Below, piece by piece: positions 1-64,000 of a DNA stretch of 64,000 nt. Origin of the DNA: Geobacter sp. AOG1 (lineage in GTDB: Bacteria; Desulfobacterota; Desulfuromonadia; Geobacterales; Geobacteraceae). The notes under the pieces were generated by a model. It did no database searches and was not told the DNA's origin. It saw only the letters and a program-made list of their open reading frames with translations. A program made the translations under genes and the position numbers. Positions within the stretch are counted from its first letter, which is position 1. Each line of letters starts with the position of its first letter. The DNA lies in the NCBI RefSeq assembly GCF_019972315.1, contig NZ_BLIZ01000001.1, positions 2,300,558 through 2,364,557 on the forward strand, read 5' to 3'.

Positions 1-7
1 ACGCATT

Positions 8-280
8 TCAGTACTCCCAATTGATGGGGTTGGATTTTTGTTGCCGGATCGGTACGGGAGAAGGCTTGACCGGTTTAGCCTCTGTCGATCCCTCCAGAAG
101 TTCGCTGATCATTTCCGCACTCCAGATGAAACGCAGAATTCGCCCCCGCTTGAAGTAATGCTTTCCTTGCGCGAGAATTCCTTTCTGCATCCAGGTGAAG
201 AGGGTGGCACGGGATACCTGGAGACGTTCGGAAAGTTGCTCCACGGTCAGGATTTCGCAGGAAGAAAGGGGATCGTTCAT
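8..280 (-). CDS. Helix-turn-helix (excisionase/MerR-like) DNA-binding protein
   Basis: A 90-aa protein whose residues about 10-65 look like a single winged-HTH domain of the excisionase (HTH_17) type: a 'LTVEQLSERLQVSRATLFTWM' style segment followed by a basic wing and 'RFIWSAEMI'. Family members bind DNA and often act as recombination directionality factors or repressors of small mobile elements. Its ATG overlaps the stop of the upstream 53-aa gene by four bases, so the two are probably translationally coupled. It is the last gene seen of a minus-strand series running out of the window. An integrase gene immediately left of position 1 would fit but cannot be seen. The HTH fold is well supported; the excisionase role is inference. 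Confidence 0.72.
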   Translation of the reverse strand: MNDPLSSCEILTVEQLSERLQVSRATLFTWMQKGILAQGKHYFKRGRILRFIWSAEMISELLEGSTEAKPVKPSPVPIRQQKSNPINWEY

Positions 281-438
281 GACAGCCTCTCATTGATTAC
301 CCGATTGAAAGCCGCCTCTTCCGCTTCATCATCCATGAGACGACCATCTTGGATCAATCGCCCAAGATATTCCCGGTACTGTTCCATCTCCTGAGGGGTT
401 AACGATTTAAGGGATGTCTCTTTGTCAAATCCACACAT
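277..438 (-). CDS. Small 53-aa hypothetical protein between Rep and HTH genes
   Basis: ATG at 438 opens 53 codons ending in TGA at 277-279. It starts nine bases after the stop of the replication gene, has a GGGGG-type ribosome-binding site a few bases upstream, and overlaps the next ATG as ATGA. The protein is acidic and predicted helical (starts MCGFDKETSL, ends INERLS) with no recognised domain. The tight packing on both sides and good initiation signal are the main evidence that it is real. Its role is unknown; small accessory proteins in this position of ssDNA-phage-like or integrative elements often modulate replication or excision, which is only inference here. Confidence 0.6.
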   Translation of the reverse strand: MCGFDKETSLKSLTPQEMEQYREYLGRLIQDGRLMDDEAEEAAFNRVINERLS

Positions 439-447
439 AAGACCCCC

Positions 448-1600
448 TCAGAACGGCAGATCATCGGAAGAGTTATCGGGACGTGCCGCATCCACTTCCT
501 CTTCGAAGTCGATCCGCTTCATGGGTTTCTCCAGGGCATGGAGGAACCGTTCGGAAAGTTCTTTAGGTACCGCCTTAGTGGTGCGGATCGTGCCTTGCTT
601 GTCCCGCCATATCCATCCGAAATCAGTTACCTTGCCGCCGTTGTTAGATATGTCCCAATAGAACTCACGCTTGACCTTGCGGAATGCTTCCCTTCTATCT
701 TCACCGGCAAAACGAATCTTCTGGGGTCGTATCTGATCAAGAAGGTTTTGCGTCATCCCATAGCGTTTCCCTTCGATGGGGCAATGTCCCTTGCTCATGT
801 ATTTGAGCATGTACTTTGCCGCGTGTTCCTGGTTTGTGATCCTCTTGACGTTGACACTATTTGTAGCCTGTCCCCAGATCGTGACAAGCCATTGAACGGG
901 AATGAAGGGCTGATCCACCAGGATATGGAAGTGAATGTTCTTGGTGTTCAACTCCTGGATTTCGGCTGTCCAGATGTAACTGAGTTCACTCTTTGCCGTT
1001 TCCGCCTTTTCCGCTTTCCGGTCATACTTCTTTTTGACCGTATTGAGGAACCTCTTGAACTTATCCTTGGCCCACGACTGATCCACATGGCCAGATTCAT
1101 CAAGTTGTGACTGTTTGGGATCAAAGGTCAGGGTGATGAAGAGGCGAAAGGTCGTCAAGCCACTCTCCACAGCTCGCCTGACAGTCTTTCGTGCCTGTCT
1201 GGTGAATTCCTGGGAAATCAGCCGCTCTTTCTTTCGGGGGAGTGATCTACGACCCGTCCGGTAAAAGCCGCCCGTAATCTCACCACTGGGAAAGATGTTG
1301 ATGCAGGCACCCCGACTTGAAGTACTTTCTCCTTCCCATTTCTTGAGAAGGTTTTTAGCCTCATCTGTCAGACTTATCGAACTATTATTAAATTCAAGAG
1401 GCGGAGGCGGGAAGTACTCTGCCAGGCCGGGAAGGGTGGGGTGGTGTTGTGGGGGGATTTCCGGTTCCGGCGGAATGGCAGGGTTGCCAAGATGCACTGG
1501 CAAGCCCAGCCATTCCGTCCGGCGAGCCAGGGTCGGCGTCTGTGGCTGTGTTGTTTGGGGTGGGTGACGGTTCGGGGAGAGTTGATTCCTGCGTTTCCAT
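448..1600 (-). CDS. HUH-family rolling-circle replication initiation endonuclease (N-terminus frame-disrupted)
   Basis: The long reading frame (stop at 448) carries the three hallmarks of HUH replication initiators: a FITLTFDP strand (motif 1), HFH metal ligands encoded at 925-933, and a downstream YMLKYMSK segment supplying the catalytic Tyr and Lys. Such proteins nick one strand to start rolling-circle replication of plasmids, ssDNA phages and integrative elements. The start is a problem. The only good initiation signal is AGGAGG at 1606-1611 before ATG 1600, but that ATG lies in a different frame that closes at 1394. The catalytic frame stays open upstream to 1695 without a convincing start and overlaps the previous gene. 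A shift between 1600 and 1394, for example at the run of six C at about 1451-1456, would join a Pro-rich N-terminus to the catalytic part. The HUH call is firm; the exact start is not. Confidence 0.72.
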
Positions 1601-1655
1601 GTTTTCCTCCTAAGGAATAAATTTTCCTCAGGGTGACAGGAACGCGGGAGGGGAA

Positions 1656-2615
1656 TTATTTTTGTTTTTCCGAAGCTTGGTGTATTTTTTGCCAAGTCGC
1701 AGCTTTGGTTTTTATTGTCTTATCAAATCCTTCTGGTTTTTTGATGTCTGTATCATCGAGAGTGCCCTCATAATCACGAGCGAGCGCATCAAATAAGCCC
1801 CGGATTTGAGGCACCTGTAACGGATACCTTAATGTCTTGGCTAATATATAAATTTGTGCGCCATGGTCGCTTTTGATGCTTCTTCGCTCATCTGTGATCA
1901 TTTTATAGTTTATTTTTGGTTGTTTGGTGATTGCGGCGAGAATTCGTTCGTAGTCATTTGTTTTGCCGTATAAGCGGATAGACTGTATCTGAAATCCAAT
2001 TTCAGGGTCGTGTATAATAAGAGGATCGAGTTTAAGCAGTTTTTCAATAGCATCTATGTCGCGGTTCAGTGCGTTACGATATAAAACGGTTGAAGAGATT
2101 CCATAGAATAAGTGGCACGGAGAATAAACAAGGAAATAGAAACTGAGAGAGAGTTCATCTTTCACGAGCGCATTATCAAATTTATCTTGTATTTCAGTAT
2201 TGAGTGGAGTTCCTGAGATATCTTCCCTTATTTCTTCAAAAATCTTTGAGCAGAGCTCCTGCCAATATGCAAAAGCTTCCTTTAACTCCTGTGGAGTAAC
2301 GTTTAGGTTAAATTTGTCGGGATTTCGTTTCAAGGCTTTCTCAAATTTCCGAAATTCTACAAAAAGGCTCATCAATTCATTTGAGAAATCAGAGGTGTTA
2401 GAAATAAGGCGTTTATAGGCTAGGACTGGCTTGCGTGAATGATACATTGCAAACCAGGGGGTGAGTTCGGGCAATGGGAATTTATGAGCATAGATACTGC
2501 GTTCTTTGACATTTCGTAATGCTTTGCATTTTTCTCTAGCGAATAAGGCGTGACTGATAGCAAAAAATGCGATTACTGGATTATGCTTTTGAGCCCACTC
2601 TTCTACAGCCAGCAC
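1656..2615 (-). CDS. Hypothetical protein, 319 aa, in the foreign element
   Basis: I do not recognise this protein. It reads as soluble, alpha-helical and charged, with no signal peptide and no clear transmembrane segment. A GTG start at 2615 is supported by TAGGAG seven bases upstream. The coding DNA is AT-rich compared with the core genes after 4.3 kb, which suits recent acquisition. It is followed by the replication gene and preceded by a hairpin at 2674-2699 that could be the recombination site of a cassette. It could be an anti-phage or other accessory function, but nothing in the sequence says so. Confidence 0.62.
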   Translation of the reverse strand: MLAVEEWAQKHNPVIAFFAISHALFAREKCKALRNVKERSIYAHKFPLPELTPWFAMYHSRKPVLAYKRLISNTSDFSNELMSLFVEFRKFEKALKRNPDKFNLNVTPQELKEAFAYWQELCSKIFEEIREDISGTPLNTEIQDKFDNALVKDELSLSFYFLVYSPCHLFYGISSTVLYRNALNRDIDAIEKLLKLDPLIIHDPEIGFQIQSIRLYGKTNDYERILAAITKQPKINYKMITDERRSIKSDHGAQIYILAKTLRYPLQVPQIRGLFDALARDYEGTLDDTDIKKPEGFDKTIKTKAATWQKIHQASEKQK

Positions 2616-2673
2616 GGACTACTCCTAGAATGAATAAACGATTCTGCTCTTAAAAGATAACGGGCCGGGAGAT

Positions 2674-2699
2674 CACCTGACGGGTTTTTCGGTCAGGTG
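2674..2699. repeat. Hairpin between two element genes, attC-like
   Basis: An 8-bp perfect stem (CACCTGAC / GTCAGGTG) with a 10-base loop can be extended outward on the minus strand by GAT/ATC and GGA/TCC pairs with single unpaired bases, giving a long imperfect stem. On the minus strand it is flanked 5' by GCCCAAC, which fits the RYYYAAC integron box, and 3' by GTTATC. It has no T-run on either strand, so it is a poor intrinsic terminator. It overlaps the last codons of the 179-aa gene. Either a cassette recombination site or a simple RNA hairpin. Confidence 0.4.
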
Positions 2700-3232
2700 C
2701 ATCTTCCTAGTTGGGCCTCTTGCCTCTCCGAGTATAAGTACGGGACCTCAGAATCTTTTAGCTTAATCTGCAAGTCGTCACATTGCGCGCTGATGGTGCA
2801 CTTCCAGTCAAAGCCATTAATGATTATTTTCGTGATTTCGTCCTGATGGTCGTTCCGTTCGATCCATAAGTCTTGTATCCAAAGTTCCTTGTCACCTGTA
2901 AAATCGGCAGTGTGCCGAAATGTCCACTGGATGTCTTCTATTGGGGAAATGGTGAGTACAGCGTCTGCGATATGCAGCTCTGCATAGACATCCTTCTCTC
3001 TCTCATGCATCGTGGATTTCAGCTCCCAACAATCGCGGTTTATTGGGATTGTGACACGACGCCCTCGTAAGCGGATTTTTTCTCTTACAAATCTCGCATC
3101 GTGGATCAGGCTGTTGAGGAACACGAGATCATGATATCGGGATGCACCCTGTCGGACTTCATACTGTACTTTTCGAGGCACTTGCCCAAAATACGAATAA
3201 AAAAGCTCGGTGAAGTCAGGTTGTTTTTTCAT
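2693..3232 (-). CDS. Hypothetical protein, 179 aa, in the foreign element
   Basis: Unrecognised soluble protein. The frame stays open to a GTG at 3256, but ATG 3232 (MKKQPDFTELF) is preferred because a GAGG-like site lies between the two. The sequence alternates aromatic and charged residues and has beta-rich stretches (ELHIADAVLTI, WTFRHTADF, IQDLWIERND, WKCTISAQ), suggesting a compact beta-sandwich or lipocalin-like fold; that is only an impression. Each end is marked by a hairpin, as expected for a promoterless gene cassette. Confidence 0.58.
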   Translation of the reverse strand: MKKQPDFTELFYSYFGQVPRKVQYEVRQGASRYHDLVFLNSLIHDARFVREKIRLRGRRVTIPINRDCWELKSTMHEREKDVYAELHIADAVLTISPIEDIQWTFRHTADFTGDKELWIQDLWIERNDHQDEITKIIINGFDWKCTISAQCDDLQIKLKDSEVPYLYSERQEAQLGRCT

Positions 3233-3250
3233 CTTTGCCTCTGCTTTCTT

Positions 3251-3303
3251 ATGCACAACGGTTCAAGGGGTCTGCGGCTTTCACCGCAGCACCCCGTGGT
3301 TAG
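3251..3303 (-). other. Possible attC-like recombination site (GCAC(T)AAC...GTTGTGC)
   Basis: On the minus strand GCACTAAC and GTTGTGC form the outer arms, pairing with one unpaired T. Inside them GGGGT-CTGCGG and CCGCAG-ACCCC form a stem with one extrahelical G, separated from the arms by an unpaired spacer. This is the layout of a short integron attC site: outer R arms ending in AAC/GTT, central spacer, inner L arms, extrahelical base, small loop. The outer arms do not match the RYYYAAC consensus exactly. The site spans the stop of one unrecognised gene and the leader of the next, where a cassette junction would lie. Confidence 0.42.
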
Positions 3304-3797
3304 TGCTTTGCGTTAACATCATTCGTTTTCGGTGATCTCGGTGGAATCAGGCCCTTTTCTTCCAGCTTCTTCGAAATATTGGTGATCTTCTCAAAAGAAC
3401 AATCTTTCCATCCAGTGTTACCGCAAGTTTGAATCGCCGAATTCATATAGTCATCGGCGGCTTTTACGTTACCAGATTCTCTCTCTAGTCTTGAAAGGCG
3501 CTCGTATATGAGCATTTTGTCCACGGAAGTAGTTTTCGCATCAAAAATCTGTGAGGGATGTTTGAAAATGTCATCCAAGACTCCTAAATATGTAATCAAT
3601 GACTTTCGATAGGCGTCACGATCTCCTTCATTCCTTTGAACATCGACCCTCAAACCATAGTGGCTTATCATTGCCATTTGAGATGACATCTTCATGCCTT
3701 CTTGAGCATAGAAAGATGAATAAAACCCCGCAACGAGTCCAACCGCAAGAACTGCAACATGGGTAAAAAACAACACTATCTTCATCTTTCTTGTCAT
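3300..3797 (-). CDS. Membrane-anchored hypothetical protein, 165 aa
   Basis: ATG 3797 (MTRKMKIVLFF) is preferred over the in-frame GTG at 3815, because an AAGGA site lies just before it. Residues about 5-27 form one hydrophobic helix that would act as an uncleaved signal anchor. The rest (about 135 residues) is probably periplasmic or cytoplasmic helical, with a TPR-like rhythm around 'LSRLERESGNVKAADDYMNSAI'. No family is recognised. It is the first gene of the minus-strand set and its coding DNA is AT-rich. Confidence 0.6.
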   Translation of the reverse strand: MTRKMKIVLFFTHVAVLAVGLVAGFYSSFYAQEGMKMSSQMAMISHYGLRVDVQRNEGDRDAYRKSLITYLGVLDDIFKHPSQIFDAKTTSVDKMLIYERLSRLERESGNVKAADDYMNSAIQTCGNTGWKDCSFEKITNISKKLEEKGLIPPRSPKTNDVNAKH

Positions 3798-3811
3798 TTT
3801 GATTTCCTTAT

Positions 3812-3854
3812 GCACTAACTAAGGGTTTATACCGCAGCTATAATTGCTGTTAGA
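3812..3854 (-). other. Third attC-like/leader element with GTTAGTGC box
   Basis: On the minus strand ATCTAAC (fits RYYYAAC) at 3849-3855 and GTTAGTGC at 3812-3819 flank an AT-rich stretch. The GTTAGTGCATAAGG around the start is nearly the same as GTTGTGCATAAGA at the start of the next gene (3244-3256). The shared box at two gene starts is direct sequence observation; assignment as a cassette junction is inference. Confidence 0.3.
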
Positions 3855-4194
3855 TTATTATAATGTTTGCTGTGGAACCATATAAAACTGTTGCACAATC
3901 ACTACAAGTGCCACTGAAATCGCTACATAATCACCCTGTTAAGGGGGGATATACCGCATCTCAATAATTCCGGATAATTTTATGTGGGGCATTTCCCAGA
4001 CAAATAACATGAAGCAATAAATATTTCAATTTATCTTAATTTGGAATCAATGAACTTTCACTCAACTTTCACCAAACGGCTTGACTTTGGATAGATTTTA
4101 CTGGATTATCTTGGACTATGGCAGGTGGGTTATATGGAGTAGCTATCCGAAATTATTTATTAATTTTGCCTTTACGTGCTCTGGCCGGGCAGGC
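3855..4194. other. Non-coding AT-rich end of the integrated element
   Basis: About 340 bases without a convincing gene. The stretch is markedly AT-rich, contains runs such as TTATTTATTAATTTTG, and leads into the tRNA-derived junction at 4195. A plus-strand frame is open through its last part, but it has no initiation signal and merely reads into yaeQ. It probably carries the element's end sequences and the promoter for the minus-strand genes; no clear -35/-10 pair could be fixed. Confidence 0.4.
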
Positions 4195-4217
4195 TTCGAA
4201 TCCCGTTTCCCGCTCCA
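4195..4217 (+). other. attR: displaced 3' end of a tRNA-Gly gene
   Basis: TTCGAAT (T-loop), CCCGT (3' T-stem strand), TTCCCGC (3' acceptor strand), T discriminator and CCA follow each other with exact tRNA spacing. TTCCCGC with U73 is the 3' acceptor strand of bacterial tRNA-Gly genes (5' partner GCGGGAA). The expected 5' T-stem strand ACGGG is absent upstream, so the tRNA is cut at the T-loop. This is the classic scar of a tyrosine integrase using a tRNA 3' end as attachment site. An intact tRNA-Gly should lie at the other end of the element, left of the window. Confidence 0.72.
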
Positions 4218-4230
4218 TAAACAAAAGCAA

Positions 4231-4261
4231 AGGGTTAGGCGATTTTGCCTGACCCTTTTTT
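4231..4261 (+). terminator. Rho-independent terminator of the original tRNA-Gly gene
   Basis: AGGGTTAGGC and GCCTGACCCT form a 10-bp stem (one G-U) with a six-base loop, followed by a T-run. It lies just after the tRNA 3' end, so it was presumably the tRNA gene's terminator before the element inserted. Confidence 0.85.
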
Positions 4262-4287
4262 ACTGTTCTCGATGCAGGATATTTAGT

Positions 4288-4818
4288 ATGGCACTTCCTT
4301 CAACTATCTACCGGGCAAACATACAGCTTTCGGACATCGACCGGGGTATCTACGAGTCATTGCCGTTCACTGTCGCCCGTCACCCCTCCGAAACGGAAGA
4401 GAGGCTTGTGGCCCGCCTGCTGGCATATGCTCTTTTTTTCGAACCTGATCTGACGTTTACAAAGGGGATAAGTGCCGGGGACGAACCGGACCTCTGGCTG
4501 AAAGGGCCGGACGGCCGGGTGCGCCTGTGGATCGAGGTTGGTCTTCCCGAGCCTCAGCGGCTTATCAAGGCAAGCCGTCATTCCGAGAGGGCGGCTCTCG
4601 TTGCGGTCGGGAAATCGCTCCCGACCTGGGAGCAGCAGCACCTTTCCCAACTGGAGGGAATTCCCAACGTGATGGTCATCCGTATCGACCAGACGTTCAT
4701 CACTCGTCTGGTATCCCGACTCGAACGATCCATAAGCTGGTCTATTACAATCACTGAAGGTACCCTGTATCTTGCTGTCGCAGATGAAACGTTGGAAACT
4801 TCCCTGCATATGCGGTAA
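4288..4818 (+). CDS. yaeQ: YaeQ family protein
   Basis: A 176-aa protein matching the YaeQ family over its whole length: 'ALPSTIYRANIQLSDIDRG' at the start, the acidic EPDLTF...GDEPDLW stretch near residues 55-70, and a C-terminal region of the usual length. YaeQ proteins have a PD-(D/E)XK nuclease-like fold; their cellular role is poorly known. The frame is open from 4081, but ATG 4288 gives the conserved N-terminus; the ribosome-binding site is weak. It is the first host gene after the element boundary and is followed by a DUF2889 gene on the same strand. Confidence 0.88.
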   Translation: MALPSTIYRANIQLSDIDRGIYESLPFTVARHPSETEERLVARLLAYALFFEPDLTFTKGISAGDEPDLWLKGPDGRVRLWIEVGLPEPQRLIKASRHSERAALVAVGKSLPTWEQQHLSQLEGIPNVMVIRIDQTFITRLVSRLERSISWSITITEGTLYLAVADETLETSLHMR

Positions 4819-4929
4819 GTTACGGTGAGGGTGTTTTGCACCATTACGTAGATTATATGCGCTAGGCTGAATCTTCTCGTTACCCTGATACCTGTGCCGA
4901 CCGCGATGATTGGCCCTTGAGGTGAGTAT

Positions 4930-5400
4930 ATGCAAAGGCTCAATGCCATGGAAGATTTCCGGCGCGACATCTCCCACCACCTGTTGAAGCGGGAGGACGG
5001 GACTGTCCTGCTGACAGCGACCATGCGGGATTCGTTCCATGACGTCGTTCTTGAAGTGGTGGTCGATGCCGTTACCTTGACCATCGCGGAGGCGCGGGTC
5101 GATTTCCGCAAATCCCCGTCAGATACCTGTGGCAACGTGGCGTCCCGCCTTGACCAGCTGATCGGCATGACCATCGGCCCAGGGATGACCCGGCGGCTCA
5201 TGGCGGCTTTTGGTGGTGGAGAGGGGTGCGGCAATCTACGCAATCTGCTCCAGGGGCTGCTGCCGCTGGTGCTCAATCTCTCGGCTGCGGCCGGCATCCA
5301 TGATGAGCAGGAGATGCTCGATGCCATGCACGAGCGCCTCCAGGGGACCTGTGTCGGGTACGTCCGACCGGTGCCGACCCGAAAGAGCGACGATTCCTGA
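4930..5400 (+). CDS. DUF2889 domain-containing protein
   Basis: A 156-aa protein resembling DUF2889 proteins: an N-terminal 'HHLLKREDGTVLLTATMRDSFHDV' strand pair, an 'IAEARVDFRKSPSDTC' stretch, a Gly-rich 'GMTIGPGMTRR' segment, and a conserved 'CGNLRNLLQGLLPLV' helix. Function unknown. Start ATG 4930 has a GAGGTGA site just upstream. The 110-base gap after yaeQ contains nothing obvious. Confidence 0.8.
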   Translation: MQRLNAMEDFRRDISHHLLKREDGTVLLTATMRDSFHDVVLEVVVDAVTLTIAEARVDFRKSPSDTCGNVASRLDQLIGMTIGPGMTRRLMAAFGGGEGCGNLRNLLQGLLPLVLNLSAAAGIHDEQEMLDAMHERLQGTCVGYVRPVPTRKSDDS

Positions 5401-5468
5401 CTGTCGGAGCATGACCTCGGTGTAACGAACTCCGTGACTACCGGCGGCGCAGTAGGTGCGTTTACCCG

Positions 5469-5498
5469 TTGACTTGCACGGCAAATTAGCGGTAAAAT
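5469..5498 (+). promoter_or_regulatory. Sigma-70 promoter for yacG
   Basis: TTGACT and TAAAAT separated by 18 bases. The start would be near 5505, giving a leader of about 65 bases that contains the 5535-5564 hairpin. Confidence 0.55.
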
Positions 5499-5534
5499 CC
5501 CCTCAAGATAAACTTGGCCGGAGACGACAACCAG

Positions 5535-5564
5535 CCCCGGGTATGCGACAGCGCCCGGGGTTTT
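5535..5564 (+). terminator. GC-rich hairpin plus T4 in the yacG leader
   Basis: CCCCGGG and CCCGGGG form a 7-bp stem around a 12-base loop, followed by TTTT, only about eight bases before the yacG start. It has the form of an intrinsic terminator or a translation-blocking hairpin within the leader of the predicted promoter, so it could attenuate yacG. Confidence 0.5.
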
Positions 5565-5572
5565 CCATTACC

Positions 5573-5758
5573 ATGACCGATACGAACATCACGAAAATAC
5601 CATGCCCTACTTGTCGCAGGGAAACCCCCTGGAAGGATAACCCCTTTCGTCCCTTCTGCTCCGAGAGGTGCCGGCTGATCGACCTGGGGGCGTGGGTTTC
5701 CGGGGATTACCGTGTTGCCGGGGAGAAACGGCCCGTCGAGGAAGATGATGACGAGTGA
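5573..5758 (+). CDS. yacG: DNA gyrase inhibitor YacG (zinc-binding)
   Basis: A 61-aa protein with the YacG signature: CPTC, then FCSERC about 18 residues later (four Cys zinc ligands), then 'LIDLGAWVSGDY' and a very acidic tail. Known YacG binds GyrB and inhibits gyrase activity. The frame is open upstream to 5456, but ATG 5573 gives the family's usual length and N-terminus. A promoter and a hairpin leader precede it. Confidence 0.9.
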   Translation: MTDTNITKIPCPTCRRETPWKDNPFRPFCSERCRLIDLGAWVSGDYRVAGEKRPVEEDDDE

Positions 5759-5829
5759 CGTCCTGCAATGGTTCTAGATTGGGTTGTTTCACCACGTATC
5801 ACGTTGTGTAAATAAAGAAGGAGAATCCC

Positions 5830-7230
5830 ATGCCCGAAGTCCGACTCCGTTTTGCCCCTAGCCCCACCGGCTATCTCCATGTGGGAGGCGCCCGCACTGC
5901 CCTGTTCAACTGGCTTCTGGCCAGGAAGGAGGGCGGGAAGTTCATTCTCCGCATCGAGGATACGGATGTGGCCCGTTCGACCCAGGAGTCGGTGGACGCC
6001 ATCCTGGACGGGATGCGCTGGCTCGGGCTCGACTGGGACGAGGGGCCCTTCTACCAGTCGGACAATTTCCCGCTGTACAAGGAGTTCGTCGAGAAGCTGC
6101 TGGCGGCAGGCAAGGCCTACAAGTGCTACTGCACCGCTGAGGAGCTTGAGTCGAAACGTGAGCGGGCGCTCCAGGAGGGACGCAAGCCAAAATACGACGG
6201 TACCTGCCGTGAACTGACCGGCGAACAGGCCGGCAAGCCCTATGTGGTTCGGTTTCGGGCGCCCCAGGACGGGGTGACCGGTTTCGACGACCTGATCAAG
6301 GGGCGGATTGCGTTCAACAACGAGGAGCTTGACGATCTGATCATCCAGCGGAGCGACGGTACCCCCACCTACAATTTCGTAGTGGTGATTGATGATGCCA
6401 CCATGGGGATTACCACCGTCATTCGCGGCGACGATCACGTGAACAATACCCCGCGCCAGATACTCCTCTACGAGGCACTCGGTTACCCGGTGCCCCACTT
6501 TGCCCATGTTCCCATGATCCTGGGGGCCGACAAGACACGCCTTTCCAAACGCCACGGCGCCACCAGCGTCATGGCCTACCGCGACATGGGGTTCCTTCCC
6601 GAGGCGATGGTCAACTACCTGGTACGGCTCGGGTGGAGCTATGGGGACGAAGAGATCTTCAGCCGGGACGACTTGGTCGAAAAGTTTTCAATTGAAAATG
6701 TCGGCCGTTCTGCTGGCGTGTTCAATCCGGACAAACTCCTCTGGCTCAACGCGCACTACATCAAGAACGGCGATCCCGTACGGCTAGCCGGACTGCTCGT
6801 TCCGTTCCTCGCGGAGCGAGGAGTCGACCCGGCCACCGGTCCCGATCTGGTGGCGGTGGTGAAGACCCTCCAGGAGCGTGCAAGGACCATGCTGGAGCTG
6901 GCGGACGGAGCGGTTTTCTACTACCGGCGGGAGTTTGATTACGACGAGCAGGCAGCGGCCAAGTTCCTGAAACCCGAGGTGGCTCCTCTCTACGAGGCGC
7001 TTCTGGCGAAGCTGGCGGCGCTTTCCTCCTTTTCCCACGATGGGATCGAGGCGGCTTTCAAGGCGCTCTGCGAAGAGCAGGTGATCAAGATGGGGCAGAT
7101 CGGCCCACCGGTGCGGATAGCCCTCTGCGGAGGAACGACATCGCCGAGTATTTATGAGGTCATGGAGGTGCTTGGGGCTGCGGAGACGCAACGGCGTCTG
7201 GAACGTGCCCTGACAAAACTTCGCGGATGA
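5830..7230 (+). CDS. gltX: Glutamyl-tRNA synthetase
   Basis: A 466-aa class I aminoacyl-tRNA synthetase that charges tRNA-Glu. The HIGH-type signature lies at residues about 7-20 ([16 protein letters not shown]) and the KMSKS-type signature in [10 protein letters not shown] near residue 240, followed by the anticodon-binding helical C-terminus. Start ATG 5830 has AAGAAGGAG upstream. No GatCAB genes are in the window, so the sequence does not show whether it also charges tRNA-Gln. Confidence 0.96.
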
Positions 7231-7260
7231 GTCGGCAGGAGTAGCTGAAGAGACGAAAAA

Positions 7261-7290
7261 AGGCCGCTGGTTATATCCAGCGGCCTTTTT
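7261..7290. terminator. Bidirectional terminator between gltX and the receiver gene
   Basis: AGGCCGCTGG and CCAGCGGCCT form a perfect 10-bp stem with a six-base loop, with an A-run before and a T-run after, so it can serve both converging genes. Confidence 0.93.
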
Positions 7291-7291
7291 G

Positions 7292-8125
7292 TTATTTGAA
7301 CTTTTTCAGGAGATCAAGTGCACGCTTGACCCGGGACACTACCCGGATCGGCTGGACCGGTTTGGGAATGAAGTCGATGAAGCCTGTTTCCAGGGCCTTC
7401 TGTTCGTCCTCGCCGGAAGCCTTTGATGTGAGAAGAATCATGGGGATGTCTTCGACTGCGGGATTTCCCTTGATGGCCCGCATGAGGCCATAACCATCCA
7501 TGCGCGGCATGACCGAATCGCAGATGATCAGGTCCGGCCTGTTGGTCAGGGCCATTTTCAGCCCGTCCACGCCGTCGTGGGCGACCTCAACTTCATACCC
7601 TTCTTTCTGCAACGCCACCTGGATGATGGTGGCGATGGGCTGTGAGTCGTCGATCACGAGAATCCTGGTCTTGCTCTCGGAGGTTTCCTTTCCTCCCAGA
7701 TAGTGCTTCTTGAGGGCGGTTCCCACCTCCTTGCGGGTTGCCAGGACCGGAAAGATCTTCTTGCCCGATTTTTTGGCGAGGAAGTCGAAGGTGTCGTTGT
7801 CGAAGGGGTCCGTGACGGCGATGGCCAGCATGCCGTCCTTTTCCTTGATGGGAAAGAGCTGCTTCTGCACCGCCATGTCTTCCGGCACCAGATCGAGCAG
7901 ATCCTGGGAGAAGGTGGCGCTACTGAACCCCTTGACAGTCTTGAAGCCGAACTGCTGGGCAAGGGCATCAACCAGTTCTTCGTCGGTGATGACTCCCATC
8001 TCCTCCAGCACGAGGCCAAGGCGTTTGCCGCTCCCCTTCTGCCGGTCCAGGGCACGTTCCAGTGTTTTGACGGTGATGATCCCCGCTTCTACTAACAGGT
8101 CTCCAAGCTGTTTCTTTACAGTCAT
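7292..8125 (-). CDS. Response regulator with N-terminal GspE/MshEN-like domain
   Basis: A 277-aa two-domain protein. Residues about 1-145 resemble the type II secretion/MshE N-terminal domain (LGDLLVEAGIIT, 'GFKTVKGF', 'DPFDNDTFDFL', 'REVGTALKKHY'), a module that in MshE binds c-di-GMP. Residues about 152-275 are a CheY-like receiver with acidic pair in VIDDSQ, phospho-acceptor Asp in LIICDSVMPRMDGYG and conserved Lys in FIPKPV. There is no output domain after the receiver, so it probably acts through protein contacts. Whether this MshEN copy binds c-di-GMP is untested. Confidence 0.86.
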   Translation of the reverse strand: MTVKKQLGDLLVEAGIITVKTLERALDRQKGSGKRLGLVLEEMGVITDEELVDALAQQFGFKTVKGFSSATFSQDLLDLVPEDMAVQKQLFPIKEKDGMLAIAVTDPFDNDTFDFLAKKSGKKIFPVLATRKEVGTALKKHYLGGKETSESKTRILVIDDSQPIATIIQVALQKEGYEVEVAHDGVDGLKMALTNRPDLIICDSVMPRMDGYGLMRAIKGNPAVEDIPMILLTSKASGEDEQKALETGFIDFIPKPVQPIRVVSRVKRALDLLKKFK

Positions 8126-8212
8126 AAGAAACCCCTAATTTAATTACGTACTTTTACAAACATTGTTACACAATATAAGGTAATTCGCTGCATTTGTTAA
8201 GGAGAAAATACA

Positions 8213-8236
8213 AAAAGGCCCGGAAGGACCTTTTTG
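8213..8236. terminator. Weak hairpin with A-run/T-run, possible amt terminator
   Basis: AAAAAGG...CC and GG-ACCTTTTT pair with one mismatch around a short loop, with A5 before and T5 after. It lies downstream of the amt stop codon on the minus strand. Confidence 0.5.
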
Positions 8237-8259
8237 CTGAAAAATAGCAATCGTAGAGA

Positions 8260-9477
8260 CTAACGAATGTGGTCCTCGGGATAGGCGCCTATGCTGTGAA
8301 TCGACAGGTCGGCACCGGCGAATTCCTCGTCCTCGTTCAGGCGGATACCGACGGTTTTGGCGAGGAGCCCGTAGACGATAAAGCTGCTGGCCAACGCAAA
8401 AACGATTGCACAGAGGGTTCCCAGCAGCTGGGAAACGAACGAAATTCCTCCCATTCCTCCCAGTTCCTTGAGACCGAAAATTCCCGCCGCGATCCCTCCC
8501 CAGGAACCGATGACACCGTGGAGTGGCCAGACACCAAGCACGTCGTCGATGTGCAGTTTCTCCTGTTCGATATGGAAACCGTACACGAAAATCACCGCTG
8601 CGATGCAGCCCGTAGCAAATGCGCCAAGGGGATGCATGACGTCGCTACCGGCGCAGACGGCGATGAGACCGGCCAGGGCACCGTTGTGAACGAAGCCGGG
8701 GTCGTTCTTGCCTGCAACGAGGGCGGCCAGTACGCCACCGATCATGGCCATGAGCGAGTTGACTGCCACCAGTCCCGATATTTTGTCCAGGTGGCCGGCA
8801 CTCATGACGTTGAAACCGAACCACCCCACCGCCAGAATCCAGGAACCAAGGGCAAGAAAGGGGATGTTGCTGACCGGGATCGGATGGGATTTCTTCCGTA
8901 TATAACGACCCATGCGCGGGCCAAGGATCAGCACCGCAGGAAGGGCGAGCCAGCCGCCGATGGAGTGGACTACCACCGAACCGGCATAGTCATGGAATTC
9001 GGCACCGCCGAAGGACTTGAAGAAATTTTGGAGGAGGGAGGCGTTTTTCCCCCAGATGAGGGATTCGAAGAGTGGATAGGTGAGGGCGGCAAAGATGGCA
9101 CCTGCGGCCACCTGCGGCCAGAATTTGGCCCGTTCTGCAATGCCGCCGGAGATGATGGCGGGGATACATGCGGCGAAGCAGAGGAGGAAGAAGTAGTGGA
9201 CCAGGTCGTACCCCTGATTGGCCATGATGTCGCCGGCCGGTTTGAGGAACGAGATGCCGTAGGCGATGGGGAACCCGATGAGAAAATAGAGGATGGTGGA
9301 AACCGACCAGTCGGTGATGATTTTGACAAAGGCATTGACCTGGTTCTTTTTGCGGACCGTCCCTACCTCGAGGAAAGCGAAACCTGCGTGCATGGCGAAC
9401 ACCATGACCGCACCCAGCATGAGAAACAGCACGTCGGTGCTGCTTTGTAGCGTTGTCACCGTTGACATTGCATCCAT
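8260..9477 (-). CDS. amt: Ammonium transporter (Amt/MEP/Rh family)
   Basis: A 405-aa inner-membrane protein with about 11 hydrophobic helices, the normal Amt length. It carries the two conserved pore histidines, in DYAGSVVVHSIGG and in PLHGVIGSWGG. Start ATG 9477 (MDAMSTV) is chosen because GGAGG lies seven bases upstream; the frame is open further without support. A near-consensus sigma-54 promoter lies about 60-75 bases upstream, the usual control of amt under nitrogen limitation. No glnK/glnB gene is adjacent in the window, unlike many amt loci. Confidence 0.95.
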   Translation of the reverse strand: MDAMSTVTTLQSSTDVLFLMLGAVMVFAMHAGFAFLEVGTVRKKNQVNAFVKIITDWSVSTILYFLIGFPIAYGISFLKPAGDIMANQGYDLVHYFFLLCFAACIPAIISGGIAERAKFWPQVAAGAIFAALTYPLFESLIWGKNASLLQNFFKSFGGAEFHDYAGSVVVHSIGGWLALPAVLILGPRMGRYIRKKSHPIPVSNIPFLALGSWILAVGWFGFNVMSAGHLDKISGLVAVNSLMAMIGGVLAALVAGKNDPGFVHNGALAGLIAVCAGSDVMHPLGAFATGCIAAVIFVYGFHIEQEKLHIDDVLGVWPLHGVIGSWGGIAAGIFGLKELGGMGGISFVSQLLGTLCAIVFALASSFIVYGLLAKTVGIRLNEDEEFAGADLSIHSIGAYPEDHIR

Positions 9478-9538
9478 AGACATACCTCCATTGGTATAAG
9501 AGCATGCACCCGCCGTTGGGTATGCTCGCGCAGAACAT

Positions 9539-9554
9539 AGCAACCTTTCTGCCA
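9539..9554 (-). promoter_or_regulatory. Sigma-54 (RpoN) promoter of amt
   Basis: Minus strand TGGCAG-AAAGG-TTGCT, one mismatch from TGGCAC-N5-TTGCW, with GG and GC in correct register. A start near 9527 leaves a leader of about 50 bases before the amt ATG. Confidence 0.8.
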
Positions 9555-9676
9555 AAAAGGTAACGTGCCGATATGATGCATAAAACTAGTATGGTAGGGG
9601 CATTGGCATGCACAGGATTGCCCGTTTATTTGGCATGCCTGCCCAATTATGAAGCTGAGCGATGAGGAATTAGATG

Positions 9677-9705
9677 TTGACGGTAAACAGGCAACGTTGT
9701 AAATT
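9677..9705 (+). promoter_or_regulatory. Sigma-70 promoter of the deacetylase operon
   Basis: TTGACG and TAAATT with a 17-base spacer, about 40 bases before the deacetylase start codon. Confidence 0.6.
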
Positions 9706-9746
9706 CACTGAAATTAAGGGTTTTCAACCTGTCATGGATATCCGCT

Positions 9747-10883
9747 ATGAAAACCGCTCTCATATATTCCAAAGATTTTAGCAACTGCTGCTTCGGTGAG
9801 GATCACCCGTTTAAAGTCCAGCGGTATCGGCTTGCGTACGAACTGATGCGTGCCTATGGGCTGACAGATGGTGCGCGGAAGGTGGTAGGTGAATACCCGG
9901 TCGTCGGCGACGACGATCTCCTCTCCTTCCATGCTCCGGATTATCTGGCGCGACTCAAGGAATTCAATGCGGCCACCGAGCCCCGTGCCGATTTTCGGTA
10001 TGGTCTGGGGGACGTTGAAAATCCCGTCTTCCCCGGTTTTTTCGACTGGGCCTGCCTGGGTACGGCGGGAACTGTCGAGGCGGTACGATTGGTCACGGAG
10101 GAGGGGGTCGACTGCGCGTTCAATCTCGCGGGCGGTTGGCACCATGCCCACCGGAGCCGGGCGTCCGGTTTTTCTTACGTGAACGATGCGGTAGTTGCTA
10201 TCAACAGGCTTGTTGCCAAGGGGAAGCGGGTTGTCTACCTGGATATCGACGCCCACCACGGGGACGGAGTGCAGGAGGCCTTTTACGACACCGACCGGGT
10301 TCTCACCATTTCGCTCCATGAAAGCGGCATCTATTTCTTCCCGGGGACCGGTTTTGAGAATGAGACGGGGACGGGACGGGGAAAGGGGTATGCGGTCAAC
10401 GTGCCGTTCCTCCAGCACACCGATGACGCCCTTTTCATGAAGGCGTTCGATGAGGTGGCCTTTCCCCTCATAGCCGCCTACGATCCGGACGTACTCGTTA
10501 CCCAGATCGGAGCCGACACGTTTCGCACCGATCCACTGACGCGCCTGGAAATAACGACCCACAGCTATTCCTACATCATGCGGAAGCTCAAGGCATTGCG
10601 AATTCCCTGGGTGGCCGTGGGTGGCGGGGGATACGACATGGTCAACGTGGCACGGGCCTGGACCATTGCCTGGGCGTGCATGAACGGTATCGAACTGTCG
10701 CCACGACTGCCGTCGGCCTTCGTGGAGATCATCGCCCCCTTGGGGTATACGAACCGCATGCTCCTCGATGCCATGCACTGGGCGCCGGAGGATGATCGTA
10801 ACCGAGCTCTCGACGCGGTGGAAAAGAGCATCGCCGCTATCCGCGCGACGATTTTTCCCGTCATTATTGGCAGCCATGGCTAA
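9747..10883 (+). CDS. AcuC-like class I histone deacetylase family protein
   Basis: A 378-aa zinc amidohydrolase of the arginase/deacetylase superfamily. The catalytic set is present: tandem His in GGWHHAHRS, Asp-x-His ligands in DIDAHHGDGV, the second Asp in QIGADTF, and a GGGGY motif. In Bacillus, AcuC deacetylates acetyl-CoA synthetase and so reactivates acetate use. The same role here is plausible for an acetate-oxidising organism but is inferred. It opens an operon: the next start codon overlaps its stop region by eight bases. Confidence 0.9.
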   Translation: MKTALIYSKDFSNCCFGEDHPFKVQRYRLAYELMRAYGLTDGARKVVGEYPVVGDDDLLSFHAPDYLARLKEFNAATEPRADFRYGLGDVENPVFPGFFDWACLGTAGTVEAVRLVTEEGVDCAFNLAGGWHHAHRSRASGFSYVNDAVVAINRLVAKGKRVVYLDIDAHHGDGVQEAFYDTDRVLTISLHESGIYFFPGTGFENETGTGRGKGYAVNVPFLQHTDDALFMKAFDEVAFPLIAAYDPDVLVTQIGADTFRTDPLTRLEITTHSYSYIMRKLKALRIPWVAVGGGGYDMVNVARAWTIAWACMNGIELSPRLPSAFVEIIAPLGYTNRMLLDAMHWAPEDDRNRALDAVEKSIAAIRATIFPVIIGSHG

Positions 10884-11724
10884 GCTCCCCGGCAACTCAC
10901 AGCTGATAAGCGCCGAGGGAATCCCCCTGTTCCGCCTGGTCGATATCAACGCCCTGCCTGCAGCGGAAAAGGATCGCATTTACGGTGGACTCATCCCTCC
11001 CCGTCTGCTCGAACTGTTTTCCATTTCTCCTCGAACCTTCTGCGGTCCCGACGGAGGGAGAAAGGTCTCGGTTATTGCCCCGGCGGGTTTTGCCTTCATG
11101 CGGATGGAGGTGCGACTCCACCCCGACGACCGGGATACGGTGTTTTTTCTCGACATTGCGGAAACCCATTACCGGCAGATGGATCTTGCTTTCTGCATCA
11201 TAAACGACCCCCGTACCCCCCGTTTCGATGTGGATGTGGACAATGCTGGGCGGAACAACTATTTTGCTACCCACGGCCGTAACCTTGCCGAGGAGGAGCG
11301 AGCCATGGCGGCGGGGCTCTTCCCCAACCAGACCCGTCGGGGATTGCGGCTGTTCGGGGAGTTCTTTCCCTTGTTCGAACGGTTCGTGGACTCCCTCGGG
11401 ATGGAGATGATTGTGGCGGAGCCTTTGACCTACGACAACGCCGTTCGTTACGAGAAGTACGGGTTCGACTACCTGACGGGCCGGCGCCTCATGGAGGCGA
11501 TCGACAGGTGGTTTCAGCCGGGAGGTGAACTGACCCGGCGGCTCGACGGGTCCACGCCGTTTCGCCAACCAGGGCAGGAAAAAACCGTTCGCGGCCGAAG
11601 CTGGGCCATTCACGACGGTATAATGGACGAACCCTGGGATGATGTTCGCATCTATAAAATGGTCGGCGAGAGCGCCGGCATTGATACCTTTCCCGGAAGG
11701 GAGAACGAGAAGGAGATGTCGTGA
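10876..11724 (+). CDS. Conserved hypothetical protein with GNAT-like C-terminal motif
   Basis: A 282-aa soluble protein starting inside the end of the deacetylase gene (ATG 10876). No family is recognised with confidence. Residues about 190-225 read 'MIVAEPLTYDNAVRYEKYGF', which resembles the last strand-helix of GNAT acetyltransferases (N-x-x-A-x-x-x-YEK-x-GF). The middle part carries many Asp/Asn (DVDVDNAGRNNYF). Coupling to a deacetylase makes an acyltransferase or acyl-protein partner attractive, but an acetyl-CoA pyrophosphate loop (Q/R-x-x-G-x-G/A) is not obvious, so this stays a suggestion. Confidence 0.65.
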   Translation: MAKLPGNSQLISAEGIPLFRLVDINALPAAEKDRIYGGLIPPRLLELFSISPRTFCGPDGGRKVSVIAPAGFAFMRMEVRLHPDDRDTVFFLDIAETHYRQMDLAFCIINDPRTPRFDVDVDNAGRNNYFATHGRNLAEEERAMAAGLFPNQTRRGLRLFGEFFPLFERFVDSLGMEMIVAEPLTYDNAVRYEKYGFDYLTGRRLMEAIDRWFQPGGELTRRLDGSTPFRQPGQEKTVRGRSWAIHDGIMDEPWDDVRIYKMVGESAGIDTFPGRENEKEMS

Positions 11725-11725
11725 A

Positions 11726-12682
11726 ATGAACAGCTTGAAACCTGCTCCCGTCAAGGGAATTACGTTTTTTACACCGCCATCCGGAACGGTGGTCAGTGGA
11801 CTGGACGGAAATGTACGAATAGACTGTGGCGATTTCCCCCTGCCGCTCCTTGACGAGGATTTTGCTTCGATGGATGGAGAGGGGCCGACCTACGACATGG
11901 TCGGGCGAGGGGTCTACCATATCCTGCGGGCGGACCCCGACTCTCTCCATGGAGCCCGTTATGCCGAAATCCTCCGGGATGCCTATCCCCACTATCTGTC
12001 CGAGCTTGCCACCCATATCGTCATGCTCGACAGGAAGGATGTGGAGATATCCTACCTCGACCGCAAGATCAATTATTTGAAGATATTTGCCTTGCTGGAG
12101 CCTGACAATGGTCAGTTGCAGTTCTCCATCGGGACCACCTATCTGGAAAAGGGGCTGCGGCTGTCGGCTCTTCACCTGGCTACGGTGACGATCTACCGCG
12201 CAGAACGGTTCCTGAAACGCGCACTGGACCTTGCTCCGACGGATGTTAACGTTCTTCACAAGTTGGGGGAGTTTTCCTACCTCGTGGGTCGCTATGAGGA
12301 TGCCGTCCGTTTCTGGTCCGATGCCCTTGGGCAGCTGGATGATCCTTCCGCAAAGTTGTCCAGAAGCCGTCTGGAGCGAGTGACTGCAGGTGTTAGGCCA
12401 CGGATTCCGGTGGTTGATTATCTGGAGGCGGTACGGGTGGCCCTGGAGTGCCTGGAGCGGCAGGAAGCGCAGGAAGCCGCCGCCATACTGCTTGATGTGC
12501 TGGACGATGCCGTCTTCTGCCAGGAGTTTCCCCTGGCAGAAATTCCTTATTTCCTCGGACTCTGCTACCGGGAGATGTCCATGCCCACCTATGCCGAAGA
12601 GTACCTGCAGGAAGCACTCAAGCTCGATCCGGAGCATGCCGATGCCCGTCGTGTTCTTGAAGAACTTGGAACGTCTCCGTAA
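11726..12682 (+). CDS. TPR-repeat protein
   Basis: A 318-aa protein starting one base after the previous stop, with AGGAG upstream. The C-terminal two thirds contain tetratricopeptide-like helix pairs ('AERFLKRALDLAPTDVNVLHKLGEFSYLVGRYEDA', 'YAEEYLQEALKLDPEHADARRVLEEL' in pattern). TPR domains mediate protein-protein contacts. No signal peptide, so probably cytoplasmic. It shares an operon with the deacetylase and the GNAT-like gene and may be their scaffold. Confidence 0.8.
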   Translation: MNSLKPAPVKGITFFTPPSGTVVSGLDGNVRIDCGDFPLPLLDEDFASMDGEGPTYDMVGRGVYHILRADPDSLHGARYAEILRDAYPHYLSELATHIVMLDRKDVEISYLDRKINYLKIFALLEPDNGQLQFSIGTTYLEKGLRLSALHLATVTIYRAERFLKRALDLAPTDVNVLHKLGEFSYLVGRYEDAVRFWSDALGQLDDPSAKLSRSRLERVTAGVRPRIPVVDYLEAVRVALECLERQEAQEAAAILLDVLDDAVFCQEFPLAEIPYFLGLCYREMSMPTYAEEYLQEALKLDPEHADARRVLEELGTSP

Positions 12683-12723
12683 CTTTTATGTGCTGACTAC
12701 GTTCCCGAACAGTGAGGATTGCC

Positions 12724-12825
12724 ATGTTTGGTTTCAGTATTGCGGACTGGATTTTTATCGGCGGGGTGCTGGTGGTCATTTTCGTCTGTGTTGCCATCAG
12801 CGACATGCGGAAGAAAAAGCCGTGA
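12724..12825 (+). CDS. 33-aa single-pass membrane peptide
   Basis: ATG 12724 preceded by GAGGA opens 33 codons, ending in TGA. Residues about 9-26 are a strong hydrophobic helix (WIFIGGVLVVIFVCVAI) followed by a basic MRKKKP tail, so topology should be N-out, C-in. Small proteins of this kind often regulate membrane complexes. It follows the TPR gene by about 40 bases and may be the last gene of that operon. Confidence 0.55.
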   Translation: MFGFSIADWIFIGGVLVVIFVCVAISDMRKKKP

Positions 12826-12966
12826 ACACACGTTGCGATAGAGTGGCAGGCGTGGCGTGCCGTTCGGGGTGCCAGACAGAATGTTACCGCGCTGAAATCG
12901 CTTGTCTCACCGCATCTCTGCTGATAGAATGTTCATGATTTTCATATAATCATCCAGGGCCAGGGA

Positions 12967-13416
12967 ATGATCACAGTGGAAGAACATGATGACGAGATGC
13001 GCCGGCCGCTGGGGCTTACCCTCCTGGCCGGCCTCTACCTGTTCTTTTTTATCCTTTCCGCATCCACGTTCGGACATCCCTTCCCGCTACTCGGCCATAT
13101 CTACACCGGTTTCGCTGCCAAGGCCCTTGTACTGTCGGACAGCCTTGTCTGTCTCTACCTCTTCATGGGAGTTTTCAAGCGTCAGTTGCTCACCTGGTAT
13201 TTCCTCATAGGCTACAATCTCTTTCAGATTGTCAACACCATCATAAATCTTTCATACATATCGACCTCCGAACTGGAAAAGGTTGTGGGGGAGAAGGTGA
13301 ACCAGGAAGCCCTGATCATCAATAACATTGCTGCGGCACTGGCCATTATGCTTCTTACCCAGTACATATACCGGCACAGGGATTTGTTCACGAACCGGCA
13401 GAAATACCTTTTCTAA
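12967..13416 (+). CDS. Hypothetical multi-pass membrane protein
   Basis: A 149-aa protein with about four hydrophobic helices (residues about 15-33, 47-67, 72-92 and 116-132) and short polar ends. No family recognised. Ribosome-binding site weak (CCAGGG). Function unknown. Confidence 0.7.
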   Translation: MITVEEHDDEMRRPLGLTLLAGLYLFFFILSASTFGHPFPLLGHIYTGFAAKALVLSDSLVCLYLFMGVFKRQLLTWYFLIGYNLFQIVNTIINLSYISTSELEKVVGEKVNQEALIINNIAAALAIMLLTQYIYRHRDLFTNRQKYLF

Positions 13417-13437
13417 TAGCTGCGGTCGCCAGGCCGG

Positions 13438-13467
13438 TTGCCCTTTGGGTAGAGTTTCTGTTATACT
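13438..13467 (+). promoter_or_regulatory. Sigma-70 promoter of the ABC-ATPase/cytochrome cluster
   Basis: TTGCCC and TATACT separated by 18 bases, about 35 bases before the ATPase start codon. Confidence 0.55.
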
Positions 13468-13501
13468 GTGCGCCCCTGTCACGTAAACCAAGGATTACCG
13501 C

Positions 13502-14377
13502 ATGTTTTCGAAGATGCTGAAAGACGACAATCTGCTCAGTGGTGGCGTATTCCACAAGCTGATGCACGGCCTGACCGGTTCGATTTTCCAGGATGACGGC
13601 TGCGAATGCCGGGTGAACCTGAATGATACCCGTGGCGTAAGCATCAGAATAGAACATCTGAACAAGCACTACGGGAAAAATCATGTGCTCAAGGATGTGA
13701 ACCTGCAAATATTCTCCGGCGAGACGTTTTCCATCATAGGTCCGTCGGGAACCGGCAAAAGCGTGCTCCTGAAGCATGTCGTAAAGCTGGAAACACCCGA
13801 CAGCGGCGAGATATTCATAGACGACATGCCGGTCTTCGCCAGTTCGAAGGAGTCGGCGCGGGACTACCGCTACAGCATGGTCTTCCAGTCGTCGGCCCTT
13901 TTCAACTCGCTGACGGTAGGTGAGAACGTCGGCCTCTGGCTTCGGGAAAAACGGGTCTGCAAGGAGACGAAGATCCGGGAGATTATCCGGGAAAAGCTTG
14001 CCAAAGTCGGACTGGAGGGGACGGAGGAGTTGCGCACCTCGGAGCTTTCCGGCGGTATGAAGAAGCGGGTGGCCATTGCCCGGTCGCTGGCGATGAATCC
14101 GGACCTGATCCTCTATGACGAACCGACGGCGGAACTCGATCCGGTGACCACCGACGAACTGGCCAACACGATCCTCAAGCTGAAAGAGACCACAAAAAAT
14201 ACGACGGTCATTGTCACCCATGACCTGAATTTCGCCCTCTACATATCGGACCGGATTGGCATGATGCATGACGGCCGCGTTATCGAAGTCGGTACCCCGG
14301 CCGAGATCAAGGCGAGCCAGAACCCCATTGTCAAAGCCTTTATCTATACCACCACCAAGGGGATCAAGGGTGATTGA
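13502..14377 (+). CDS. ABC transporter ATP-binding protein, MlaF-like, with N-terminal extension
   Basis: A 291-aa ATPase: Walker A in GPSGTGKS near residue 80, Q-loop in MVFQSS, signature LSGGM in place of LSGGQ, Walker B in LILYDEP, His switch in VTHDL. LSGGM and 'DEPTAELDPVTTDELA' place it near MlaF/Mkl ATPases of phospholipid import systems. About 46 residues precede the normal start of the domain, and AAGGA before ATG 13502 supports this long form. No permease, MCE or MlaE-like gene is beside it, so its partner is elsewhere or it has another role in the cytochrome cluster that follows. Confidence 0.9.
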   Translation: MFSKMLKDDNLLSGGVFHKLMHGLTGSIFQDDGCECRVNLNDTRGVSIRIEHLNKHYGKNHVLKDVNLQIFSGETFSIIGPSGTGKSVLLKHVVKLETPDSGEIFIDDMPVFASSKESARDYRYSMVFQSSALFNSLTVGENVGLWLREKRVCKETKIREIIREKLAKVGLEGTEELRTSELSGGMKKRVAIARSLAMNPDLILYDEPTAELDPVTTDELANTILKLKETTKNTTVIVTHDLNFALYISDRIGMMHDGRVIEVGTPAEIKASQNPIVKAFIYTTTKGIKGD

Positions 14378-14476
14378 CCCGGAAGCTTTGCGTGGAACAA
14401 ACGATTGTCCATGCCCGTTGCCGTTTGTTGCCGGGGGACGAACGAATTCAATCCCCCAGGACAGGAGGATCTGACC

Positions 14477-15466
14477 GTGCATCGATATATTCGCCGCCTC
14501 ATACTGCTCGGCACTCTGCCCATGCTGGCCGTTGCCTGCGCTGCGATCAAGGACAGCAAGCCGATCATGCCCATCCGTCAGTATGAATTGATGCTCGTCG
14601 GCCGGGTGGATGCGGAGTACGTGGGAACCGACAACTGTGTCGCCAAGTGCCATCGCCACGACAAGATCGCCGACGATTTCAAGCATAGCGTCCACGGCGA
14701 ACAGATCAAGCCGGAAACCGGCTTGCCGCTGGTCAACTGCGAGTCGTGTCACGGCGCCGGGAGTCTCGCCATTGCCAACCTTGAAGACGACCCGGAACTC
14801 AATGACGCGCAGAAAAAGAAGTGCGATACGACCACGTTTCTCGACATCATGAATCTTCCCCCCCAGGCCCAGTCGCTCATCTGCCTCAAATGCCACTCTG
14901 CCGCATCGACGCCGAGCCTGACCCACTGGAATGCCAGTGCCCATGCCATGAATGACGTCGGCTGCTTTGATTGCCACAAGCTCCACCAGGGACCTCAGCA
15001 GAAAGTGAGCCGGGACGAGATGTCCGCGCTTTGCTATGGTTGTCATCCGGACGTAAAGGCGGAGAACCAGCTCTTTTCCCACCATCCGTTGCGGGAGAAA
15101 AAAATGGCCTGCGTGGACTGCCATGAACCCCACGGCTCCCTGCAGGAGAAACTGCTGAAGGGGATGACCCCCAAGGAGACCTGCACCCGGTGCCACATGG
15201 AGAAGCAGGGGCCCTTCGTCTACGAGCACGGGGACGTGATGGAAAATTGTGCCAACTGTCATACCCCCCATGGCTCGGTCGTCAACAATCTGCTGAGTGC
15301 GGCCATGCCCTTCCTCTGTTTCCAGTGCCATGGCGGTCATACCCTGGACAATACGGCCGGCGCCAAGCAGCTATTTGTCAATCGCTGTACCGATTGTCAC
15401 TCGCAGGTCCACGGATCGGACATCTCCTTCCCTGCTGGCGCGGGCAACGGGACACTGCGGCAGTAA
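14477..15466 (+). CDS. DmsE/MtrA-family decaheme c-type cytochrome, lipoprotein
   Basis: A 329-aa secreted cytochrome. GTG 14477 with AGGAGG eight bases upstream gives a signal peptide ending in a lipobox (LAVAC). Nine CxxCH sites are present (CESCH, CLKCH, CFDCH, CYGCH, CVDCH, CTRCH, CANCH, CFQCH, CTDCH) plus one CX3CH (CVAKCH, 14636-14653), for ten predicted hemes. In MtrA/PioA/DmsE systems such proteins sit inside an outer-membrane porin and move electrons across the outer membrane. The porin gene follows directly. No outer-surface MtrC-like cytochrome is present, which resembles PioAB/MtoAB pairs. Confidence 0.93.
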   Translation: MHRYIRRLILLGTLPMLAVACAAIKDSKPIMPIRQYELMLVGRVDAEYVGTDNCVAKCHRHDKIADDFKHSVHGEQIKPETGLPLVNCESCHGAGSLAIANLEDDPELNDAQKKKCDTTTFLDIMNLPPQAQSLICLKCHSAASTPSLTHWNASAHAMNDVGCFDCHKLHQGPQQKVSRDEMSALCYGCHPDVKAENQLFSHHPLREKKMACVDCHEPHGSLQEKLLKGMTPKETCTRCHMEKQGPFVYEHGDVMENCANCHTPHGSVVNNLLSAAMPFLCFQCHGGHTLDNTAGAKQLFVNRCTDCHSQVHGSDISFPAGAGNGTLRQ

Positions 15467-15501
15467 CGGCGTTGTCGAACTTTTCGCAAAGGAGCTTACG
15501 C

Positions 15502-17637
15502 GTGATCGCCCATATCAAGTTCGTCCAAAGGCTTTTGTTGGCGGCACTTCTGGTGATTGTGACAGCGTTCCCCCTCCGTGCGGAGGATGCAACGGCTGCT
15601 GGTGGGAACTCCGCTGTTGGAAATAGTCTGCTGACGGAAGATGGCAGTGATGGCGGTGAGGGGGAGGGACCGTTGTCCGTGGATGTGCCGCTGCCGGAGA
15701 ACAAGGTGGAAACCCATACCTTCGTGGGGGCTTCTGCCGGCTACCGTTTTTTCAACCTTGACAAAGACGCTGGCCGGGCGGCCCAGTACGAGTATCTCCA
15801 TTCGAGTCCCGTCTTCAGTGCCGGCATCAATTCCCTGGGGATGGACCACAAGTTTGTTCTGGATGGCATGTATCTGAATGAAGATGACTACTTCGGCGAT
15901 CTTTCTTATGATTACAAAGGGGCTTACCGGTTACACCTGCGCACCGAGTCGCTTTTTCACAACCTGTTTGCGGAACGCCTGTTTGCACCGGATATCCCCA
16001 ATCTGTTCGGAGCGAACTATCTTGCACGGGACCTGGCTCCCGGTGCACGGTACGGACTCCGTTCCGAACAGGACCTGGCGGAGTTCCGGTACAAGCTGAA
16101 CGAATATCCGGTGCACCTGAACCTCGGTTACTGGCGTCTCGCCAAGAGCGGAAATTCCCAGCTCATTTTTGCCGACCACGCATTCGAGCCACTCGGTGCC
16201 AACAATACCGTTTATGCGGCGTCGCGGAGGATCGACCGGCAGACCCATGAGGGGAACCTGGGGGTGGATGCCCACCTGGGGCCGGTGGATATTATTTACG
16301 GATTTAAAATTCGACAGTTCGACAATCGGGCCGATACTCCGCGCGACTTTTTTATTGCGCGACCGGACACCGCCAATGAGTTCATTCCCCGACTCGGCGG
16401 GTACCAGCAGCACAATGAAGAGCCGGATAGCCGCTACTACGCGCATACCGTCAAGCTCCACTCCTCCCTGACCGGCGGAATCGTCGGTGCCGCGTCCTAT
16501 ACGTACGGAAAGCGCGAAAACCGCTCCTCGCTCACCGACGTGGGGGGGGCGGACAGAACGAGTGACATCCTGCAGAATGTGGCGGGGGATTTCGTCTATA
16601 CCCCGTGCATGTGGTTCTCCGCAGCTCTCAAATACCGGCGCCAGGATGTTGACAGAAATAGCCTGTCGACCATAACCAGTCTTTTTGCAGACACACCTGG
16701 CCATGTACTGTCCGTCAGACCTGCAATTGATACGGACCGGGATGTGGTGACGGCGACGTTCTCGGTGAGGCCCAACGCCCTGGTGACGTTCAAGGGGGAG
16801 TACAAGGGGGAGTTCACCCAGCGCGAAAATCTTGCCTCCTGGGTTCGACCGGGTATTGCCTCATCGCCGGGGCTGCCGGAAAACACCGCGGTCAACAGGG
16901 GGACGTTCACTGTCCTCAGCCGTCCTGTCAAGGGGTTGCGGCTCAAGGCCCTCTACGGCTACACCGCGGTCAATCATCCTGCCTACGGCAACTCTTACGG
17001 ACAGAAACATGAAGGACAACTGCTTGCCACCTATACGTACCTGGCCAGGTGGGGGGCGACCGCCTACTACCGTGTCGCGAGGGAGAACAACGACCAGACA
17101 ACCATGGCGACCCTCTCGCTGTTCGCTCCGTCAGTCGTGTACGAGTTGCCTCGCCAAAAGCGAACGAACAATGCCACCCTCAGTGTGTGGGTTTCCCCTC
17201 TCGACAAACTCACCATGACGGCTAGTTACAGTCTGTTGCGGTGGAAAACCGACCAGTCGGTGCTTTTCTCCGCGACGCAACCGGGGAGCAACGGGGGGAC
17301 TGCATACACCAACCAGTCCCAGATATTCTCGCTCAATTCGGTCTATCGATACAACGACAAACTGGATCTATCATTGGCATTACAACAGATCCATTCCAGG
17401 TCTGATTTTGACCCCCTCTTTCTGGCGCTCAGCCCCACGGAAAGCACCCTTGGCATTCAGGATGGCAGCAAGGTCAAAACCATAGAAAGTTCGGTTTCCG
17501 CCCGGGCAGACTATCATGTCACCAAAAACGTTACCTGCTCTGTTGACTATTCCTACCGGGATTACGATAACAGGTATGCTTCTCTGTATGACGGAACTGT
17601 GCAGATCGTTACGGCCCAGGTGAGCACCAAATGGTGA
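15502..17637 (+). CDS. MtrB/PioB-type outer-membrane beta-barrel porin
   Basis: A 711-aa protein starting at GTG 15502 (AAGGAG upstream) with a signal peptide ending near PLRA. The rest is a long run of alternating amphipathic strands with many Tyr, Arg and Asp, closing with an aromatic C-terminus (STKW) typical of Bam-assembled barrels. Length and decaheme partner fit MtrB/PioB proteins, which sheath the cytochrome in the outer membrane. Many MtrB proteins of Shewanella carry an N-terminal CxxC; this one has none near its mature N-terminus. Confidence 0.85.
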   Translation: MIAHIKFVQRLLLAALLVIVTAFPLRAEDATAAGGNSAVGNSLLTEDGSDGGEGEGPLSVDVPLPENKVETHTFVGASAGYRFFNLDKDAGRAAQYEYLHSSPVFSAGINSLGMDHKFVLDGMYLNEDDYFGDLSYDYKGAYRLHLRTESLFHNLFAERLFAPDIPNLFGANYLARDLAPGARYGLRSEQDLAEFRYKLNEYPVHLNLGYWRLAKSGNSQLIFADHAFEPLGANNTVYAASRRIDRQTHEGNLGVDAHLGPVDIIYGFKIRQFDNRADTPRDFFIARPDTANEFIPRLGGYQQHNEEPDSRYYAHTVKLHSSLTGGIVGAASYTYGKRENRSSLTDVGGADRTSDILQNVAGDFVYTPCMWFSAALKYRRQDVDRNSLSTITSLFADTPGHVLSVRPAIDTDRDVVTATFSVRPNALVTFKGEYKGEFTQRENLASWVRPGIASSPGLPENTAVNRGTFTVLSRPVKGLRLKALYGYTAVNHPAYGNSYGQKHEGQLLATYTYLARWGATAYYRVARENNDQTTMATLSLFAPSVVYELPRQKRTNNATLSVWVSPLDKLTMTASYSLLRWKTDQSVLFSATQPGSNGGTAYTNQSQIFSLNSVYRYNDKLDLSLALQQIHSRSDFDPLFLALSPTESTLGIQDGSKVKTIESSVSARADYHVTKNVTCSVDYSYRDYDNRYASLYDGTVQIVTAQVSTKW

Positions 17638-17663
17638 TCCTCACGTTTTTTGGAGTATTCGGG

Positions 17664-18623
17664 ATGTCTGGCAAACTTTTTCGCACACTCCTTATTGCAG
17701 TTGCACTGTGCTTGATGGCACTGCCTGCCCATGCAGCAGGCAAGCTGGTCGCCGCGGTATTGACCAGCGACCTTCCCCGTTACCGTGAGGCCCATCGTGC
17801 CTTTATCAAGACTCTTGCCCAGAAGGGGTATGACCAGAGCAATGTGGATATCATCCTGCAGAGTCCCAACCCTGATCCCATCTCGTGGGCCAACACGATC
17901 AGAAAATTCAACGCGATCGGTGCCGACCTCATTGTCACCTATGGAGCACCCGCCACTCAAACTGCCATGCGGGAGGTGGAAGAGGCACCAATTCTCTTCG
18001 TGGACGTGTACGGACCGATTGAAACCGGTGTTACCCGGAGCTTGACCACCACCGGCCGGAACATGACCGGCGTAAGTTCCAAGGTCCCGATGGTAACCCT
18101 CGTCAAAGCGGTTATGGATATCAAACCGGTCAAGACCATAGGGGTGCTCTACAATTCGCGGGAAGCCGGGTCGGTCGTGCAGTTGAAGGAGATGAAGCGA
18201 GTTGGCTCGCAGCAGGGGTTTGCGGTTGTGGAGGCCAATGTCTCTTCCCATGCCGGACTCGATGCGGCTCTGAATTCGTTACTTTCCCAGGTTGACTGCA
18301 TCTACGTGGCCGAGAGTTCCCTCGCTTGCCGCAGTTTCGAGAAGATCGTCCATCGTGCTAACGAGCACAAGATACCGGTTATTTCCCAGATGCCCGAAGC
18401 CTCCGACAAGGGGGCGCTCGTGGCGCTGGAGATCAATACTGCGGAACAGGGGCAGATTGCCGGCGACTATGCGGCAAGAATACTCGGCGGCAGGAAGGCG
18501 TCCCAGCTGCCTATCCTCACGCCTAAAAAGGTCGATCTTATCATCAACCTGCGAGCGGCCAGGGCGCTCGACCTGCACGTCCATTTCCAGGTTTTGAGCT
18601 TGGCGACCAAGATTCTGAAATAA
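17664..18623 (+). CDS. ABC transporter substrate-binding protein (TrpX/BMP-like, PF04392 type)
   Basis: A 319-aa protein with a clear signal peptide (cut after ALPAHA), followed by two Rossmann-like lobes of a periplasmic binding protein: 'LIVTYGAPATQTAMRE', 'PILFVDVYGP', 'IGVLYNSREAGSV', 'IPVISQMPEASDKGAL', 'QIAGDYAARIL'. Family members bind small ligands such as tryptophan, tyrosine or nucleosides. No permease or ATPase is adjacent. Standing alone between a porin and a receiver gene, it may be a sensor lobe rather than a transporter part; that is inference. Confidence 0.85.
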   Translation: MSGKLFRTLLIAVALCLMALPAHAAGKLVAAVLTSDLPRYREAHRAFIKTLAQKGYDQSNVDIILQSPNPDPISWANTIRKFNAIGADLIVTYGAPATQTAMREVEEAPILFVDVYGPIETGVTRSLTTTGRNMTGVSSKVPMVTLVKAVMDIKPVKTIGVLYNSREAGSVVQLKEMKRVGSQQGFAVVEANVSSHAGLDAALNSLLSQVDCIYVAESSLACRSFEKIVHRANEHKIPVISQMPEASDKGALVALEINTAEQGQIAGDYAARILGGRKASQLPILTPKKVDLIINLRAARALDLHVHFQVLSLATKILK

Positions 18624-18684
18624 TGACTGTCCGTTGAGAGGGCGCCTGCCCGGGATAGCTGCGGAGAAGTGTGACGAGGAGTGG

Positions 18685-19068
18685 ATGGGGAAGATCCTGA
18701 TAATCGACGATGATGAACTCTTTACCAACGTGCTGAGCGGTTACATCCATCAATACTATCCGCTTTTGCAGGTCGAAACCTGTACCAATCCGCTTCTGGC
18801 CTTGCCGGCCATGAAGAGGGGGGATCTGGCCCTGTTGCTGGTGGATCTTGAAATGCCCTATCTGGACGGCAACAAGGTTTTCAGGTTTGCGACCGAGGCG
18901 GGGATCGACAAAAACCGGATTGTCATCCTTTCCGGTCGTGATGCGGAGTATCTCCATGAGCACTTCCCCATGGGGACCTGTCTTGCCGTGCTCAACAAGT
19001 ATGAGGCCAAACAGAAGGCGGTGCTCGACATGATCTTTAATTCCTTGCAGCGCAAGGCGGTAAGCTGA
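18685..19068 (+). CDS. Single-domain response regulator (CheY-like)
   Basis: A 127-aa receiver: acidic pocket in LIIDDDEL, phospho-acceptor Asp in LLLVDLEMPYLDGNK, Ser in VILSGRD, conserved Lys in LNKYEAK. No output domain. ATG 18685 is supported by GAGGAG just upstream. No kinase is adjacent; the preceding binding protein and the following Cys-tailed protein lie on the same strand with short gaps, so the three may be co-transcribed. Confidence 0.85.
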   Translation: MGKILIIDDDELFTNVLSGYIHQYYPLLQVETCTNPLLALPAMKRGDLALLLVDLEMPYLDGNKVFRFATEAGIDKNRIVILSGRDAEYLHEHFPMGTCLAVLNKYEAKQKAVLDMIFNSLQRKAVS

Positions 19069-19092
19069 GGCAGAATGATAGGACGAGGGAGA

Positions 19093-19488
19093 ATGATGAC
19101 GGCGAAGAAAATGGTGGTGACGTTTTACCGGCAGAAGCATGTCCGGCCGGATTGGCAGGTTGATTTTTCAGGTCACGGGTTTGACCTCTTTTCCGTGGAG
19201 TTGGCAGATGATCTGGCGCGGTTCGGCATCGAACTCTCCGTGGCCCACAATCACGACATAACGATCGACATCAACAGCTATGCAGACCTGCTGAATGCGG
19301 TGCGCATCTCCTCTCCCGCCGACGGCTTTGCCAGTATCTGCGTGGGGCATGTCATAGGGAAGAGTCCGAACCTGGATATTTTTGAAGACATCAAGCGGGC
19401 GGTCAACCGCCTTGCCTTTGCTCCCGAAACCATTGCCCCCGACGAGGAAAACCGTCGGGTATGCCACAATTGCGGGTGCGGCTGCTGA
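19093..19488 (+). CDS. Hypothetical protein with Cys-rich C-terminal tail
   Basis: A 131-aa protein, unrecognised. The body is mixed alpha/beta; the last eight residues are CHNCGCGC, a cluster of four Cys that could bind a metal or Fe-S cluster or act as a redox tail. GAGGGAG precedes the tandem ATGs at 19093/19096. No signal peptide, so cytoplasmic. It follows the receiver gene by 24 bases. Confidence 0.68.
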   Translation: MMTAKKMVVTFYRQKHVRPDWQVDFSGHGFDLFSVELADDLARFGIELSVAHNHDITIDINSYADLLNAVRISSPADGFASICVGHVIGKSPNLDIFEDIKRAVNRLAFAPETIAPDEENRRVCHNCGCGC

Positions 19489-19499
19489 AAAATCTGCTA

Positions 19500-19970
19500 C
19501 TACTCTAGGGAGATGATTTCCGCGGCTATGCCGTCGCCGGTGATGGTGAGGAGGGCGAAGCTTTTGCTGCTGCATGCTTCGGCGATACAGCCGGGGTTGA
19601 CGAACAGAATTCCTTCACGTTCGTCGATGGCGGCCACGTGGGTGTGGCCGTAGAGTACTACGTGGGACTTTGCGCTGCGGGCTTCCATCTGGAGTTGGGA
19701 TAGCCCGCATTTGACATTATAGCGGTGGCCGTGGGTGATAAGAAAGTTTTTGCGGCCAAACGACATGCAGAGCTTTTTCGGGGCTGTGGAAGTCAGGTCG
19801 CAGTTGCCGGCAACCTTGACCACGGGCCTGTCCAGAGCTTGTTCTATTAGAGTAGCGTCATCGGCAACATCCCCCAGGTGGATGATGTGATCGACCCGGT
19901 CTGCCCGGTCGATGGCACGCACTGCCAGCGGATAGTTGCCGTGGGTGTCGGAAACAACGAGAATTCGCAT
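19500..19970 (-). CDS. YfcE/MJ0936-family metallophosphoesterase
   Basis: A 156-aa calcineurin-like phosphoesterase. Metal ligands: D-x-H in VSDTHG, GD in HLGDVAD, GNCD, GH in THGH, GHTH near residue 115. Small enzymes of this class hydrolyse phosphodiesters in vitro; the cellular substrate is unknown. Start ATG 19970 gives the family's normal MRILVVSDTHG beginning. It converges with the preceding gene with only 11 bases between stops. Confidence 0.9.
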   Translation of the reverse strand: MRILVVSDTHGNYPLAVRAIDRADRVDHIIHLGDVADDATLIEQALDRPVVKVAGNCDLTSTAPKKLCMSFGRKNFLITHGHRYNVKCGLSQLQMEARSAKSHVVLYGHTHVAAIDEREGILFVNPGCIAEACSSKSFALLTITGDGIAAEIISLE

Positions 19971-20095
19971 GGAGCAAGCATAGGTAAATGGCTCCCTGCC
20001 GTCAAGCCGATTTATCTGGCTTGGCACAGGTTGACGGCACGTTGCATTCCAGAAGCGGTATTTACCAGACCGGATTGACAGAACGTGGGGTTCAC

Positions 20096-20989
20096 ATGAA
20101 AAATAAATGGCTATGGGTATGGATTGCCGTACCGCTCTGCATGATCCTTCTCTTCGTTGTCTCGGTGTATGTCGCATCGATGCTGCTGGGGGAAAAGGGG
20201 CGGTTTGTTACGGGTGGGGGAGTGGGGTTACTGGAAGTCAGGGGGCCCATCCTGGAATCCCAGGAAACCATCCGGCAGATACGGGAACTGAAAGATGACA
20301 CCAACGTGAAGGCGGTGGTTCTGCGGGTCGAATCACCAGGGGGTGGGGTTGGCCCTTCACAGGAGATCTACGAGGAGATAAAGAAGCTGGCGGGACAGAA
20401 AAAGGTGGTAGTGTCCATGGGGAGCGTGGCGGCATCGGGGGGATATTATATCGCCGCCCCGGCTTCGGTGATATATGCCAACCCGGGAACCATCACCGGC
20501 AGTATCGGGGTGCTCATGAAGTTTGCCACCATGGAAGGGCTGATGGGGAAGATCGGGGTGAAGGCCAATACCCTGAAAAGCGGCGAATTCAAGGATGTCG
20601 GTTCGCCGGTTCGCCCCATGACCGACAAGGAGCGGGCGATGCTGCAGGGGGTGATAGACAGTACCTACGGCCAGTTCGTCAAGGCGGTTGCCGAGGGGAG
20701 GAAGCTCCCAGTCGATGAGGTCAAAACCCTCGCGGACGGCCGCATCTATACGGGGGAACAGGCGAAAGTCCTGAAGCTCGTGGACAAGCTCGGCAATCTC
20801 GAGGATGCCGTTGCCGAGGCAGGGCGGTTGGCGGGCATCAAGGGGGAGCCGCAGCTCATCAAGCCGAGCAAGAAGAAAAAGCTTCTGCTCGATATGCTGG
20901 TTGAGGAAAGCGCCGGCAGGATCGGCAACCTGGTGACGAGGGAGAGCAGTTTCAGCGTTAATTACGAGCTGGACGGCTTTATCAAATAG
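20096..20989 (+). CDS. sppA: Signal peptide peptidase SppA, short (36K) type
   Basis: A 297-aa serine protease anchored by one N-terminal transmembrane helix (residues about 5-27). The nucleophile Ser lies in GSVAASGGYYIA, the general-base Lys in TLKSGEFKDVGSP, and the oxyanion region in ESPGGGVG. SppA degrades signal peptides left in the membrane. This is the single-repeat form, about half the length of E. coli SppA. Start ATG 20096 puts the membrane helix at the N-terminus. Confidence 0.93.
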   Translation: MKNKWLWVWIAVPLCMILLFVVSVYVASMLLGEKGRFVTGGGVGLLEVRGPILESQETIRQIRELKDDTNVKAVVLRVESPGGGVGPSQEIYEEIKKLAGQKKVVVSMGSVAASGGYYIAAPASVIYANPGTITGSIGVLMKFATMEGLMGKIGVKANTLKSGEFKDVGSPVRPMTDKERAMLQGVIDSTYGQFVKAVAEGRKLPVDEVKTLADGRIYTGEQAKVLKLVDKLGNLEDAVAEAGRLAGIKGEPQLIKPSKKKKLLLDMLVEESAGRIGNLVTRESSFSVNYELDGFIK

Positions 20990-21052
20990 CTAATTTTACC
21001 AAAGGCGGCAAGAGGATAGACAGTAACACAATTCGATGTGAAAGCGAGACGT

Positions 21053-21355
21053 ATGGAACTGACCGGTAAGCAGAAACGATTTCTCAGGGGACTTGGGCAT
21101 GGGCTCAAGCCGATTATTACGGTTGGAAAAAACGAGGTGAATGCCGCGCTTGTGCAGCAGACCGACGAGGCTCTATCGACCCACGAGTTGGTCAAGATCA
21201 AGATTCTCGAAAGCTGCCTTCTTGACCGCCACGGGGTTGCGGATGAACTGGCGGCCACCTGCGGTGCGCAGGTGGCCCAGGTGCTGGGGCGGACCATCCT
21301 TCTCTATCGGCCGGCGACGGAACCGAAACTGGAACTTCCCAAGAGTAAAAAATAG
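21053..21355 (+). CDS. yhbY: YhbY/CRS1 (CRM-domain) RNA-binding protein
   Basis: A 100-aa single CRM domain: LTGKQKRFLRGLGHGLKP, the GxxG-like VGKNEV, 'ALSTHELVKIKIL', and GRTILLYRP. YhbY binds pre-50S ribosomal particles. ATG 21053 is preferred over GTG 21038 because MELTGKQ is the usual start. It ends in a strong hairpin. Confidence 0.92.
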   Translation: MELTGKQKRFLRGLGHGLKPIITVGKNEVNAALVQQTDEALSTHELVKIKILESCLLDRHGVADELAATCGAQVAQVLGRTILLYRPATEPKLELPKSKK

Positions 21356-21379
21356 GGACGCCCGGAAAGGCGTCCCTAT
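21352..21379. terminator. Hairpin between convergent yhbY and secreted-protein gene
   Basis: ATAGGGACGCC and GGCGTCCCTAT form a perfect 11-bp stem with a six-base loop, overlapping the yhbY stop. It lacks a T-run, so termination efficiency is uncertain. Confidence 0.65.
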
Positions 21380-21402
21380 CGGATGAGGCGGATACAGCCA
21401 GA

Positions 21403-21966
21403 CTAGTCGTCGCCTCTATCGTGCTTGCCCCTTTTTCGCTCTTCTTTATCCCACTTTTTTTCTTCCTTCCACTCTTCCTTGCGCTGCTTCTTCCACGCCT
21501 TGTCGGGACGGAAGTATTTTCCCCGGTAGTGTTCGCGGTCCTCGCGGTAGTGGTTGTACTCTTCGTCCCGGTAATGGCGGATCTGCTCATAGCGGTATTT
21601 GCGCAGACCCGGGGGAAGGTTGCGCTCCGGCACCACGATCCACGGACCGTTGTAATTGCGGCCCCGGTACCATGCTCCACTGTTGAAAAGGTAGTAGCGG
21701 CCGGAGATATACACCAGGTCATAGGGAATGTCGATGGCTACGTGAAAGCCGAGTTCGGGGGGGGCAAGAAACACCGGCGGTTGCTGGATGATGATCTGTG
21801 GTGGCGCGGGAGGGGCGTAGACTGGCGGTGGGGGGGCGTAAATCGGCGGTGGTGGTGGTACGGGTGAGCCGCCGCGGATGTTGATGTCGATGCCGACATC
21901 AGCCCCGAAGGAGGCACGTGCGACAAGCGAGATTGCCAGGGTAACTGTTAACAACGTGCGTTTCAT
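21403..21966 (-). CDS. Secreted Pro-rich protein under riboswitch control
   Basis: A 187-aa protein with a signal peptide (cut near SFGA). Next comes a Pro-rich stretch with a repeated (I/V)YAPP(P) unit, then a domain reading 'PYDLVYISGRYYLFNSGAWYRG' and 'GPWIVVPERNLPPGLRKY', which is seen in other secreted proteins with Trp/Tyr-rich repeats. The tail is rich in Arg, Tyr, Lys and Glu. AGGAGGT lies nine bases before ATG 21966. The transcript leader contains a GEMM-I aptamer and terminator (22032-22150), so the gene should respond to a cyclic dinucleotide. A cell-surface or matrix role is inferred. Confidence 0.78.
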   Translation of the reverse strand: MKRTLLTVTLAISLVARASFGADVGIDINIRGGSPVPPPPPIYAPPPPVYAPPAPPQIIIQQPPVFLAPPELGFHVAIDIPYDLVYISGRYYLFNSGAWYRGRNYNGPWIVVPERNLPPGLRKYRYEQIRHYRDEEYNHYREDREHYRGKYFRPDKAWKKQRKEEWKEEKKWDKEERKRGKHDRGDD

Positions 21967-22031
21967 GACTGGATTACCTCCTGGGTAGGGTTGTTCCCAT
22001 TTCTGCAGGAACATGCGAATTGCAGTTCGAC

Positions 22032-22150
22032 AAAAAAAGCCGTATTGCCGGTATACCTGTTACTAGATATTTCGGCAACCCGGCTGTCTTCGTGAGACCC
22101 TGTAGGCTTTCCGTCCCACCCTCGCGGGTGGTTTAGTATTATCGTATATC
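22032..22150 (-). promoter_or_regulatory. GEMM-I cyclic-dinucleotide riboswitch with terminator platform
   Basis: The minus strand has the conserved GEMM-I blocks in order: TAAACC, a stem CACCC/GGGTG, GGGACGGAAAGCCT, a second stem, and GCCGGGTTGCCGA. GATAT/ATATC can close the outer helix. Aligning on AAACC puts A, not G, at the position equivalent to G20 of the Vibrio Vc2 aptamer, as in GEMM-Ib riboswitches that prefer 3',3'-cGAMP. GCCGGGTTGCCG (22073-22084) can instead pair with CGGCAATACGGC (22039-22050) before seven Ts, a terminator excluded by the folded aptamer, so an ON switch is predicted. It sits 66 bases before the ATG of the Pro-rich protein. Confidence 0.85.
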
Positions 22151-22175
22151 CACAATCCTGTAATGTTCTCAGGAC

Positions 22176-22205
22176 TGAATAGCGTATTATAACGGCGAAA
22201 GTCAA
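22176..22205 (-). promoter_or_regulatory. Sigma-70 promoter of the riboswitch transcript
   Basis: TTGACT (22200-22205) with TATTCA 18 bases downstream on the minus strand. A TATAAT also lies only 8 bases downstream, so the true -10 is uncertain. Transcription would start about 20 bases before the aptamer. Confidence 0.5.
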
Positions 22206-22309
22206 GGGTTTTTGTGGCAGGGGTCAAGTCGTGCTTTTCGTTAAATCCGTGGCATAGTATATACGGTACCTGTTTGGCTGAATTTGAGGGTGAGAGGAGT
22301 TATCGATAT

Positions 22310-22498
22310 ATGGCAAGGAGCGTCTGGGTGGACCGTGAGGAATGCATCAGCTGTGGACTCTGCGTGTCTCTACTGCCGGAAGTGTTCCGCTTCGAGGGGG
22401 GAAAGTCGGACGCGTACGCCCCGACCGGTGCTCCGGAAGAGAAGATTCAGGAATGCGTCGACGGCTGCCCGGTTGGGGCTATCCACTGGAAGGATTGA
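22310..22498 (+). CDS. Single [4Fe-4S] ferredoxin
   Basis: A 62-aa ferredoxin with one CxxCxxC set (CISCGLC) and the distal CP (CVDGCPVGAI), enough for one [4Fe-4S] cluster. The extra Cys just before the distal one matches the disulfide pair seen in single-cluster ferredoxins such as those of Desulfovibrio. Start ATG 22310 has AGGAG upstream at an 11-base distance. It is transcribed away from the riboswitch-controlled gene. Confidence 0.9.
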   Translation: MARSVWVDREECISCGLCVSLLPEVFRFEGGKSDAYAPTGAPEEKIQECVDGCPVGAIHWKD

Positions 22499-22537
22499 AC
22501 CGGGAGCAGGGCGGTTGGCTAGAGTCAGTCCCTCAGA

Positions 22538-23686
22538 TTACACGCGTTCGTAGGGTTCAAACAGGCGTTTGAACTCGTCCAGGGCATAGCGGTCGGTCAT
22601 GCCGGCGATGTAGTCGCAGATTACCCGCTCCCGACCCGCCACTTCCATTTTATGCAGGTATTTGCGGGGGAGAAGAGTGGGGTGCTTGACGTATGCCTCG
22701 AACAGATTGGCAAGATAACGCTCGGCCTTGACCCTCATCCGTTCGACCTTGTAGTGACGATAGAGGTTTTCCAGCAGGAATAGTTTCAATGCCTTGTTCT
22801 TCCGGGCCAGTTCGGGGCTCAGGCTGACCACCGGCCGATTGATCCTACGCAGGTCGTCAAGGCTTACGATATGTGCGTCGGCGATGGCGGCCAGGGTGGT
22901 GGCGGTGAGATCGTTTATGAAGATGCCGATGAGGGCGCTGATGGTCTGGTACTTCTTCCGTTCGGCGTCGATTGATGGGTATCTGGTGCAGACGGTGCTG
23001 TAGACCTCCCGCCACAACTCGACCTGCTGCAATTGATCGAGGGTGATGTAACCTGATTTTAGCCCGTCGTCGATGTCGTGATTGTTGTAGGCGATCTCGT
23101 CGGCGAAATTGATGAGCTGCGCCTCTATTGTCGGCACCACGCCGGGCTTGAAGTCGGCAATGATCTCCACGGGACGGTCATACGGGGATGAGTGTTTGAT
23201 GATCCCCTCCCGTACCTCCCAGGAAAGATTAAGACCATTGAACCCGGGATATTTTTCCTCCAGTTCGTCAACGACCCGCAAGGACTGGAGGTTGTGTTCG
23301 AATCCGCCATGGCTTTCCATGAGGCGGTTGAGGACCTCTTCGCCGGTGTGACCGAAGGGGGTGTGGCCGAGGTCATGGGCGAGGGCAAGAGCTTCCGTCA
23401 GTTCCTCGTTGAGTTTGAGCCTGCGCGCAATGGCTTTGCCGATCTGGGCCACTTCCAGGGAATGGGTCAGGCGGGTGCGGTAATAATCCCCCTCATGATT
23501 GACGAAGACTTGGGTCTTGTATTCCAGACGCCGAAAGGCGGCGCAGTGGATGATCCGATCCCGGTCCCGCTCGAAAGCAGGCCGGTCGTCGCGCAATTCT
23601 TCAGGGTATTTTCTTCCGAGGGACTGGGAGCTCCGGGCGGCATAAGCGGCAAGGTCAGGTCGTTCCACAGCGGCAGTCGAGATCAT
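22538..23686 (-). CDS. dGTPase-like deoxynucleoside triphosphohydrolase (HD domain)
   Basis: A 382-aa HD-domain protein of the Dgt family: 'IIHCAAFRRLEYKTQVF', the first His in RTRLTHSLEV, the HD pair in ALAHDLGHTPFGH, and the later Asp in INFADEIAY. These enzymes split dNTPs to nucleoside and triphosphate. The length and lack of the E. coli-type insertions place it with the Dgt-like group of about 380 residues. Start ATG 23686 has GGGAG six bases upstream. Confidence 0.92.
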   Translation of the reverse strand: MISTAAVERPDLAAYAARSSQSLGRKYPEELRDDRPAFERDRDRIIHCAAFRRLEYKTQVFVNHEGDYYRTRLTHSLEVAQIGKAIARRLKLNEELTEALALAHDLGHTPFGHTGEEVLNRLMESHGGFEHNLQSLRVVDELEEKYPGFNGLNLSWEVREGIIKHSSPYDRPVEIIADFKPGVVPTIEAQLINFADEIAYNNHDIDDGLKSGYITLDQLQQVELWREVYSTVCTRYPSIDAERKKYQTISALIGIFINDLTATTLAAIADAHIVSLDDLRRINRPVVSLSPELARKNKALKLFLLENLYRHYKVERMRVKAERYLANLFEAYVKHPTLLPRKYLHKMEVAGRERVICDYIAGMTDRYALDEFKRLFEPYERV

Positions 23687-23804
23687 GGGCATCTCCCAAA
23701 AACTTATACATAACGTCACGATTTCTTATGTTTAAGGACGAGTACACATTGTCCGGAGTCGTATTTAAACCCGCCCTGGAAGGGGTGTCAACAATAAAGA
23801 TTGC

Positions 23805-23834
23805 TTGACTCAATTTCGGACAGCATGGTAAATT
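23805..23834 (+). promoter_or_regulatory. Sigma-70 promoter of the aldolase-rsmD-coaD genes
   Basis: TTGACT and TAAATT with an 18-base spacer, about 50 bases before the aldolase-like start codon and divergent from the dGTPase gene. Confidence 0.6.
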
Positions 23835-23882
23835 TAAAGCCTTTTTAAGGAAGATTAACGGATTTTAAATGGTGTATTTGCG

Positions 23883-24977
23883 ATGACAAAACGATTGCTG
23901 GAGCGGGTTCCCGACACAATCAGGCGAAAGCTTGGGGCTCAGAGTGGAGTATGTCTGCTCAACGGCCGGGATGTGTTTACCGCACTTGCGGGGGAAGAGC
24001 AGATCATCATGGCGTGCAATGCCCGCATAAAGCATGTCATTCCGGGTATTTTACGCGCTGCCGAAGAGCTCGATGCCATTGTCGCCTTCGAGCTGACAAG
24101 GACCGAGGGGGGAATGGATGGCGGCTACACCGGTCAGACCCCCGAGGTGTTTGTCTCCACTGTCGTGGAATACGCCGAACGTTGTGGATTCACCAAGCCT
24201 TTCATCATCCATGGCGATCATATTACGGTGAAGACTACTGAGGTTGCCGAATACGAGGAAGCAGAACGGCTCCTGGCGGCTGAGATGGCGGCGGGGTTCA
24301 CTTCCTTTGCCATCGATGCCTCATTCAATCCTTTGGCAGCCAATATCGATATCGTGGCACGTCTTGCCAGGCCGGTGTGCGAGGCCGGTTTCGGTCTCGA
24401 AGTGGAACTGGGGGAAGTGCGACCGGTGGGGAGCGCATCGAACCTGACAACGGTCGAGGAAGCACGGGAGTTCCTGGTCACCCTCGCTTCACGGGGTGTG
24501 TGCCCCCAACTTCTGGCCATTGACAATGGTTCCAAAACGGGCAACTACCTTGACGGACAGATGGTGAACATAGATCTGGAGAGAACCCGGGAAATCTATG
24601 CCGTTGCCGTTGCCGCCGGTCTTTCCGGTCTGGTGCAGCATGGCATTACCGGCACCCCCCTGCGTACAGTGGGGAAGTTTGCCGAATACGGGGTTCGTAA
24701 GGGTAATATCGGTACTCTCTGGCAGAATGTGGCCCATGCGGGACTGCCGCTCGATCTCATGGATGCCATGCGCCGTTGGGCAAAGGAGAATCGACAGGAC
24801 ATCAAGTATGCGACCCGTGTCTTCAAGGCGGATATCGATTCCATTCCGGAAGATAATGCCCACCAGATACATGAGATGGCATATCGGGAAGCGAAGGAAT
24901 TTATCACTGCGTTCCGTTCCGTCGGCAGTGCCGGCAAGCTTGTGCGACTGCTGGGGCGCGAGCAGTGCGCATCATAA
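23883..24977 (+). CDS. Class II fructose-bisphosphate aldolase family protein
   Basis: A 364-aa TIM-barrel protein with class II aldolase landmarks: 'VCLLNGRDVFTAL' at the N-terminus, an HGDH zinc-site variant (usual HLDH), 'SFAIDASFNP' in place of the common 'MIDGS' strand, 'GLEVELGEV' and 'VQHGITGTP'. It is more divergent than glycolytic Fba and could act on another sugar phosphate or a related ketose-type substrate. A sigma-70 promoter precedes it and its end overlaps rsmD. Confidence 0.75.
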   Translation: MTKRLLERVPDTIRRKLGAQSGVCLLNGRDVFTALAGEEQIIMACNARIKHVIPGILRAAEELDAIVAFELTRTEGGMDGGYTGQTPEVFVSTVVEYAERCGFTKPFIIHGDHITVKTTEVAEYEEAERLLAAEMAAGFTSFAIDASFNPLAANIDIVARLARPVCEAGFGLEVELGEVRPVGSASNLTTVEEAREFLVTLASRGVCPQLLAIDNGSKTGNYLDGQMVNIDLERTREIYAVAVAAGLSGLVQHGITGTPLRTVGKFAEYGVRKGNIGTLWQNVAHAGLPLDLMDAMRRWAKENRQDIKYATRVFKADIDSIPEDNAHQIHEMAYREAKEFITAFRSVGSAGKLVRLLGREQCAS

Positions 24978-25525
24978 GCGGCTCTGCCAGGGGTCGCCGA
25001 CTTTTCTCCCCGGCAAGTTACCGGGTAAGGCCGACAGCAGACCGTGTCAAGGAGGCGCTTTTCAATATCCTTGCCGGTCTGGTCGATTTTTCCGGCTGCC
25101 GGGCGCTCGACATCTTTGCGGGGACCGGTAATCTCGGCATCGAGTCACTCAGCAGGGGTGCCGGCGTGGTGGTTTTCGTGGACAGCCACCGGGAGTCTGC
25201 TGCGCTCGTCAGGAAAAACCTTAGTCTCGTCGGTCTTGAATCTCGGGGGCGGATTATTGAGCGGGAGGTGCTGACAGCCCTTGGAATGCTGGAAAAGGAG
25301 GGGGAGCGATTCGACCTGGTGTTTCTCGACCCCCCCTACGCCCAAGGGCTTGCGGAAAAAACTCTCCGGCACCTGGCAGATTCGCCCCTGCTCCATGCCG
25401 GCAGTGTGGTTGTAGCCGAAATTTCCAGCCGGGAGGAGGTGCCAGGCACTTTTGGCCCTCTTGTCCAGTTCGACCGGCGCATCTACGGCGATACCGCGTT
25501 GGTATTCTTTTCCCTTGGGGAATAA
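24965..25525 (+). CDS. rsmD: 16S rRNA (guanine966-N2)-methyltransferase RsmD
   Basis: A 186-aa SAM-dependent methyltransferase starting at GTG 24965 (MRIISGSARGRRL). Motif I is LDIFAGTGNLGIE and the catalytic motif IV is FLDPPY. RsmD methylates G966 of 16S rRNA. It overlaps the aldolase-like gene by 13 bases and is followed by coaD, a common pairing in bacteria. Confidence 0.94.
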   Translation: MRIISGSARGRRLFSPASYRVRPTADRVKEALFNILAGLVDFSGCRALDIFAGTGNLGIESLSRGAGVVVFVDSHRESAALVRKNLSLVGLESRGRIIEREVLTALGMLEKEGERFDLVFLDPPYAQGLAEKTLRHLADSPLLHAGSVVVAEISSREEVPGTFGPLVQFDRRIYGDTALVFFSLGE

Positions 25526-25550
25526 TTACATTGTACGGAAAAGGATGAGC

Positions 25551-26036
25551 ATGCCGCGAAAAATTGCCGTCTATCCCGGTTCCTTCGATCCCATCACCTT
25601 TGGCCACCTGGATATCATCAACCGTGGTCTGAGAATTTTTGACAAGGTAGTGATTGCCGTAGCAAGCAATTCAACGAAAAACGCCCTTTTCACCATCGAA
25701 GAACGAATCGCCCTAATCAGAGAGGTGCTGGCAGGTAACGACCGGGCCAAGGTTGACACTTTCGACGGCCTTCTGGTAGACTACGTCCGCTCCCAGCAGG
25801 CAACGGTCATCATCAGGGGGTTGCGGGCGGTTTCGGACTTCGAGTACGAATTCCAGATCGCCCAGATGAACCGGAGCATAACCCAGGATGTGGAAACGTT
25901 GTTCATGATGACGTCAGTACCTTACAGCTACCTCTCGTCATCCATCGTCAAGGAGGTCAGCTCCTTGCACGGTCCGGTGGACGGGCTTGTGCCGCCGCTC
26001 GTCAAACAAGCGCTTATCAACAAGTTTTCTTCATAA
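25551..26036 (+). CDS. coaD: Phosphopantetheine adenylyltransferase
   Basis: A 161-aa nucleotidyltransferase for the fourth step of coenzyme A synthesis. It has the GSFDPITFGHLD (T/HxGH) site at residues about 10-21, 'IIRGLRAVSDFEYE' in the middle and 'YSYLSSSIVKE' near the end. ATG 25551 gives the standard length; AAGGA lies six bases upstream. ATG 25545 is possible. Confidence 0.96.
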   Translation: MPRKIAVYPGSFDPITFGHLDIINRGLRIFDKVVIAVASNSTKNALFTIEERIALIREVLAGNDRAKVDTFDGLLVDYVRSQQATVIIRGLRAVSDFEYEFQIAQMNRSITQDVETLFMMTSVPYSYLSSSIVKEVSSLHGPVDGLVPPLVKQALINKFSS

Positions 26037-26059
26037 TCCCCCATAACAAGGAGACCCGT

Positions 26060-27364
26060 ATGAATCCGCTAGCCGTAGAACTTAACGAGATGCTCAGCCA
26101 GAGCAATCCCTGTGTTTTGGATATGCTGTCCGACCTGGGCAAGAACCTTTTTTTCCCCAAGGGAATTCTGACCCAGTCGGCAGAAGCCAAGGAAAAGGCC
26201 CACAAATTCAACGCCACCATAGGCATCGCCACCGAAAAAGGCGGCCCGATGTACCTCCAGTGCATCCAGGACAAGCTCTCCGCCTTCGACCCGAAGGACA
26301 TCTACCCCTATGCGCCGCCGGCCGGCAAGCCCGAACTGCGCGCCCTCTGGCGGGAGAAGCAGTTGCGGGAGAACCCGAGCCAACAGGGAAAACATTTCAG
26401 CAACCCGATCGTCACCAACGCCCTCACCCACGGCCTCTCAATCGTTGCCGACATGTTCGTCGACGCTGGTGACCACGTGATCCTGCCGGACATGCTCTGG
26501 GGGAACTACAACCTGACCTTCGGCACCTGCTCCGGTGCCGTCATGCGGAAATTCCCTACCTTCACCGTGGCCGGCGGCTATGACGTCGACGCCTTCAAGG
26601 CCGAGCTGAAAAACAGTGCCGAGGAAAAGGGGAAAGCCATCGTTCTCCTGAACTTTCCCAACAACCCGAGCGGCTACACCCCGACTGTCGCCGAAGGCGA
26701 TGCCATTGTTGCCGCCATCAAGGAAGTAGCCGAGAGCGGCTGCAACGTCGTCGCCGTCACCGACGATGCCTATTTCGGCCTCTTCTACGAGGACAGCCTG
26801 AAGGAGTCGCTCTTCGGCAAGCTCGCCAACCTCCACCCGCGCATCCTGGCGGTCAAGCTCGACGGCGCCACCAAGGAGGAGTTCGTCTGGGGCTTCCGGA
26901 CCGGCTTCATCACCTTCGCCGACGGCAACAGCTTCGAGAACGCCCGGGTCATGACGGTTCTGGAGAAGAAGGCCATGGGGATCATCCGTGCACGGATCTC
27001 CAACTGTCCCCACCCCTCCCAGACCTTTGCCATCGAGGCGCTCCGCTCCCCGAAATTCCTCGAACAGAAGGAGGAGAAGTTCCAGGTGCTGAAAGGCCGC
27101 GCTCTCAAGGTCAAGGAAGTCCTCAACAGCGGCAAGTACGATTCCGCCTGGACCTACTACCCGTTCAACTCCGGCTACTTCATGTGCCTCAAGCTGAAGA
27201 CCGTCGATGCCGAGAAATTGCGGGTCCACATCCTCGAAAAATACGGCGTCGGTGGTATTTCCATCGGCAAGACCGACCTGCGGATCGCCTTCTCCTGCAT
27301 CGAGGAGAAGGATATCTCTGAACTGTTCGACATTATCTACCAAGGGGTACAGGATCTGACCTGA
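26060..27364 (+). CDS. Aminotransferase class I/II (PLP-dependent)
   Basis: A 434-aa fold-type I aminotransferase: 'PNNPSGYTPT' substrate loop, 'AVTDDAYFGLFYED' with the PLP-binding Asp and Tyr, Schiff-base Lys in VKLDGATKEEFVWG, and the carboxylate-binding Arg in FRTGF. The branch is unlike canonical AspC; substrate (aspartate, aromatic or alanine) cannot be read from sequence. ACAAGGAG lies just before ATG 26060. Its codon use is strongly C-ending, suggesting high expression. Confidence 0.88.
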   Translation: MNPLAVELNEMLSQSNPCVLDMLSDLGKNLFFPKGILTQSAEAKEKAHKFNATIGIATEKGGPMYLQCIQDKLSAFDPKDIYPYAPPAGKPELRALWREKQLRENPSQQGKHFSNPIVTNALTHGLSIVADMFVDAGDHVILPDMLWGNYNLTFGTCSGAVMRKFPTFTVAGGYDVDAFKAELKNSAEEKGKAIVLLNFPNNPSGYTPTVAEGDAIVAAIKEVAESGCNVVAVTDDAYFGLFYEDSLKESLFGKLANLHPRILAVKLDGATKEEFVWGFRTGFITFADGNSFENARVMTVLEKKAMGIIRARISNCPHPSQTFAIEALRSPKFLEQKEEKFQVLKGRALKVKEVLNSGKYDSAWTYYPFNSGYFMCLKLKTVDAEKLRVHILEKYGVGGISIGKTDLRIAFSCIEEKDISELFDIIYQGVQDLT

Positions 27365-27428
27365 TCATCATGGATCGCATCGAAAGAGGCGATCAAGAAC
27401 CTGAAGTAATCCGCGGGCAGCATGACGA

Positions 27429-27463
27429 GCAAAGGCGGGGAGATCCGGTCTCCCCGCCTTTGC
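27429..27463 (+). terminator. Strong hairpin after the aminotransferase gene
   Basis: A perfect 15-bp stem (GCAAAGGCGGGGAGA and its complement) with a five-base loop. T3 lies within the stem and no long T-run follows. It sits 15 bases before the DUF1858 gene and may terminate or attenuate into it. Confidence 0.65.
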
Positions 27464-27477
27464 AGCAGGGAGCTGAC

Positions 27478-27675
27478 ATGATCACAAAAGAGATGACCAT
27501 TGGTGAAATAATGCGCCGCTATCCTCAAACGGTGGAGGTTTTTGCCCGCTTCGGCCTGGAGTGCAGCGATTGCCAGATCGCCGACTTTGAGGAAATCGGT
27601 CATGGAGCAGGTGTCCACAAAGTTGAAGTCGAAAAACTTATTGCTGATTTGAACCGGGCCGCGGGGGTACAATAA
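27478..27675 (+). CDS. DUF1858 (redox-disulfide) small protein
   Basis: A 65-aa protein matching DUF1858: 'MTIGEIMRRYPQTVEVFARFGLECSDCQ', with a CxxC pair. Related domains are fused to or sit beside hybrid-cluster and Fe-S proteins and are thought to act in redox or metal handling. GGGAG precedes ATG 27478. A second member lies at 52041-52241. Confidence 0.85.
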   Translation: MITKEMTIGEIMRRYPQTVEVFARFGLECSDCQIADFEEIGHGAGVHKVEVEKLIADLNRAAGVQ

Positions 27676-28060
27676 TTTTTGGGCTTCATTCAAGTGGCAA
27701 GTTGGTTGCCCGTGGTATTCAATAGTTCGATGACGATCCGGAGTGCTCAGCGTGAGCCCTCATTACGTCGCAGTTTCCTTTAGAGCCGTTCTCCTTGTAT
27801 CTGCCACCTCCCCTTCCATAAGATGTATTCCCTTGAGTGATGCCTCCTTTTTTCCTGCCGTTGGATTACTACCCCCGTAGGCTGATCATGGTGTGTAGTT
27901 TGTGTGTGTAAAAATTACATTATGCGTGTACTCAGTGCTTCGGCAAAGAGGGATCAGTGGGGTGATAAATGATGTTTCTCTGAGGGCAGATTTCGGAGAC
28001 AGTATAAAATAACTAACAATTACAATTTGTTATGGCATGGCTTGTTGTGTTGCTTCCGTG
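27676..28060. other. Intergenic region upstream of the glutamate synthase operon
   Basis: About 385 bases with no convincing gene. The second half is AT- and GT-rich (GTGTGTAGTTTGTGTGTGT) and leads to the sigma-54 promoter at 28061. Enhancer sites for an NtrC-type activator would be expected here, but no clear palindrome could be assigned by eye. Confidence 0.4.
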
Positions 28061-28076
28061 TGGCACGCAAATCGCA
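28061..28076 (+). promoter_or_regulatory. Sigma-54 (RpoN) promoter of the glutamate synthase operon
   Basis: TGGCAC-GCAAA-TCGCA, one mismatch from TGGCAC-N5-TTGCA, with GG and GC ten bases apart. The start would be near 28088, giving a leader of about 55 bases. Confidence 0.78.
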
Positions 28077-28142
28077 GTAGTGGAGTCCTGTAGATTTGTC
28101 AGCAGAGCGGAGAGTTTCCGCGGTGCATACGGAGGTTGCAAG

Positions 28143-29672
28143 GTGCTCTACAAAAGTGTTAACGAGTCATTCAACGAGTTCCTCATCGACCGGGCCGATG
28201 CGAAATGCATCCGCTGCAAGGTCTGTGTACGGCAGTGCGCCTACGATGTCCATGCCTATCTTGCCGGCGAGGATGTCCTGACCGAGGACAACAGCCTTTG
28301 TATCGGCTGTCGCCGCTGTTCGGCCCTCTGTCCGACCGGTGCCATCACCATCAGGTCCAACGAGGAAAGCTTCAAGGCCAATGCATCCTGGTCCGGTGCC
28401 CATATCCGCAACCTTTACGCCCAGGCCGATACGGGGGGGATTCTGCTGGCTGCCATGGGTAATCCGGCCAAGTACCCCATCTACTGGGACCACCTCCTCC
28501 TTGATGCCTCCCAGGTGACCAATCCATCCATCGACCCGCTCCGCGAGCCGATGGAACTCCGCACGTACCTGGGGAAGAAGCCCCATGCCGTCGAAGTTAT
28601 TAAGGACAAGAACACCGGCAAGGCGAAGCTGGCAACCAAACTGTCACCCCAACTCAAGCTGGAGTACCCCTTCATCTTTTCCGCCATGAGCTACGGCGCC
28701 CTGAACCTCAATGCCCACAAGGCAATGGCTGCCGCTGCCCAGGAGCTCGGCACCATCTACAACACCGGCGAGGGTGGCCTCCACAAGGACCTCTACCAGT
28801 ATGGCAAGAACGTCATCGTGCAGGTTGCCTCGGGGCGTTTCGGCGTCAGTGAGCAGTACCTGAACGCCGGGGTGGGGATCGAGATCAAGGTGGGACAAGG
28901 TGCGAAACCGGGGATCGGAGGCCACCTGCCGGGGGAAAAGGTCAACGACCAGATCTCCGAGACCCGCATGATACCCATCGGCTCCGATGCCATTTCGCCG
29001 GCGCCGCACCATGACATCTATTCGATCGAAGACCTGCGCCAGCTGATCTATGCCCTCAAGGAAGCCACCAACTATGAGAAGCCGGTTTCGGTAAAGATCG
29101 CTGCCGTCCACCACGTGGCTGCCATTGCCTCCGGCATTGCCCGGGCGGGTGCTGACATCATCACCATCGACGGCTTCCGGGGTGGGACCGGCGCTGCCCC
29201 CCAAGTGATCCGCGACAACGTCGGTATCCCCATGGAGCTGGCCTTGGCGGCGGTGGACGCACGGCTGCGGGACGAGGGTATCCGCAATCAGGTCTCCATC
29301 GTGGTCGGCGGCGGTGTCAGGAACTCCAGCGATGCAATCAAGGCCATTGCACTGGGTGCCGATGCCATCAACCTGGGAACCTCCACCCTGCTCGCCCTGG
29401 GATGTACCCTCTGCCAGCGCTGCTATACCGGTAAATGTCCATGGGGAATCACCACCAACAATCCCTACCTGGCCAAGCGGCTCAACCCGGAGATTGGTGC
29501 GGAGCGACTGGTGAATCTGGTCCACGCCTGGGGGCATGAAATGAAGGAAATCCTCGGCGGCATGGGTTTGAACGCGCTGGAGTCGCTGCGTGGCAACCGG
29601 TACAAGTTGCGGGCCGTGGGGCTGTCGGATCAGACCATGAACCTGCTGGGGGTCATGCCGGCCGGAGAATAA
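28143..29672 (+). CDS. Glutamate synthase, FMN/Fe-S synthase domain protein (archaeal-type GltB)
   Basis: A 509-aa protein. Residues about 15-70 hold two ferredoxin-like clusters (CIRCKVCVRQC and CIGCRRCSALCPTG). The rest is the FMN-binding TIM barrel of glutamate synthase: 'FIFSAMSYGALNLNAHKA', 'GEGGLHKD', 'KPGIGGHLPGEKV', 'DIITIDGFRGGTGAAP', and the 3Fe-4S Cys set in CTLCQRCYTGKCPWG. It makes glutamate from 2-oxoglutarate and the ammonia released by the partner amidotransferase. GTG 28143 with GGAGGT six bases upstream is preferred. First gene of a five-gene split synthase. Confidence 0.93.
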   Translation: MLYKSVNESFNEFLIDRADAKCIRCKVCVRQCAYDVHAYLAGEDVLTEDNSLCIGCRRCSALCPTGAITIRSNEESFKANASWSGAHIRNLYAQADTGGILLAAMGNPAKYPIYWDHLLLDASQVTNPSIDPLREPMELRTYLGKKPHAVEVIKDKNTGKAKLATKLSPQLKLEYPFIFSAMSYGALNLNAHKAMAAAAQELGTIYNTGEGGLHKDLYQYGKNVIVQVASGRFGVSEQYLNAGVGIEIKVGQGAKPGIGGHLPGEKVNDQISETRMIPIGSDAISPAPHHDIYSIEDLRQLIYALKEATNYEKPVSVKIAAVHHVAAIASGIARAGADIITIDGFRGGTGAAPQVIRDNVGIPMELALAAVDARLRDEGIRNQVSIVVGGGVRNSSDAIKAIALGADAINLGTSTLLALGCTLCQRCYTGKCPWGITTNNPYLAKRLNPEIGAERLVNLVHAWGHEMKEILGGMGLNALESLRGNRYKLRAVGLSDQTMNLLGVMPAGE

Positions 29673-29731
29673 TAGGACCTATATGACTTATGGGTCCCAT
29701 GGAACTCGTTAAACGAACTATGAGGAAGAGC

Positions 29732-30181
29732 ATGAAACGTATCTACACCATAGAAGATGCCTGTATCGGCTGCCACCTCTGCGAGGTAGGGTGCATCACC
29801 GAACATTCACAGTCCAAGGACCCGATCCGGGCCTTTCTCCATGAACAAGTCCGCTCCATCTCCCGCTGCACTGTGGAGGAGTTGGACGGAGGGGTGATTT
29901 CCCTCTCTACCACCTGCCGCCACTGCGATGAGCCGGATTGTTTGCGGGCCTGCATTTCCGGGGCAATTCAGAAGAACGATGCCGGGGTGGTGCGGATCGA
30001 CACCGAGCAGTGCGTCGGCTGCTGGTCCTGTGTCATGGCTTGCCCTTACGGCGCCGTGCAGAGGAATCTGGCAAAGAAAAAGGCCAACAAGTGCGATCTC
30101 TGTCCGGACCGGAAGAGCCCCGCCTGCGTGGATGCCTGTCCCAACCGGGCGCTCGTGTACAAGGAGGGGAGCCAGAAATGA
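29732..30181 (+). CDS. Poly-4Fe-4S ferredoxin subunit of glutamate synthase
   Basis: A 149-aa electron-transfer protein of the DmsB/HycB-like type with four Cys groups (CIGCHLCEVGC, CRHCDEPDCLRAC, CVGCWSCVMACPYGA, CDLCPDRKSPACVDACP). It probably carries electrons between the flavoprotein encoded next and the FMN synthase subunit. ATG 29732 has AGGAAGAG upstream. Its stop overlaps the next start (AAATGA). Confidence 0.9.
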   Translation: MKRIYTIEDACIGCHLCEVGCITEHSQSKDPIRAFLHEQVRSISRCTVEELDGGVISLSTTCRHCDEPDCLRACISGAIQKNDAGVVRIDTEQCVGCWSCVMACPYGAVQRNLAKKKANKCDLCPDRKSPACVDACPNRALVYKEGSQK

Positions 30182-31455
30182 ACTACGTGATCATCGGTAA
30201 TTCGGTTGCCGCAGTCGGCGCCATTCGCGGTATCCGCGGGGTGGACGAGCAGGGGAACATCACCGTCATCTCCCGTGAGCGGCACATCGCCTACGGCCGT
30301 CCCCTCATCTCCTACCTGCTCGGCGGGCTCATCACCGAGAAACGGATGGCCTACCTGCCGGAGGATTTTTACGAGAAAAACCGGGTGAACCTCCTCCTCG
30401 ATGCCGAGGTTGTCGGCGTTGATAGCGCCAGGAAACAGGTGAAACTGGCAGCCGGCGATACCATCGGGTTCGACAAACTTCTCATCGCCACCGGCGGTGA
30501 CCCGTTCGTCCCTCCCATCGAGGGGCTTGCCGGTAAAGACCGGATCTTCACCTTCACCACCTGGGACGATGCGGAGAAGTTGAAGGGGATTGCGGCCGAC
30601 ATGGAGCGGGTAGTGGTGATCGGCGGCGGTCTCATCGGCCTCAAGGCTGCCGAAGGGATCCACCTCCTCGGCAAGCAGATATCCATCGTGGAACTGGCCG
30701 ACCGGATTCTGTCTGCTGCCTTCGATCGCCCGGCGGGGCGGGTGGTGGCGAAGAAGATGAAGGCCAACGGCATCGACGTCATTACCGAGGATACGGTAGT
30801 GCGGATCGAGGGGGATGGTGCGCGGATAAGCGGTGTTACCCTCAAGTCGGGAGACTATATCCCCTGTGATACGGTAGTCGTGGCCATCGGTGTCCGACCG
30901 GCTGCCGGTTTCCTCAAGGGGAGCAAGGTGGAGGTGAACCGGGGGATCGTGGTGAACGACACCATGGAAACCTCAGTGAAGGGTATCTATGCCGCCGGTG
31001 ACGTGGCCGAGGCGAGCGACTTCTTCTCCGGCCAGAAGAACCCCATGCCGATCTGGCCCGATGCATACATCCAGGGAGATGTGGCAGGTACTGCCATGGC
31101 CGGCGGGAAGAAGTCCTACAGCGGCGGTCTGGCAATGAACTCCATCGAGCTGTTCAAGGTCCCGACCATCTCCATGGGAATTACCAATCCGGTGGAACCG
31201 AAGGAATTCGATATCCTCACCTATCAGGATGCTGAGAACTATCAGTACCGCAAGATCGTGCTGCAGGAAAACCGCCTGGTCGGCGCCGTCCTGGTGGGGC
31301 AGGTGGACCGGGCCGGCATATTCTCCGGATTGATTCGGGAGAAAGTCGACGTGACGCCGTTCAAGGAGCAACTTCTTGACCCCGACTTCGGCTTTATTCA
31401 CCTGACAAAGGAAATCCGGAGCACCCTGTTTGCCCCCTACGGCAAAGTAGCCTGA
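30178..31455 (+). CDS. FAD/NAD(P)-dependent oxidoreductase of the glutamate synthase operon
   Basis: A 425-aa two-dinucleotide-binding flavoprotein: N-terminal 'YVIIGNSVAAVGAIRGI' FAD site, 'LLIATGG', second Rossmann motif 'VVVIGGGLIGLKAAEG' near residue 145, and 'GIYAAGDVAEA'. It resembles NADH-dependent ferredoxin or rubredoxin reductases and probably feeds NAD(P)H electrons to the split synthase, in place of the GltD subunit of bacterial enzymes. AAGGAGG lies upstream of ATG 30178, which overlaps the ferredoxin stop. Confidence 0.9.
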   Translation: MNYVIIGNSVAAVGAIRGIRGVDEQGNITVISRERHIAYGRPLISYLLGGLITEKRMAYLPEDFYEKNRVNLLLDAEVVGVDSARKQVKLAAGDTIGFDKLLIATGGDPFVPPIEGLAGKDRIFTFTTWDDAEKLKGIAADMERVVVIGGGLIGLKAAEGIHLLGKQISIVELADRILSAAFDRPAGRVVAKKMKANGIDVITEDTVVRIEGDGARISGVTLKSGDYIPCDTVVVAIGVRPAAGFLKGSKVEVNRGIVVNDTMETSVKGIYAAGDVAEASDFFSGQKNPMPIWPDAYIQGDVAGTAMAGGKKSYSGGLAMNSIELFKVPTISMGITNPVEPKEFDILTYQDAENYQYRKIVLQENRLVGAVLVGQVDRAGIFSGLIREKVDVTPFKEQLLDPDFGFIHLTKEIRSTLFAPYGKVA

Positions 31456-31524
31456 TTGAGGCATTTGGCTGCCTTGCTGATGTGACTGAACGAGATAACT
31501 ATCAGTAAATCAATAGAGGAACCC

Positions 31525-32646
31525 ATGAAGAATAACCTGAAGCCTACCCATAGATTCGAAAAGGACATCTCCAACTGCGGTCTGACGGGCTTTATCTCCA
31601 AGTCTGGCAAACAGGTTGAGGGGAGCGTCATCATCAAGTCGATTTCCCTTATGCATGATCGGGGGAACGGCCTGGGAGGCGGCTTTGCCGCCTATGGCAT
31701 CTATCCTGAATTCAAGGAATTCTTTGCCTTCCACCTCATGTACGAAAGCGGCATGGCCCTCCAGTTAACGGAGGAGTACCTTGCCGAGCATTTCCTCATC
31801 GACCATCACGAGGAGATCCCGACCAGGCGGAATGCGGCGATTACCAACCCCCCGGCATTTCGGCGCTACTTCGTCAAACCGCTGGAAACGGCGGAATACA
31901 GGGAAGCGCGCGAGTTCCAGAACATGACCGACGAGGACATCATTGTCACCCACGTCATGCGGATCAACAACGAGATTGAAGGTGCCTTTGTCGTATCGTC
32001 CGGCAAAAACATGGGGGCCTTCAAAGGGGTGGGGTATCCGGAAGAGATCGCAGATTTCTTCCGTCTTGAGGAGTACAGCGGCCATATCTGGACCGCCCAC
32101 AACCGCTTCCCGACCAACACGCCGGGGTGGTGGGGTGGCGCGCACCCCTTTACCCTTCTTGACTGGTCCATCGTCCACAACGGCGAAATTTCCTCATACG
32201 GCATCAACAAGCGCTATCTGGAAATGTACGGCTACCTCTGCACCATGCTCACCGATACCGAAGTGGTGGCTTACATGCTCGACCTGCTCATCCGCAAGCA
32301 CGGTCTGTCGCCGGAACTGGCCAGCATGGCTCTGGCTGCCCCTTTCTGGGACAAGATCGATGCCCTTCCCGAGGATGACCGCCAGCTTCTCACTGCTATC
32401 CGCCAGGTATACGGCAGCGGTCTCCTTAACGGCCCCTTCGCCATCCTCTTTGCCAGCAACGAGGGGCTCATCGGTCTCAACGACCGGGTCAAGCTTCGGC
32501 CGCTGGTCTGCGCTACCAAAGACGATTTCGTCTACATGGCGTCGGAAGAGGCGGCAATCCGCGAGATATGTTCCCAACCCGACCGGGTCTGGTCGCCGCG
32601 GGGGGGAGAACCGGTCATCGCCCGGCTGAATCCGGGAGTAATCTGA
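31525..32646 (+). CDS. Class II glutamine amidotransferase domain protein of glutamate synthase
   Basis: A 373-aa Ntn-type amidotransferase that releases ammonia from glutamine. The nucleophile is Cys18 in ISNCGLTGF, so a 17-residue propeptide must be removed. Further landmarks: '[11 protein letters not shown]', 'HNGEISSYG', 'DTEVVAY' and 'GPFAILFAS'. It corresponds to the N-terminal domain of full-length GltB. RBS AGAGGAA before ATG 31525. Confidence 0.9.
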
Positions 32647-32651
32647 CAACA

Positions 32652-32725
32652 GTGAAAAGTGAAAAGTGAATGGTAAACGGAAAAACCGCGATGTTACCCT
32701 TCACCTTTAACTTTTCACCTTTCAC
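32652..32725. repeat. Simple-sequence inverted repeat (GTGAAAA units)
   Basis: Tandem GTGAAAA units followed 20 bases later by their inverse (TTTCACC/TTTTCACC), able to form an imperfect hairpin that fills nearly the whole space between the amidotransferase and GXGXG genes. The unit structure resembles the GGGACC repeat at 46207-46283. No coding potential. Confidence 0.7.
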
Positions 32726-32737
32726 GAGGTGTTTATT

Positions 32738-33484
32738 ATGAAAATCGACGCTCAGGGCGTTTATTACAGGGACCTGAACAATCAGATCCGTTCTGCGGTT
32801 GCTTCCGGTGCCGAGAAGATCGAGTTGGTCAACGTCAACGGCCAGTATTTCATTGGCGACGGGATCAATCGACCGGTCACAATATCCATCAAGGGGGTGC
32901 CGGGGAACGACCTGGGGGCCTTCATGAATGGTGCGACCATCGTTGTCTGGGACAATGCCCAGGACAACATCGGAAATACCATGAATGCGGGAAAGGTTGT
33001 CGTCCACGGGCATGCGGGGGATGTCCTCGGTTACGGCATGCGGGGGGGGAGGATCCATATCCTCAAGGACGTGGGGTACCGGGTCGGCATCCACATGAAA
33101 TCCTACCAGGAGAACAAGCCGGTGCTCATTGCCGGCGGCAAGGCGGGGGATTTCTTCGGCGAGTACATGGCGGGCGGCGTACTCGTGCTGCTGGGGATGT
33201 TCAGTGACGACCCCGAAAAACCGATGCACGGGTATTGTTTCGGTACGGGAATGCACGGTGGCACCATCTTCGTGCGGGGCGGGGTTGATGAAGCGAAGCT
33301 ATCACGGGAGGTCGGGGTGTTCGAACTGACCGGCGAGGACCGGCAGGAGCTAGACGGGTATCTGAAGGAGTACTGCAAGGACCTCAAGCTTGACCCGAAG
33401 GAGGTCCTCGGGGAAAAGTTCGTCAAGGTCCTCCCCAAGAGCAAACGGCCCTACGGCAATCTTTACTGCCCCATGCCGCGGTAG
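32738..33484 (+). CDS. GXGXG-domain protein (glutamate synthase C-terminal domain)
   Basis: A 248-aa right-handed beta-helix equivalent to the last domain of GltB, with repeated G-x-x-G-x-x-x-G turns ('GNDLGAFMNGATIVV', 'GNTMNAGKVVVHG', 'GYGMRGGRIHI', 'GEYMAGGVLVLLG'). In full-length enzymes this domain has a structural role beside the ammonia tunnel. ATG 32738 with ACGAGG upstream gives the standard start. Last gene of the split synthase; a terminator follows. Confidence 0.92.
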   Translation: MKIDAQGVYYRDLNNQIRSAVASGAEKIELVNVNGQYFIGDGINRPVTISIKGVPGNDLGAFMNGATIVVWDNAQDNIGNTMNAGKVVVHGHAGDVLGYGMRGGRIHILKDVGYRVGIHMKSYQENKPVLIAGGKAGDFFGEYMAGGVLVLLGMFSDDPEKPMHGYCFGTGMHGGTIFVRGGVDEAKLSREVGVFELTGEDRQELDGYLKEYCKDLKLDPKEVLGEKFVKVLPKSKRPYGNLYCPMPR

Positions 33485-33519
33485 GAAACGGAGGATTGCT
33501 CCTCCTGAAGCCGAAACGA

Positions 33520-33556
33520 ACACCGGTTGTGCACAAAGCGCAGCCGGTGTTTTTTT
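33520..33556 (+). terminator. Rho-independent terminator of the glutamate synthase operon
   Basis: ACACCGG...TG and CA..CCGGTGT form an interrupted GC-rich stem followed by seven Ts. Confidence 0.85.
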
Positions 33557-33591
33557 GTGAATTTTAGCTGATCGGTTTGGCTGGCGGTAGG

Positions 33592-33909
33592 CTATACGTA
33601 GACTATTTCCACGTTGGCCAGGTAATCTTCCAGTTCGACGGTGAGGTTGCGCGTGGCATTCTCGTTTTGCGCCAGAGCGGCCTTTTCCAGGTCCCGGCCG
33701 ATGCGGGACAGTTCATCAAAGCCGTAACTGCCGCCGGAACCTTTGATGTTGTGTCCGAGGCGCTTGATATGCTCGAAATCCTTACCTTCCAGCGCTGTCA
33801 TGATGTCGGCGATGTTTTTTTTACGCAGTTCGAGGAAGAAAGGGATTGCCTCCTGAATCTCGGCGTCGATCTGCACCACGATCCGGTTGGACTTGACCCT
33901 GTTATTCAT
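33592..33909 (-). CDS. Hpt (histidine phosphotransfer) domain protein
   Basis: A 105-aa four-helix Hpt protein with the phospho-His in LGHNIKGSGGSYGF. It would carry phosphate from the hybrid kinase's intact receiver to a response regulator that is not in this operon. Its ATG overlaps the kinase stop by four bases, which argues strongly for a dedicated pair. Confidence 0.9.
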   Translation of the reverse strand: MNNRVKSNRIVVQIDAEIQEAIPFFLELRKKNIADIMTALEGKDFEHIKRLGHNIKGSGGSYGFDELSRIGRDLEKAALAQNENATRNLTVELEDYLANVEIVYV

Positions 33910-36734
33910 GCCGCACCGCCTGCCGTGTTGACTATTGTTTCGATGAGTTTGTCCTTTCTGACCGGTTTCGATATGTGGAGATTACAACCCGCGGCCATAC
34001 AATTCTGAATGTCTTCGGTTGAGGTAAAGGCTGTCAGTGCAATGATTGGTATGGGGGTGAGCGCACGTTCCCGTTCCAGTTGGCGGATTGCCCGTGTGGC
34101 ACTGAGGCCGTCCATGATAGGCATCTGCATGTCCATGAGAACCATTGCGTACGAGCCGGACTTGAATTTTTCCACGGCAATTGCCCCGTTTTCCGCTTCG
34201 TCGATCTCGAATCGGGTGTTTTTCAGGAACAGCCTGAAAATATGTCGATTGTCTTCCGCATCCTCGGCCAGGAGTATCCGGACCATATCCTGCAGGGGAG
34301 GCTGCGTCATGGTTGTAGCCGTCTGCTTTGCCGGTGGGGGGGCGTTCTGGGGCACCTGGAGCATTTTTGCAATGGTTTGACTGAGCTCCCTGCGCTTGAG
34401 CGGCTTCATAAGATGAGTGGTAATGCCGAGTTCGTAGAGTCGCTTGATGTCACTCGATGGGTGATCGGCGCAAAGCATCATGATTGTCCCATTCAGCAGT
34501 GATGCGTCCTGCAGCCTTAACTGTTCCATTACCTTGATGCCATCCATCGGCGCAAGACGGCTTTCCATCAGGAGCAGCCGGTAGGGTTCGCCTGCCTCGC
34601 GTGCGGTATGCAGTGCCGCTAGTGCACTGTCTCCATCTGCGGCCGTGTCTGTTGTTGCTCCCCAACGGGACAGCAATTCCCGTGTTATGGCACGGGCGTT
34701 GGCGTTGTCGTCCACAATGAGCGCCTTGACGCCCGTCAGACTTCTGGCGGTGAATTCGCTATCGGGGAGTGGTGCAACCTGTGGTTCGAGCCGGACGGCA
34801 CCGTAAAAAGTGCTTCCCCTGCCGATCTGACTTTCTACCCAGATCCTTCCCTCCATCTGTTCCAGGAGCAGTTTCGAAATGGCCAGGCCGAGCCCGCTTC
34901 CTCCGTATTTGCGCGTGATGGATGAGTCTGCCTGGCTGAACTTATCGAAGATGGTGTCGATTTTGTCAGGAGGGATGCCGATTCCGGTGTCAGCTACGGC
35001 AAACTGGATTTCAACTTTCCCCTGTTCGACGGCACAGGCTTTCACTTCAAGGCTAATTTCTCCCATAGCGGTGAATTTTATGGCGTTGCCGATGAGATTT
35101 GTCAGAACCTGACGCAGACGATTGGGGTCACCCTGCAGGAACATGGGGGTGTCAGGGGCGATCCTGCAGGTCAGTTCCAACCCCTTTTCATGGGCCCTGA
35201 CCGCCAGCATTTCGCAGGTCCGGTCGATCACTTCTTCCAGGTCGAACGGGATAGTTTCAAGCTCCATGCGACCGGCCTCTATCTTGGTGAGATCGAGAAG
35301 GTCGCGGATGAGTTCCAGGAGGGTCAGACCGGAGCGATGGAGGATACCGAGGTATTCCTGCTGTTCGGGAGTCATGTCGGATTCCCGCAGCATATCTGCC
35401 ATGCCGATGACTGCGTTGAGCGGTGTGCGGATTTCGTGGCTCATGTTGGCGAGGAAGACGCTTTTGGCGCGGTTGGCAACCTCCGCCAGTTCCTTGGCAT
35501 GGAGCAGTTCCTGTTCGGCCCGCTTCCGCTCGACAATCTCTTTCTTCAGCCCTTCGTTTGACCTGGCCAGTTGCCGGGTTCGTATCTGGACGGTTTCTTC
35601 CAGGCTCTGGTTTAATTCTTCAAGTTCCTCACTCTTGAGCTGCAGCTCGCGTTCGGTCTGCTTCAGGCTGCTGATATCCTGGGCGGCGCAGATGATCCCC
35701 TGCAGGGAGCCCGTTTCGTCGAGCATCTTCGCCAGTGAGGCAAGGACAGGTATCTCCTGACCATCCTTTCTGCAATAGGTCTGCTCGATCCCTTCAATGA
35801 AACCGTCCTGTGCCAGTCGTGTTGTCTGTTCCTGATCCAAAAATTCCTTGTGTCCGAATAATAATGCTCCCGCACGCTTGCCGATCAGCTCGGAACCGGA
35901 GTAACCGAGCAGTTCGCAGAATGCCCGGTTGACCGTCTGAATGGTATGGTCGGGGGAAAGCACAACCAGTGCATCGTGCATGGTGTTGAGCAGGCGGTCC
36001 ATGTACTCCTTGGATACCGTGGTCCGCTGGAGGTTTTCGGTCATCAGGTTGAACGACTCTGCCAGTTGCCCCACCTCATCCCGTCCGCTGATCTGGATAC
36101 GGTGAGACAAATTCCCCCTGCCGACGGTTTCGGCCCCTACCGCAAGAGTCTGGAGTGAACGGGTAAGAGCCCTGGCGAAGAAAACCGCAATCAGGCTCAC
36201 CAGGATAATCGCGCAGACAATGATCCTGGTAGTCCAACCGGTGATATTGTCGATACTTTTTTTGATTGAGTCCGCGGACATTCCGCAATGCACTACTCCC
36301 AGTTCTCCCTTCATGACCGGAACGGCAATGTCGTAGACAAGTCCCTTCTCTGTTTTGAGGGGGACTATACCGTAAGGCTTGTCAGAGGAAATCCGGTTGA
36401 CGGTGAGGAGGTCCGTGGGAAAGGTTTTACCGAAGGTCTGGGCGACAACCTCATTTTTCTGGTTCACCGCGAAGATGTAGGTCAGGTCGTCTTCGGTTTC
36501 CAGATAGTCATCCGCCAGCATTTCCACAAGGATGGTGGATTCGGTCAGGAAGGGGTTGGTAGCGACTTCGGCGAAATGCCGGGCGATGGAGACGCCGCGC
36601 AGCTGCAATTCCTTTACAAGGCGGTCATGCACGATCGTCTGGATGAGCACGATGAACAGAATTCCCAGCAGCATCAGGAGGCTGATGACGCCGAGGAGAA
36701 ATTTGCTCCGTATGCTTACCGGTTTCATGGGCAC
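33906..36734 (-). CDS. Hybrid sensor histidine kinase with two receiver domains, the first degenerate
   Basis: A 942-aa membrane kinase: TM helix at residues about 10-35, a periplasmic sensor region to about 165, second TM, HAMP, PAS, a coiled coil, HisKA (SHEIRTPLN), HATPase (GNAIKFT, DTGIGIPP, GSGLGLAIS), then two receivers. The second has an intact phospho-Asp (VLMDMQMPIMDG). In the first that position is Glu (LLLMESRLAPMDG, codon 34563-34565), so it cannot be phosphorylated normally. The kinase follows a PhnD-like lipoprotein by two bases and overlaps the Hpt gene, suggesting a ligand-binding protein-kinase-Hpt relay. Confidence 0.93.
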   Translation of the reverse strand: MPMKPVSIRSKFLLGVISLLMLLGILFIVLIQTIVHDRLVKELQLRGVSIARHFAEVATNPFLTESTILVEMLADDYLETEDDLTYIFAVNQKNEVVAQTFGKTFPTDLLTVNRISSDKPYGIVPLKTEKGLVYDIAVPVMKGELGVVHCGMSADSIKKSIDNITGWTTRIIVCAIILVSLIAVFFARALTRSLQTLAVGAETVGRGNLSHRIQISGRDEVGQLAESFNLMTENLQRTTVSKEYMDRLLNTMHDALVVLSPDHTIQTVNRAFCELLGYSGSELIGKRAGALLFGHKEFLDQEQTTRLAQDGFIEGIEQTYCRKDGQEIPVLASLAKMLDETGSLQGIICAAQDISSLKQTERELQLKSEELEELNQSLEETVQIRTRQLARSNEGLKKEIVERKRAEQELLHAKELAEVANRAKSVFLANMSHEIRTPLNAVIGMADMLRESDMTPEQQEYLGILHRSGLTLLELIRDLLDLTKIEAGRMELETIPFDLEEVIDRTCEMLAVRAHEKGLELTCRIAPDTPMFLQGDPNRLRQVLTNLIGNAIKFTAMGEISLEVKACAVEQGKVEIQFAVADTGIGIPPDKIDTIFDKFSQADSSITRKYGGSGLGLAISKLLLEQMEGRIWVESQIGRGSTFYGAVRLEPQVAPLPDSEFTARSLTGVKALIVDDNANARAITRELLSRWGATTDTAADGDSALAALHTAREAGEPYRLLLMESRLAPMDGIKVMEQLRLQDASLLNGTIMMLCADHPSSDIKRLYELGITTHLMKPLKRRELSQTIAKMLQVPQNAPPPAKQTATTMTQPPLQDMVRILLAEDAEDNRHIFRLFLKNTRFEIDEAENGAIAVEKFKSGSYAMVLMDMQMPIMDGLSATRAIRQLERERALTPIPIIALTAFTSTEDIQNCMAAGCNLHISKPVRKDKLIETIVNTAGGAA

Positions 36735-36735
36735 G

Positions 36736-37671
36736 CTATTTCACCGTTCTCCGCGCAATCCAGGCATTCATTTCGCGTATCGAATCGTAGTCACGGTCGT
36801 TGCCGTCGGCAAACCGGTCAACCATCATACCGGCGAGGATTTCCCGTCCGCGTTGGGTCTCGTGCATATGCAGCAGGATTTCCCGCAGTTGGTGCTTGGT
36901 TGCCGGATCGACACCTGCCCGTACGACGAGGGGAGGTATGCCATAGGGGGGGGACGTGGTCACGATCCTGGTCTTCGCGGTCAGATCCGGGTGTTTCCAC
37001 TGGATATACTCCCAGATGAGGCTGTCCACGGCGGCTCCGTCAACCATTTTTCTTGCCACGGCGTTGATGGACTTGTCATGGCCGTAGGTGTAGATATGTT
37101 TGCTGAAAAAGGAATGGGGGGTTTCGCCCATCCGTGAGAGCATGTAGGTGGGGACCAGGCAGCCGCTGTTGGATTTGGGGTCGGCAAAGGCGAAGGACTT
37201 TCCCCGAAGCCCCGCAAAATCGTGGACTGGACTATCCTGGGGGACAATGATGTAGGAATGGTAGGCCGGCTTGCCATGGACCAGGGGAACGGCCAGCAGT
37301 TCCAGGTCGAACTTTTCATGTCCTTCAACATAAGGGCCGGCACAGATAAACGCCACATCCAGTCCACCCGACTCCAGGAGCTTGTTGATCTGGTCGTAGT
37401 TTTCCCGGTCCACCAGCTGGATCGGCTGGCCGACCTTATCCTCCAGGTAGTCCTTGAGCTGCCTATAATAGACGTACCCTTCCTTGGGGGTAATCATGGC
37501 TCCCATGCCGAGGCGCAGAGGTGTACGTACAGAGGCGGAGGAAGCGCGCTTGAGAATGTGCTGCTGCTCCAGGCGAACCTCTTGTACATTTTTGTCTGAG
37601 CAGCCGATCAGCGTTACGATTGACAGTATGGCCAAATGGCAGGGCAACAGTCTGGTAACAAGTTGGAGCAT
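36736..37671 (-). CDS. PhnD-like periplasmic binding lipoprotein
   Basis: A 311-aa lipoprotein (lipobox LIGC) of the phosphate/phosphonate-binding PhnD type: 'LRLGMGAMITPKEGYVYYRQL', 'ENYDQINKLLESGGLDVAFICAGPY', 'KSFAFADPKSNSGCLVP'. No phosphonate permease or ATPase is near. Its stop lies two bases before the start of a sensor kinase, so it probably presents ligand to the kinase's periplasmic domain. The ligand is unknown. ATG 37671 with AAGGA at ten bases is preferred over TTG 37680. Confidence 0.87.
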   Translation of the reverse strand: MLQLVTRLLPCHLAILSIVTLIGCSDKNVQEVRLEQQHILKRASSASVRTPLRLGMGAMITPKEGYVYYRQLKDYLEDKVGQPIQLVDRENYDQINKLLESGGLDVAFICAGPYVEGHEKFDLELLAVPLVHGKPAYHSYIIVPQDSPVHDFAGLRGKSFAFADPKSNSGCLVPTYMLSRMGETPHSFFSKHIYTYGHDKSINAVARKMVDGAAVDSLIWEYIQWKHPDLTAKTRIVTTSPPYGIPPLVVRAGVDPATKHQLREILLHMHETQRGREILAGMMVDRFADGNDRDYDSIREMNAWIARRTVK

Positions 37672-37733
37672 GATGTCCAATTCCTTTCACCATCCAGCAG
37701 GTGTCAACGGTTTGCACGTAATGGCTGAGGATG

Positions 37734-37762
37734 ATTGTATTAATAATTGCAAAATATTGCAA
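37734..37762 (-). promoter_or_regulatory. Sigma-70 promoter of the binding protein-kinase-Hpt operon
   Basis: Minus strand TTGCAA and TACAAT with a 17-base spacer, about 60 bases before the lipoprotein start. The -35 hexamer is part of a tandem TTGCAATAT/TTGCAATTAT repeat that could be an operator. Confidence 0.6.
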
Positions 37763-37926
37763 TATATATACCTCCGTTCACCGCAGGTTTCCCCCTGATA
37801 GTGGTGCAATCGTGACGGAACTTGCGGGTCTATTGCACCCGTGCAGAGGCAGGGAGAAAAACCCTTTACAAGCCGACGGCTGTTAATATATCATTCATCG
37901 GTTACACTCACGCAGGCAAAGGATTT

Positions 37927-39729
37927 ATGAAGATAGACCATATACGCAATTTTTCCATAATAGCCCACATCGACCACGGCAAGTCGACCTTGGCTGACCG
38001 TTTGCTGGAGTACACCGGCGCCTTGTCCGACCGGGAAAAACAGGATCAGTTTCTGGACAAGATGGACCTGGAGCGGGAGCGGGGAATCACCATCAAGGCC
38101 CAGACCGTTCGTCTCGTTTACCGGGCCGACGACGGTCGGGACTATATCCTCAACCTGATCGACACCCCCGGCCATGTGGACTTCACCTACGAGGTCTCCC
38201 GGTCCCTTACCGCCTGCGAGGGTGCCCTCCTCGTCGTCGACGCCTCACAGGGGGTCGAGGCCCAGACCCTGGCCAACGTCTATCTCGCTATCGACACCAA
38301 CCTGGAGGTTTTCCCGGTTCTCAACAAGATCGACCTGCCGGCGGCCGAGCCGGAGCGGGTCAAGCACGAGATCGAGGAGATTATCGGCATAGACGCCCAC
38401 GACGCGGTACTGGCCAGCGCCAAGGAAGGTATCGGCACCAGGGAAATACTGGAGGAGATCGTTTCCAAGATTCCGCCACCGGTGGGAAATCCAGGGAAAC
38501 CTCTGCAGGCGCTCCTCTTCGATTCCTGGTACGACCAGTACCAGGGAGTCATCGTGCTGGTCCGGATCATTGACGGGACAGTGAAAAAGGGGGAGAAGGT
38601 CCTCCTCATGTCCAACAAGAAGAGTTACGAGGTGCTGAAGGTCGGGGTATTCTCGCCGGCCATGTGCGAGGTGTCGGCACTCACCGCCGGCGAGGTCGGT
38701 TTCCTCATCGCCGGTATCAAGGATGTGCAGGACGCCAAGGTGGGTGACACCGTGACCCATCTGCACAACCCATGCGCCGCGCCGCTCCCCGGTTACAAGG
38801 AAGTGAAGCCGATGGTATTCTCCGGCCTCTACCCTATCGACACCGCCCAGTACGAGCAGTTGCGCGACGCCCTGGCCAAGCTGAAGCTGAACGACTCCTC
38901 CTTTTCCTACGAGCCGGAGACTTCCCTAGCCCTCGGATTCGGCTTCCGCTGCGGTTTCCTGGGTCTTCTCCACATGGAGATCATCCAGGAGCGGCTGGAG
39001 CGGGAATTCAACCTCGATCTGATAACCACCGCCCCCACCGTCGTCTATCGGGTGCACAAGGTGGGCGGCGAGGTGTTCACCATCGAGAGTGCCAACCAGA
39101 TGCCCGAACCACAGCACATCGACTTCATCGAGGAGCCGTTCATCCTTGCCTCCATCCACGTTCCCAACGAGTACGTCGGGGGGATTCTGGCGCTGTGCGA
39201 GGAAAAGCGGGGGGTGCAGCGGGAGATCAAATACCTCACCCCGACCCGGGTGATGGTTATCTACGAACTGCCGCTCAACGAAGTTGTGCTCGATTTCTAT
39301 GACCGCCTCAAATCCATCACCAAGGGGTACGCCTCCCTCGATTACGAACAGCTGGACTACCGGCGAAGTGAACTGGTGCGGATGAACATCATGATCAACG
39401 GCGAGGTGGTGGATGCCCTTTCCCTCATCATCCACCGGGACAAGGCCTACTACCGCGGCCGTGACCTGGTGGCCAAGATGAAGGAGCTGATCCCCCGTCA
39501 GATGTTCGAGATCGCCATCCAGGCGGCCATCGGCAACAAGGTGATAGCCCGGGAGACGGTGAAGGCCATGCGCAAGGACGTGCTCGCCAAGTGTTACGGC
39601 GGCGACATCACCCGCAAGCGGAAGCTCCTGGAGAAGCAGAAGGAAGGGAAAAAACGGATGAAGAACATTGGCAACGTGGAACTCCCCCAGGAGGCATTCC
39701 TCGCCATCCTGAAGGTTGAAGACAAGTAA
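37927..39729 (+). CDS. lepA: Elongation factor 4 (LepA) GTPase
   Basis: A 600-aa translational GTPase of standard length: G1 AHIDHGKST, switch region RGITIKAQ, G3 DTPGH, G4 NKID, then EF-G-like domains and the LepA-specific C-terminus ([17 protein letters not shown]). It acts on stalled or assembling ribosomes. The frame is open further upstream, but ATG 37927 gives the family N-terminus. It is followed 32 bases later by lepB, the usual lepAB order. Confidence 0.97.
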
Positions 39730-39761
39730 CATTACCATTACCCGCAAAGGATTCATGCCCC

Positions 39762-40427
39762 ATGGACGAGTACAAGGATAACCCGGCAGGAGTGACCGAC
39801 AGCGCGGTTTCTCAGTCGATTACGAAAAAACACATCGCTCGGGAATACGCCGAATCGATCATCATAGCGGTCATTCTGGCCCTCATCATCCGCACCTTCG
39901 TGGTGCAGGCGTTCAAGATTCCCTCCGGTTCCATGGAGGACACCCTGGCCATCGGCGATCATATCCTGGTGAGCAAGTTCATCTATGGCACCAAGATCCC
40001 CTTCACTTCCACGAGATTGCTCAAACTGCGCGATCCGCGCCGGGGTGACGTTATCGTCTTCGAATACCCGGAGGACCCGAGCAAGGACTTCATCAAGCGG
40101 GTGGTCGGCACACCGGGGGACGAGGTGCAGGTGATCGACAAGAAGGTCTTCGTCAACGGCAAGCCCTATGAGAACCCCCACGAGGTGCACAAGGAGAAGG
40201 AAATTATCCCGAAGGAACAGAACCCGCGGGACAACTTCGGACCGGTGAGGGTGCCGGAAAACTCCTACTTCGTCATGGGAGACAATCGGGACCGTTCCTA
40301 CGACAGCCGCTTTTGGGGCTTCGTGAAAAACGACAAGATCAAGGGGCTCGCCTTCATAAAATACTGGTCGTGGGACAAGGACAAGTTCCGGGTCCGGTGG
40401 GGGAACATCGGGAAACTGATTGATTGA
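39762..40427 (+). CDS. lepB: Signal peptidase I
   Basis: A 221-aa membrane serine protease. One TM helix spans residues about 28-48. The catalytic Ser lies in FKIPSGSMEDTL, the Lys in DFIKRVVGTPGD, and the late conserved box is VMGDNRDRSYDSRFWG. It removes signal peptides from exported proteins at the outer face of the inner membrane. A strong terminator follows. Confidence 0.97.
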   Translation: MDEYKDNPAGVTDSAVSQSITKKHIAREYAESIIIAVILALIIRTFVVQAFKIPSGSMEDTLAIGDHILVSKFIYGTKIPFTSTRLLKLRDPRRGDVIVFEYPEDPSKDFIKRVVGTPGDEVQVIDKKVFVNGKPYENPHEVHKEKEIIPKEQNPRDNFGPVRVPENSYFVMGDNRDRSYDSRFWGFVKNDKIKGLAFIKYWSWDKDKFRVRWGNIGKLID

Positions 40428-40449
40428 TTACGGGCGCCGCAGGGAGAAT

Positions 40450-40488
40450 GAAAAGGGCCATCCGGGCAGAATACCGGATGGCCCTTTT
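40450..40488 (+). terminator. Rho-independent terminator after lepB
   Basis: AAAAGGGCCATCCGG and CCGGATGGCCCTTTT form a perfect 15-bp stem with an eight-base loop ending in T4; the preceding A-run makes it usable on both strands. Confidence 0.92.
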
Positions 40489-40558
40489 CCGTTAATTATG
40501 TCTCCGAAGAATGGTTGGGAGCGCCTCGCTCCCACGTGAGTGTTGAAGAAGAGGAAGA

Positions 40559-41179
40559 TCAGCGGACGATGACTTCTACCCGCCTGTTCCGGGGTTCAGG
40601 TGTTTCGTCGCCGGTCATGATGAGAAGATTCCCCTCACCGTGGGAACCGGTTTCGATAATTGCAGGGGTTGCCCCCAGCGATTTCAGCAGGTCGGTCACG
40701 GTACCGGCACGCTGCAGGCCGAGCTGATAGTTGTCTTCCGGCGTGCCGACGGTGTCAGTGTGCCCAATGACGGAGAGTTCTGCCGGTTGCCGCCGGTTAA
40801 TGGCTTCGATAATCTCGGCGAGAAGTGCAGTTGATTCAGGAGTGAGGTTGGAGGTGTTCTGCTCGAAGTAAAGCAGATACTTTGCCGGTGGCAACGGCAT
40901 CGCAGAAAGTGGCCCAGCGAATATCCTACGCACTTCAGTCTCATCCATGATCACCGGCGCGGATGGTCGTCCGCCGGCCACGGAGAATTTCGTTGCCTCC
41001 CACGGTTGTTTCAGTACCTGGGAGCCTTGGGAATTGGAAACGGTGACTTCTCCCGAGGTTTTGCCCTCCTCCGGCATGAGGACCACGAGGTTCTTCTGCC
41101 CGGCACAACCAGGTAAAAAAACCGCGAGCGTCAGCCAAAGGAATACTGCCATCCGGTGTATGCTATATCCTGTCATCAT
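40559..41179 (-). CDS. OmpA-family peptidoglycan-associated lipoprotein
   Basis: A 206-aa lipoprotein (lipobox LPGC). Residues about 95-206 are an OmpA/Pal-like domain that binds peptidoglycan ('LLYFEQNTSNLTPES', 'IGHTDTVGTPEDNYQLGLQRA', 'NRRVEV'). The N-terminal part is unique. It overlaps the upstream FecR-domain gene by four bases, so the pair is coupled. It probably anchors an envelope complex to the cell wall. Confidence 0.88.
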   Translation of the reverse strand: MMTGYSIHRMAVFLWLTLAVFLPGCAGQKNLVVLMPEEGKTSGEVTVSNSQGSQVLKQPWEATKFSVAGGRPSAPVIMDETEVRRIFAGPLSAMPLPPAKYLLYFEQNTSNLTPESTALLAEIIEAINRRQPAELSVIGHTDTVGTPEDNYQLGLQRAGTVTDLLKSLGATPAIIETGSHGEGNLLIMTGDETPEPRNRRVEVIVR

Positions 41180-41622
41180 GGCACGATCCTCATCATGAGA
41201 TAGGTTCCTCTTATTCCCATCGTTGCCTTTGGCGTCTCTATGCGCACTGCATCGGGGGCCAGCTTGGCTATTCGTCCCGATCTGTAGCCGATAATCCCAC
41301 GCGTTACCCGTAGAACCATTCCCAGGTCCTGACTGGATGGCTCGAAGGCGAACCTGTCGATATGGATTTCACTTGAGGAGCCGAGAGCAAGGACCGTGTC
41401 ATCTCTTAATATCACCGAGATCGCACCGGTGGGGCCTGTGGAGAGGGTGTCTTTCTGATAAATCTGATAGCCGGGTTTCGCGATGATACGCTGGGAGGTT
41501 CGTAGTATGACGGCATCGCCGGTTGCCACCTTTATCAGGCCTATCGGGCGGGGTTCTTCCGCTGAATACGCGGAGGCAGTGGCAGTAAGCAGGCTGCAGA
41601 TCACCATGAGCCTGATTCGCAT
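41176..41622 (-). CDS. FecR-domain periplasmic protein
   Basis: A 148-aa protein with a signal peptide (cut after ASA or AYSA). It matches the FecR beta-sandwich domain: 'GDAVILRTSQR', 'QKDTLSTGPTGAISVILRDDTVLALGSSSEI', 'TRGIIGYRSGRI', 'ETPKATMGIRGT'. Unlike iron-uptake FecR it has no cytoplasmic anti-sigma part. GGGAG precedes ATG 41622. Paired with the OmpA-like lipoprotein. Confidence 0.85.
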   Translation of the reverse strand: MRIRLMVICSLLTATASAYSAEEPRPIGLIKVATGDAVILRTSQRIIAKPGYQIYQKDTLSTGPTGAISVILRDDTVLALGSSSEIHIDRFAFEPSSQDLGMVLRVTRGIIGYRSGRIAKLAPDAVRIETPKATMGIRGTYLMMRIVP

Positions 41623-41802
41623 CGTAAATTCTCCCTTGCTTTGAATTTTCCCGTGGCTTTGTCAGAGTGATCTCTGCCCGTCATGTAGTGATGCCGGGTT
41701 GTCAAAAATAGAGAATATTCCCTGAAATGATTAAACTTTTTTCAGTCTACCATGTTTTGTCGTATTCACAATAATGAGACGGCTGATACCTTCAAATATC
41801 CC

Positions 41803-41832
41803 TTGACTCCTCCCCGCAGAGGGTGGTAAAGT
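41803..41832 (+). promoter_or_regulatory. Sigma-70 promoter of the pyrimidine operon
   Basis: TTGACT and TAAAGT with an 18-base spacer, just ahead of the PyrR-binding leader. Confidence 0.65.
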
Positions 41833-41860
41833 CCTCCGAAACTTGCCCAAACTGCCTTTT

Positions 41861-41893
41861 AACTTAACCCCGTGAGGTTAGCAAAGGTGTCGA
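41861..41893 (+). promoter_or_regulatory. PyrR-binding RNA element in the pyr leader
   Basis: The leader reads CCCCGTGAGGTTAGCAAAGG inside a TTAACC/GGTTAG stem, matching the conserved PyrR-binding loop CCnGUGAGGnUngnAAGG. UMP-loaded PyrR should bind here and favour the terminator at 41918-41956. Confidence 0.8.
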
Positions 41894-41917
41894 AAACAGT
41901 TACCAGAAGAGTATTCT

Positions 41918-41956
41918 GAGAGCCTTTCCGCCTGTCCGCGGAGAGGCTCTTTTTTG
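41918..41956 (+). terminator. Attenuator terminator of the pyr operon
   Basis: AGAGCC/GGCTCT outer and TCCGC/GCGGA inner stems followed by six Ts, just downstream of the PyrR-binding element and before pyrR. Confidence 0.85.
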
Positions 41957-41968
41957 TAAGTTTCGGTG

Positions 41969-42581
<613 letters not shown>

Positions 42582-42594
42582 GGGGGGGGACGCC

Positions 42595-43527
42595 ATGGGT
42601 TTCAAACATAAGGACATCATCGCGCTCAGGGACCTGACGAAGGAGGATATCGAACTCCTCATTTCCACGGCGGAAAGCATGCGCGAGATCAACAGCCGCG
42701 ACATCAAGAAGGTCCCGACGCTGCGGGGCAAGACCATTATCAATCTCTTCTACGAGGCCTCCACCCGGACCCGGACATCCTTCGAGATCGCCGCCAAACG
42801 GCTCTCGGCCGATACGGTCAATATCTCCCCCTCCACCAGTTCGGCCACCAAGGGGGAGACCCTAGCGGACACCGCCCTGAATCTGCTGGCCATGAAACCG
42901 GACATTATCGTCATGCGTCATGCCGTCTCGGGTTCTCACTACTTCCTTTCCCAGAAGGTTCCCTGCTCCATTATCAATGCCGGTGATGGCGCCCACGAGC
43001 ACCCCTCCCAGGGACTTCTGGACATGCTGACGATAAAGGACAAATTCGGGCGGCTGGACGGCCTGAAGGTCGCCATCGTTGGCGACATTACCCATAGTCG
43101 AGTGGCTCGCTCCGATATCCAGGGGCTGACCAAAATGGGGTCCCACGTCTTTCTGGCAGGTCCCCCCACCATGGTGCCGCCGGGAGCCGAGCGGCTCGGT
43201 AACGTCACGGTCTGCCCCACCATGAGGGAGGCGATCCAGGATGCGGATGTGGTGATCATGCTCCGGATCCAGCAGGAGCGCCAGGGGAAAACTCTCATGC
43301 CCAATGCCCGCGAGTATTCCCGCTACTTTGGCTTGAACCCGGAGAACCTCAAGCTCGCCAAGCCGGATGCCATGGTCATGCACCCCGGTCCCATCAACCG
43401 CGGCGTGGAGATGTCCTCCTACGTGGTGGACGGTCCTCAATCCCACATCCTGAAGCAGGTGGAGAACGGGGTGGCGGTACGCATGGCCATGCTGTACCAC
43501 GTCTGCGGCGGCGAACTCGCAGAGTGA
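42595..43527 (+). CDS. pyrB: Aspartate carbamoyltransferase catalytic subunit
   Basis: A 310-aa transcarbamoylase for the first committed step of UMP synthesis. It has the carbamoyl-phosphate loop [17 protein letters not shown], '[14 protein letters not shown]', and '[11 protein letters not shown]'. No pyrI regulatory gene is beside it; ATG 42595 follows pyrR by 13 bases with a G-rich ribosome-binding site. A palindromic repeat follows its stop directly. Confidence 0.97.
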
Positions 43528-43666
43528 GAACGCACGCTTTTGCGCAATCTCGGCGTCAGATTTCTCGTTTCCTTGTGCGGCGTAGCGCTGTTTATGCCCG
43601 ATGTTTGGGTGCTACGCCTCCGCGTAAACGCTCATCTTCCTTGACCTTGCACAAAATTGAGCGTTC
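43528..43666. repeat. Palindromic intergenic repeat, copy 1 (pyrB-pyrC gap)
   Basis: An imperfect palindrome of about 139 bp with the ordered blocks AACGCACGCTTTTGCGCAATCTCGGCGT, CCTTGTGCGGCGTA, TACGCCTCCGCGT, TTGACCTTGCACAAAAT and GAGCGTTC (separate blocks, each visible here). Copies 2 and 3 lie at 58153-58269 and 60486-60603. This copy is longest and has a different centre (about 25 extra bases). Confidence 0.85.
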
Positions 43667-43706
43667 TTGGCAGACTTAATTTCGATACTTTTTACGAGGT
43701 GACCAT

Positions 43707-44981
43707 ATGAATCTGTTGATCAAGAATGGCAGGGTGATCGACCCGTCCCAGGGGATCGACGATACGCTGGATGTGCTGGTGGAGAACGGGCTGGTAAAAG
43801 AAGTCGGCAAGGGGCTCAAGGCGCCCGCTGGTGCCGAGACTATCGATGCCGCAGGCAAGTACGTGGTGCCGGGGCTCGTGGATATGCACGTGCACCTGCG
43901 CGACCCGGGGCTGGAGTACAAGGAGGATATCGTTTCCGGCACGCGGGCTGCGGCGGCCGGCGGTTTCACGTCGGTAGCCTGCATGCCCAACACCAAGCCG
44001 GTCATCGACAACAAGGCGGTGGCGAGCTACATCATCGCCAAGGCAAGGGCGGAGGGGGTTGCCAACGTCTTCCCCATCGGCTCCATCACCTACGGCTCCC
44101 ACGGCGAGCGGTTGGCGGAAATGGGGGAACTCAAAGAGTCGGGGTGTGTCGCCGTATCCGACGACGGCAAGCCGGTGGTGAACTCCGAGCTGATGCGCCG
44201 GGCGCTCGAATATGCCCGGGGGATGGGAATCCTGGTCATCTCCCATGCCGAGGACCTTTCCCTTGTCGGGGAAGGGGTCATGAACGAGGGGTTCACCTCC
44301 ACGGAGTTGGGGCTCAAGGGTATTCCGTCCGCCGGGGAAGATATCGCCACGGCACGTGACGTCATGCTAGCCGAGTACACCAAGTCACCGCTTCATGTCG
44401 CCCATGTCTCCACCCGGGGCGCGGTGCGCATCATCCGGGAAGCCAAGGCGCGTGGCGTGCAGGTTACCTGCGAAACGGCTCCCCACTACTTCAGTCTGAC
44501 GGATGAGGCGGTGCGCGGCTACAACACCAACGCCAAGATGAACCCTCCACTGCGAGAGGCGGATGATGTGGCAGCCATCAAGCAAGGGCTTAAGGATGGT
44601 ACCATTGATGCCATCGCCACCGACCATGCCCCCCATCATATCGACGAGAAGGATGTGGAGTTCAACGTGGCCCTGAACGGCATCGTTGGCCTGGAGACGT
44701 CCCTGCCGCTCTCCCTCAAGCTGGTGGAAGAGAAGGTACTCACCCTTTCCCAACTCGTGGAGAAGATGGCAGGCAATCCGGCAAAGATACTTGGCATCGA
44801 CCGTGGTACCCTCAAGGCGGGTGCCGTCGCCGATATCACCGTGATCGATCCAGCCGCCGAATGGAAAGTTGATGCCGAGATGCTTGCCAGCAAGTCCAAG
44901 AACTCTCCGTGGCTCGGTGAGAAGATGAAGGGTGGGGCAGCCTACACTATCCTTGGCGGTAAGGTAGTGTTCAAACGATAA
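43707..44981 (+). CDS. pyrC: Dihydroorotase
   Basis: A 424-aa type I amidohydrolase closing carbamoyl-aspartate to dihydroorotate. Metal ligands lie in [11 protein letters not shown], in VISHAED, and in TDHAPHH; 'MNPPLRE' is also present. All key residues are intact, so this should be the active enzyme rather than a PyrC-like partner of PyrB. GAGGTGA precedes ATG 43707. Confidence 0.96.
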
Positions 44982-45084
44982 TAATAAATGTTGTGAACCA
45001 CAGCGGGTACGATCAACTAGTTTCTCATTGGTAATCAGGATTTTATTCGTTCTCCATGGTAAATGATTTTAAGGGGTTATGTTT

Positions 45085-46206
45085 ATGAAAGCAGTCCTTG
45101 CGCTCGCCGACGGGCGCATCTTTGCGGGGAAATCCTTCGGTGCCACCGGCGAAGCCACCGGCGAGGTGGTGTTCAATACCGCCATGACCGGCTACCAGGA
45201 GGTCCTGACCGATCCCTCCTATCGCGGGCAGATGGTCACCATGACCTACACCCAGATCGGCAACACCGGCATCAACCCGGAGGATATCGAGAGCAAGCAG
45301 CTCTACCTTTCCGGCTTCATCGTCAAGGAGTACCACGACTGCCATTCCAGTTGGCGGGCCACCATGAGCCTGGACAGTTACCTGAAGGAGAACGGGGTGG
45401 TGGGCATCCAAGGGCTCGATACCCGGGCACTGACCCGTCATCTGCGGGACAAGGGGGCTCAGAACGGCATCATCTCCACCGTCGACTTCGATCCGGCAAG
45501 CCTGCTCAGGAAGGTTCGGGCCGTCCCCTCCATGGCCGGCCTCGACCTGGCGTCGGGGGTGAGCTGCGACAAACCGTACCACTGGACCGAGAAGCTCTGG
45601 GAACTGGGGGAAGGGTACCTCCAGGCGACGCCCGCTGAGCTGAAGTACAAGGTGGTCGCCTACGATTTCGGCATCAAGTACAATATCCTCCGCTGCCTCG
45701 TCTCGGCAGGTTGCGACGTGACAGTAGTCCCTGCCACCTTCCCGGCCGAGGAAGCGCTGGCCATGAATCCGGACGGGATATTCCTCAGCAACGGCCCTGG
45801 CGATCCGGAACCGATGACCGCCGTGATCGAGAACATCCGGAAATTCGTCGGAAAGAAACCGGTCTTCGGCATCTGCCTCGGGCACCAGCTCCTGGGGCTG
45901 GCCCTGGGGGGGAGGACCATGAAGCTCAAGTTCGGCAACCACGGCTCCAACCTGCCGGTCATGGACCTTGCGACGCGAAAGGTGGAGATCACCGCCCAGA
46001 ACCACGGTTTCTCCGTGGATATCGTATCGCTGGGACACGCCTGCGAACTGGCCCACGAGAACCTGAACGACCAGACCGTGGAGGGGATGAAGCACAAGGA
46101 CCTCCCCATCTTCTCGGTGCAGCACCACCCGGAGGCGTCGCCGGGACCACATGATTCCCACTATCTGTTCGGGCGGTTCGTGGAGCTGATGGAGAAAAAC
46201 AGGTAA
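45085..46206 (+). CDS. carA: Carbamoyl-phosphate synthase small (glutaminase) subunit
   Basis: A 373-aa class I amidotransferase: nucleophile Cys in GICLGHQLLGLA, His-x-Glu in VQHHPEASPGPHDS, and the CarA N-terminal domain (FGATGEATGEVVFNTAMTGY). It supplies ammonia to CarB for both pyrimidines and arginine. ATG 45085 with AAGGGG at a good distance is chosen; ATG 45079 is possible. It is separated from carB by three unrelated genes. Confidence 0.96.
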   Translation: MKAVLALADGRIFAGKSFGATGEATGEVVFNTAMTGYQEVLTDPSYRGQMVTMTYTQIGNTGINPEDIESKQLYLSGFIVKEYHDCHSSWRATMSLDSYLKENGVVGIQGLDTRALTRHLRDKGAQNGIISTVDFDPASLLRKVRAVPSMAGLDLASGVSCDKPYHWTEKLWELGEGYLQATPAELKYKVVAYDFGIKYNILRCLVSAGCDVTVVPATFPAEEALAMNPDGIFLSNGPGDPEPMTAVIENIRKFVGKKPVFGICLGHQLLGLALGGRTMKLKFGNHGSNLPVMDLATRKVEITAQNHGFSVDIVSLGHACELAHENLNDQTVEGMKHKDLPIFSVQHHPEASPGPHDSHYLFGRFVELMEKNR

Positions 46207-46283
46207 TCCGGGACCAGGGACCCGTGATCCGGGACCCGAAGAAGCCTTTTCGCTTTACGCGTCCCGAGTCCCGAGTCCCGGTA
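46207..46283. repeat. Simple-sequence inverted repeat (GGGACC/GTCCCGA units)
   Basis: Units of the GGGACC(C)G type on the left and TCCCGAG on the right form an imperfect inverted repeat spanning the whole carA-to-radical-SAM gap. Same architecture as the 32652-32725 repeat but a different unit. Confidence 0.7.
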
Positions 46284-46285
46284 TT

Positions 46286-47191
46286 ATGCGTTACGTAGAA
46301 CTTTACAATTCAGGTGAGTTGCTGCGGCGGGTGCGGACGGCCTATGCCCGGCTCAAGAGCTGCGACCTCTGCCCCCACGACTGCCGGGTTAACCGGCTGG
46401 CGGGGGAAACGGGTGCCTGCCGGAGCGGGGCGCTGCCTCGGGTGGCATCGGCCAATGTCCACCGGGGAGAGGAACCTCCCCTTTCCGGCACGCGGGGGTC
46501 GGGGACCATCTTCTTCTCCAACTGTAACCTCCGCTGCCGCTTCTGCCAAAACTTTCCCATCAGCCAGTTTGGCAACGGCGAGGATGTCTCCCTCCGGGAG
46601 TTGGCGGCGCGGATGCTGAAACTCCAGCGGCAGCGAGTTCACAACCTGAACCTGGTGACGCCGAGCCACTTCCTTCCCCAGTTCCTGGCGGCGCTCCATC
46701 TGGCGATAAATGAGGGGTTCCGGCTCCCCATCGTCTGGAACTCCAACGGCTACGAGCGGGTGGACGCCCTGGAACTCCTTGACGGGATCGTGGACATCTA
46801 CCTGCCGGACATGAAGTACGTGGCGGAGGTGCCGGCGGTAAACTTTTCCGGTGCTCCCGGTTACCGGGATATCAACCGAAGCGCGGTGCAGGAGATGCTC
46901 CGCCAGGTGGGGCACCTGCAGCTGGACGACGCAGGTATCGCACAACGCGGCCTCATTATCCGCCATTTGGTTCTCCCCGAGGGGCACGCCGGCAGCCGTG
47001 AGACCCTCCGCTGGATTGCCGGAAATCTGGGACGGGAGACCCATATCTCCCTGATGAAGCAGTTCTTTCCGGCCCACGAGGCGGAGCAGGTCCCCGGCAT
47101 CCACCGGAAGATCACCGACGCGGAGTACGAGGCGGTGGTGGATGTGTTGGAAGAGGTGGGGCTGGAAAACGGTTGGGTGCAGGAATACTAA
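46286..47191 (+). CDS. Radical SAM protein, PflX/PflA-like (COG1313 type)
   Basis: A 301-aa protein with the radical SAM Cys triplet in SNCNLRCRFCQN near residue 80 and an N-terminal Cys set (CDLCPHDCRVNR...GACRSG) that may bind an extra cluster. It resembles the pyruvate formate-lyase-activating-enzyme-like group of unknown target. No glycyl-radical enzyme gene is nearby. It sits between carA and carB. Confidence 0.86.
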   Translation: MRYVELYNSGELLRRVRTAYARLKSCDLCPHDCRVNRLAGETGACRSGALPRVASANVHRGEEPPLSGTRGSGTIFFSNCNLRCRFCQNFPISQFGNGEDVSLRELAARMLKLQRQRVHNLNLVTPSHFLPQFLAALHLAINEGFRLPIVWNSNGYERVDALELLDGIVDIYLPDMKYVAEVPAVNFSGAPGYRDINRSAVQEMLRQVGHLQLDDAGIAQRGLIIRHLVLPEGHAGSRETLRWIAGNLGRETHISLMKQFFPAHEAEQVPGIHRKITDAEYEAVVDVLEEVGLENGWVQEY

Positions 47192-47220
47192 GAGGTGGGG
47201 CATCTTCACGGGGAGTCGTT

Positions 47221-47715
47221 ATGGAAAAATGCTTGAGCGTGGAAGAGATGAAGATACTGGACACCTGCCGCGATATTGAGCTTGTCGGCGCGGACATCTA
47301 CCTCTATTTCGCCGGCCTCTTTGCCGACCTTCCCCTCTATGCCGCGTTGTGGAAAAAGACCGCCATGGAAGAAAAAAACCACGCCGCCCAGTTCGAACTG
47401 GCTATGAAAATGAAAAAGGGGATGGTCGAGTCGATCACCCTTGATTCCTGGAAAGCAGAAAACGCCCTCACCGTGGCCAAATCGATTTTTGCGGGGGTGC
47501 GACAGCATCCTCCCACCCTTGAGGACGCGCTTCGCTCTTCGATCAAGCTGGAACTGCATCTCTCCGAATTCCACATGGGATGCGTGGCCGTTTTCCAGGA
47601 CGGCTCCTTCGGTGCGATGTTCCAGGCGATGATGGACGCCGACGACAAACACGTCAAATCTCTCCAGGACGCATACCAAGGATATCTGAGCGTAACGGCT
47701 GCCACGGAGGGGTAA
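47221..47715 (+). CDS. Ferritin-like/rubrerythrin-family diiron protein
   Basis: A 164-aa four-helix protein with E-x-x-H patterns for a diiron site ('MEEKNHAAQFE', 'IKLELHLSEFHMG', 'MDADDKHVKSL'). The C-terminal rubredoxin domain of true rubrerythrin is missing. Likely roles are peroxide reduction or iron handling in the cytoplasm. ATG 47221 follows the radical SAM gene by 29 bases. Confidence 0.82.
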   Translation: MEKCLSVEEMKILDTCRDIELVGADIYLYFAGLFADLPLYAALWKKTAMEEKNHAAQFELAMKMKKGMVESITLDSWKAENALTVAKSIFAGVRQHPPTLEDALRSSIKLELHLSEFHMGCVAVFQDGSFGAMFQAMMDADDKHVKSLQDAYQGYLSVTAATEG

Positions 47716-47744
47716 GTGCCGATGCTGGAAGGAGCATTCTGAAG

Positions 47745-48074
47745 ATGAGAACGGTTGCGCTACTCGTTCTTTCCAATATTTTCATGACCTTTGCCTGGTA
47801 CGCCCACCTGAAGAACCTCCGGACCGCCCCCTGGTTCATCGCGGTGCTGGTAAGCTGGGGGCTGGCCTTCTTCGAATACATGCTCCAGGTGCCGGCCAAC
47901 CGGGCCGGTTACGGCACCTTCAATCTGGGGCAGTTGAAAATTATGCAGGAAGTGATCACCCTCTCCGTATTTGTGCCGTTCGCGGTTTTCTATATGGGGC
48001 AGCCGCTGAAGCTCGATTTTCTCTGGGCGGGGTGTTGTCTGGCAGGGGCGGTCTTTTTTATCTTCCGGGGTTGA
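47745..48074 (+). CDS. DUF486 family membrane protein
   Basis: A 109-aa protein with four hydrophobic helices and the DUF486 landmarks 'SNIFMTFAWYAHL', 'SWGLAFFEYMLQVPANR' and 'LKIMQEVITLSVFVPFAVFYM'. The fold resembles small DMT/EmrE-type transporters; the substrate is unknown. GGAAGGAG precedes ATG 47745. Third of the genes inserted between carA and carB. Confidence 0.88.
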   Translation: MRTVALLVLSNIFMTFAWYAHLKNLRTAPWFIAVLVSWGLAFFEYMLQVPANRAGYGTFNLGQLKIMQEVITLSVFVPFAVFYMGQPLKLDFLWAGCCLAGAVFFIFRG

Positions 48075-48111
48075 AAAGAGAAATTCGTTTATTTACTAAC
48101 AGGAGTCATAG

Positions 48112-51100
48112 ATGCCTAAACGTACTGATATCAAAAAAATCCTCATTATCGGCGCCGGTCCCATCGTCATCGGCCAGGCGTGCGAGTTCGACTATTCCGG
48201 CACCCAGGCGTGCAAGGCGCTCAAAGAGGAAGGGTTCGAGGTGGTGCTGCTGAACAGCAACCCGGCCACCATCATGACCGACCCGGACTTCGCGGACCGG
48301 ACCTACATCGAGCCGGTGACGCCGGAAATGCTTGCCAAGATCATTGCCAAGGAGCGCCCTGATGCGGTACTCCCTACCCTGGGGGGGCAGACGGCACTCA
48401 ATACTGCGGTGGCGGTAGCGGAGAACGGAACCCTGGAAAAGTACGGCGTGGAACTCATCGGCGCAAAGCTCCCCGCCATCAAGATGGCGGAGGACCGGAC
48501 CCTGTTCAAGGAGGCGATGGATCGAATCGGGTTGTCGGTTCCCGGTTCGGGACTGGCCCACAACTACACTGAGGCGATGGAAGTTGTCAAGACGGTCGGT
48601 TTCCCGGCCATCATCCGCCCCTCCTTCACCTTGGGGGGGACCGGCGGCGGCATCGCCTACAACATGGAAGAATATGAGCGGATGGCCATGGCGGGGATCG
48701 ATGCATCCCCCACCGACGAGATCCTCGTCGAGGAATCGGTCATCGGCTGGAAGGAGTATGAGCTTGAGGTGATGCGGGATACCGCAGACAACGTGGTGAT
48801 CATCTGCTCTATCGAGAACTTCGATCCCATGGGGGTCCATACGGGCGACTCCATCACCGTGGCGCCTGCCCAGACCTTGACCGACAAGGAGTACCAGATC
48901 CTCCGGGACGCATCCCTGAAGATCATCCGGGAGATCGGCGTGGACACCGGCGGCTCCAATATCCAGTTCGGCATCAACCCCCGGGATGGCCGCCTCGTGG
49001 TGATCGAGATGAACCCCCGGGTTTCCCGCTCGTCGGCCCTCGCCTCCAAGGCGACCGGCTTCCCCATCGCCAAGATCGCCGCCAAACTGGCGGTCGGCTA
49101 TACCCTGGACGAAATTACCAACGACATCACCCGGGAGACCCCCGCCTGCTTCGAACCGACCATCGATTACGTGGTGACCAAGATTCCCCGCTTCACCTTC
49201 GAGAAGTTCCCCGCTGCCGACGCCACTCTCACCACCCAGATGAAGTCGGTGGGAGAGGTGATGGCCATCGGCCGGACTTTCAAGGAATCGTTCCAGAAGG
49301 CACTCCGCTCCCTGGAGATCGGTTCCTGCGGCTTCGAATCCCGCCTCTTCGACCTGGGTAAGGAAACCCGTCGGGCGCTGACTCCAGCCGAGCAGCAACT
49401 CCTTCAGGATAAACTGGGGACCCCCAACTGGGAACGGCTCTGGTTCGTCGGGGATGCGATCCGGAGTGGCATGGAGGTGGACCGGATCTATAGCATAACC
49501 GGCATCGATCCCTGGTTCCTCCACAACATCCGGCAGATCATCGAGATGGAGGACCGGCTCAAGCAGGTAAAGGTAGAGGTTGAGGAAAAGGAGAAGCTGA
49601 AAGACATTCTCCGCGAAGCGAAGCAGTTCGGTTTCAGCGACAAGTTTCTCGGTAAACTGTGGGGCAAAAATGAGGAAGAAATTCGCCAACTCCGCCTTTC
49701 CCTCGGTGTAACACCGGTATTCAAGCGGGTCGATACCTGTGCCGCCGAATTCGTCGCCTACACCCCCTATCTCTACTCGACCTACGAGGAGGAGTGCGAG
49801 GCGGCGGTGACCGACCGGAAAAAAATCATGATCCTTGGGGGCGGCCCCAACCGGATCGGGCAGGGGATCGAGTTCGATTACTGCTGTGTCCACGGGGTCT
49901 TCGCCCTGGCGGAGGACGGCTACGAGACCATCATGGTCAACTGCAACCCGGAGACGGTCTCCACCGATTACGATACTTCCGACCGCCTCTACTTCGAGCC
50001 CCTCACTTACGAGGACGTCCTCAGCATCGTGGATGTGGAGAAGCCGTACGGGGTGATCGTCCAGTTCGGGGGCCAGACGCCGCTCAAGCTGGCCGTGGCC
50101 CTGGAGAAGGCAGGGGTCCCCATTATCGGTACCTCACCCGACGCCATCGACCGGGCCGAGGACCGGGAGCGGTTCCAGGAGATGCTTCACAAGCTGGGGC
50201 TGCGCCAACCGGAGAACGGTACCGCCCGCTCCTTCGAGGAGGCGGAAAAGGTGGCCGACCGGATCGGATACCCCGTGGTAGTCCGCCCCTCCTACGTCCT
50301 CGGCGGGCGCGCCATGGAGATCGTCTACGATGTGGACAACCTGCGCCGCTACATGCATACCGCCGTGCAGGCGTCCCCCGAGCACCCGATCCTTATCGAC
50401 AAGTTTCTGGACGAGGCGATCGAGGTGGATGTGGATGCACTCTGCGACGGTCGCGAGGTGGTGATCGGCGGGATTATGGAGCATATCGAGGAGGCGGGAA
50501 TCCATTCCGGCGACTCGGCCTGTTCTCTTCCCCCCTATTCCATTTCACAGGATGTCGTTTCCGAAATCCGTCGCCAGACCGTGGCCATGGCCCTGGAATT
50601 GAACGTGAAAGGACTGATGAATGTCCAGTACGCGGTGAGGGACGGGGTGATCTTTATTCTGGAGGTGAATCCGCGTGCATCCCGCACGGCCCCCTTCGTC
50701 TCCAAGGCGACCGGACGTCCCCTGGCGAAGATCGCCGCGCGCATCATGGCCGGCAAGAGTCTGCAGGAGCTGGGGATCGGTGGTGACATCGTGCCGACCC
50801 ACATGTCGGTGAAGGAGTCGGTCTTCCCCTTCGTTAAATTTCCCGGCGTCGATACTATCCTCGGTCCGGAGATGAAGTCCACCGGTGAGGTGATGGGGAT
50901 CGATGCCGATTTCGCCACTGCCTTTGCCAAGGCCCAGCTGGGAGCGGGAGTGAAGCTCCCCACAAGCGGCCGGGTCTTCATAAGTGTGCGTGACGCCGAC
51001 AAAAAACATATTGTCACCGCCGCCAAAAAACTGTATGATAACGGATTCGAACTGGTCGCAACCCGCGGCACTGCTGCGTTCCTGCAGGAGAAGGGGCTTA

Positions 51101-51360
51101 CCGTACGGGTCATCAACAAGGTGCTCGAAGGGCGACCTCACATCGTCGATGCCATCAAGAACGGCGAGATCGCCATGGTGATCAACACGACCCAAGGGGC
51201 CCAGGCGGTTGCCGATTCCTTTTCCATTCGCCGCAACACCCTGATGCACAACATCGCCTACTACACCACTGCTGCCGGTGCCCGGGCCGCGGTGGACGGC
51301 ATGATCGCGGTAAAGAAGGAAGAGCTGGACGTGAAGCCGATCCAGGAATACTTGGGCTAA
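48112..51360 (+). CDS. carB: Carbamoyl-phosphate synthase large subunit
   Basis: A 1082-aa enzyme with two duplicated ATP-grasp halves. Each half begins with a G-Q-(A/G)-x-E-FDY signature ([12 protein letters not shown] near residue 22; [13 protein letters not shown] near 583). An oligomerisation region lies between them, and a C-terminal MGS-like allosteric domain starts near residue 940 ('[16 protein letters not shown]'). Full length, no truncation. AACAGGAG precedes ATG 48112. Confidence 0.98.
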
Positions 51361-51478
51361 TGTCAGTCAAGATGGCATAAGTACGAGGTTATATGCGGGG
51401 CGGCAGTTCTGGCTGTCCCGCCATTTTCGCACAATGCTGGATTCAGACGTTGTGCATACCAGAGGAGTTGCCAGGAAG

Positions 51479-51955
51479 ATGTCCCATTCCGTACCGATGA
51501 CGAAGGAAAGTTTTGAAACACTTCAGGATGACCTGAAGCGCCTGATCCGTGAAGAGCGCCCCCGGGTGATCCAGGATATTGCCGAGGCGCGTAGTCATGG
51601 CGATCTGTCGGAGAATGCCGAATACGATGCTGCCAAGCACCGCCAGAGTTTCATCGAGGGGCGCATTGCCGAGCTGCAGGACAAGCTGGCCCGCGCCTAT
51701 GTGGTGGACCTGTCCAACCTGAAGCCGGACAAGGTGGTGTTCGGTTCCACTGTTACCCTCTACGACACCGCTGCCGACGAAGAGAGCACCTATAAGATCG
51801 TCGGCGAGGACGAGGCGGACATCAAGCTCGGAAAGATTTCCTGCACCTCGCCGGTCGGCAAGGCACTCATCGGCCACAAGCTGGACGATTCAGTGAAGGT
51901 CAAGGTGCCGTCCGGCCTGAAGGAATACGAGATCGTCGATATCAGATACAACTGA
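51479..51955 (+). CDS. greA: Transcription elongation factor GreA
   Basis: A 158-aa protein of standard GreA length. The N-terminal coiled coil carries the acidic tip GDLSENAEYDAAK, which enters the RNA polymerase secondary channel to trigger cleavage of backtracked RNA. The C-terminal FKBP-like domain ends 'GLKEYEIVDIRY'. ATG 51479 is chosen for the family N-terminus. It follows carB, a frequent neighbour pair in many bacteria. Confidence 0.96.
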   Translation: MSHSVPMTKESFETLQDDLKRLIREERPRVIQDIAEARSHGDLSENAEYDAAKHRQSFIEGRIAELQDKLARAYVVDLSNLKPDKVVFGSTVTLYDTAADEESTYKIVGEDEADIKLGKISCTSPVGKALIGHKLDDSVKVKVPSGLKEYEIVDIRYN

Positions 51956-52040
51956 CAGTCACAGGATAGTGAACGACAAACGATGAAACCGATCCTGGTC
52001 TGCTCTTTTACATTACCAACTACATGAGAGGAAAGAATAC

Positions 52041-52241
52041 ATGAGTCAGACTGTTACCAAAGATATGACGTTTGCCCAGGTGATGCGGATGCATCCGGAC
52101 GTGGTGAAGGTGCTCGCCAAGTACAACCTCGGCTGCATCGGTTGCATGGGAGCCCAGGCTGAAACCCTGGAGCAGGGGTGTGGCGCCCACGGGCTAAATG
52201 TTGACGACATCGTCAACGACATAAACGCACTGTTCGTCTGA
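52041..52241 (+). CDS. DUF1858 (redox-disulfide) small protein, second copy
   Basis: A 66-aa protein: 'MTFAQVMRMHPDVVKVLAKYNLGCIGCMGA' with CxxC, plus a third Cys in QGCGAHG. It shares the family pattern of the 27478-27675 protein. Such single-domain proteins are common in anaerobes; a role in Fe-S or disulfide redox is suspected. GAGAGGAAAG lies upstream of ATG 52041. Confidence 0.87.
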   Translation: MSQTVTKDMTFAQVMRMHPDVVKVLAKYNLGCIGCMGAQAETLEQGCGAHGLNVDDIVNDINALFV

Positions 52242-52246
52242 ACAGT

Positions 52247-52274
52247 AAAGGCGCCGGGAACGGCGCCTTTTTTT
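52247..52274 (+). terminator. Rho-independent terminator after the DUF1858 gene
   Basis: AAAGGCGCC and GGCGCCTTT form a perfect 9-bp stem with a six-base loop and continuing Ts; it separates convergent transcription units. Confidence 0.93.
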
Positions 52275-52307
52275 ATTGTTGTTTTCTCTATTTCCCCTCT
52301 TCATGTC

Positions 52308-53198
52308 TCATGGTTCTCTTTCGAGCATAAAGCGGGCCTCTGCCAGTTCCTTCTCCTTCTCCCTGTCTACCTTCGGAAACGCAAGATCCAGTTCATTCAG
52401 GGCGTCAATAATGGCCGCGGACACCACCAGCCGCGTGAACCACTTGTTGTCGGCCGGCACTACGTACCACGGCGCATGTTCGGTGGATGTGTGGCGGATC
52501 ATATCCTCGTAGGCTGTCATGTAATCGTCCCAGTATTCCCGTTCGTGGACGTCGTCCTTGGTGAACTTCCAGTTTTTGTCCGGATTGTCGATCCGCTCGA
52601 GAAAACGCTTTTTCTGCTCGTCTTTCGAGACATGCAGAAAGAATTTCCGGACCGCGACGCCGTTTCGTGTCAGGTAACGCTCAAAGGCGTTGACATCCTC
52701 GAACCGCTCCTTCCAGACATGCTCTGTCACGAGGCGGGGGGGGAGCTTCTGCCGTTCGAGAAGTTCCCGATGTACCCGCACGACGAGCAGTTCCTCGTAG
52801 TAGGAACGGTTAAAAATGCCGATGCGTCCCCGCTCGGGGAGACAGCGGCTGGTGCGCCAGAGAAAATCGTGATCCAGTTCCTCGGCAGAGGGGCTCTTGA
52901 AGGAGAAAACCTGGCATCCCTGGGGATTTATGCCGGACATCACGTGCTTGATGGCGCTGTCCTTGCCGGCAGCATCCATCGCCTGGAAAATGAGAAGAAG
53001 TGCCCAGCGGTCCTGGGCGTACAGTTTCTCCTGCTCTTTGCGCAGACGCTCGATACCCCGTTCCAGTTCCGTTGCCGCCCCCTCTTTCGTGAGGCCCACG
53101 GTTTCGTTGGGATTGACGCTCTTGAGCCGGAACTCCTTGCCGTTGTCGATACGAAACGCCCCGGCAAACTCTCGCGCTTGCTTCGTCAGCTTCCCCAT
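52308..53198 (-). CDS. ppk2: Polyphosphate kinase 2 family protein
   Basis: A 296-aa PPK2-fold phosphotransferase: P-loop-like AMDAAGKDSAIKHV, 'RWALLLIFQ' before it, the lid module with 'RIGIFNRSYYEE', and 'HVSKDEQKKRF'. These enzymes move phosphate between polyphosphate and (d)NDP or NMP. The subclass, and therefore AMP or ADP preference, cannot be fixed by eye. AGGAG precedes ATG 53198. Confidence 0.9.
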   Translation of the reverse strand: MGKLTKQAREFAGAFRIDNGKEFRLKSVNPNETVGLTKEGAATELERGIERLRKEQEKLYAQDRWALLLIFQAMDAAGKDSAIKHVMSGINPQGCQVFSFKSPSAEELDHDFLWRTSRCLPERGRIGIFNRSYYEELLVVRVHRELLERQKLPPRLVTEHVWKERFEDVNAFERYLTRNGVAVRKFFLHVSKDEQKKRFLERIDNPDKNWKFTKDDVHEREYWDDYMTAYEDMIRHTSTEHAPWYVVPADNKWFTRLVVSAAIIDALNELDLAFPKVDREKEKELAEARFMLEREP

Positions 53199-53217
53199 GG
53201 TCAGGCTCCTCCTGGCG

Positions 53218-54570
53218 TTATCCCTTCTTCGGCTTCTCCCTTTTCCCCGCGTCGGGTGCGGATTCCGCTTGCTGCCGCAGCCACTCCATCCGTTCCCTGA
53301 TGGTCTTCTCGTAACCGTGCCCGGGGGGGTCGTAATACTTTTGCCCGGCAAGCTGGTCAGGCAAGTAGTTCTGGGAGACGTACCCCTCGGCGTAATCGTG
53401 GGCGTACCGGTACCCCGCGTGGTAGCCGAGCTCCTTCATCAGCTTCGTCGGCGCATTCCGGATGTGGAGCGGGACGGGGAGGGCGCCGCTCTTTCTGACC
53501 TCGGCCAGGGCTGCGTCGATGCCGATGTAGGAGGCATTGGACTTGGGGGCGGTGGCGAGATAGGTGACCGCCTGGCCGAGAATGATCCGTCCCTCGGGGA
53601 GTCCCACCAATTGGAATGCCTGCAATGCTGCCACCGCCACCTGGAGCGCCCGGGGGTCGGCGTTGCCGATATCTTCCGATGCCAGGATAACCATGCGGCG
53701 CAGGATGAAGATCGGGTCCTCACCGGCTTCGATCATCCGCGCCAGCCAGTAGAGGGCGCCGTCCGGGTCGCTCCCCCGCATGGACTTGATGAAGGCGGAG
53801 ATGACGTTGTAGTGCTCTTCTCCTCCCTTGTCGTAGAGGAGAGGCTTCTTCTGCACCGCCTCGCGGGCGATTTCCAGGGAGATGACACCGCTCTTCGCCA
53901 GGCGTGCCGCGGTTTCCAGGGTGTTGAGTGCCACCCGGCCGTCCCCCTGGGCCTGCTCGGCCATGAAATCGAGGGCGTCGTCGTCGATGGACAGGTTGAG
54001 GGCTCCGAGCCCCCGTTCGGTATCGGCGAGGGCATGGCGAAGGATTCCCTTCAGTTCGTCTCCGGTCAGCTGGTTGAGGACGAGCACCTTGCAGCGCGAC
54101 AGGAGGGGGGCGATCACTTCGAAGGAGGGATTTTCTGTGGTGGCACCGATGATGGTGAAAACCCCACGCTCAACGTAGGGGAGAAAGGCGTCCTGCTGGG
54201 ACTTGTTGAAACGGTGAATCTCGTCCACGAAGAGGATGGTCCTGATCCCCTTGAACTTGCGGATATCCTCCGCCTCCTTGACGATCTCCCTGATCTCCTT
54301 GATGCCGGAGAGGATGGCGGAGAAGAATATGAAGTGGGCCTTGGTGGCGTTGGCGATGATCCGGGCGAGGGTGGTTTTCCCCGAGCCGGGGGGGCCCCAG
54401 AAGATGAGGGAGGTGAGCTGGTCGGTCTCGATCAATTGGCGCAGGAGCTTCCCCGGCCCAAGGAGATGCTCCTGGCCCACATACTCGGACAGATTCTGCG
54501 GCCGCATCCGTTCGGCGAGGGGGGCTTCCTTGAAGGTATCGGCGGTGGCTTTAGCGTCAAAAAGATCCAT
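53218..54570 (-). CDS. rarA: Replication-associated recombination protein RarA (MgsA)
   Basis: A 450-aa AAA+ ATPase related to clamp loaders: Walker A GPPGSGKTT near residue 57, Walker B ILFVDEIHRF, sensor-1 'ATTENPSFE', and the RarA-specific C-terminus with 'GSDPDGALYWLARM' and 'EDIGNADPRAL'. It acts at stalled replication forks. ATG 54570 gives the normal start (MDLFD); ribosome-binding site weak. It starts 13 bases after the glgP stop. Confidence 0.95.
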   Translation of the reverse strand: MDLFDAKATADTFKEAPLAERMRPQNLSEYVGQEHLLGPGKLLRQLIETDQLTSLIFWGPPGSGKTTLARIIANATKAHFIFFSAILSGIKEIREIVKEAEDIRKFKGIRTILFVDEIHRFNKSQQDAFLPYVERGVFTIIGATTENPSFEVIAPLLSRCKVLVLNQLTGDELKGILRHALADTERGLGALNLSIDDDALDFMAEQAQGDGRVALNTLETAARLAKSGVISLEIAREAVQKKPLLYDKGGEEHYNVISAFIKSMRGSDPDGALYWLARMIEAGEDPIFILRRMVILASEDIGNADPRALQVAVAALQAFQLVGLPEGRIILGQAVTYLATAPKSNASYIGIDAALAEVRKSGALPVPLHIRNAPTKLMKELGYHAGYRYAHDYAEGYVSQNYLPDQLAGQKYYDPPGHGYEKTIRERMEWLRQQAESAPDAGKREKPKKG

Positions 54571-54583
54571 GATTGTTGTAGGC

Positions 54584-57145
54584 TTAGAGGTCCTCAGGGA
54601 CCTGCGAACCGCCTTCATCCTTTCTATGCTCCACCAGGCAGACTCCGTCATGGAGGCAATGTTGGGCCTGGGCGCTGACCTCGACGGTGCTGACCCCCCA
54701 GATCTCCCGGGCGTATTCGGCGATGGTCCGGTCGCTGGAAAATTTTCCCATTCCCGCCGAGTTGAGGATGGCCCGCCTGCTCCAGTCGTCCTGATCGCGA
54801 TAGAGCCGGCTCACCTCGTCCTGGCAGGCAACGTAGGAGGCGTAGTCGGCCAGCAGCAGGTAGTTATCTCCCTGGTTGAGAAGTGAATCGACGATCGGCT
54901 TGAACAGGTTGGGGTCGAAGGGTGAGAAGAAGCCGCCGCTGATCATGTCGAGCACCTTCTGCAGCTCCAGGTTCCGGTTGTAGTAGTCCCGCGGGGTGTA
55001 CCCTTTCCGTTTCAGCTCGGCCACCTCGTCGGCGGTAAGGCCGAAGATGAAGATGTTCTCTCTTCCCACCTCTTCCATGATCTCGATGTTGGCGCCATCC
55101 AGGGTGCCGATGGTCAGTGCGCCGTTCAGGGCGAACTTCATGTTGCCGGTCCCCGATGCCTCGGTGCCGGCGGTGGAAATCTGTTCCGACAGATCGGCGG
55201 CGGGGAAGATCATTTCCGCCAGGGAAACGCTGTAGTTGGCGAGGAATACGACCTTGAGCCTCCCTGCCACGTCCTGATCGCGATTGATAACGTCTCCCAC
55301 GGCGTTGATGAGACGGATGACCAGCTTGGCGATGACGTAGGACGGTGCCGCCTTGCCGCCGAAGATGAAGGTCCGGGAAACAATGTCCTGAGTCGGGTCG
55401 GCCTTGAGCCGGTTGTAGAGGGTAATGATGTGAAGGACGTTCAGGAGCTGTCTCTTGTATTCGTGGATCCGTTTCACCTGGCAGTCGAAGAGGGATTCCA
55501 CATCCACCTGGATGCAGTTGTGTTTGAGAATGTACGCCGCCAGAAGTTCCTTGTTCTCCCGCTTCACCCGCCGCCAGTCGGCCCTGAATGCCGGTTCTTC
55601 CGCCAGGGGACGAAGTTTTTCCAGTTCGTAGAGGTCGGTGACCCACCCCGTGCCGATCCGGTCGCCGATCAGGGTGGCCAGGGGGGGGTTGGCCTTTTTC
55701 AGCCAGCGTCTCTGGGTGATGCCGTTGGTCTTGTTGTTGAACCGTTCCGGGTACATCTCGAAGAAATCCCGGAACAGGTTGCTCTTGAGGATCTCGCTGT
55801 GGAGAGCGGCAACCCCGTTCACCGAATGGCTCCCGACGATGGCCAGGTGCGCCATCTTGACCTTTCGTTCCCAATGCTCCTCGATGATGGACATCCGGGC
55901 GAGGCGTCCATCGTCGCCGGGAAAGCGGCTGCGCACCTCGTCCAGGAAGCGGTCGTTGATCTCATAGATGATCAACAGATGACGGGGGAGTATCTGCTCG
56001 AAGAACCAGACCGGCCACTGTTCCAGCGCCTCGGGGAGAATGGTGTGGTTCGTGTAGGCGAAAACCCTGATTGTCACTCCCCAGGCATCGTCCCACGACA
56101 GCCCTTCCAGGTCGATGAGCACCCTCAGCAGTTCCGGGATGGCGAGGGCGGGATGGGTGTCGTTCAGCTGTATCGCCACCTTGTCCGGCAGGAGACGCAG
56201 GTCTTTATGCATCTTCTTAAAGCGGTAGATGACGTCATGCACCGTTGCGGAGGCGAGGAAGTACTCTTGTTTGAAGCGGAGCTCTTTTCCTTCAAGAACG
56301 TTGTCTGCCGGATACAGAACCTTGGAGATGTTCTCCGTCAGCATTTTCTTTTCCACGGCCCGGATATAGTTCCCTTCGTTGAAGAACTTGAGGTCGAATT
56401 CACGGCTCGACTTGGCGCACCAGAGGCGCATGGTGTTGACGGTGTTGTTGCCGTAGCCGGGGATGGGGGTGTCGTAGGCCATGGCCATGACATCTTCCGT
56501 ATCGACCCATTCGTGACGTGGCTTGCCGTCGATGGTGACCGTAACTACCCGTCCGCTGAACTTAACGGGGTGGAGATGTTCCTGGCGGTCCAGTTCCCAG
56601 GGGTTGCGATAGCGGAGCCAGTTGTCGGGGATTTCGACCTGGGCGCCGTCGGTGATCTTCTGGCGGAATATGCCGTATTCGTAGCGGATACCGTAACCGT
56701 AGGCGGGGATGGCCATGGTGGCCATGGAATCGAGGAAGCAGGCGGCAAGGCGCCCCAGCCCGCCATTGCCCAGGCCTGCCTCCTGTTCGTCTTCCACCAG
56801 TTCGTTGAAGTCGTAGCCAAGGGAAGAGGCCGCCTCCTTGAATTCGTCCAGAAGCCCCAGATTGATGAGACTGTTTTCCAAGGTGCGTCCCATGAGGAAT
56901 TCCATGGAAAGATAGTAGACCCGTTTGTGGTCGGAGTTGTAGTAATGCTGCTGGGTGTCGAGCCACTTCTCCACCATCCTGTCGCGGACGGCGTAGGCCA
57001 AGGCGTTGAATATGTCGTACCGTGAAGCGGAGTATTTGTCCTTGCCCAGAGTGTACTCCAGGTGCTCCAGAAAGGATTTGATGGTCAACATGAGGCTGTC
57101 GAGTTCGGGGGTGCCATTGGTTGGGATCAGGTTGTCGTCGTGCAT
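54584..57145 (-). CDS. glgP: Glycogen/alpha-glucan phosphorylase
   Basis: An 853-aa GT35 phosphorylase releasing glucose-1-phosphate from glycogen. Landmarks: '[22 protein letters not shown]', '[17 protein letters not shown]', '[14 protein letters not shown]', '[14 protein letters not shown]', and the PLP Lys in [19 protein letters not shown] 57145 with GAGGA nearby gives a normal N-terminus; the frame is open to GTG 57220. The C-terminus carries about 25 residues beyond the usual end. Confidence 0.95.
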
Positions 57146-57294
57146 CAGGTCCTCGTCTGGTGTTCTGTGGCCCACTGCCTGAAGGTCGTCGTCACCTGTA
57201 AGAGTATAGCGGGTTGCCACGGAATTTCCATGGACATGGTAGCGGTTCTATGCTAGTAAAATCGTACTTATACCACAGGTCAGGGGCGCGCAGG

Positions 57295-58149
57295 ATGAAA
57301 AAAATCGCGATCTTCGCAAAGGTTCACGACCCCCGTTGTCAGGGGGTGGCGGAAGAACTCGTACACTGGCTTGAGGCGCGGGGCCTGGTGCCGCTGGTGG
57401 AGTCCCATCTGTCGCGTCATCTCAGACTCGACAGCGGCATTGACTCGACGGACATCCCCGCAAGTGCCGACATGGTAGTGGTGCTGGGGGGAGACGGCAC
57501 ACTCATCTCCGCGGCGCGGCTCATCGGCGAACGGGAAATTCCCATCCTCGGGGTCAACCTGGGGAGCCTCGGCTTTCTCACCGAGATCACCCTGGATGAG
57601 CTCTATCCCGTGCTTGACAGCTGTCTGGCGGGGAACTACCAGGTTTCGGAACGGATGATGCTCAAGGCGACCGTCCTGCGGGACGGAGTTGAGGTGATGA
57701 ACCACCGGGTTCTGAACGACGTGGTGATCAACAAGGGTGCCCTGGCCCGGATCGTCGACCTGGAGACCATGGTGAACGACTACTACCTGACCACGTTCAA
57801 GGCCGATGGTCTGATCATCTGTAGCCCCACCGGCTCCACCGGTTATTCCCTCGCGGCCGCGGGACCGATCGTCCACCCCGCCCTGGAGTGTCTCGTCGTC
57901 ACTCCTATCTGCCCCCACACCCTTACCAACCGTCCCATTGTCGTTAATGCGGATGCCGCGGTCACGGTCACCCTCAAGTCGGCCCACGAAGATGTGTTTC
58001 TTACCCTGGATGGCCAGGTCGGGATGGAACTCAAGGGGGGGGACGTCATAACCGTGCGGCGGGCAGCCCACCGGACCCGGCTTATCATGTCCCGGAGCAA
58101 GGATTATTTTGAGGTGTTGAGGACCAAGCTGAAGTGGGGCGAACGGTAG
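57295..58149 (+). CDS. nadK: NAD kinase
   Basis: A 284-aa ATP-NAD kinase making NADP. The catalytic GGDGT lies near residue 70, followed by 'VNLGSLGFLTE' and the 'SPTGSTGYSLAAAGP' segment. ATG 57295 with CAGGA upstream gives the family start MKKIAIF. A palindromic repeat and recN follow; nadK-recN is a common order. Confidence 0.95.
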   Translation: MKKIAIFAKVHDPRCQGVAEELVHWLEARGLVPLVESHLSRHLRLDSGIDSTDIPASADMVVVLGGDGTLISAARLIGEREIPILGVNLGSLGFLTEITLDELYPVLDSCLAGNYQVSERMMLKATVLRDGVEVMNHRVLNDVVINKGALARIVDLETMVNDYYLTTFKADGLIICSPTGSTGYSLAAAGPIVHPALECLVVTPICPHTLTNRPIVVNADAAVTVTLKSAHEDVFLTLDGQVGMELKGGDVITVRRAAHRTRLIMSRSKDYFEVLRTKLKWGER

Positions 58150-58152
58150 GAG

Positions 58153-58269
58153 GAATGCGCCTTTTCCGCAATCTCGGCGTTGCCCATCATGATTCCTTGT
58201 GCGGCGTACTTCCAGTACGCCTCCGCGTCATCCCTTGGCCGCCTTGACCTTGCGAAAAAATCGCATTCC
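58153..58269. repeat. Palindromic intergenic repeat, copy 2 (nadK-recN gap)
   Basis: A palindrome of about 117 bp: GGAATGCGCCTTTTCCGCAA at the left end is mirrored by TTGCGAAAAAATCGCATTCC at the right. The internal blocks CCTTGTGCGGCGTA and TACGCCTCCGCGT are shared with copies 1 and 3. Confidence 0.87.
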
Positions 58270-58299
58270 GCTGGTTTATCCTGAGAATTTGAAATAGCT

Positions 58300-59961
58300 A
58301 TGTTAACTGACCTGAACATAAAAAACTTCGCCATCATCGACTCCCTCCACGTGGCGTTCCAGCCGGGGCTTACCATTCTCACGGGGGAAACGGGGGCGGG
58401 GAAATCGATCATCATCGATGCCGTAAACCTGATCCTGGGCGGGCGGGGGTCGGCCGATCTGATCCGGACCGGCGCGGAGGACGCGACCGTGGAGGCGCTC
58501 TTTGACCTGACGGGTGAAGAAGCGCTCCTCTCCTTCCTGGCGGAACTCGGCATCGAGACGGAGGGGGAACTCCTCATCAAGCGAGTGGTGGCCCGTTCGG
58601 GAAAGAATCGGGTCTTCATCGGCGGTGGTCTTTCCACCATCGCGGTCCTTGCGGACGTAACGCGCGAGCTGATCAACATCTACGGTCAGCATGAGTCCCA
58701 GACGCTTCTCCGGCCGGAAAACCACCTGGTGCTCCTGGACGGCTTCGCCGGGCTCGATTTCCTGCGGGGGGACTTCGCTGCTATCCACGGAGAGTTCCGA
58801 GGGGTCAAGGCCGAAATTCAACGTCTGGAGGAGGGGGAGCGAGACGCGGCGCGGCAGCTTGACCTTCTTTCCTACCAGAGTAATGAGATTGGTGCTGCCG
58901 CCCTCGTTGCCGGCGAAGAAGAGGTGCTGGAACAGGAACGGCAGCTCCTGGCCCATGGGGAGAAGCTCCTGGTCAACAGCCAGGGGGCCTACGACCTCCT
59001 CTACGGCAGCGACGCCAGCATTCTTGGCCAGCTCCGCCAGGTGACGACCGCCGTCAGCGATATCCGGCAGATCGATCCGTCCCTTGCCGAGCTCCATGAA
59101 ACCCTTCAGGGGGCTGCCCTCCAGCTGGAGGATGGCGCTCTTGCCCTGCGGGACTATGCGTCACGGGTGGAGGCTGATCCGGAGCGTTTACAGACTGTGG
59201 ATGACCGTCTCGACCTGATCGGTCGGCTGAAAAAAAAATACGCTCCAAGCGTGGAAGAGATCATTGCCTTCAAGGAACAGGTCGACCGGGAACTAGCGCT
59301 CCTTACGAATCGCGAACAGGCACGGGGTGAGCTGGATGGGCGGTTGGAAGGATTGACGGAACGGCTGCATGCACTCGGCCGGGAGCTTTCCGAACGGCGC
59401 AGGGAAGCGGCCAGTGCCCTCAAGGCGGCAATGGAACGAGAGCTGCGCGAAATTGCCATGCCCCACGCCGTGTTCGAGGTTGCTTTCGAGGAGTTGGCCG
59501 AGCCGCGGCCGACCGGGTTCGAACGGGCCGAGTTTCTTTTTTCGCCCAATCCGGGGGAGGTGCCGCGCCCTCTGGCCCGGATCGCTTCCGGCGGCGAGCT
59601 CTCCCGGCTCATGCTCGCCTTGAAGCAGGTTCACCCAGAAAGTGATGTACCGACCCTGGTGTTCGATGAAGTGGATACGGGAATCGGCGGCGCCACATCG
59701 GCGTTGGTGGGTAAGAAGCTGAAGAACGTGGCGCGGGAACAGCAGGTGCTCTGCATCACTCATCTCCCCCAAGTCGCGGCCTTTGCCGACCACCACTACC
59801 GGGTGGAGAAACGGGTGGTGGACGGTCGAACTGCGACTGCTGTGTCTCTTCTTGATAACGACGAGCGGGTGGCTGAAATGGCCCGCATGCTCGGTGGGGC
59901 GAGGATTACGGATACGACTCTGGAGCATGCCCGGGAGATGATCGCCGAGGCAGAACTGTAG
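58300..59961 (+). CDS. recN: DNA repair protein RecN
   Basis: A 553-aa SMC-like ATPase for double-strand-break repair. Walker A GETGAGKS lies at residues about 30-37, long coiled-coil regions fill the middle, and the C-terminus has the ABC signature ASGGELSRLMLALK and Walker B VFDEVDTGIGG. Full length. It starts 30 bases after the repeat. Confidence 0.96.
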   Translation: MLTDLNIKNFAIIDSLHVAFQPGLTILTGETGAGKSIIIDAVNLILGGRGSADLIRTGAEDATVEALFDLTGEEALLSFLAELGIETEGELLIKRVVARSGKNRVFIGGGLSTIAVLADVTRELINIYGQHESQTLLRPENHLVLLDGFAGLDFLRGDFAAIHGEFRGVKAEIQRLEEGERDAARQLDLLSYQSNEIGAAALVAGEEEVLEQERQLLAHGEKLLVNSQGAYDLLYGSDASILGQLRQVTTAVSDIRQIDPSLAELHETLQGAALQLEDGALALRDYASRVEADPERLQTVDDRLDLIGRLKKKYAPSVEEIIAFKEQVDRELALLTNREQARGELDGRLEGLTERLHALGRELSERRREAASALKAAMERELREIAMPHAVFEVAFEELAEPRPTGFERAEFLFSPNPGEVPRPLARIASGGELSRLMLALKQVHPESDVPTLVFDEVDTGIGGATSALVGKKLKNVAREQQVLCITHLPQVAAFADHHYRVEKRVVDGRTATAVSLLDNDERVAEMARMLGGARITDTTLEHAREMIAEAEL

Positions 59962-60037
59962 GGGGAGGAGACCTGCTCTTCCCCGTGAAAGGCATCCGCG
60001 CGGTGCCCTACAAAAGCAGACTGAAAGGACACCGTTG

Positions 60038-60487
60038 ATGCTTCGCAAGGCACAGATCAAGGATGTTAAAGACATTCAGAGGCTCCTGACCTTTTATGCC
60101 AGTCGCGGCGATATGCTTTCCCGTTCCCTTGCCGAGCTGTACGAGGTGCTGCGGGATTTCTACGTAGTCGTTGAGGGGGACAAGCTCCTTGGAACCGCTG
60201 CCCTCCACATCGTCTGGGAAGATCTTGCCGAGGTCCGTTCCGTCGCGGTTGCAGAGGATGTTGGACGGAAAGGGGTCGGCAGCCAGGTGGTGCAGGCGTG
60301 CCTCGATGAGGCACACACTCTCGGCCTCAAGCGGGTTTTCTGTCTCACCTACAAACCGGATTTTTTTGCCAAGTTCGGATTTCGCATCGTGGATAAGTCC
60401 GAACTTCCCCACAAGGTCTGGGGGGACTGTCTGAAGTGCGTGAAGTTTCCGGACTGTGACGAGATTGCCATGATTTTGGATCTGTGA
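60038..60487 (+). CDS. GNAT N-acetyltransferase, short ArgA-like
   Basis: A 149-aa acetyltransferase: 'LRKAQIKDVKDIQRLL' at the start, the acetyl-CoA loop in EDVGRKGVGSQVV, and 'FFAKFGFRIVDKSELPHKVW', which is typical of the stand-alone ArgA-type N-acetylglutamate synthases found in anaerobes. Arginine biosynthesis is therefore likely. ATG 60038 with AAGGA eight bases upstream. A repeat begins at its stop codon. Confidence 0.85.
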   Translation: MLRKAQIKDVKDIQRLLTFYASRGDMLSRSLAELYEVLRDFYVVVEGDKLLGTAALHIVWEDLAEVRSVAVAEDVGRKGVGSQVVQACLDEAHTLGLKRVFCLTYKPDFFAKFGFRIVDKSELPHKVWGDCLKCVKFPDCDEIAMILDL

Positions 60488-60603
60488 AACGCACCTTTTC
60501 CGCCATCTCTGCGTTGGCCGGCGTCCCTCCTTGTGCGACGTAGCGCTGCTACGTCTCCGCGTCAGTCCTTGCCCGCCTTGACCTGACGAAAAAATCGCGT
60601 TTC
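60486..60603. repeat. Palindromic intergenic repeat, copy 3
   Basis: A palindrome of about 118 bp: GAAACGCACCTTTTCCGCCA on the left, ACGAAAAAATCGCGTTTC on the right, with TCCTTGTGCGACGTAGC and TACGTCTCCGCGTC inside. The compensated G-to-A and C-to-T changes relative to copy 2 (GGCGTA/TACGCC versus GACGTA/TACGTC) keep the stem paired. Confidence 0.87.
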
Positions 60604-60652
60604 TGAAGATAGATTGAATTGCTCACGGCAATCAGCAATAGGAGATATCCCT

Positions 60653-61990
60653 ATGGACTTCCAGGAAACCGCTGGCCGCATCGAGAAACTCTTCGCGTCC
60701 CGTGCTTTGGATGGTTACGAGATCATGCTCGGGAGCTCCCGCAACCTCTCCATCGAGGTGAAAGAGCAGAAGGTGGATACCTTCAAGTTCTCCCAGCCGG
60801 TTGGTGTGGGGATACGGGTGCGCAAGGGTGCGGGGATGGGGTTTTCCTACTCCACGAGCCTGGAGGAGGCGGACCTGGCGCGGATGATCGACAATGCCCT
60901 GATCGGGGCAGAGACCCAGACCCCCGATGCGTGTCACGGCTTCCCTCTCCCTCAGGAATATCCGGTGCTGACGGGGCTCGTGGATGAGGACCTGGCGGGG
61001 GTGAGCGAGGAGGCGAAGATCGGCCGCGCTCTGGAACTGGAGCGGCTGGTGCTGGCCGAAGACCCGCGGATGCGCAAGGTGCGCAAAAGTACGTATGGCG
61101 AGGCGGACTACCGGGTTTTCATTCGGAATTCGCTAGGGGTGGAGGGGAACTACCGCGGCACCTCGGTCTCCAGCAGCGTCTCCGCCATCGCGGAAGCGGA
61201 CGGCGATTCCCAGATGGGATGGGATTTCGGCTTCAGCACCCGGTTTGCAGGTGTCGACGTGGCTGCGATCGCCCGCATTGCCGCCGGCAAGGCGACAGGG
61301 CTCCTGGGAGCGCAAAAAATCATCACCATGCGCTGCCCGGCGGTGTTGGACAACTATGTCGCCACTGAGATACTGGAGGTACTTGCCCCTGCCTTCCTGG
61401 CTGAAAGCGTGCAGAAGGGGAAGTCGCTTCTGGCGCGGCGGTTGGGTGAGCGGCTGTTTGCCCCAGGGCTACGCATCCGTGACGACGGTACGCTCGCCGG
61501 CGGCATGGGCACCACACCCTTCGACGGTGAAGGGGTGGCGCATCGAAATACGGTGCTCGTGGAAGAGGGTGTTCTGCGGTGCTTTCTCTACGATACCTAC
61601 TGCGCCTGCAAGGATGGGGAAGCTTCCACGGGGAACTCGGTACGAAGTGGCGTAAAGGGGGTTCCCCACATGGGGGTAACCAACTTCTTCATCGAGAATG
61701 GTTCCCGTTCCCGGAACGACCTGTTTGCCGGTATCGAACGGGGCATCCTCGTCACCGACGTGATGGGGATGCATACCGCCAACCCCATCTCCGGCGATTT
61801 CTCCGTCGGTGCCGCCGGTTTCCTCATCGAGCGGGGTGAGGTGACCGCGCCTGTCAAGGGAATCGCCATCGCCGGTAACATCCTGGAACTGTTTCGCTCC
61901 GTCGAGGGGGTGGGGGACGACCTCCGCTTCTACGGCGGAGTGGGAGCCCCCTCCCTGCGCATCGCCGCCCTGGATGTGAGCGGGCACTGA
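60653..61990 (+). CDS. TldD/PmbA family protein (TldE/PmbA-like)
   Basis: A 445-aa member of the TldD/PmbA family, which forms heterodimeric TldD-TldE proteases. The conserved N-terminal 'EVKEQKVDTFKFSQPVGVGIRV' and C-terminal 'GDFSVGAAGFLIERGE' blocks are present, but the HExxxH zinc motif of TldD is absent, so this is the PmbA/TldE-type partner. No tldD gene is adjacent. AGGAGAT precedes ATG 60653. Confidence 0.87.
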   Translation: MDFQETAGRIEKLFASRALDGYEIMLGSSRNLSIEVKEQKVDTFKFSQPVGVGIRVRKGAGMGFSYSTSLEEADLARMIDNALIGAETQTPDACHGFPLPQEYPVLTGLVDEDLAGVSEEAKIGRALELERLVLAEDPRMRKVRKSTYGEADYRVFIRNSLGVEGNYRGTSVSSSVSAIAEADGDSQMGWDFGFSTRFAGVDVAAIARIAAGKATGLLGAQKIITMRCPAVLDNYVATEILEVLAPAFLAESVQKGKSLLARRLGERLFAPGLRIRDDGTLAGGMGTTPFDGEGVAHRNTVLVEEGVLRCFLYDTYCACKDGEASTGNSVRSGVKGVPHMGVTNFFIENGSRSRNDLFAGIERGILVTDVMGMHTANPISGDFSVGAAGFLIERGEVTAPVKGIAIAGNILELFRSVEGVGDDLRFYGGVGAPSLRIAALDVSGH

Positions 61991-62020
61991 TTGCCACTTT
62001 GCGGCTATTGGCAGAGGTTT

Positions 62021-63928
62021 TCAGTGCCGTTCTTCGTCTAGTATCTCCACCCAGAAGGTACTCCCCCCGCCGGAGGTCTCTTCAACCCACGCCCTCCCTC
62101 CGAAGAGGTGGGCGATCTTTTGTACCGTCGCGAGTCCGACACCTGTTCCGTCGATGTTCACCCCGTTCGAGCCCCGGTAGAAGAGGTCGAAGACGCGGTC
62201 CCGCTCCCCCGGTGGGATGCCCGCCCCATGATCGCGGACATAGAGCCTTGCCAACGCGCCGCACCTTTCTCCCCCGACTTCGACGGAGCTGCCTTCTTTC
62301 CTCCCGTAACGGAGTGCATTGCCGATCAGATTGTCGAACAGTTGGGCGAGGAGGGTCCTGGGTACCCGGAGAGGCGGTACCGGCTCCTGTTGCACCGTCA
62401 TTCCGGCATCAGCGATCTGATTTGACAGCCCTGCGATGACCTCCTCGACCACGTGGCAGCAGTCCACGGGCTCATCGGGGCGTGCCAGATTGCCCGCCTT
62501 TGCCAGAGAGAGGAGGTCTTCCAGCAGTCTGAGCATCCTGTGCCCCTGTCGGTGAATCTCTGCCAGGATGGTTGTGGCCTGTTCATCCAGTTGCCCCTTG
62601 TACTGCTCCCTGAGGAACTCGGTGTAACCGATGATGGGGGTGAGGGGGGAACGGAGATCGTGGGAAACGGTGTAGACGAATGCATCCAGCTCCCGGTTTG
62701 CCTTCCGCAGTTCCTCTTCCATCTGCTTGCGCTCGGTGATGTCCTGCACCAGTCCCACGCAATAGAGTGGTCGTTGTTTCGAATCAGTGACGCAGGCCAG
62801 CGAGGCATACCCCCAAAGGATCTTCCCATCCTTGCGGAGGTACCGTTTCTCGTAGTGAATGTTTTCCTGCCCTCCAGTGGATAGTCTGCCGTAATAGCTG
62901 GTCGTTTTTTCCCGATCTTCAGGATGGGTGATGTCTTCGACGGTAAGATGCAGCAGTTCCGATTCACTATAACCGGTGATTGCGCAGATCGCCGGATTGG
63001 CCTGGAGAATCTCTCCCGTTGGTGAAATGACAACCATCCCTGCCGCTGCCGTGTTGAACACCGCGCGGAAGCGCTCCTCGCTCTGCCGCAGCGCTTCTTC
63101 AGCCTGTTTGCGCGCCGAGATATCCTGCATCTGGGCGACGAAATAGAGCAGTTTCTCGCCATCGTCCCTGACCCCGGTGACGGTGACATGCCCCCACAGG
63201 ACGGTGCCATCCTTGCGCAGATATCGTTTTTCAAACTCGACGAGGGGCCGTTGGCCGGTCAGTAGCTCATCATACAGTTTTTGCACGAACTCCCGGTCTT
63301 CGGGATGGGTGATGTCGCTGACCTTCATCCGCAGCATTTCATCGTCTGAATAGCCGAGAAGCCGGCAGTTTGCCGGATTTACGTGCAGGAAGTCCCCCTC
63401 CGGCGATATCAGCACCATCCCGCTGGGAGCTGAATTGAAGATCGATCGGAAAAGGGCCTCGCTCTCCCGCACCGCCTTCACGGCTTGTCGCCGCTCGACG
63501 ATGTACTGCCAGGTGCGAAGGGATCTAGCGATGATGGCAGGGATATCGGCGAGGATGGAGGGAGACTTGACCAGGTAATCGAGAGCCCCCCCCTTCATCG
63601 CCTTGACCGCTTCCGTTTCGTCCCCCTGGGCGGTCATGATGACGATGGGGAATGATGCCTCTTCCCTGTTGACCGGGAGCAATTCGATGCCGCTGCCGTC
63701 GGGGAGAACCAGGTCGACAAGTGCCAGGTCCGGTTGAAACCTGGACAGAGCCATGCGCGCTTCAGCAAGGGAGTAGGCAACGGTCAGCCGTATCCGTCTT
63801 TTTCCGGCGACAGCCTCACGGATCAACTCCACCGTGGTTTTCGAATCATCGACCACGAGGATGTTGGTTTCTCTCTCGGACCATACTGTATCAGGGCATG
63901 ACACGATATCAGCTATCTCTTTCGCCAT
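62021..63928 (-). CDS. Receiver-PAS-PAS sensor histidine kinase
   Basis: A 635-aa cytoplasmic kinase without TM helices. In order: an N-terminal receiver (VVDDSK, phospho-Asp in LALVDLVLPDGSG, Lys in YLVKSP), two similar PAS-PAC modules each with HPEDRE, then HisKA (phospho-His in VSHDLRSPLTP) and HATPase (GNALRYG, DHGAGIPP, GTGVGLATV). The receiver-first layout suggests it takes phosphate from another kinase before acting. The two PAS modules appear to be a recent tandem duplication. ATG 63928 is chosen; initiation signal weak. It converges with the PmbA-like gene. Confidence 0.9.
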   Translation of the reverse strand: MAKEIADIVSCPDTVWSERETNILVVDDSKTTVELIREAVAGKRRIRLTVAYSLAEARMALSRFQPDLALVDLVLPDGSGIELLPVNREEASFPIVIMTAQGDETEAVKAMKGGALDYLVKSPSILADIPAIIARSLRTWQYIVERRQAVKAVRESEALFRSIFNSAPSGMVLISPEGDFLHVNPANCRLLGYSDDEMLRMKVSDITHPEDREFVQKLYDELLTGQRPLVEFEKRYLRKDGTVLWGHVTVTGVRDDGEKLLYFVAQMQDISARKQAEEALRQSEERFRAVFNTAAAGMVVISPTGEILQANPAICAITGYSESELLHLTVEDITHPEDREKTTSYYGRLSTGGQENIHYEKRYLRKDGKILWGYASLACVTDSKQRPLYCVGLVQDITERKQMEEELRKANRELDAFVYTVSHDLRSPLTPIIGYTEFLREQYKGQLDEQATTILAEIHRQGHRMLRLLEDLLSLAKAGNLARPDEPVDCCHVVEEVIAGLSNQIADAGMTVQQEPVPPLRVPRTLLAQLFDNLIGNALRYGRKEGSSVEVGGERCGALARLYVRDHGAGIPPGERDRVFDLFYRGSNGVNIDGTGVGLATVQKIAHLFGGRAWVEETSGGGSTFWVEILDEERH

Positions 63929-64000
63929 GAATTGAGCACCAGCCTGCGGGGGGACAAGGCACCACATGTAATGCACCGCGCAAAAAGCCGTTCCACCTGC

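Follow-up and report, generated by a model that had tools for sequence, protein, structure and literature searches.

Which second messenger does the RNA leader of a small-protein gene in Geobacter sp. AOG1 read, in which direction does it switch the gene, and is that gene its regular target or a chance neighbour? We addressed these questions computationally in a 64,000-nucleotide stretch of DNA (the window, G000:C1:2300558-2364557), taken from a genome that forms a single contig of 3,677,207 bases. The riboswitch, its terminator and the target gene all lie on the minus strand of the window (Table 1).

Table 1 Features of the riboswitch and its target gene, in window coordinates.
Feature	Position	Strand	Basis
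Likely promoter, weak: -35 TTGACT 22205-22200, -10 about 22181-22176 (TATTCA)	22176-22205	minus	conservation
GEMM-Ib (cGAMP-class) aptamer including P1	22066-22150	minus	RF01051, P1 and junction register, published helix limits
GEMM-I aptamer match, RF01051 (c-di-GMP-I)	22147-22071	minus	cmscan 50.6 bits, E 6.1e-7, model 1-87
Ligand-discriminating base A, equivalent to A14 in published cGAMP riboswitch numbering	22137	minus	RF01051 alignment and register mapping
P2 helix with GCGA tetraloop, 26 nt like published C15-G40	22111-22136	minus	sequence and PMC6274999 numbering (available part)
C75 equivalent, ligand partner; paired instead in the terminator fold	22075	minus	folding and published contacts
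Intrinsic terminator stem, 5' arm formed by the aptamer 3' strand (P3/P1)	22038-22085	minus	-23.8 kcal/mol, z -5.3
Terminator T run, 7 T	22032-22038	minus	sequence and folding
Ribosome-binding site AGGAGGT	21976-21982	minus	sequence; conserved in the genus
Target gene, 187 aa, start ATG 21966	21403-21966	minus	

The leader contains an aptamer with the bases of a cGAMP pocket

The initial annotation had recognized the conserved GEMM-I blocks in order, read an A at the ligand-discriminating position and asked for a covariance search with RF01051. Both readings held: the match exceeds the curated gathering score of 35 bits, placing the aptamer in the GEMM-I class, and A is found at the discriminating position both by RF01051 alignment and by the published contact register. 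Folding of the whole leader gave a z score of -5.83, with none of 200 dinucleotide shuffles as good. Because the leader folds about 5.8 s.d. below dinucleotide shuffles and other genomes have the aptamer in front of the same gene, we conclude that it is not a chance match. Two Rfam matches in the window reach their gathering scores, this aptamer and a PyrR binding site (RF00515) on the plus strand at 41851-41955, the latter with 54.9 bits against a cut-off of 54.

The aptamer can be followed in published numbering from one end of P1 to the other. P1 joins G1-G8 (22150-22143) to C76-C84 (22074-22066), with seven of seven scored pairs forming; J1/2 corresponds to A9-A14 (22142-22137), A41 and A42 to 22110 and 22109, and G74-C75 to 22076-22075, and P3 reaches 22077, one base more than published. 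The solved cGAMP riboswitch contacts its ligand through G8, A9, A11, A12, A14, C15, G40, A41, A42 and C75 (PMC6274999), and all ten bases are present in register in the window aptamer, the mapping having been made through the numbering, helix limits and lengths in the available part of that paper and not by alignment to the crystal sequence. At the discriminating position the Rfam consensus has G, the base of GEMM-Ia, and the window has A. We take A14 of the cGAMP riboswitch numbering to be equivalent to G20 of the c-di-GMP aptamer.

A competing terminator predicts activation by ligand

When the last 24 nt of the aptamer were folded together with the downstream RNA (with 100 mononucleotide shuffles of the downstream RNA as the reference for z), 12 aptamer nucleotides paired with downstream nucleotides around a 1x1 mismatch, close to the 11 of 12 pairing positions first counted between the aptamer 3' strand and the terminator. 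The terminator stem re-uses AGCCGGGUUGCCG, and by folding the aptamer and terminator structures are mutually exclusive, as in a GEMM-Ib ON riboswitch with a competing terminator. A simple terminator scan did not list the site at 22085-22038, perhaps because its loop limit was 3-8 nt.

Since the terminator re-uses the aptamer's 3' strand, ligand should turn transcription on. Two precedents make this the expected direction here: the terminator of the G. metallireducens pilM riboswitch sequesters C75, which puts an end to ligand binding (PMC9262584), and anti-termination is described as the route by which the pgcA riboswitch acts as an ON switch (PMC6456294). We therefore infer that the window riboswitch is an ON switch, a logic that the initial annotation had proposed and that is supported by folding, by the published contact positions and by 28 other leaders of the same gene.

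The target gene encodes a small, probably exported protein

We place the start of the target gene at ATG 21966 because AGGAGGT lies at 21982-21976 and relatives align from that Met. The ATG at 22014, which would give the longest open reading frame, is disfavoured by the ribosome-binding site and the homologues, both of which point to 21966. By eye, the protein has a hydrophobic, signal-peptide-like N terminus, and it is probably exported; calling it surface-type is a guess from the N terminus and composition. It does contain the Pro-rich stretch originally ascribed to it, together with a conserved part around 'YYLFNSGAWYRGRNYNGPW', a predicted small beta core (residues about 65-112) and predicted helices rich in charged residues that run to the C terminus.

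The protein had no match in Pfam at E <= 1 and none in NCBIfam; one sequence search of solved structures gave a single hit at E 0.17, which we take as chance, and a second gave none. An AlphaFold model built from 4 sequences was weak (mean pLDDT 66, pTM 0.46), and the best Foldseek match of this weak model in the PDB had an E value of 0.9. Nine of the 29 riboswitch-linked homologues described below match WXXGXW (PF12779) at E <= 0.01, the best at 2.9e-6; the Pfam scan did not assign the window's own protein to this family.

Upstream of the aptamer, the -35-like TTGACT is kept in the four genomes of the genus, and TTGAC occurs in many other leaders. A promoter consensus scan returned 0 sites in 21300-22400. 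We rejected TATAAT at 22191-22186 as the -10 element, as it begins only 8 nt past TTGACT and is not conserved in the genus.

Riboswitch and gene occur together across genera

A homologue search over 58 genomes, the source genome included, found a homologue in 52. The loci analysed further were those of the best homologue in 48 genomes, 30 of them from the first search set and 18 from the second; G006, G014, G038 and G041, whose best E values were 6.8e-13 or weaker, were set aside. In 29 of the 48, spanning 14 genera and three families, the gene is preceded on its own strand by an RF01051 aptamer. Every one of these 29 leaders has A at the discriminator and a terminator on the aptamer 3' strand, with 11-17 aptamer nucleotides paired and z scores from -1.8 to -9.2 relative to mononucleotide shuffles. 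In 27 of them, 132-224 nt separate the aptamer core from the start; the other two have it 773 nt (L042, where a paralogue intervenes) and 749 nt (L085) upstream.

The linkage is frequent, not universal. Nineteen of the 48 loci have no upstream aptamer (L035, L040, L048, L050, L051, L052, L082, L083, L084, L086, L087, L088, L089, L090, L092, L093, L095, L096 and L099); one of these, L040, abuts a contig end that makes its upstream region untestable, and another, L035, has an A-type aptamer downstream only. These 19 include all 7 examined genomes of genus g13 and 5 of the 6 of family f4. We built a protein tree with 49 rows, one for each of the 48 best homologues and one for L100, a paralogue from the source genome; a second paralogue, L101, was left out. 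A single group of 38, with support 98/99, holds 28 of the 29 riboswitch-linked proteins. The linkage label requires 6 changes on this tree, against a mean of 15.8 for shuffled labels and with 0 of 500 shuffles as low, and well-supported branches force at least three changes; with six changes, the linkage was therefore not passed on in a single, unbroken inheritance. Neither of the two paralogues fetched from the source genome (L100, L101) has an aptamer. Relatives of the target protein, 39-43% identical, are encoded on two Chlorobiaceae MAG contigs (L021, L022), and no GEMM-I aptamer was found in about 8.4 kb of sequence from each.

Could a genuine aptamer stand before the gene at 21403-21966 by chance, as a decayed or transposed copy that does not control it? 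The genome holds 19 such aptamers, some of which could be strays, but for this one we find the idea scarcely credible: aptamer, terminator and gene occur together in 29 of 48 genomes and 14 genera, even where three neighbouring genes were not found in the fetched flanks. The neighbours in question, yhbY, ferredoxin and dgt, variously flank the target gene in many genera, and aptamer and gene are found together without any of the three in the fetched flanks (about 0.8-1.5 kb) in, for example, g11 and in g16 and g22 of family f3. Among the four genomes of the genus, moreover, the aptamer differs at one base while the flanks vary. The assignment of the GEMM-I class, the A-type pocket and the target gene is supported by the covariance model, the published contacts, folding and the 28 other leaders of the gene.

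The genome encodes a GEMM-I regulon and candidate cGAMP synthases

Of the genome's 19 RF01051 aptamers, 17 carry A at the discriminator and the other two, L001 and L002, carry G. The same kind of terminator is present in 13 of the 18 leaders other than the target's; folding did not find the usual terminator in L010, L001 and L002, and the L006 and L009 leaders, which ended at an early T run in the fold test, fall outside the terminator count. Other targets in this genome also keep an A-type core upstream in their homologue loci, in at least 22 of 29 for L007, 28 of 30 for L016 and 14 of 30 for L008, figures that are lower bounds because the pattern misses atypical aptamers (such as L010) and some flanks are clipped by contig ends. 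The counterpart for the window gene is 24 of the 30 loci of the first search set, obtained by cmscan where the others were obtained by pattern. The window gene is therefore one of several stable regulon members and not an exception.

The L010 aptamer itself (positions 1501-1577 of its locus; G000:C1:2824446-2824522, minus strand) has A at the discriminator with a differing P2 base and P1, and precedes a gene in which CxxCH haem motifs were seen by eye; it may be akin to the omcST riboswitch with its two ligands.

We read 20 of the genome's 21 GGDEF matches, taking the last, L122, as part of L118 on account of an identical open-frame length. Two of the proteins, L113 and L121, have Ser at the signature site that is Asp in diguanylate cyclases, so at the level of sequence the genome contains the Hypr GGDEF proteins with Ser expected of a cGAMP-signalling organism. 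L113 is a REC-GGDEF (GGDEY) protein; among solved structures it matches 6d9m best, an entry described as an endolysin-diguanylate cyclase fusion and taken by us to be the T4 lysozyme-Gmet_1914 Hypr structure of PMC6456294. L121 combines a HAMP domain with GGDDF, and its Ser was read by eye, the pattern not having matched. GSU1937 has been reported with GGDDF and HAMP, and work in G. sulfurreducens has connected both this protein and GacA with cGAMP production (PMC6456294, PMC8835794). On sequence grounds, L113 and L121 are candidate cGAMP synthases. A further protein, L114 (G000:C1:36785-37255), carries Thr at the signature position of its GGDEF domain, a site usually occupied by Asp or Ser.

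Selectivity for cGAMP over c-di-GMP

A riboswitch of this class could also be promiscuous or mainly c-di-GMP-responsive in the cell, which would make the gene part of a c-di-GMP response. The omcST operon riboswitch of G. sulfurreducens is reported to be sensitive to both dinucleotides (PMC6456294), a protonated adenine can allow cGAMP riboswitches to bind c-di-GMP (cited in PMC9262584), and in G. metallireducens a high c-di-GMP strain shows raised expression of several predicted cGAMP genes (PMC12285248). Strict selectivity is therefore not assured, given the dual sensitivity of omcST and the discordant expression in G. metallireducens, but we regard a chiefly c-di-GMP-driven or promiscuous switch as improbable here, with the cGAMP contact bases present, A in 29 of 29 leaders of the gene, and two G-type aptamers standing beside the 17 A-type in the same genome. 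The discriminating base matters for the choice of ligand: the A20G substitution converts the riboswitch of Gmet_0970 into one for c-di-GMP (PMC6456294).

A-type and G-type aptamers recur in tandem outside the window

The most unusual thing we saw is a recurrent A-type/G-type tandem leader, which lies outside the window. At G000:C1:2518760-2518477, on the minus strand, an A-type aptamer (L009) is followed by a G-type aptamer (L001) on one leader, and the A-type/G-type tandem is also present in L053, L054, L055, L056, L059, L060, L066 and L075. By pattern, mixed tandems occupy 9 of 30 loci that had been picked as the best-scoring aptamers of their genomes, and cmscan finds at least two aptamers in each of the 9. 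The sequence 3' of the tandem's G-type aptamer includes a stretch complementary to the ribosome site, and inspection by eye shows changes in both partners from one genus to another; the protein downstream is often fibronectin-type by appearance. The A-type/G-type pair is absent from the two-input tandem table in the available part of PMC9481103. Such a leader may be read by two second messengers.

A model for control of the target gene

We hold it very probable that the window leader is a GEMM-Ib cGAMP ON riboswitch for the gene of a probably exported, repeatedly riboswitch-linked protein family. The aptamer, its pocket bases, the mutually exclusive fold, the conservation with the gene and the presence of the enzymes are computed results, from which we infer the aptamer's preference for cGAMP and the role of the protein. 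Without ligand, the AGCCGGGUUGCCG strand of the nascent RNA would pair downstream to form the terminator, and transcription would stop before the gene. As Hypr GGDEF enzymes raise 3',3'-cGAMP in the cell, the ligand would be held in the junction by A14 and C75, locking P1 and P3; the ligand-bound aptamer would then block the terminator and allow the gene to be transcribed. The product, probably exported, would probably act outside the cytoplasm in a metal-respiration or surface-contact state under cGAMP control, an extracytoplasmic role suggested by the repeated placement of the family under a cGAMP riboswitch in related genomes.

Relation to known systems

The riboswitch itself is nothing new in kind. 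Published work already covers its class and ON mechanism, the A rule, the synthases and the regulon in Geobacter, and in 2009 a conserved sequence present in multiple copies was noted to overlap predicted cyclic diguanylate riboswitches (PMC2700814). Our contribution is the conservation of a cGAMP-class switch with this protein family. The available part of PMC6456294 names OmcAHG, GSU0181-0183, PgcA, pilMNOP, OmcST and 'multiple hypothetical genes' as GEMM-Ib targets, in type cytochromes, a pilus operon, lipoprotein transpeptidases and unnamed hypothetical genes; an orthologue of our target gene may be among those hypothetical genes. No paper names the family as a target in the article listings and passages that the literature search covered.

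Geobacter uses cGAMP riboswitches to adjust its surface for respiring metals. Small and probably exported, the target protein is placed behind the same switch in 14 genera, which makes it a good candidate for a component still missing from this programme; it is probably one of the regular outputs of the cGAMP signal. We would offer only tentatively the stronger proposal that it is a core, old cGAMP effector of the periplasm or cell surface, neither cytochrome nor pilus, made on switching to mineral contact, whose loss would impair attachment to Fe(III) oxide or its respiration.

Among protein families, WXXGXW (PF12779) offers a likeness to 9 of the 29 homologues, with the window protein itself unmatched. 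Among RNAs, GEMM-Ia, the c-di-GMP-I riboswitch of the RF01051 consensus, has its overall fold and covariance model in common with the window aptamer, but has G at the discriminator where the window has A. The closest likeness in kind is to the Geobacter GEMM-Ib riboswitches of pgcA (GSU1761), G. metallireducens pilM and Gmet_0970, with which the window switch shares its aptamer class, discriminator A, contact bases, terminator on the aptamer 3' strand and ON logic; it differs from them in its target gene and in a P3 one base longer than the published numbering.
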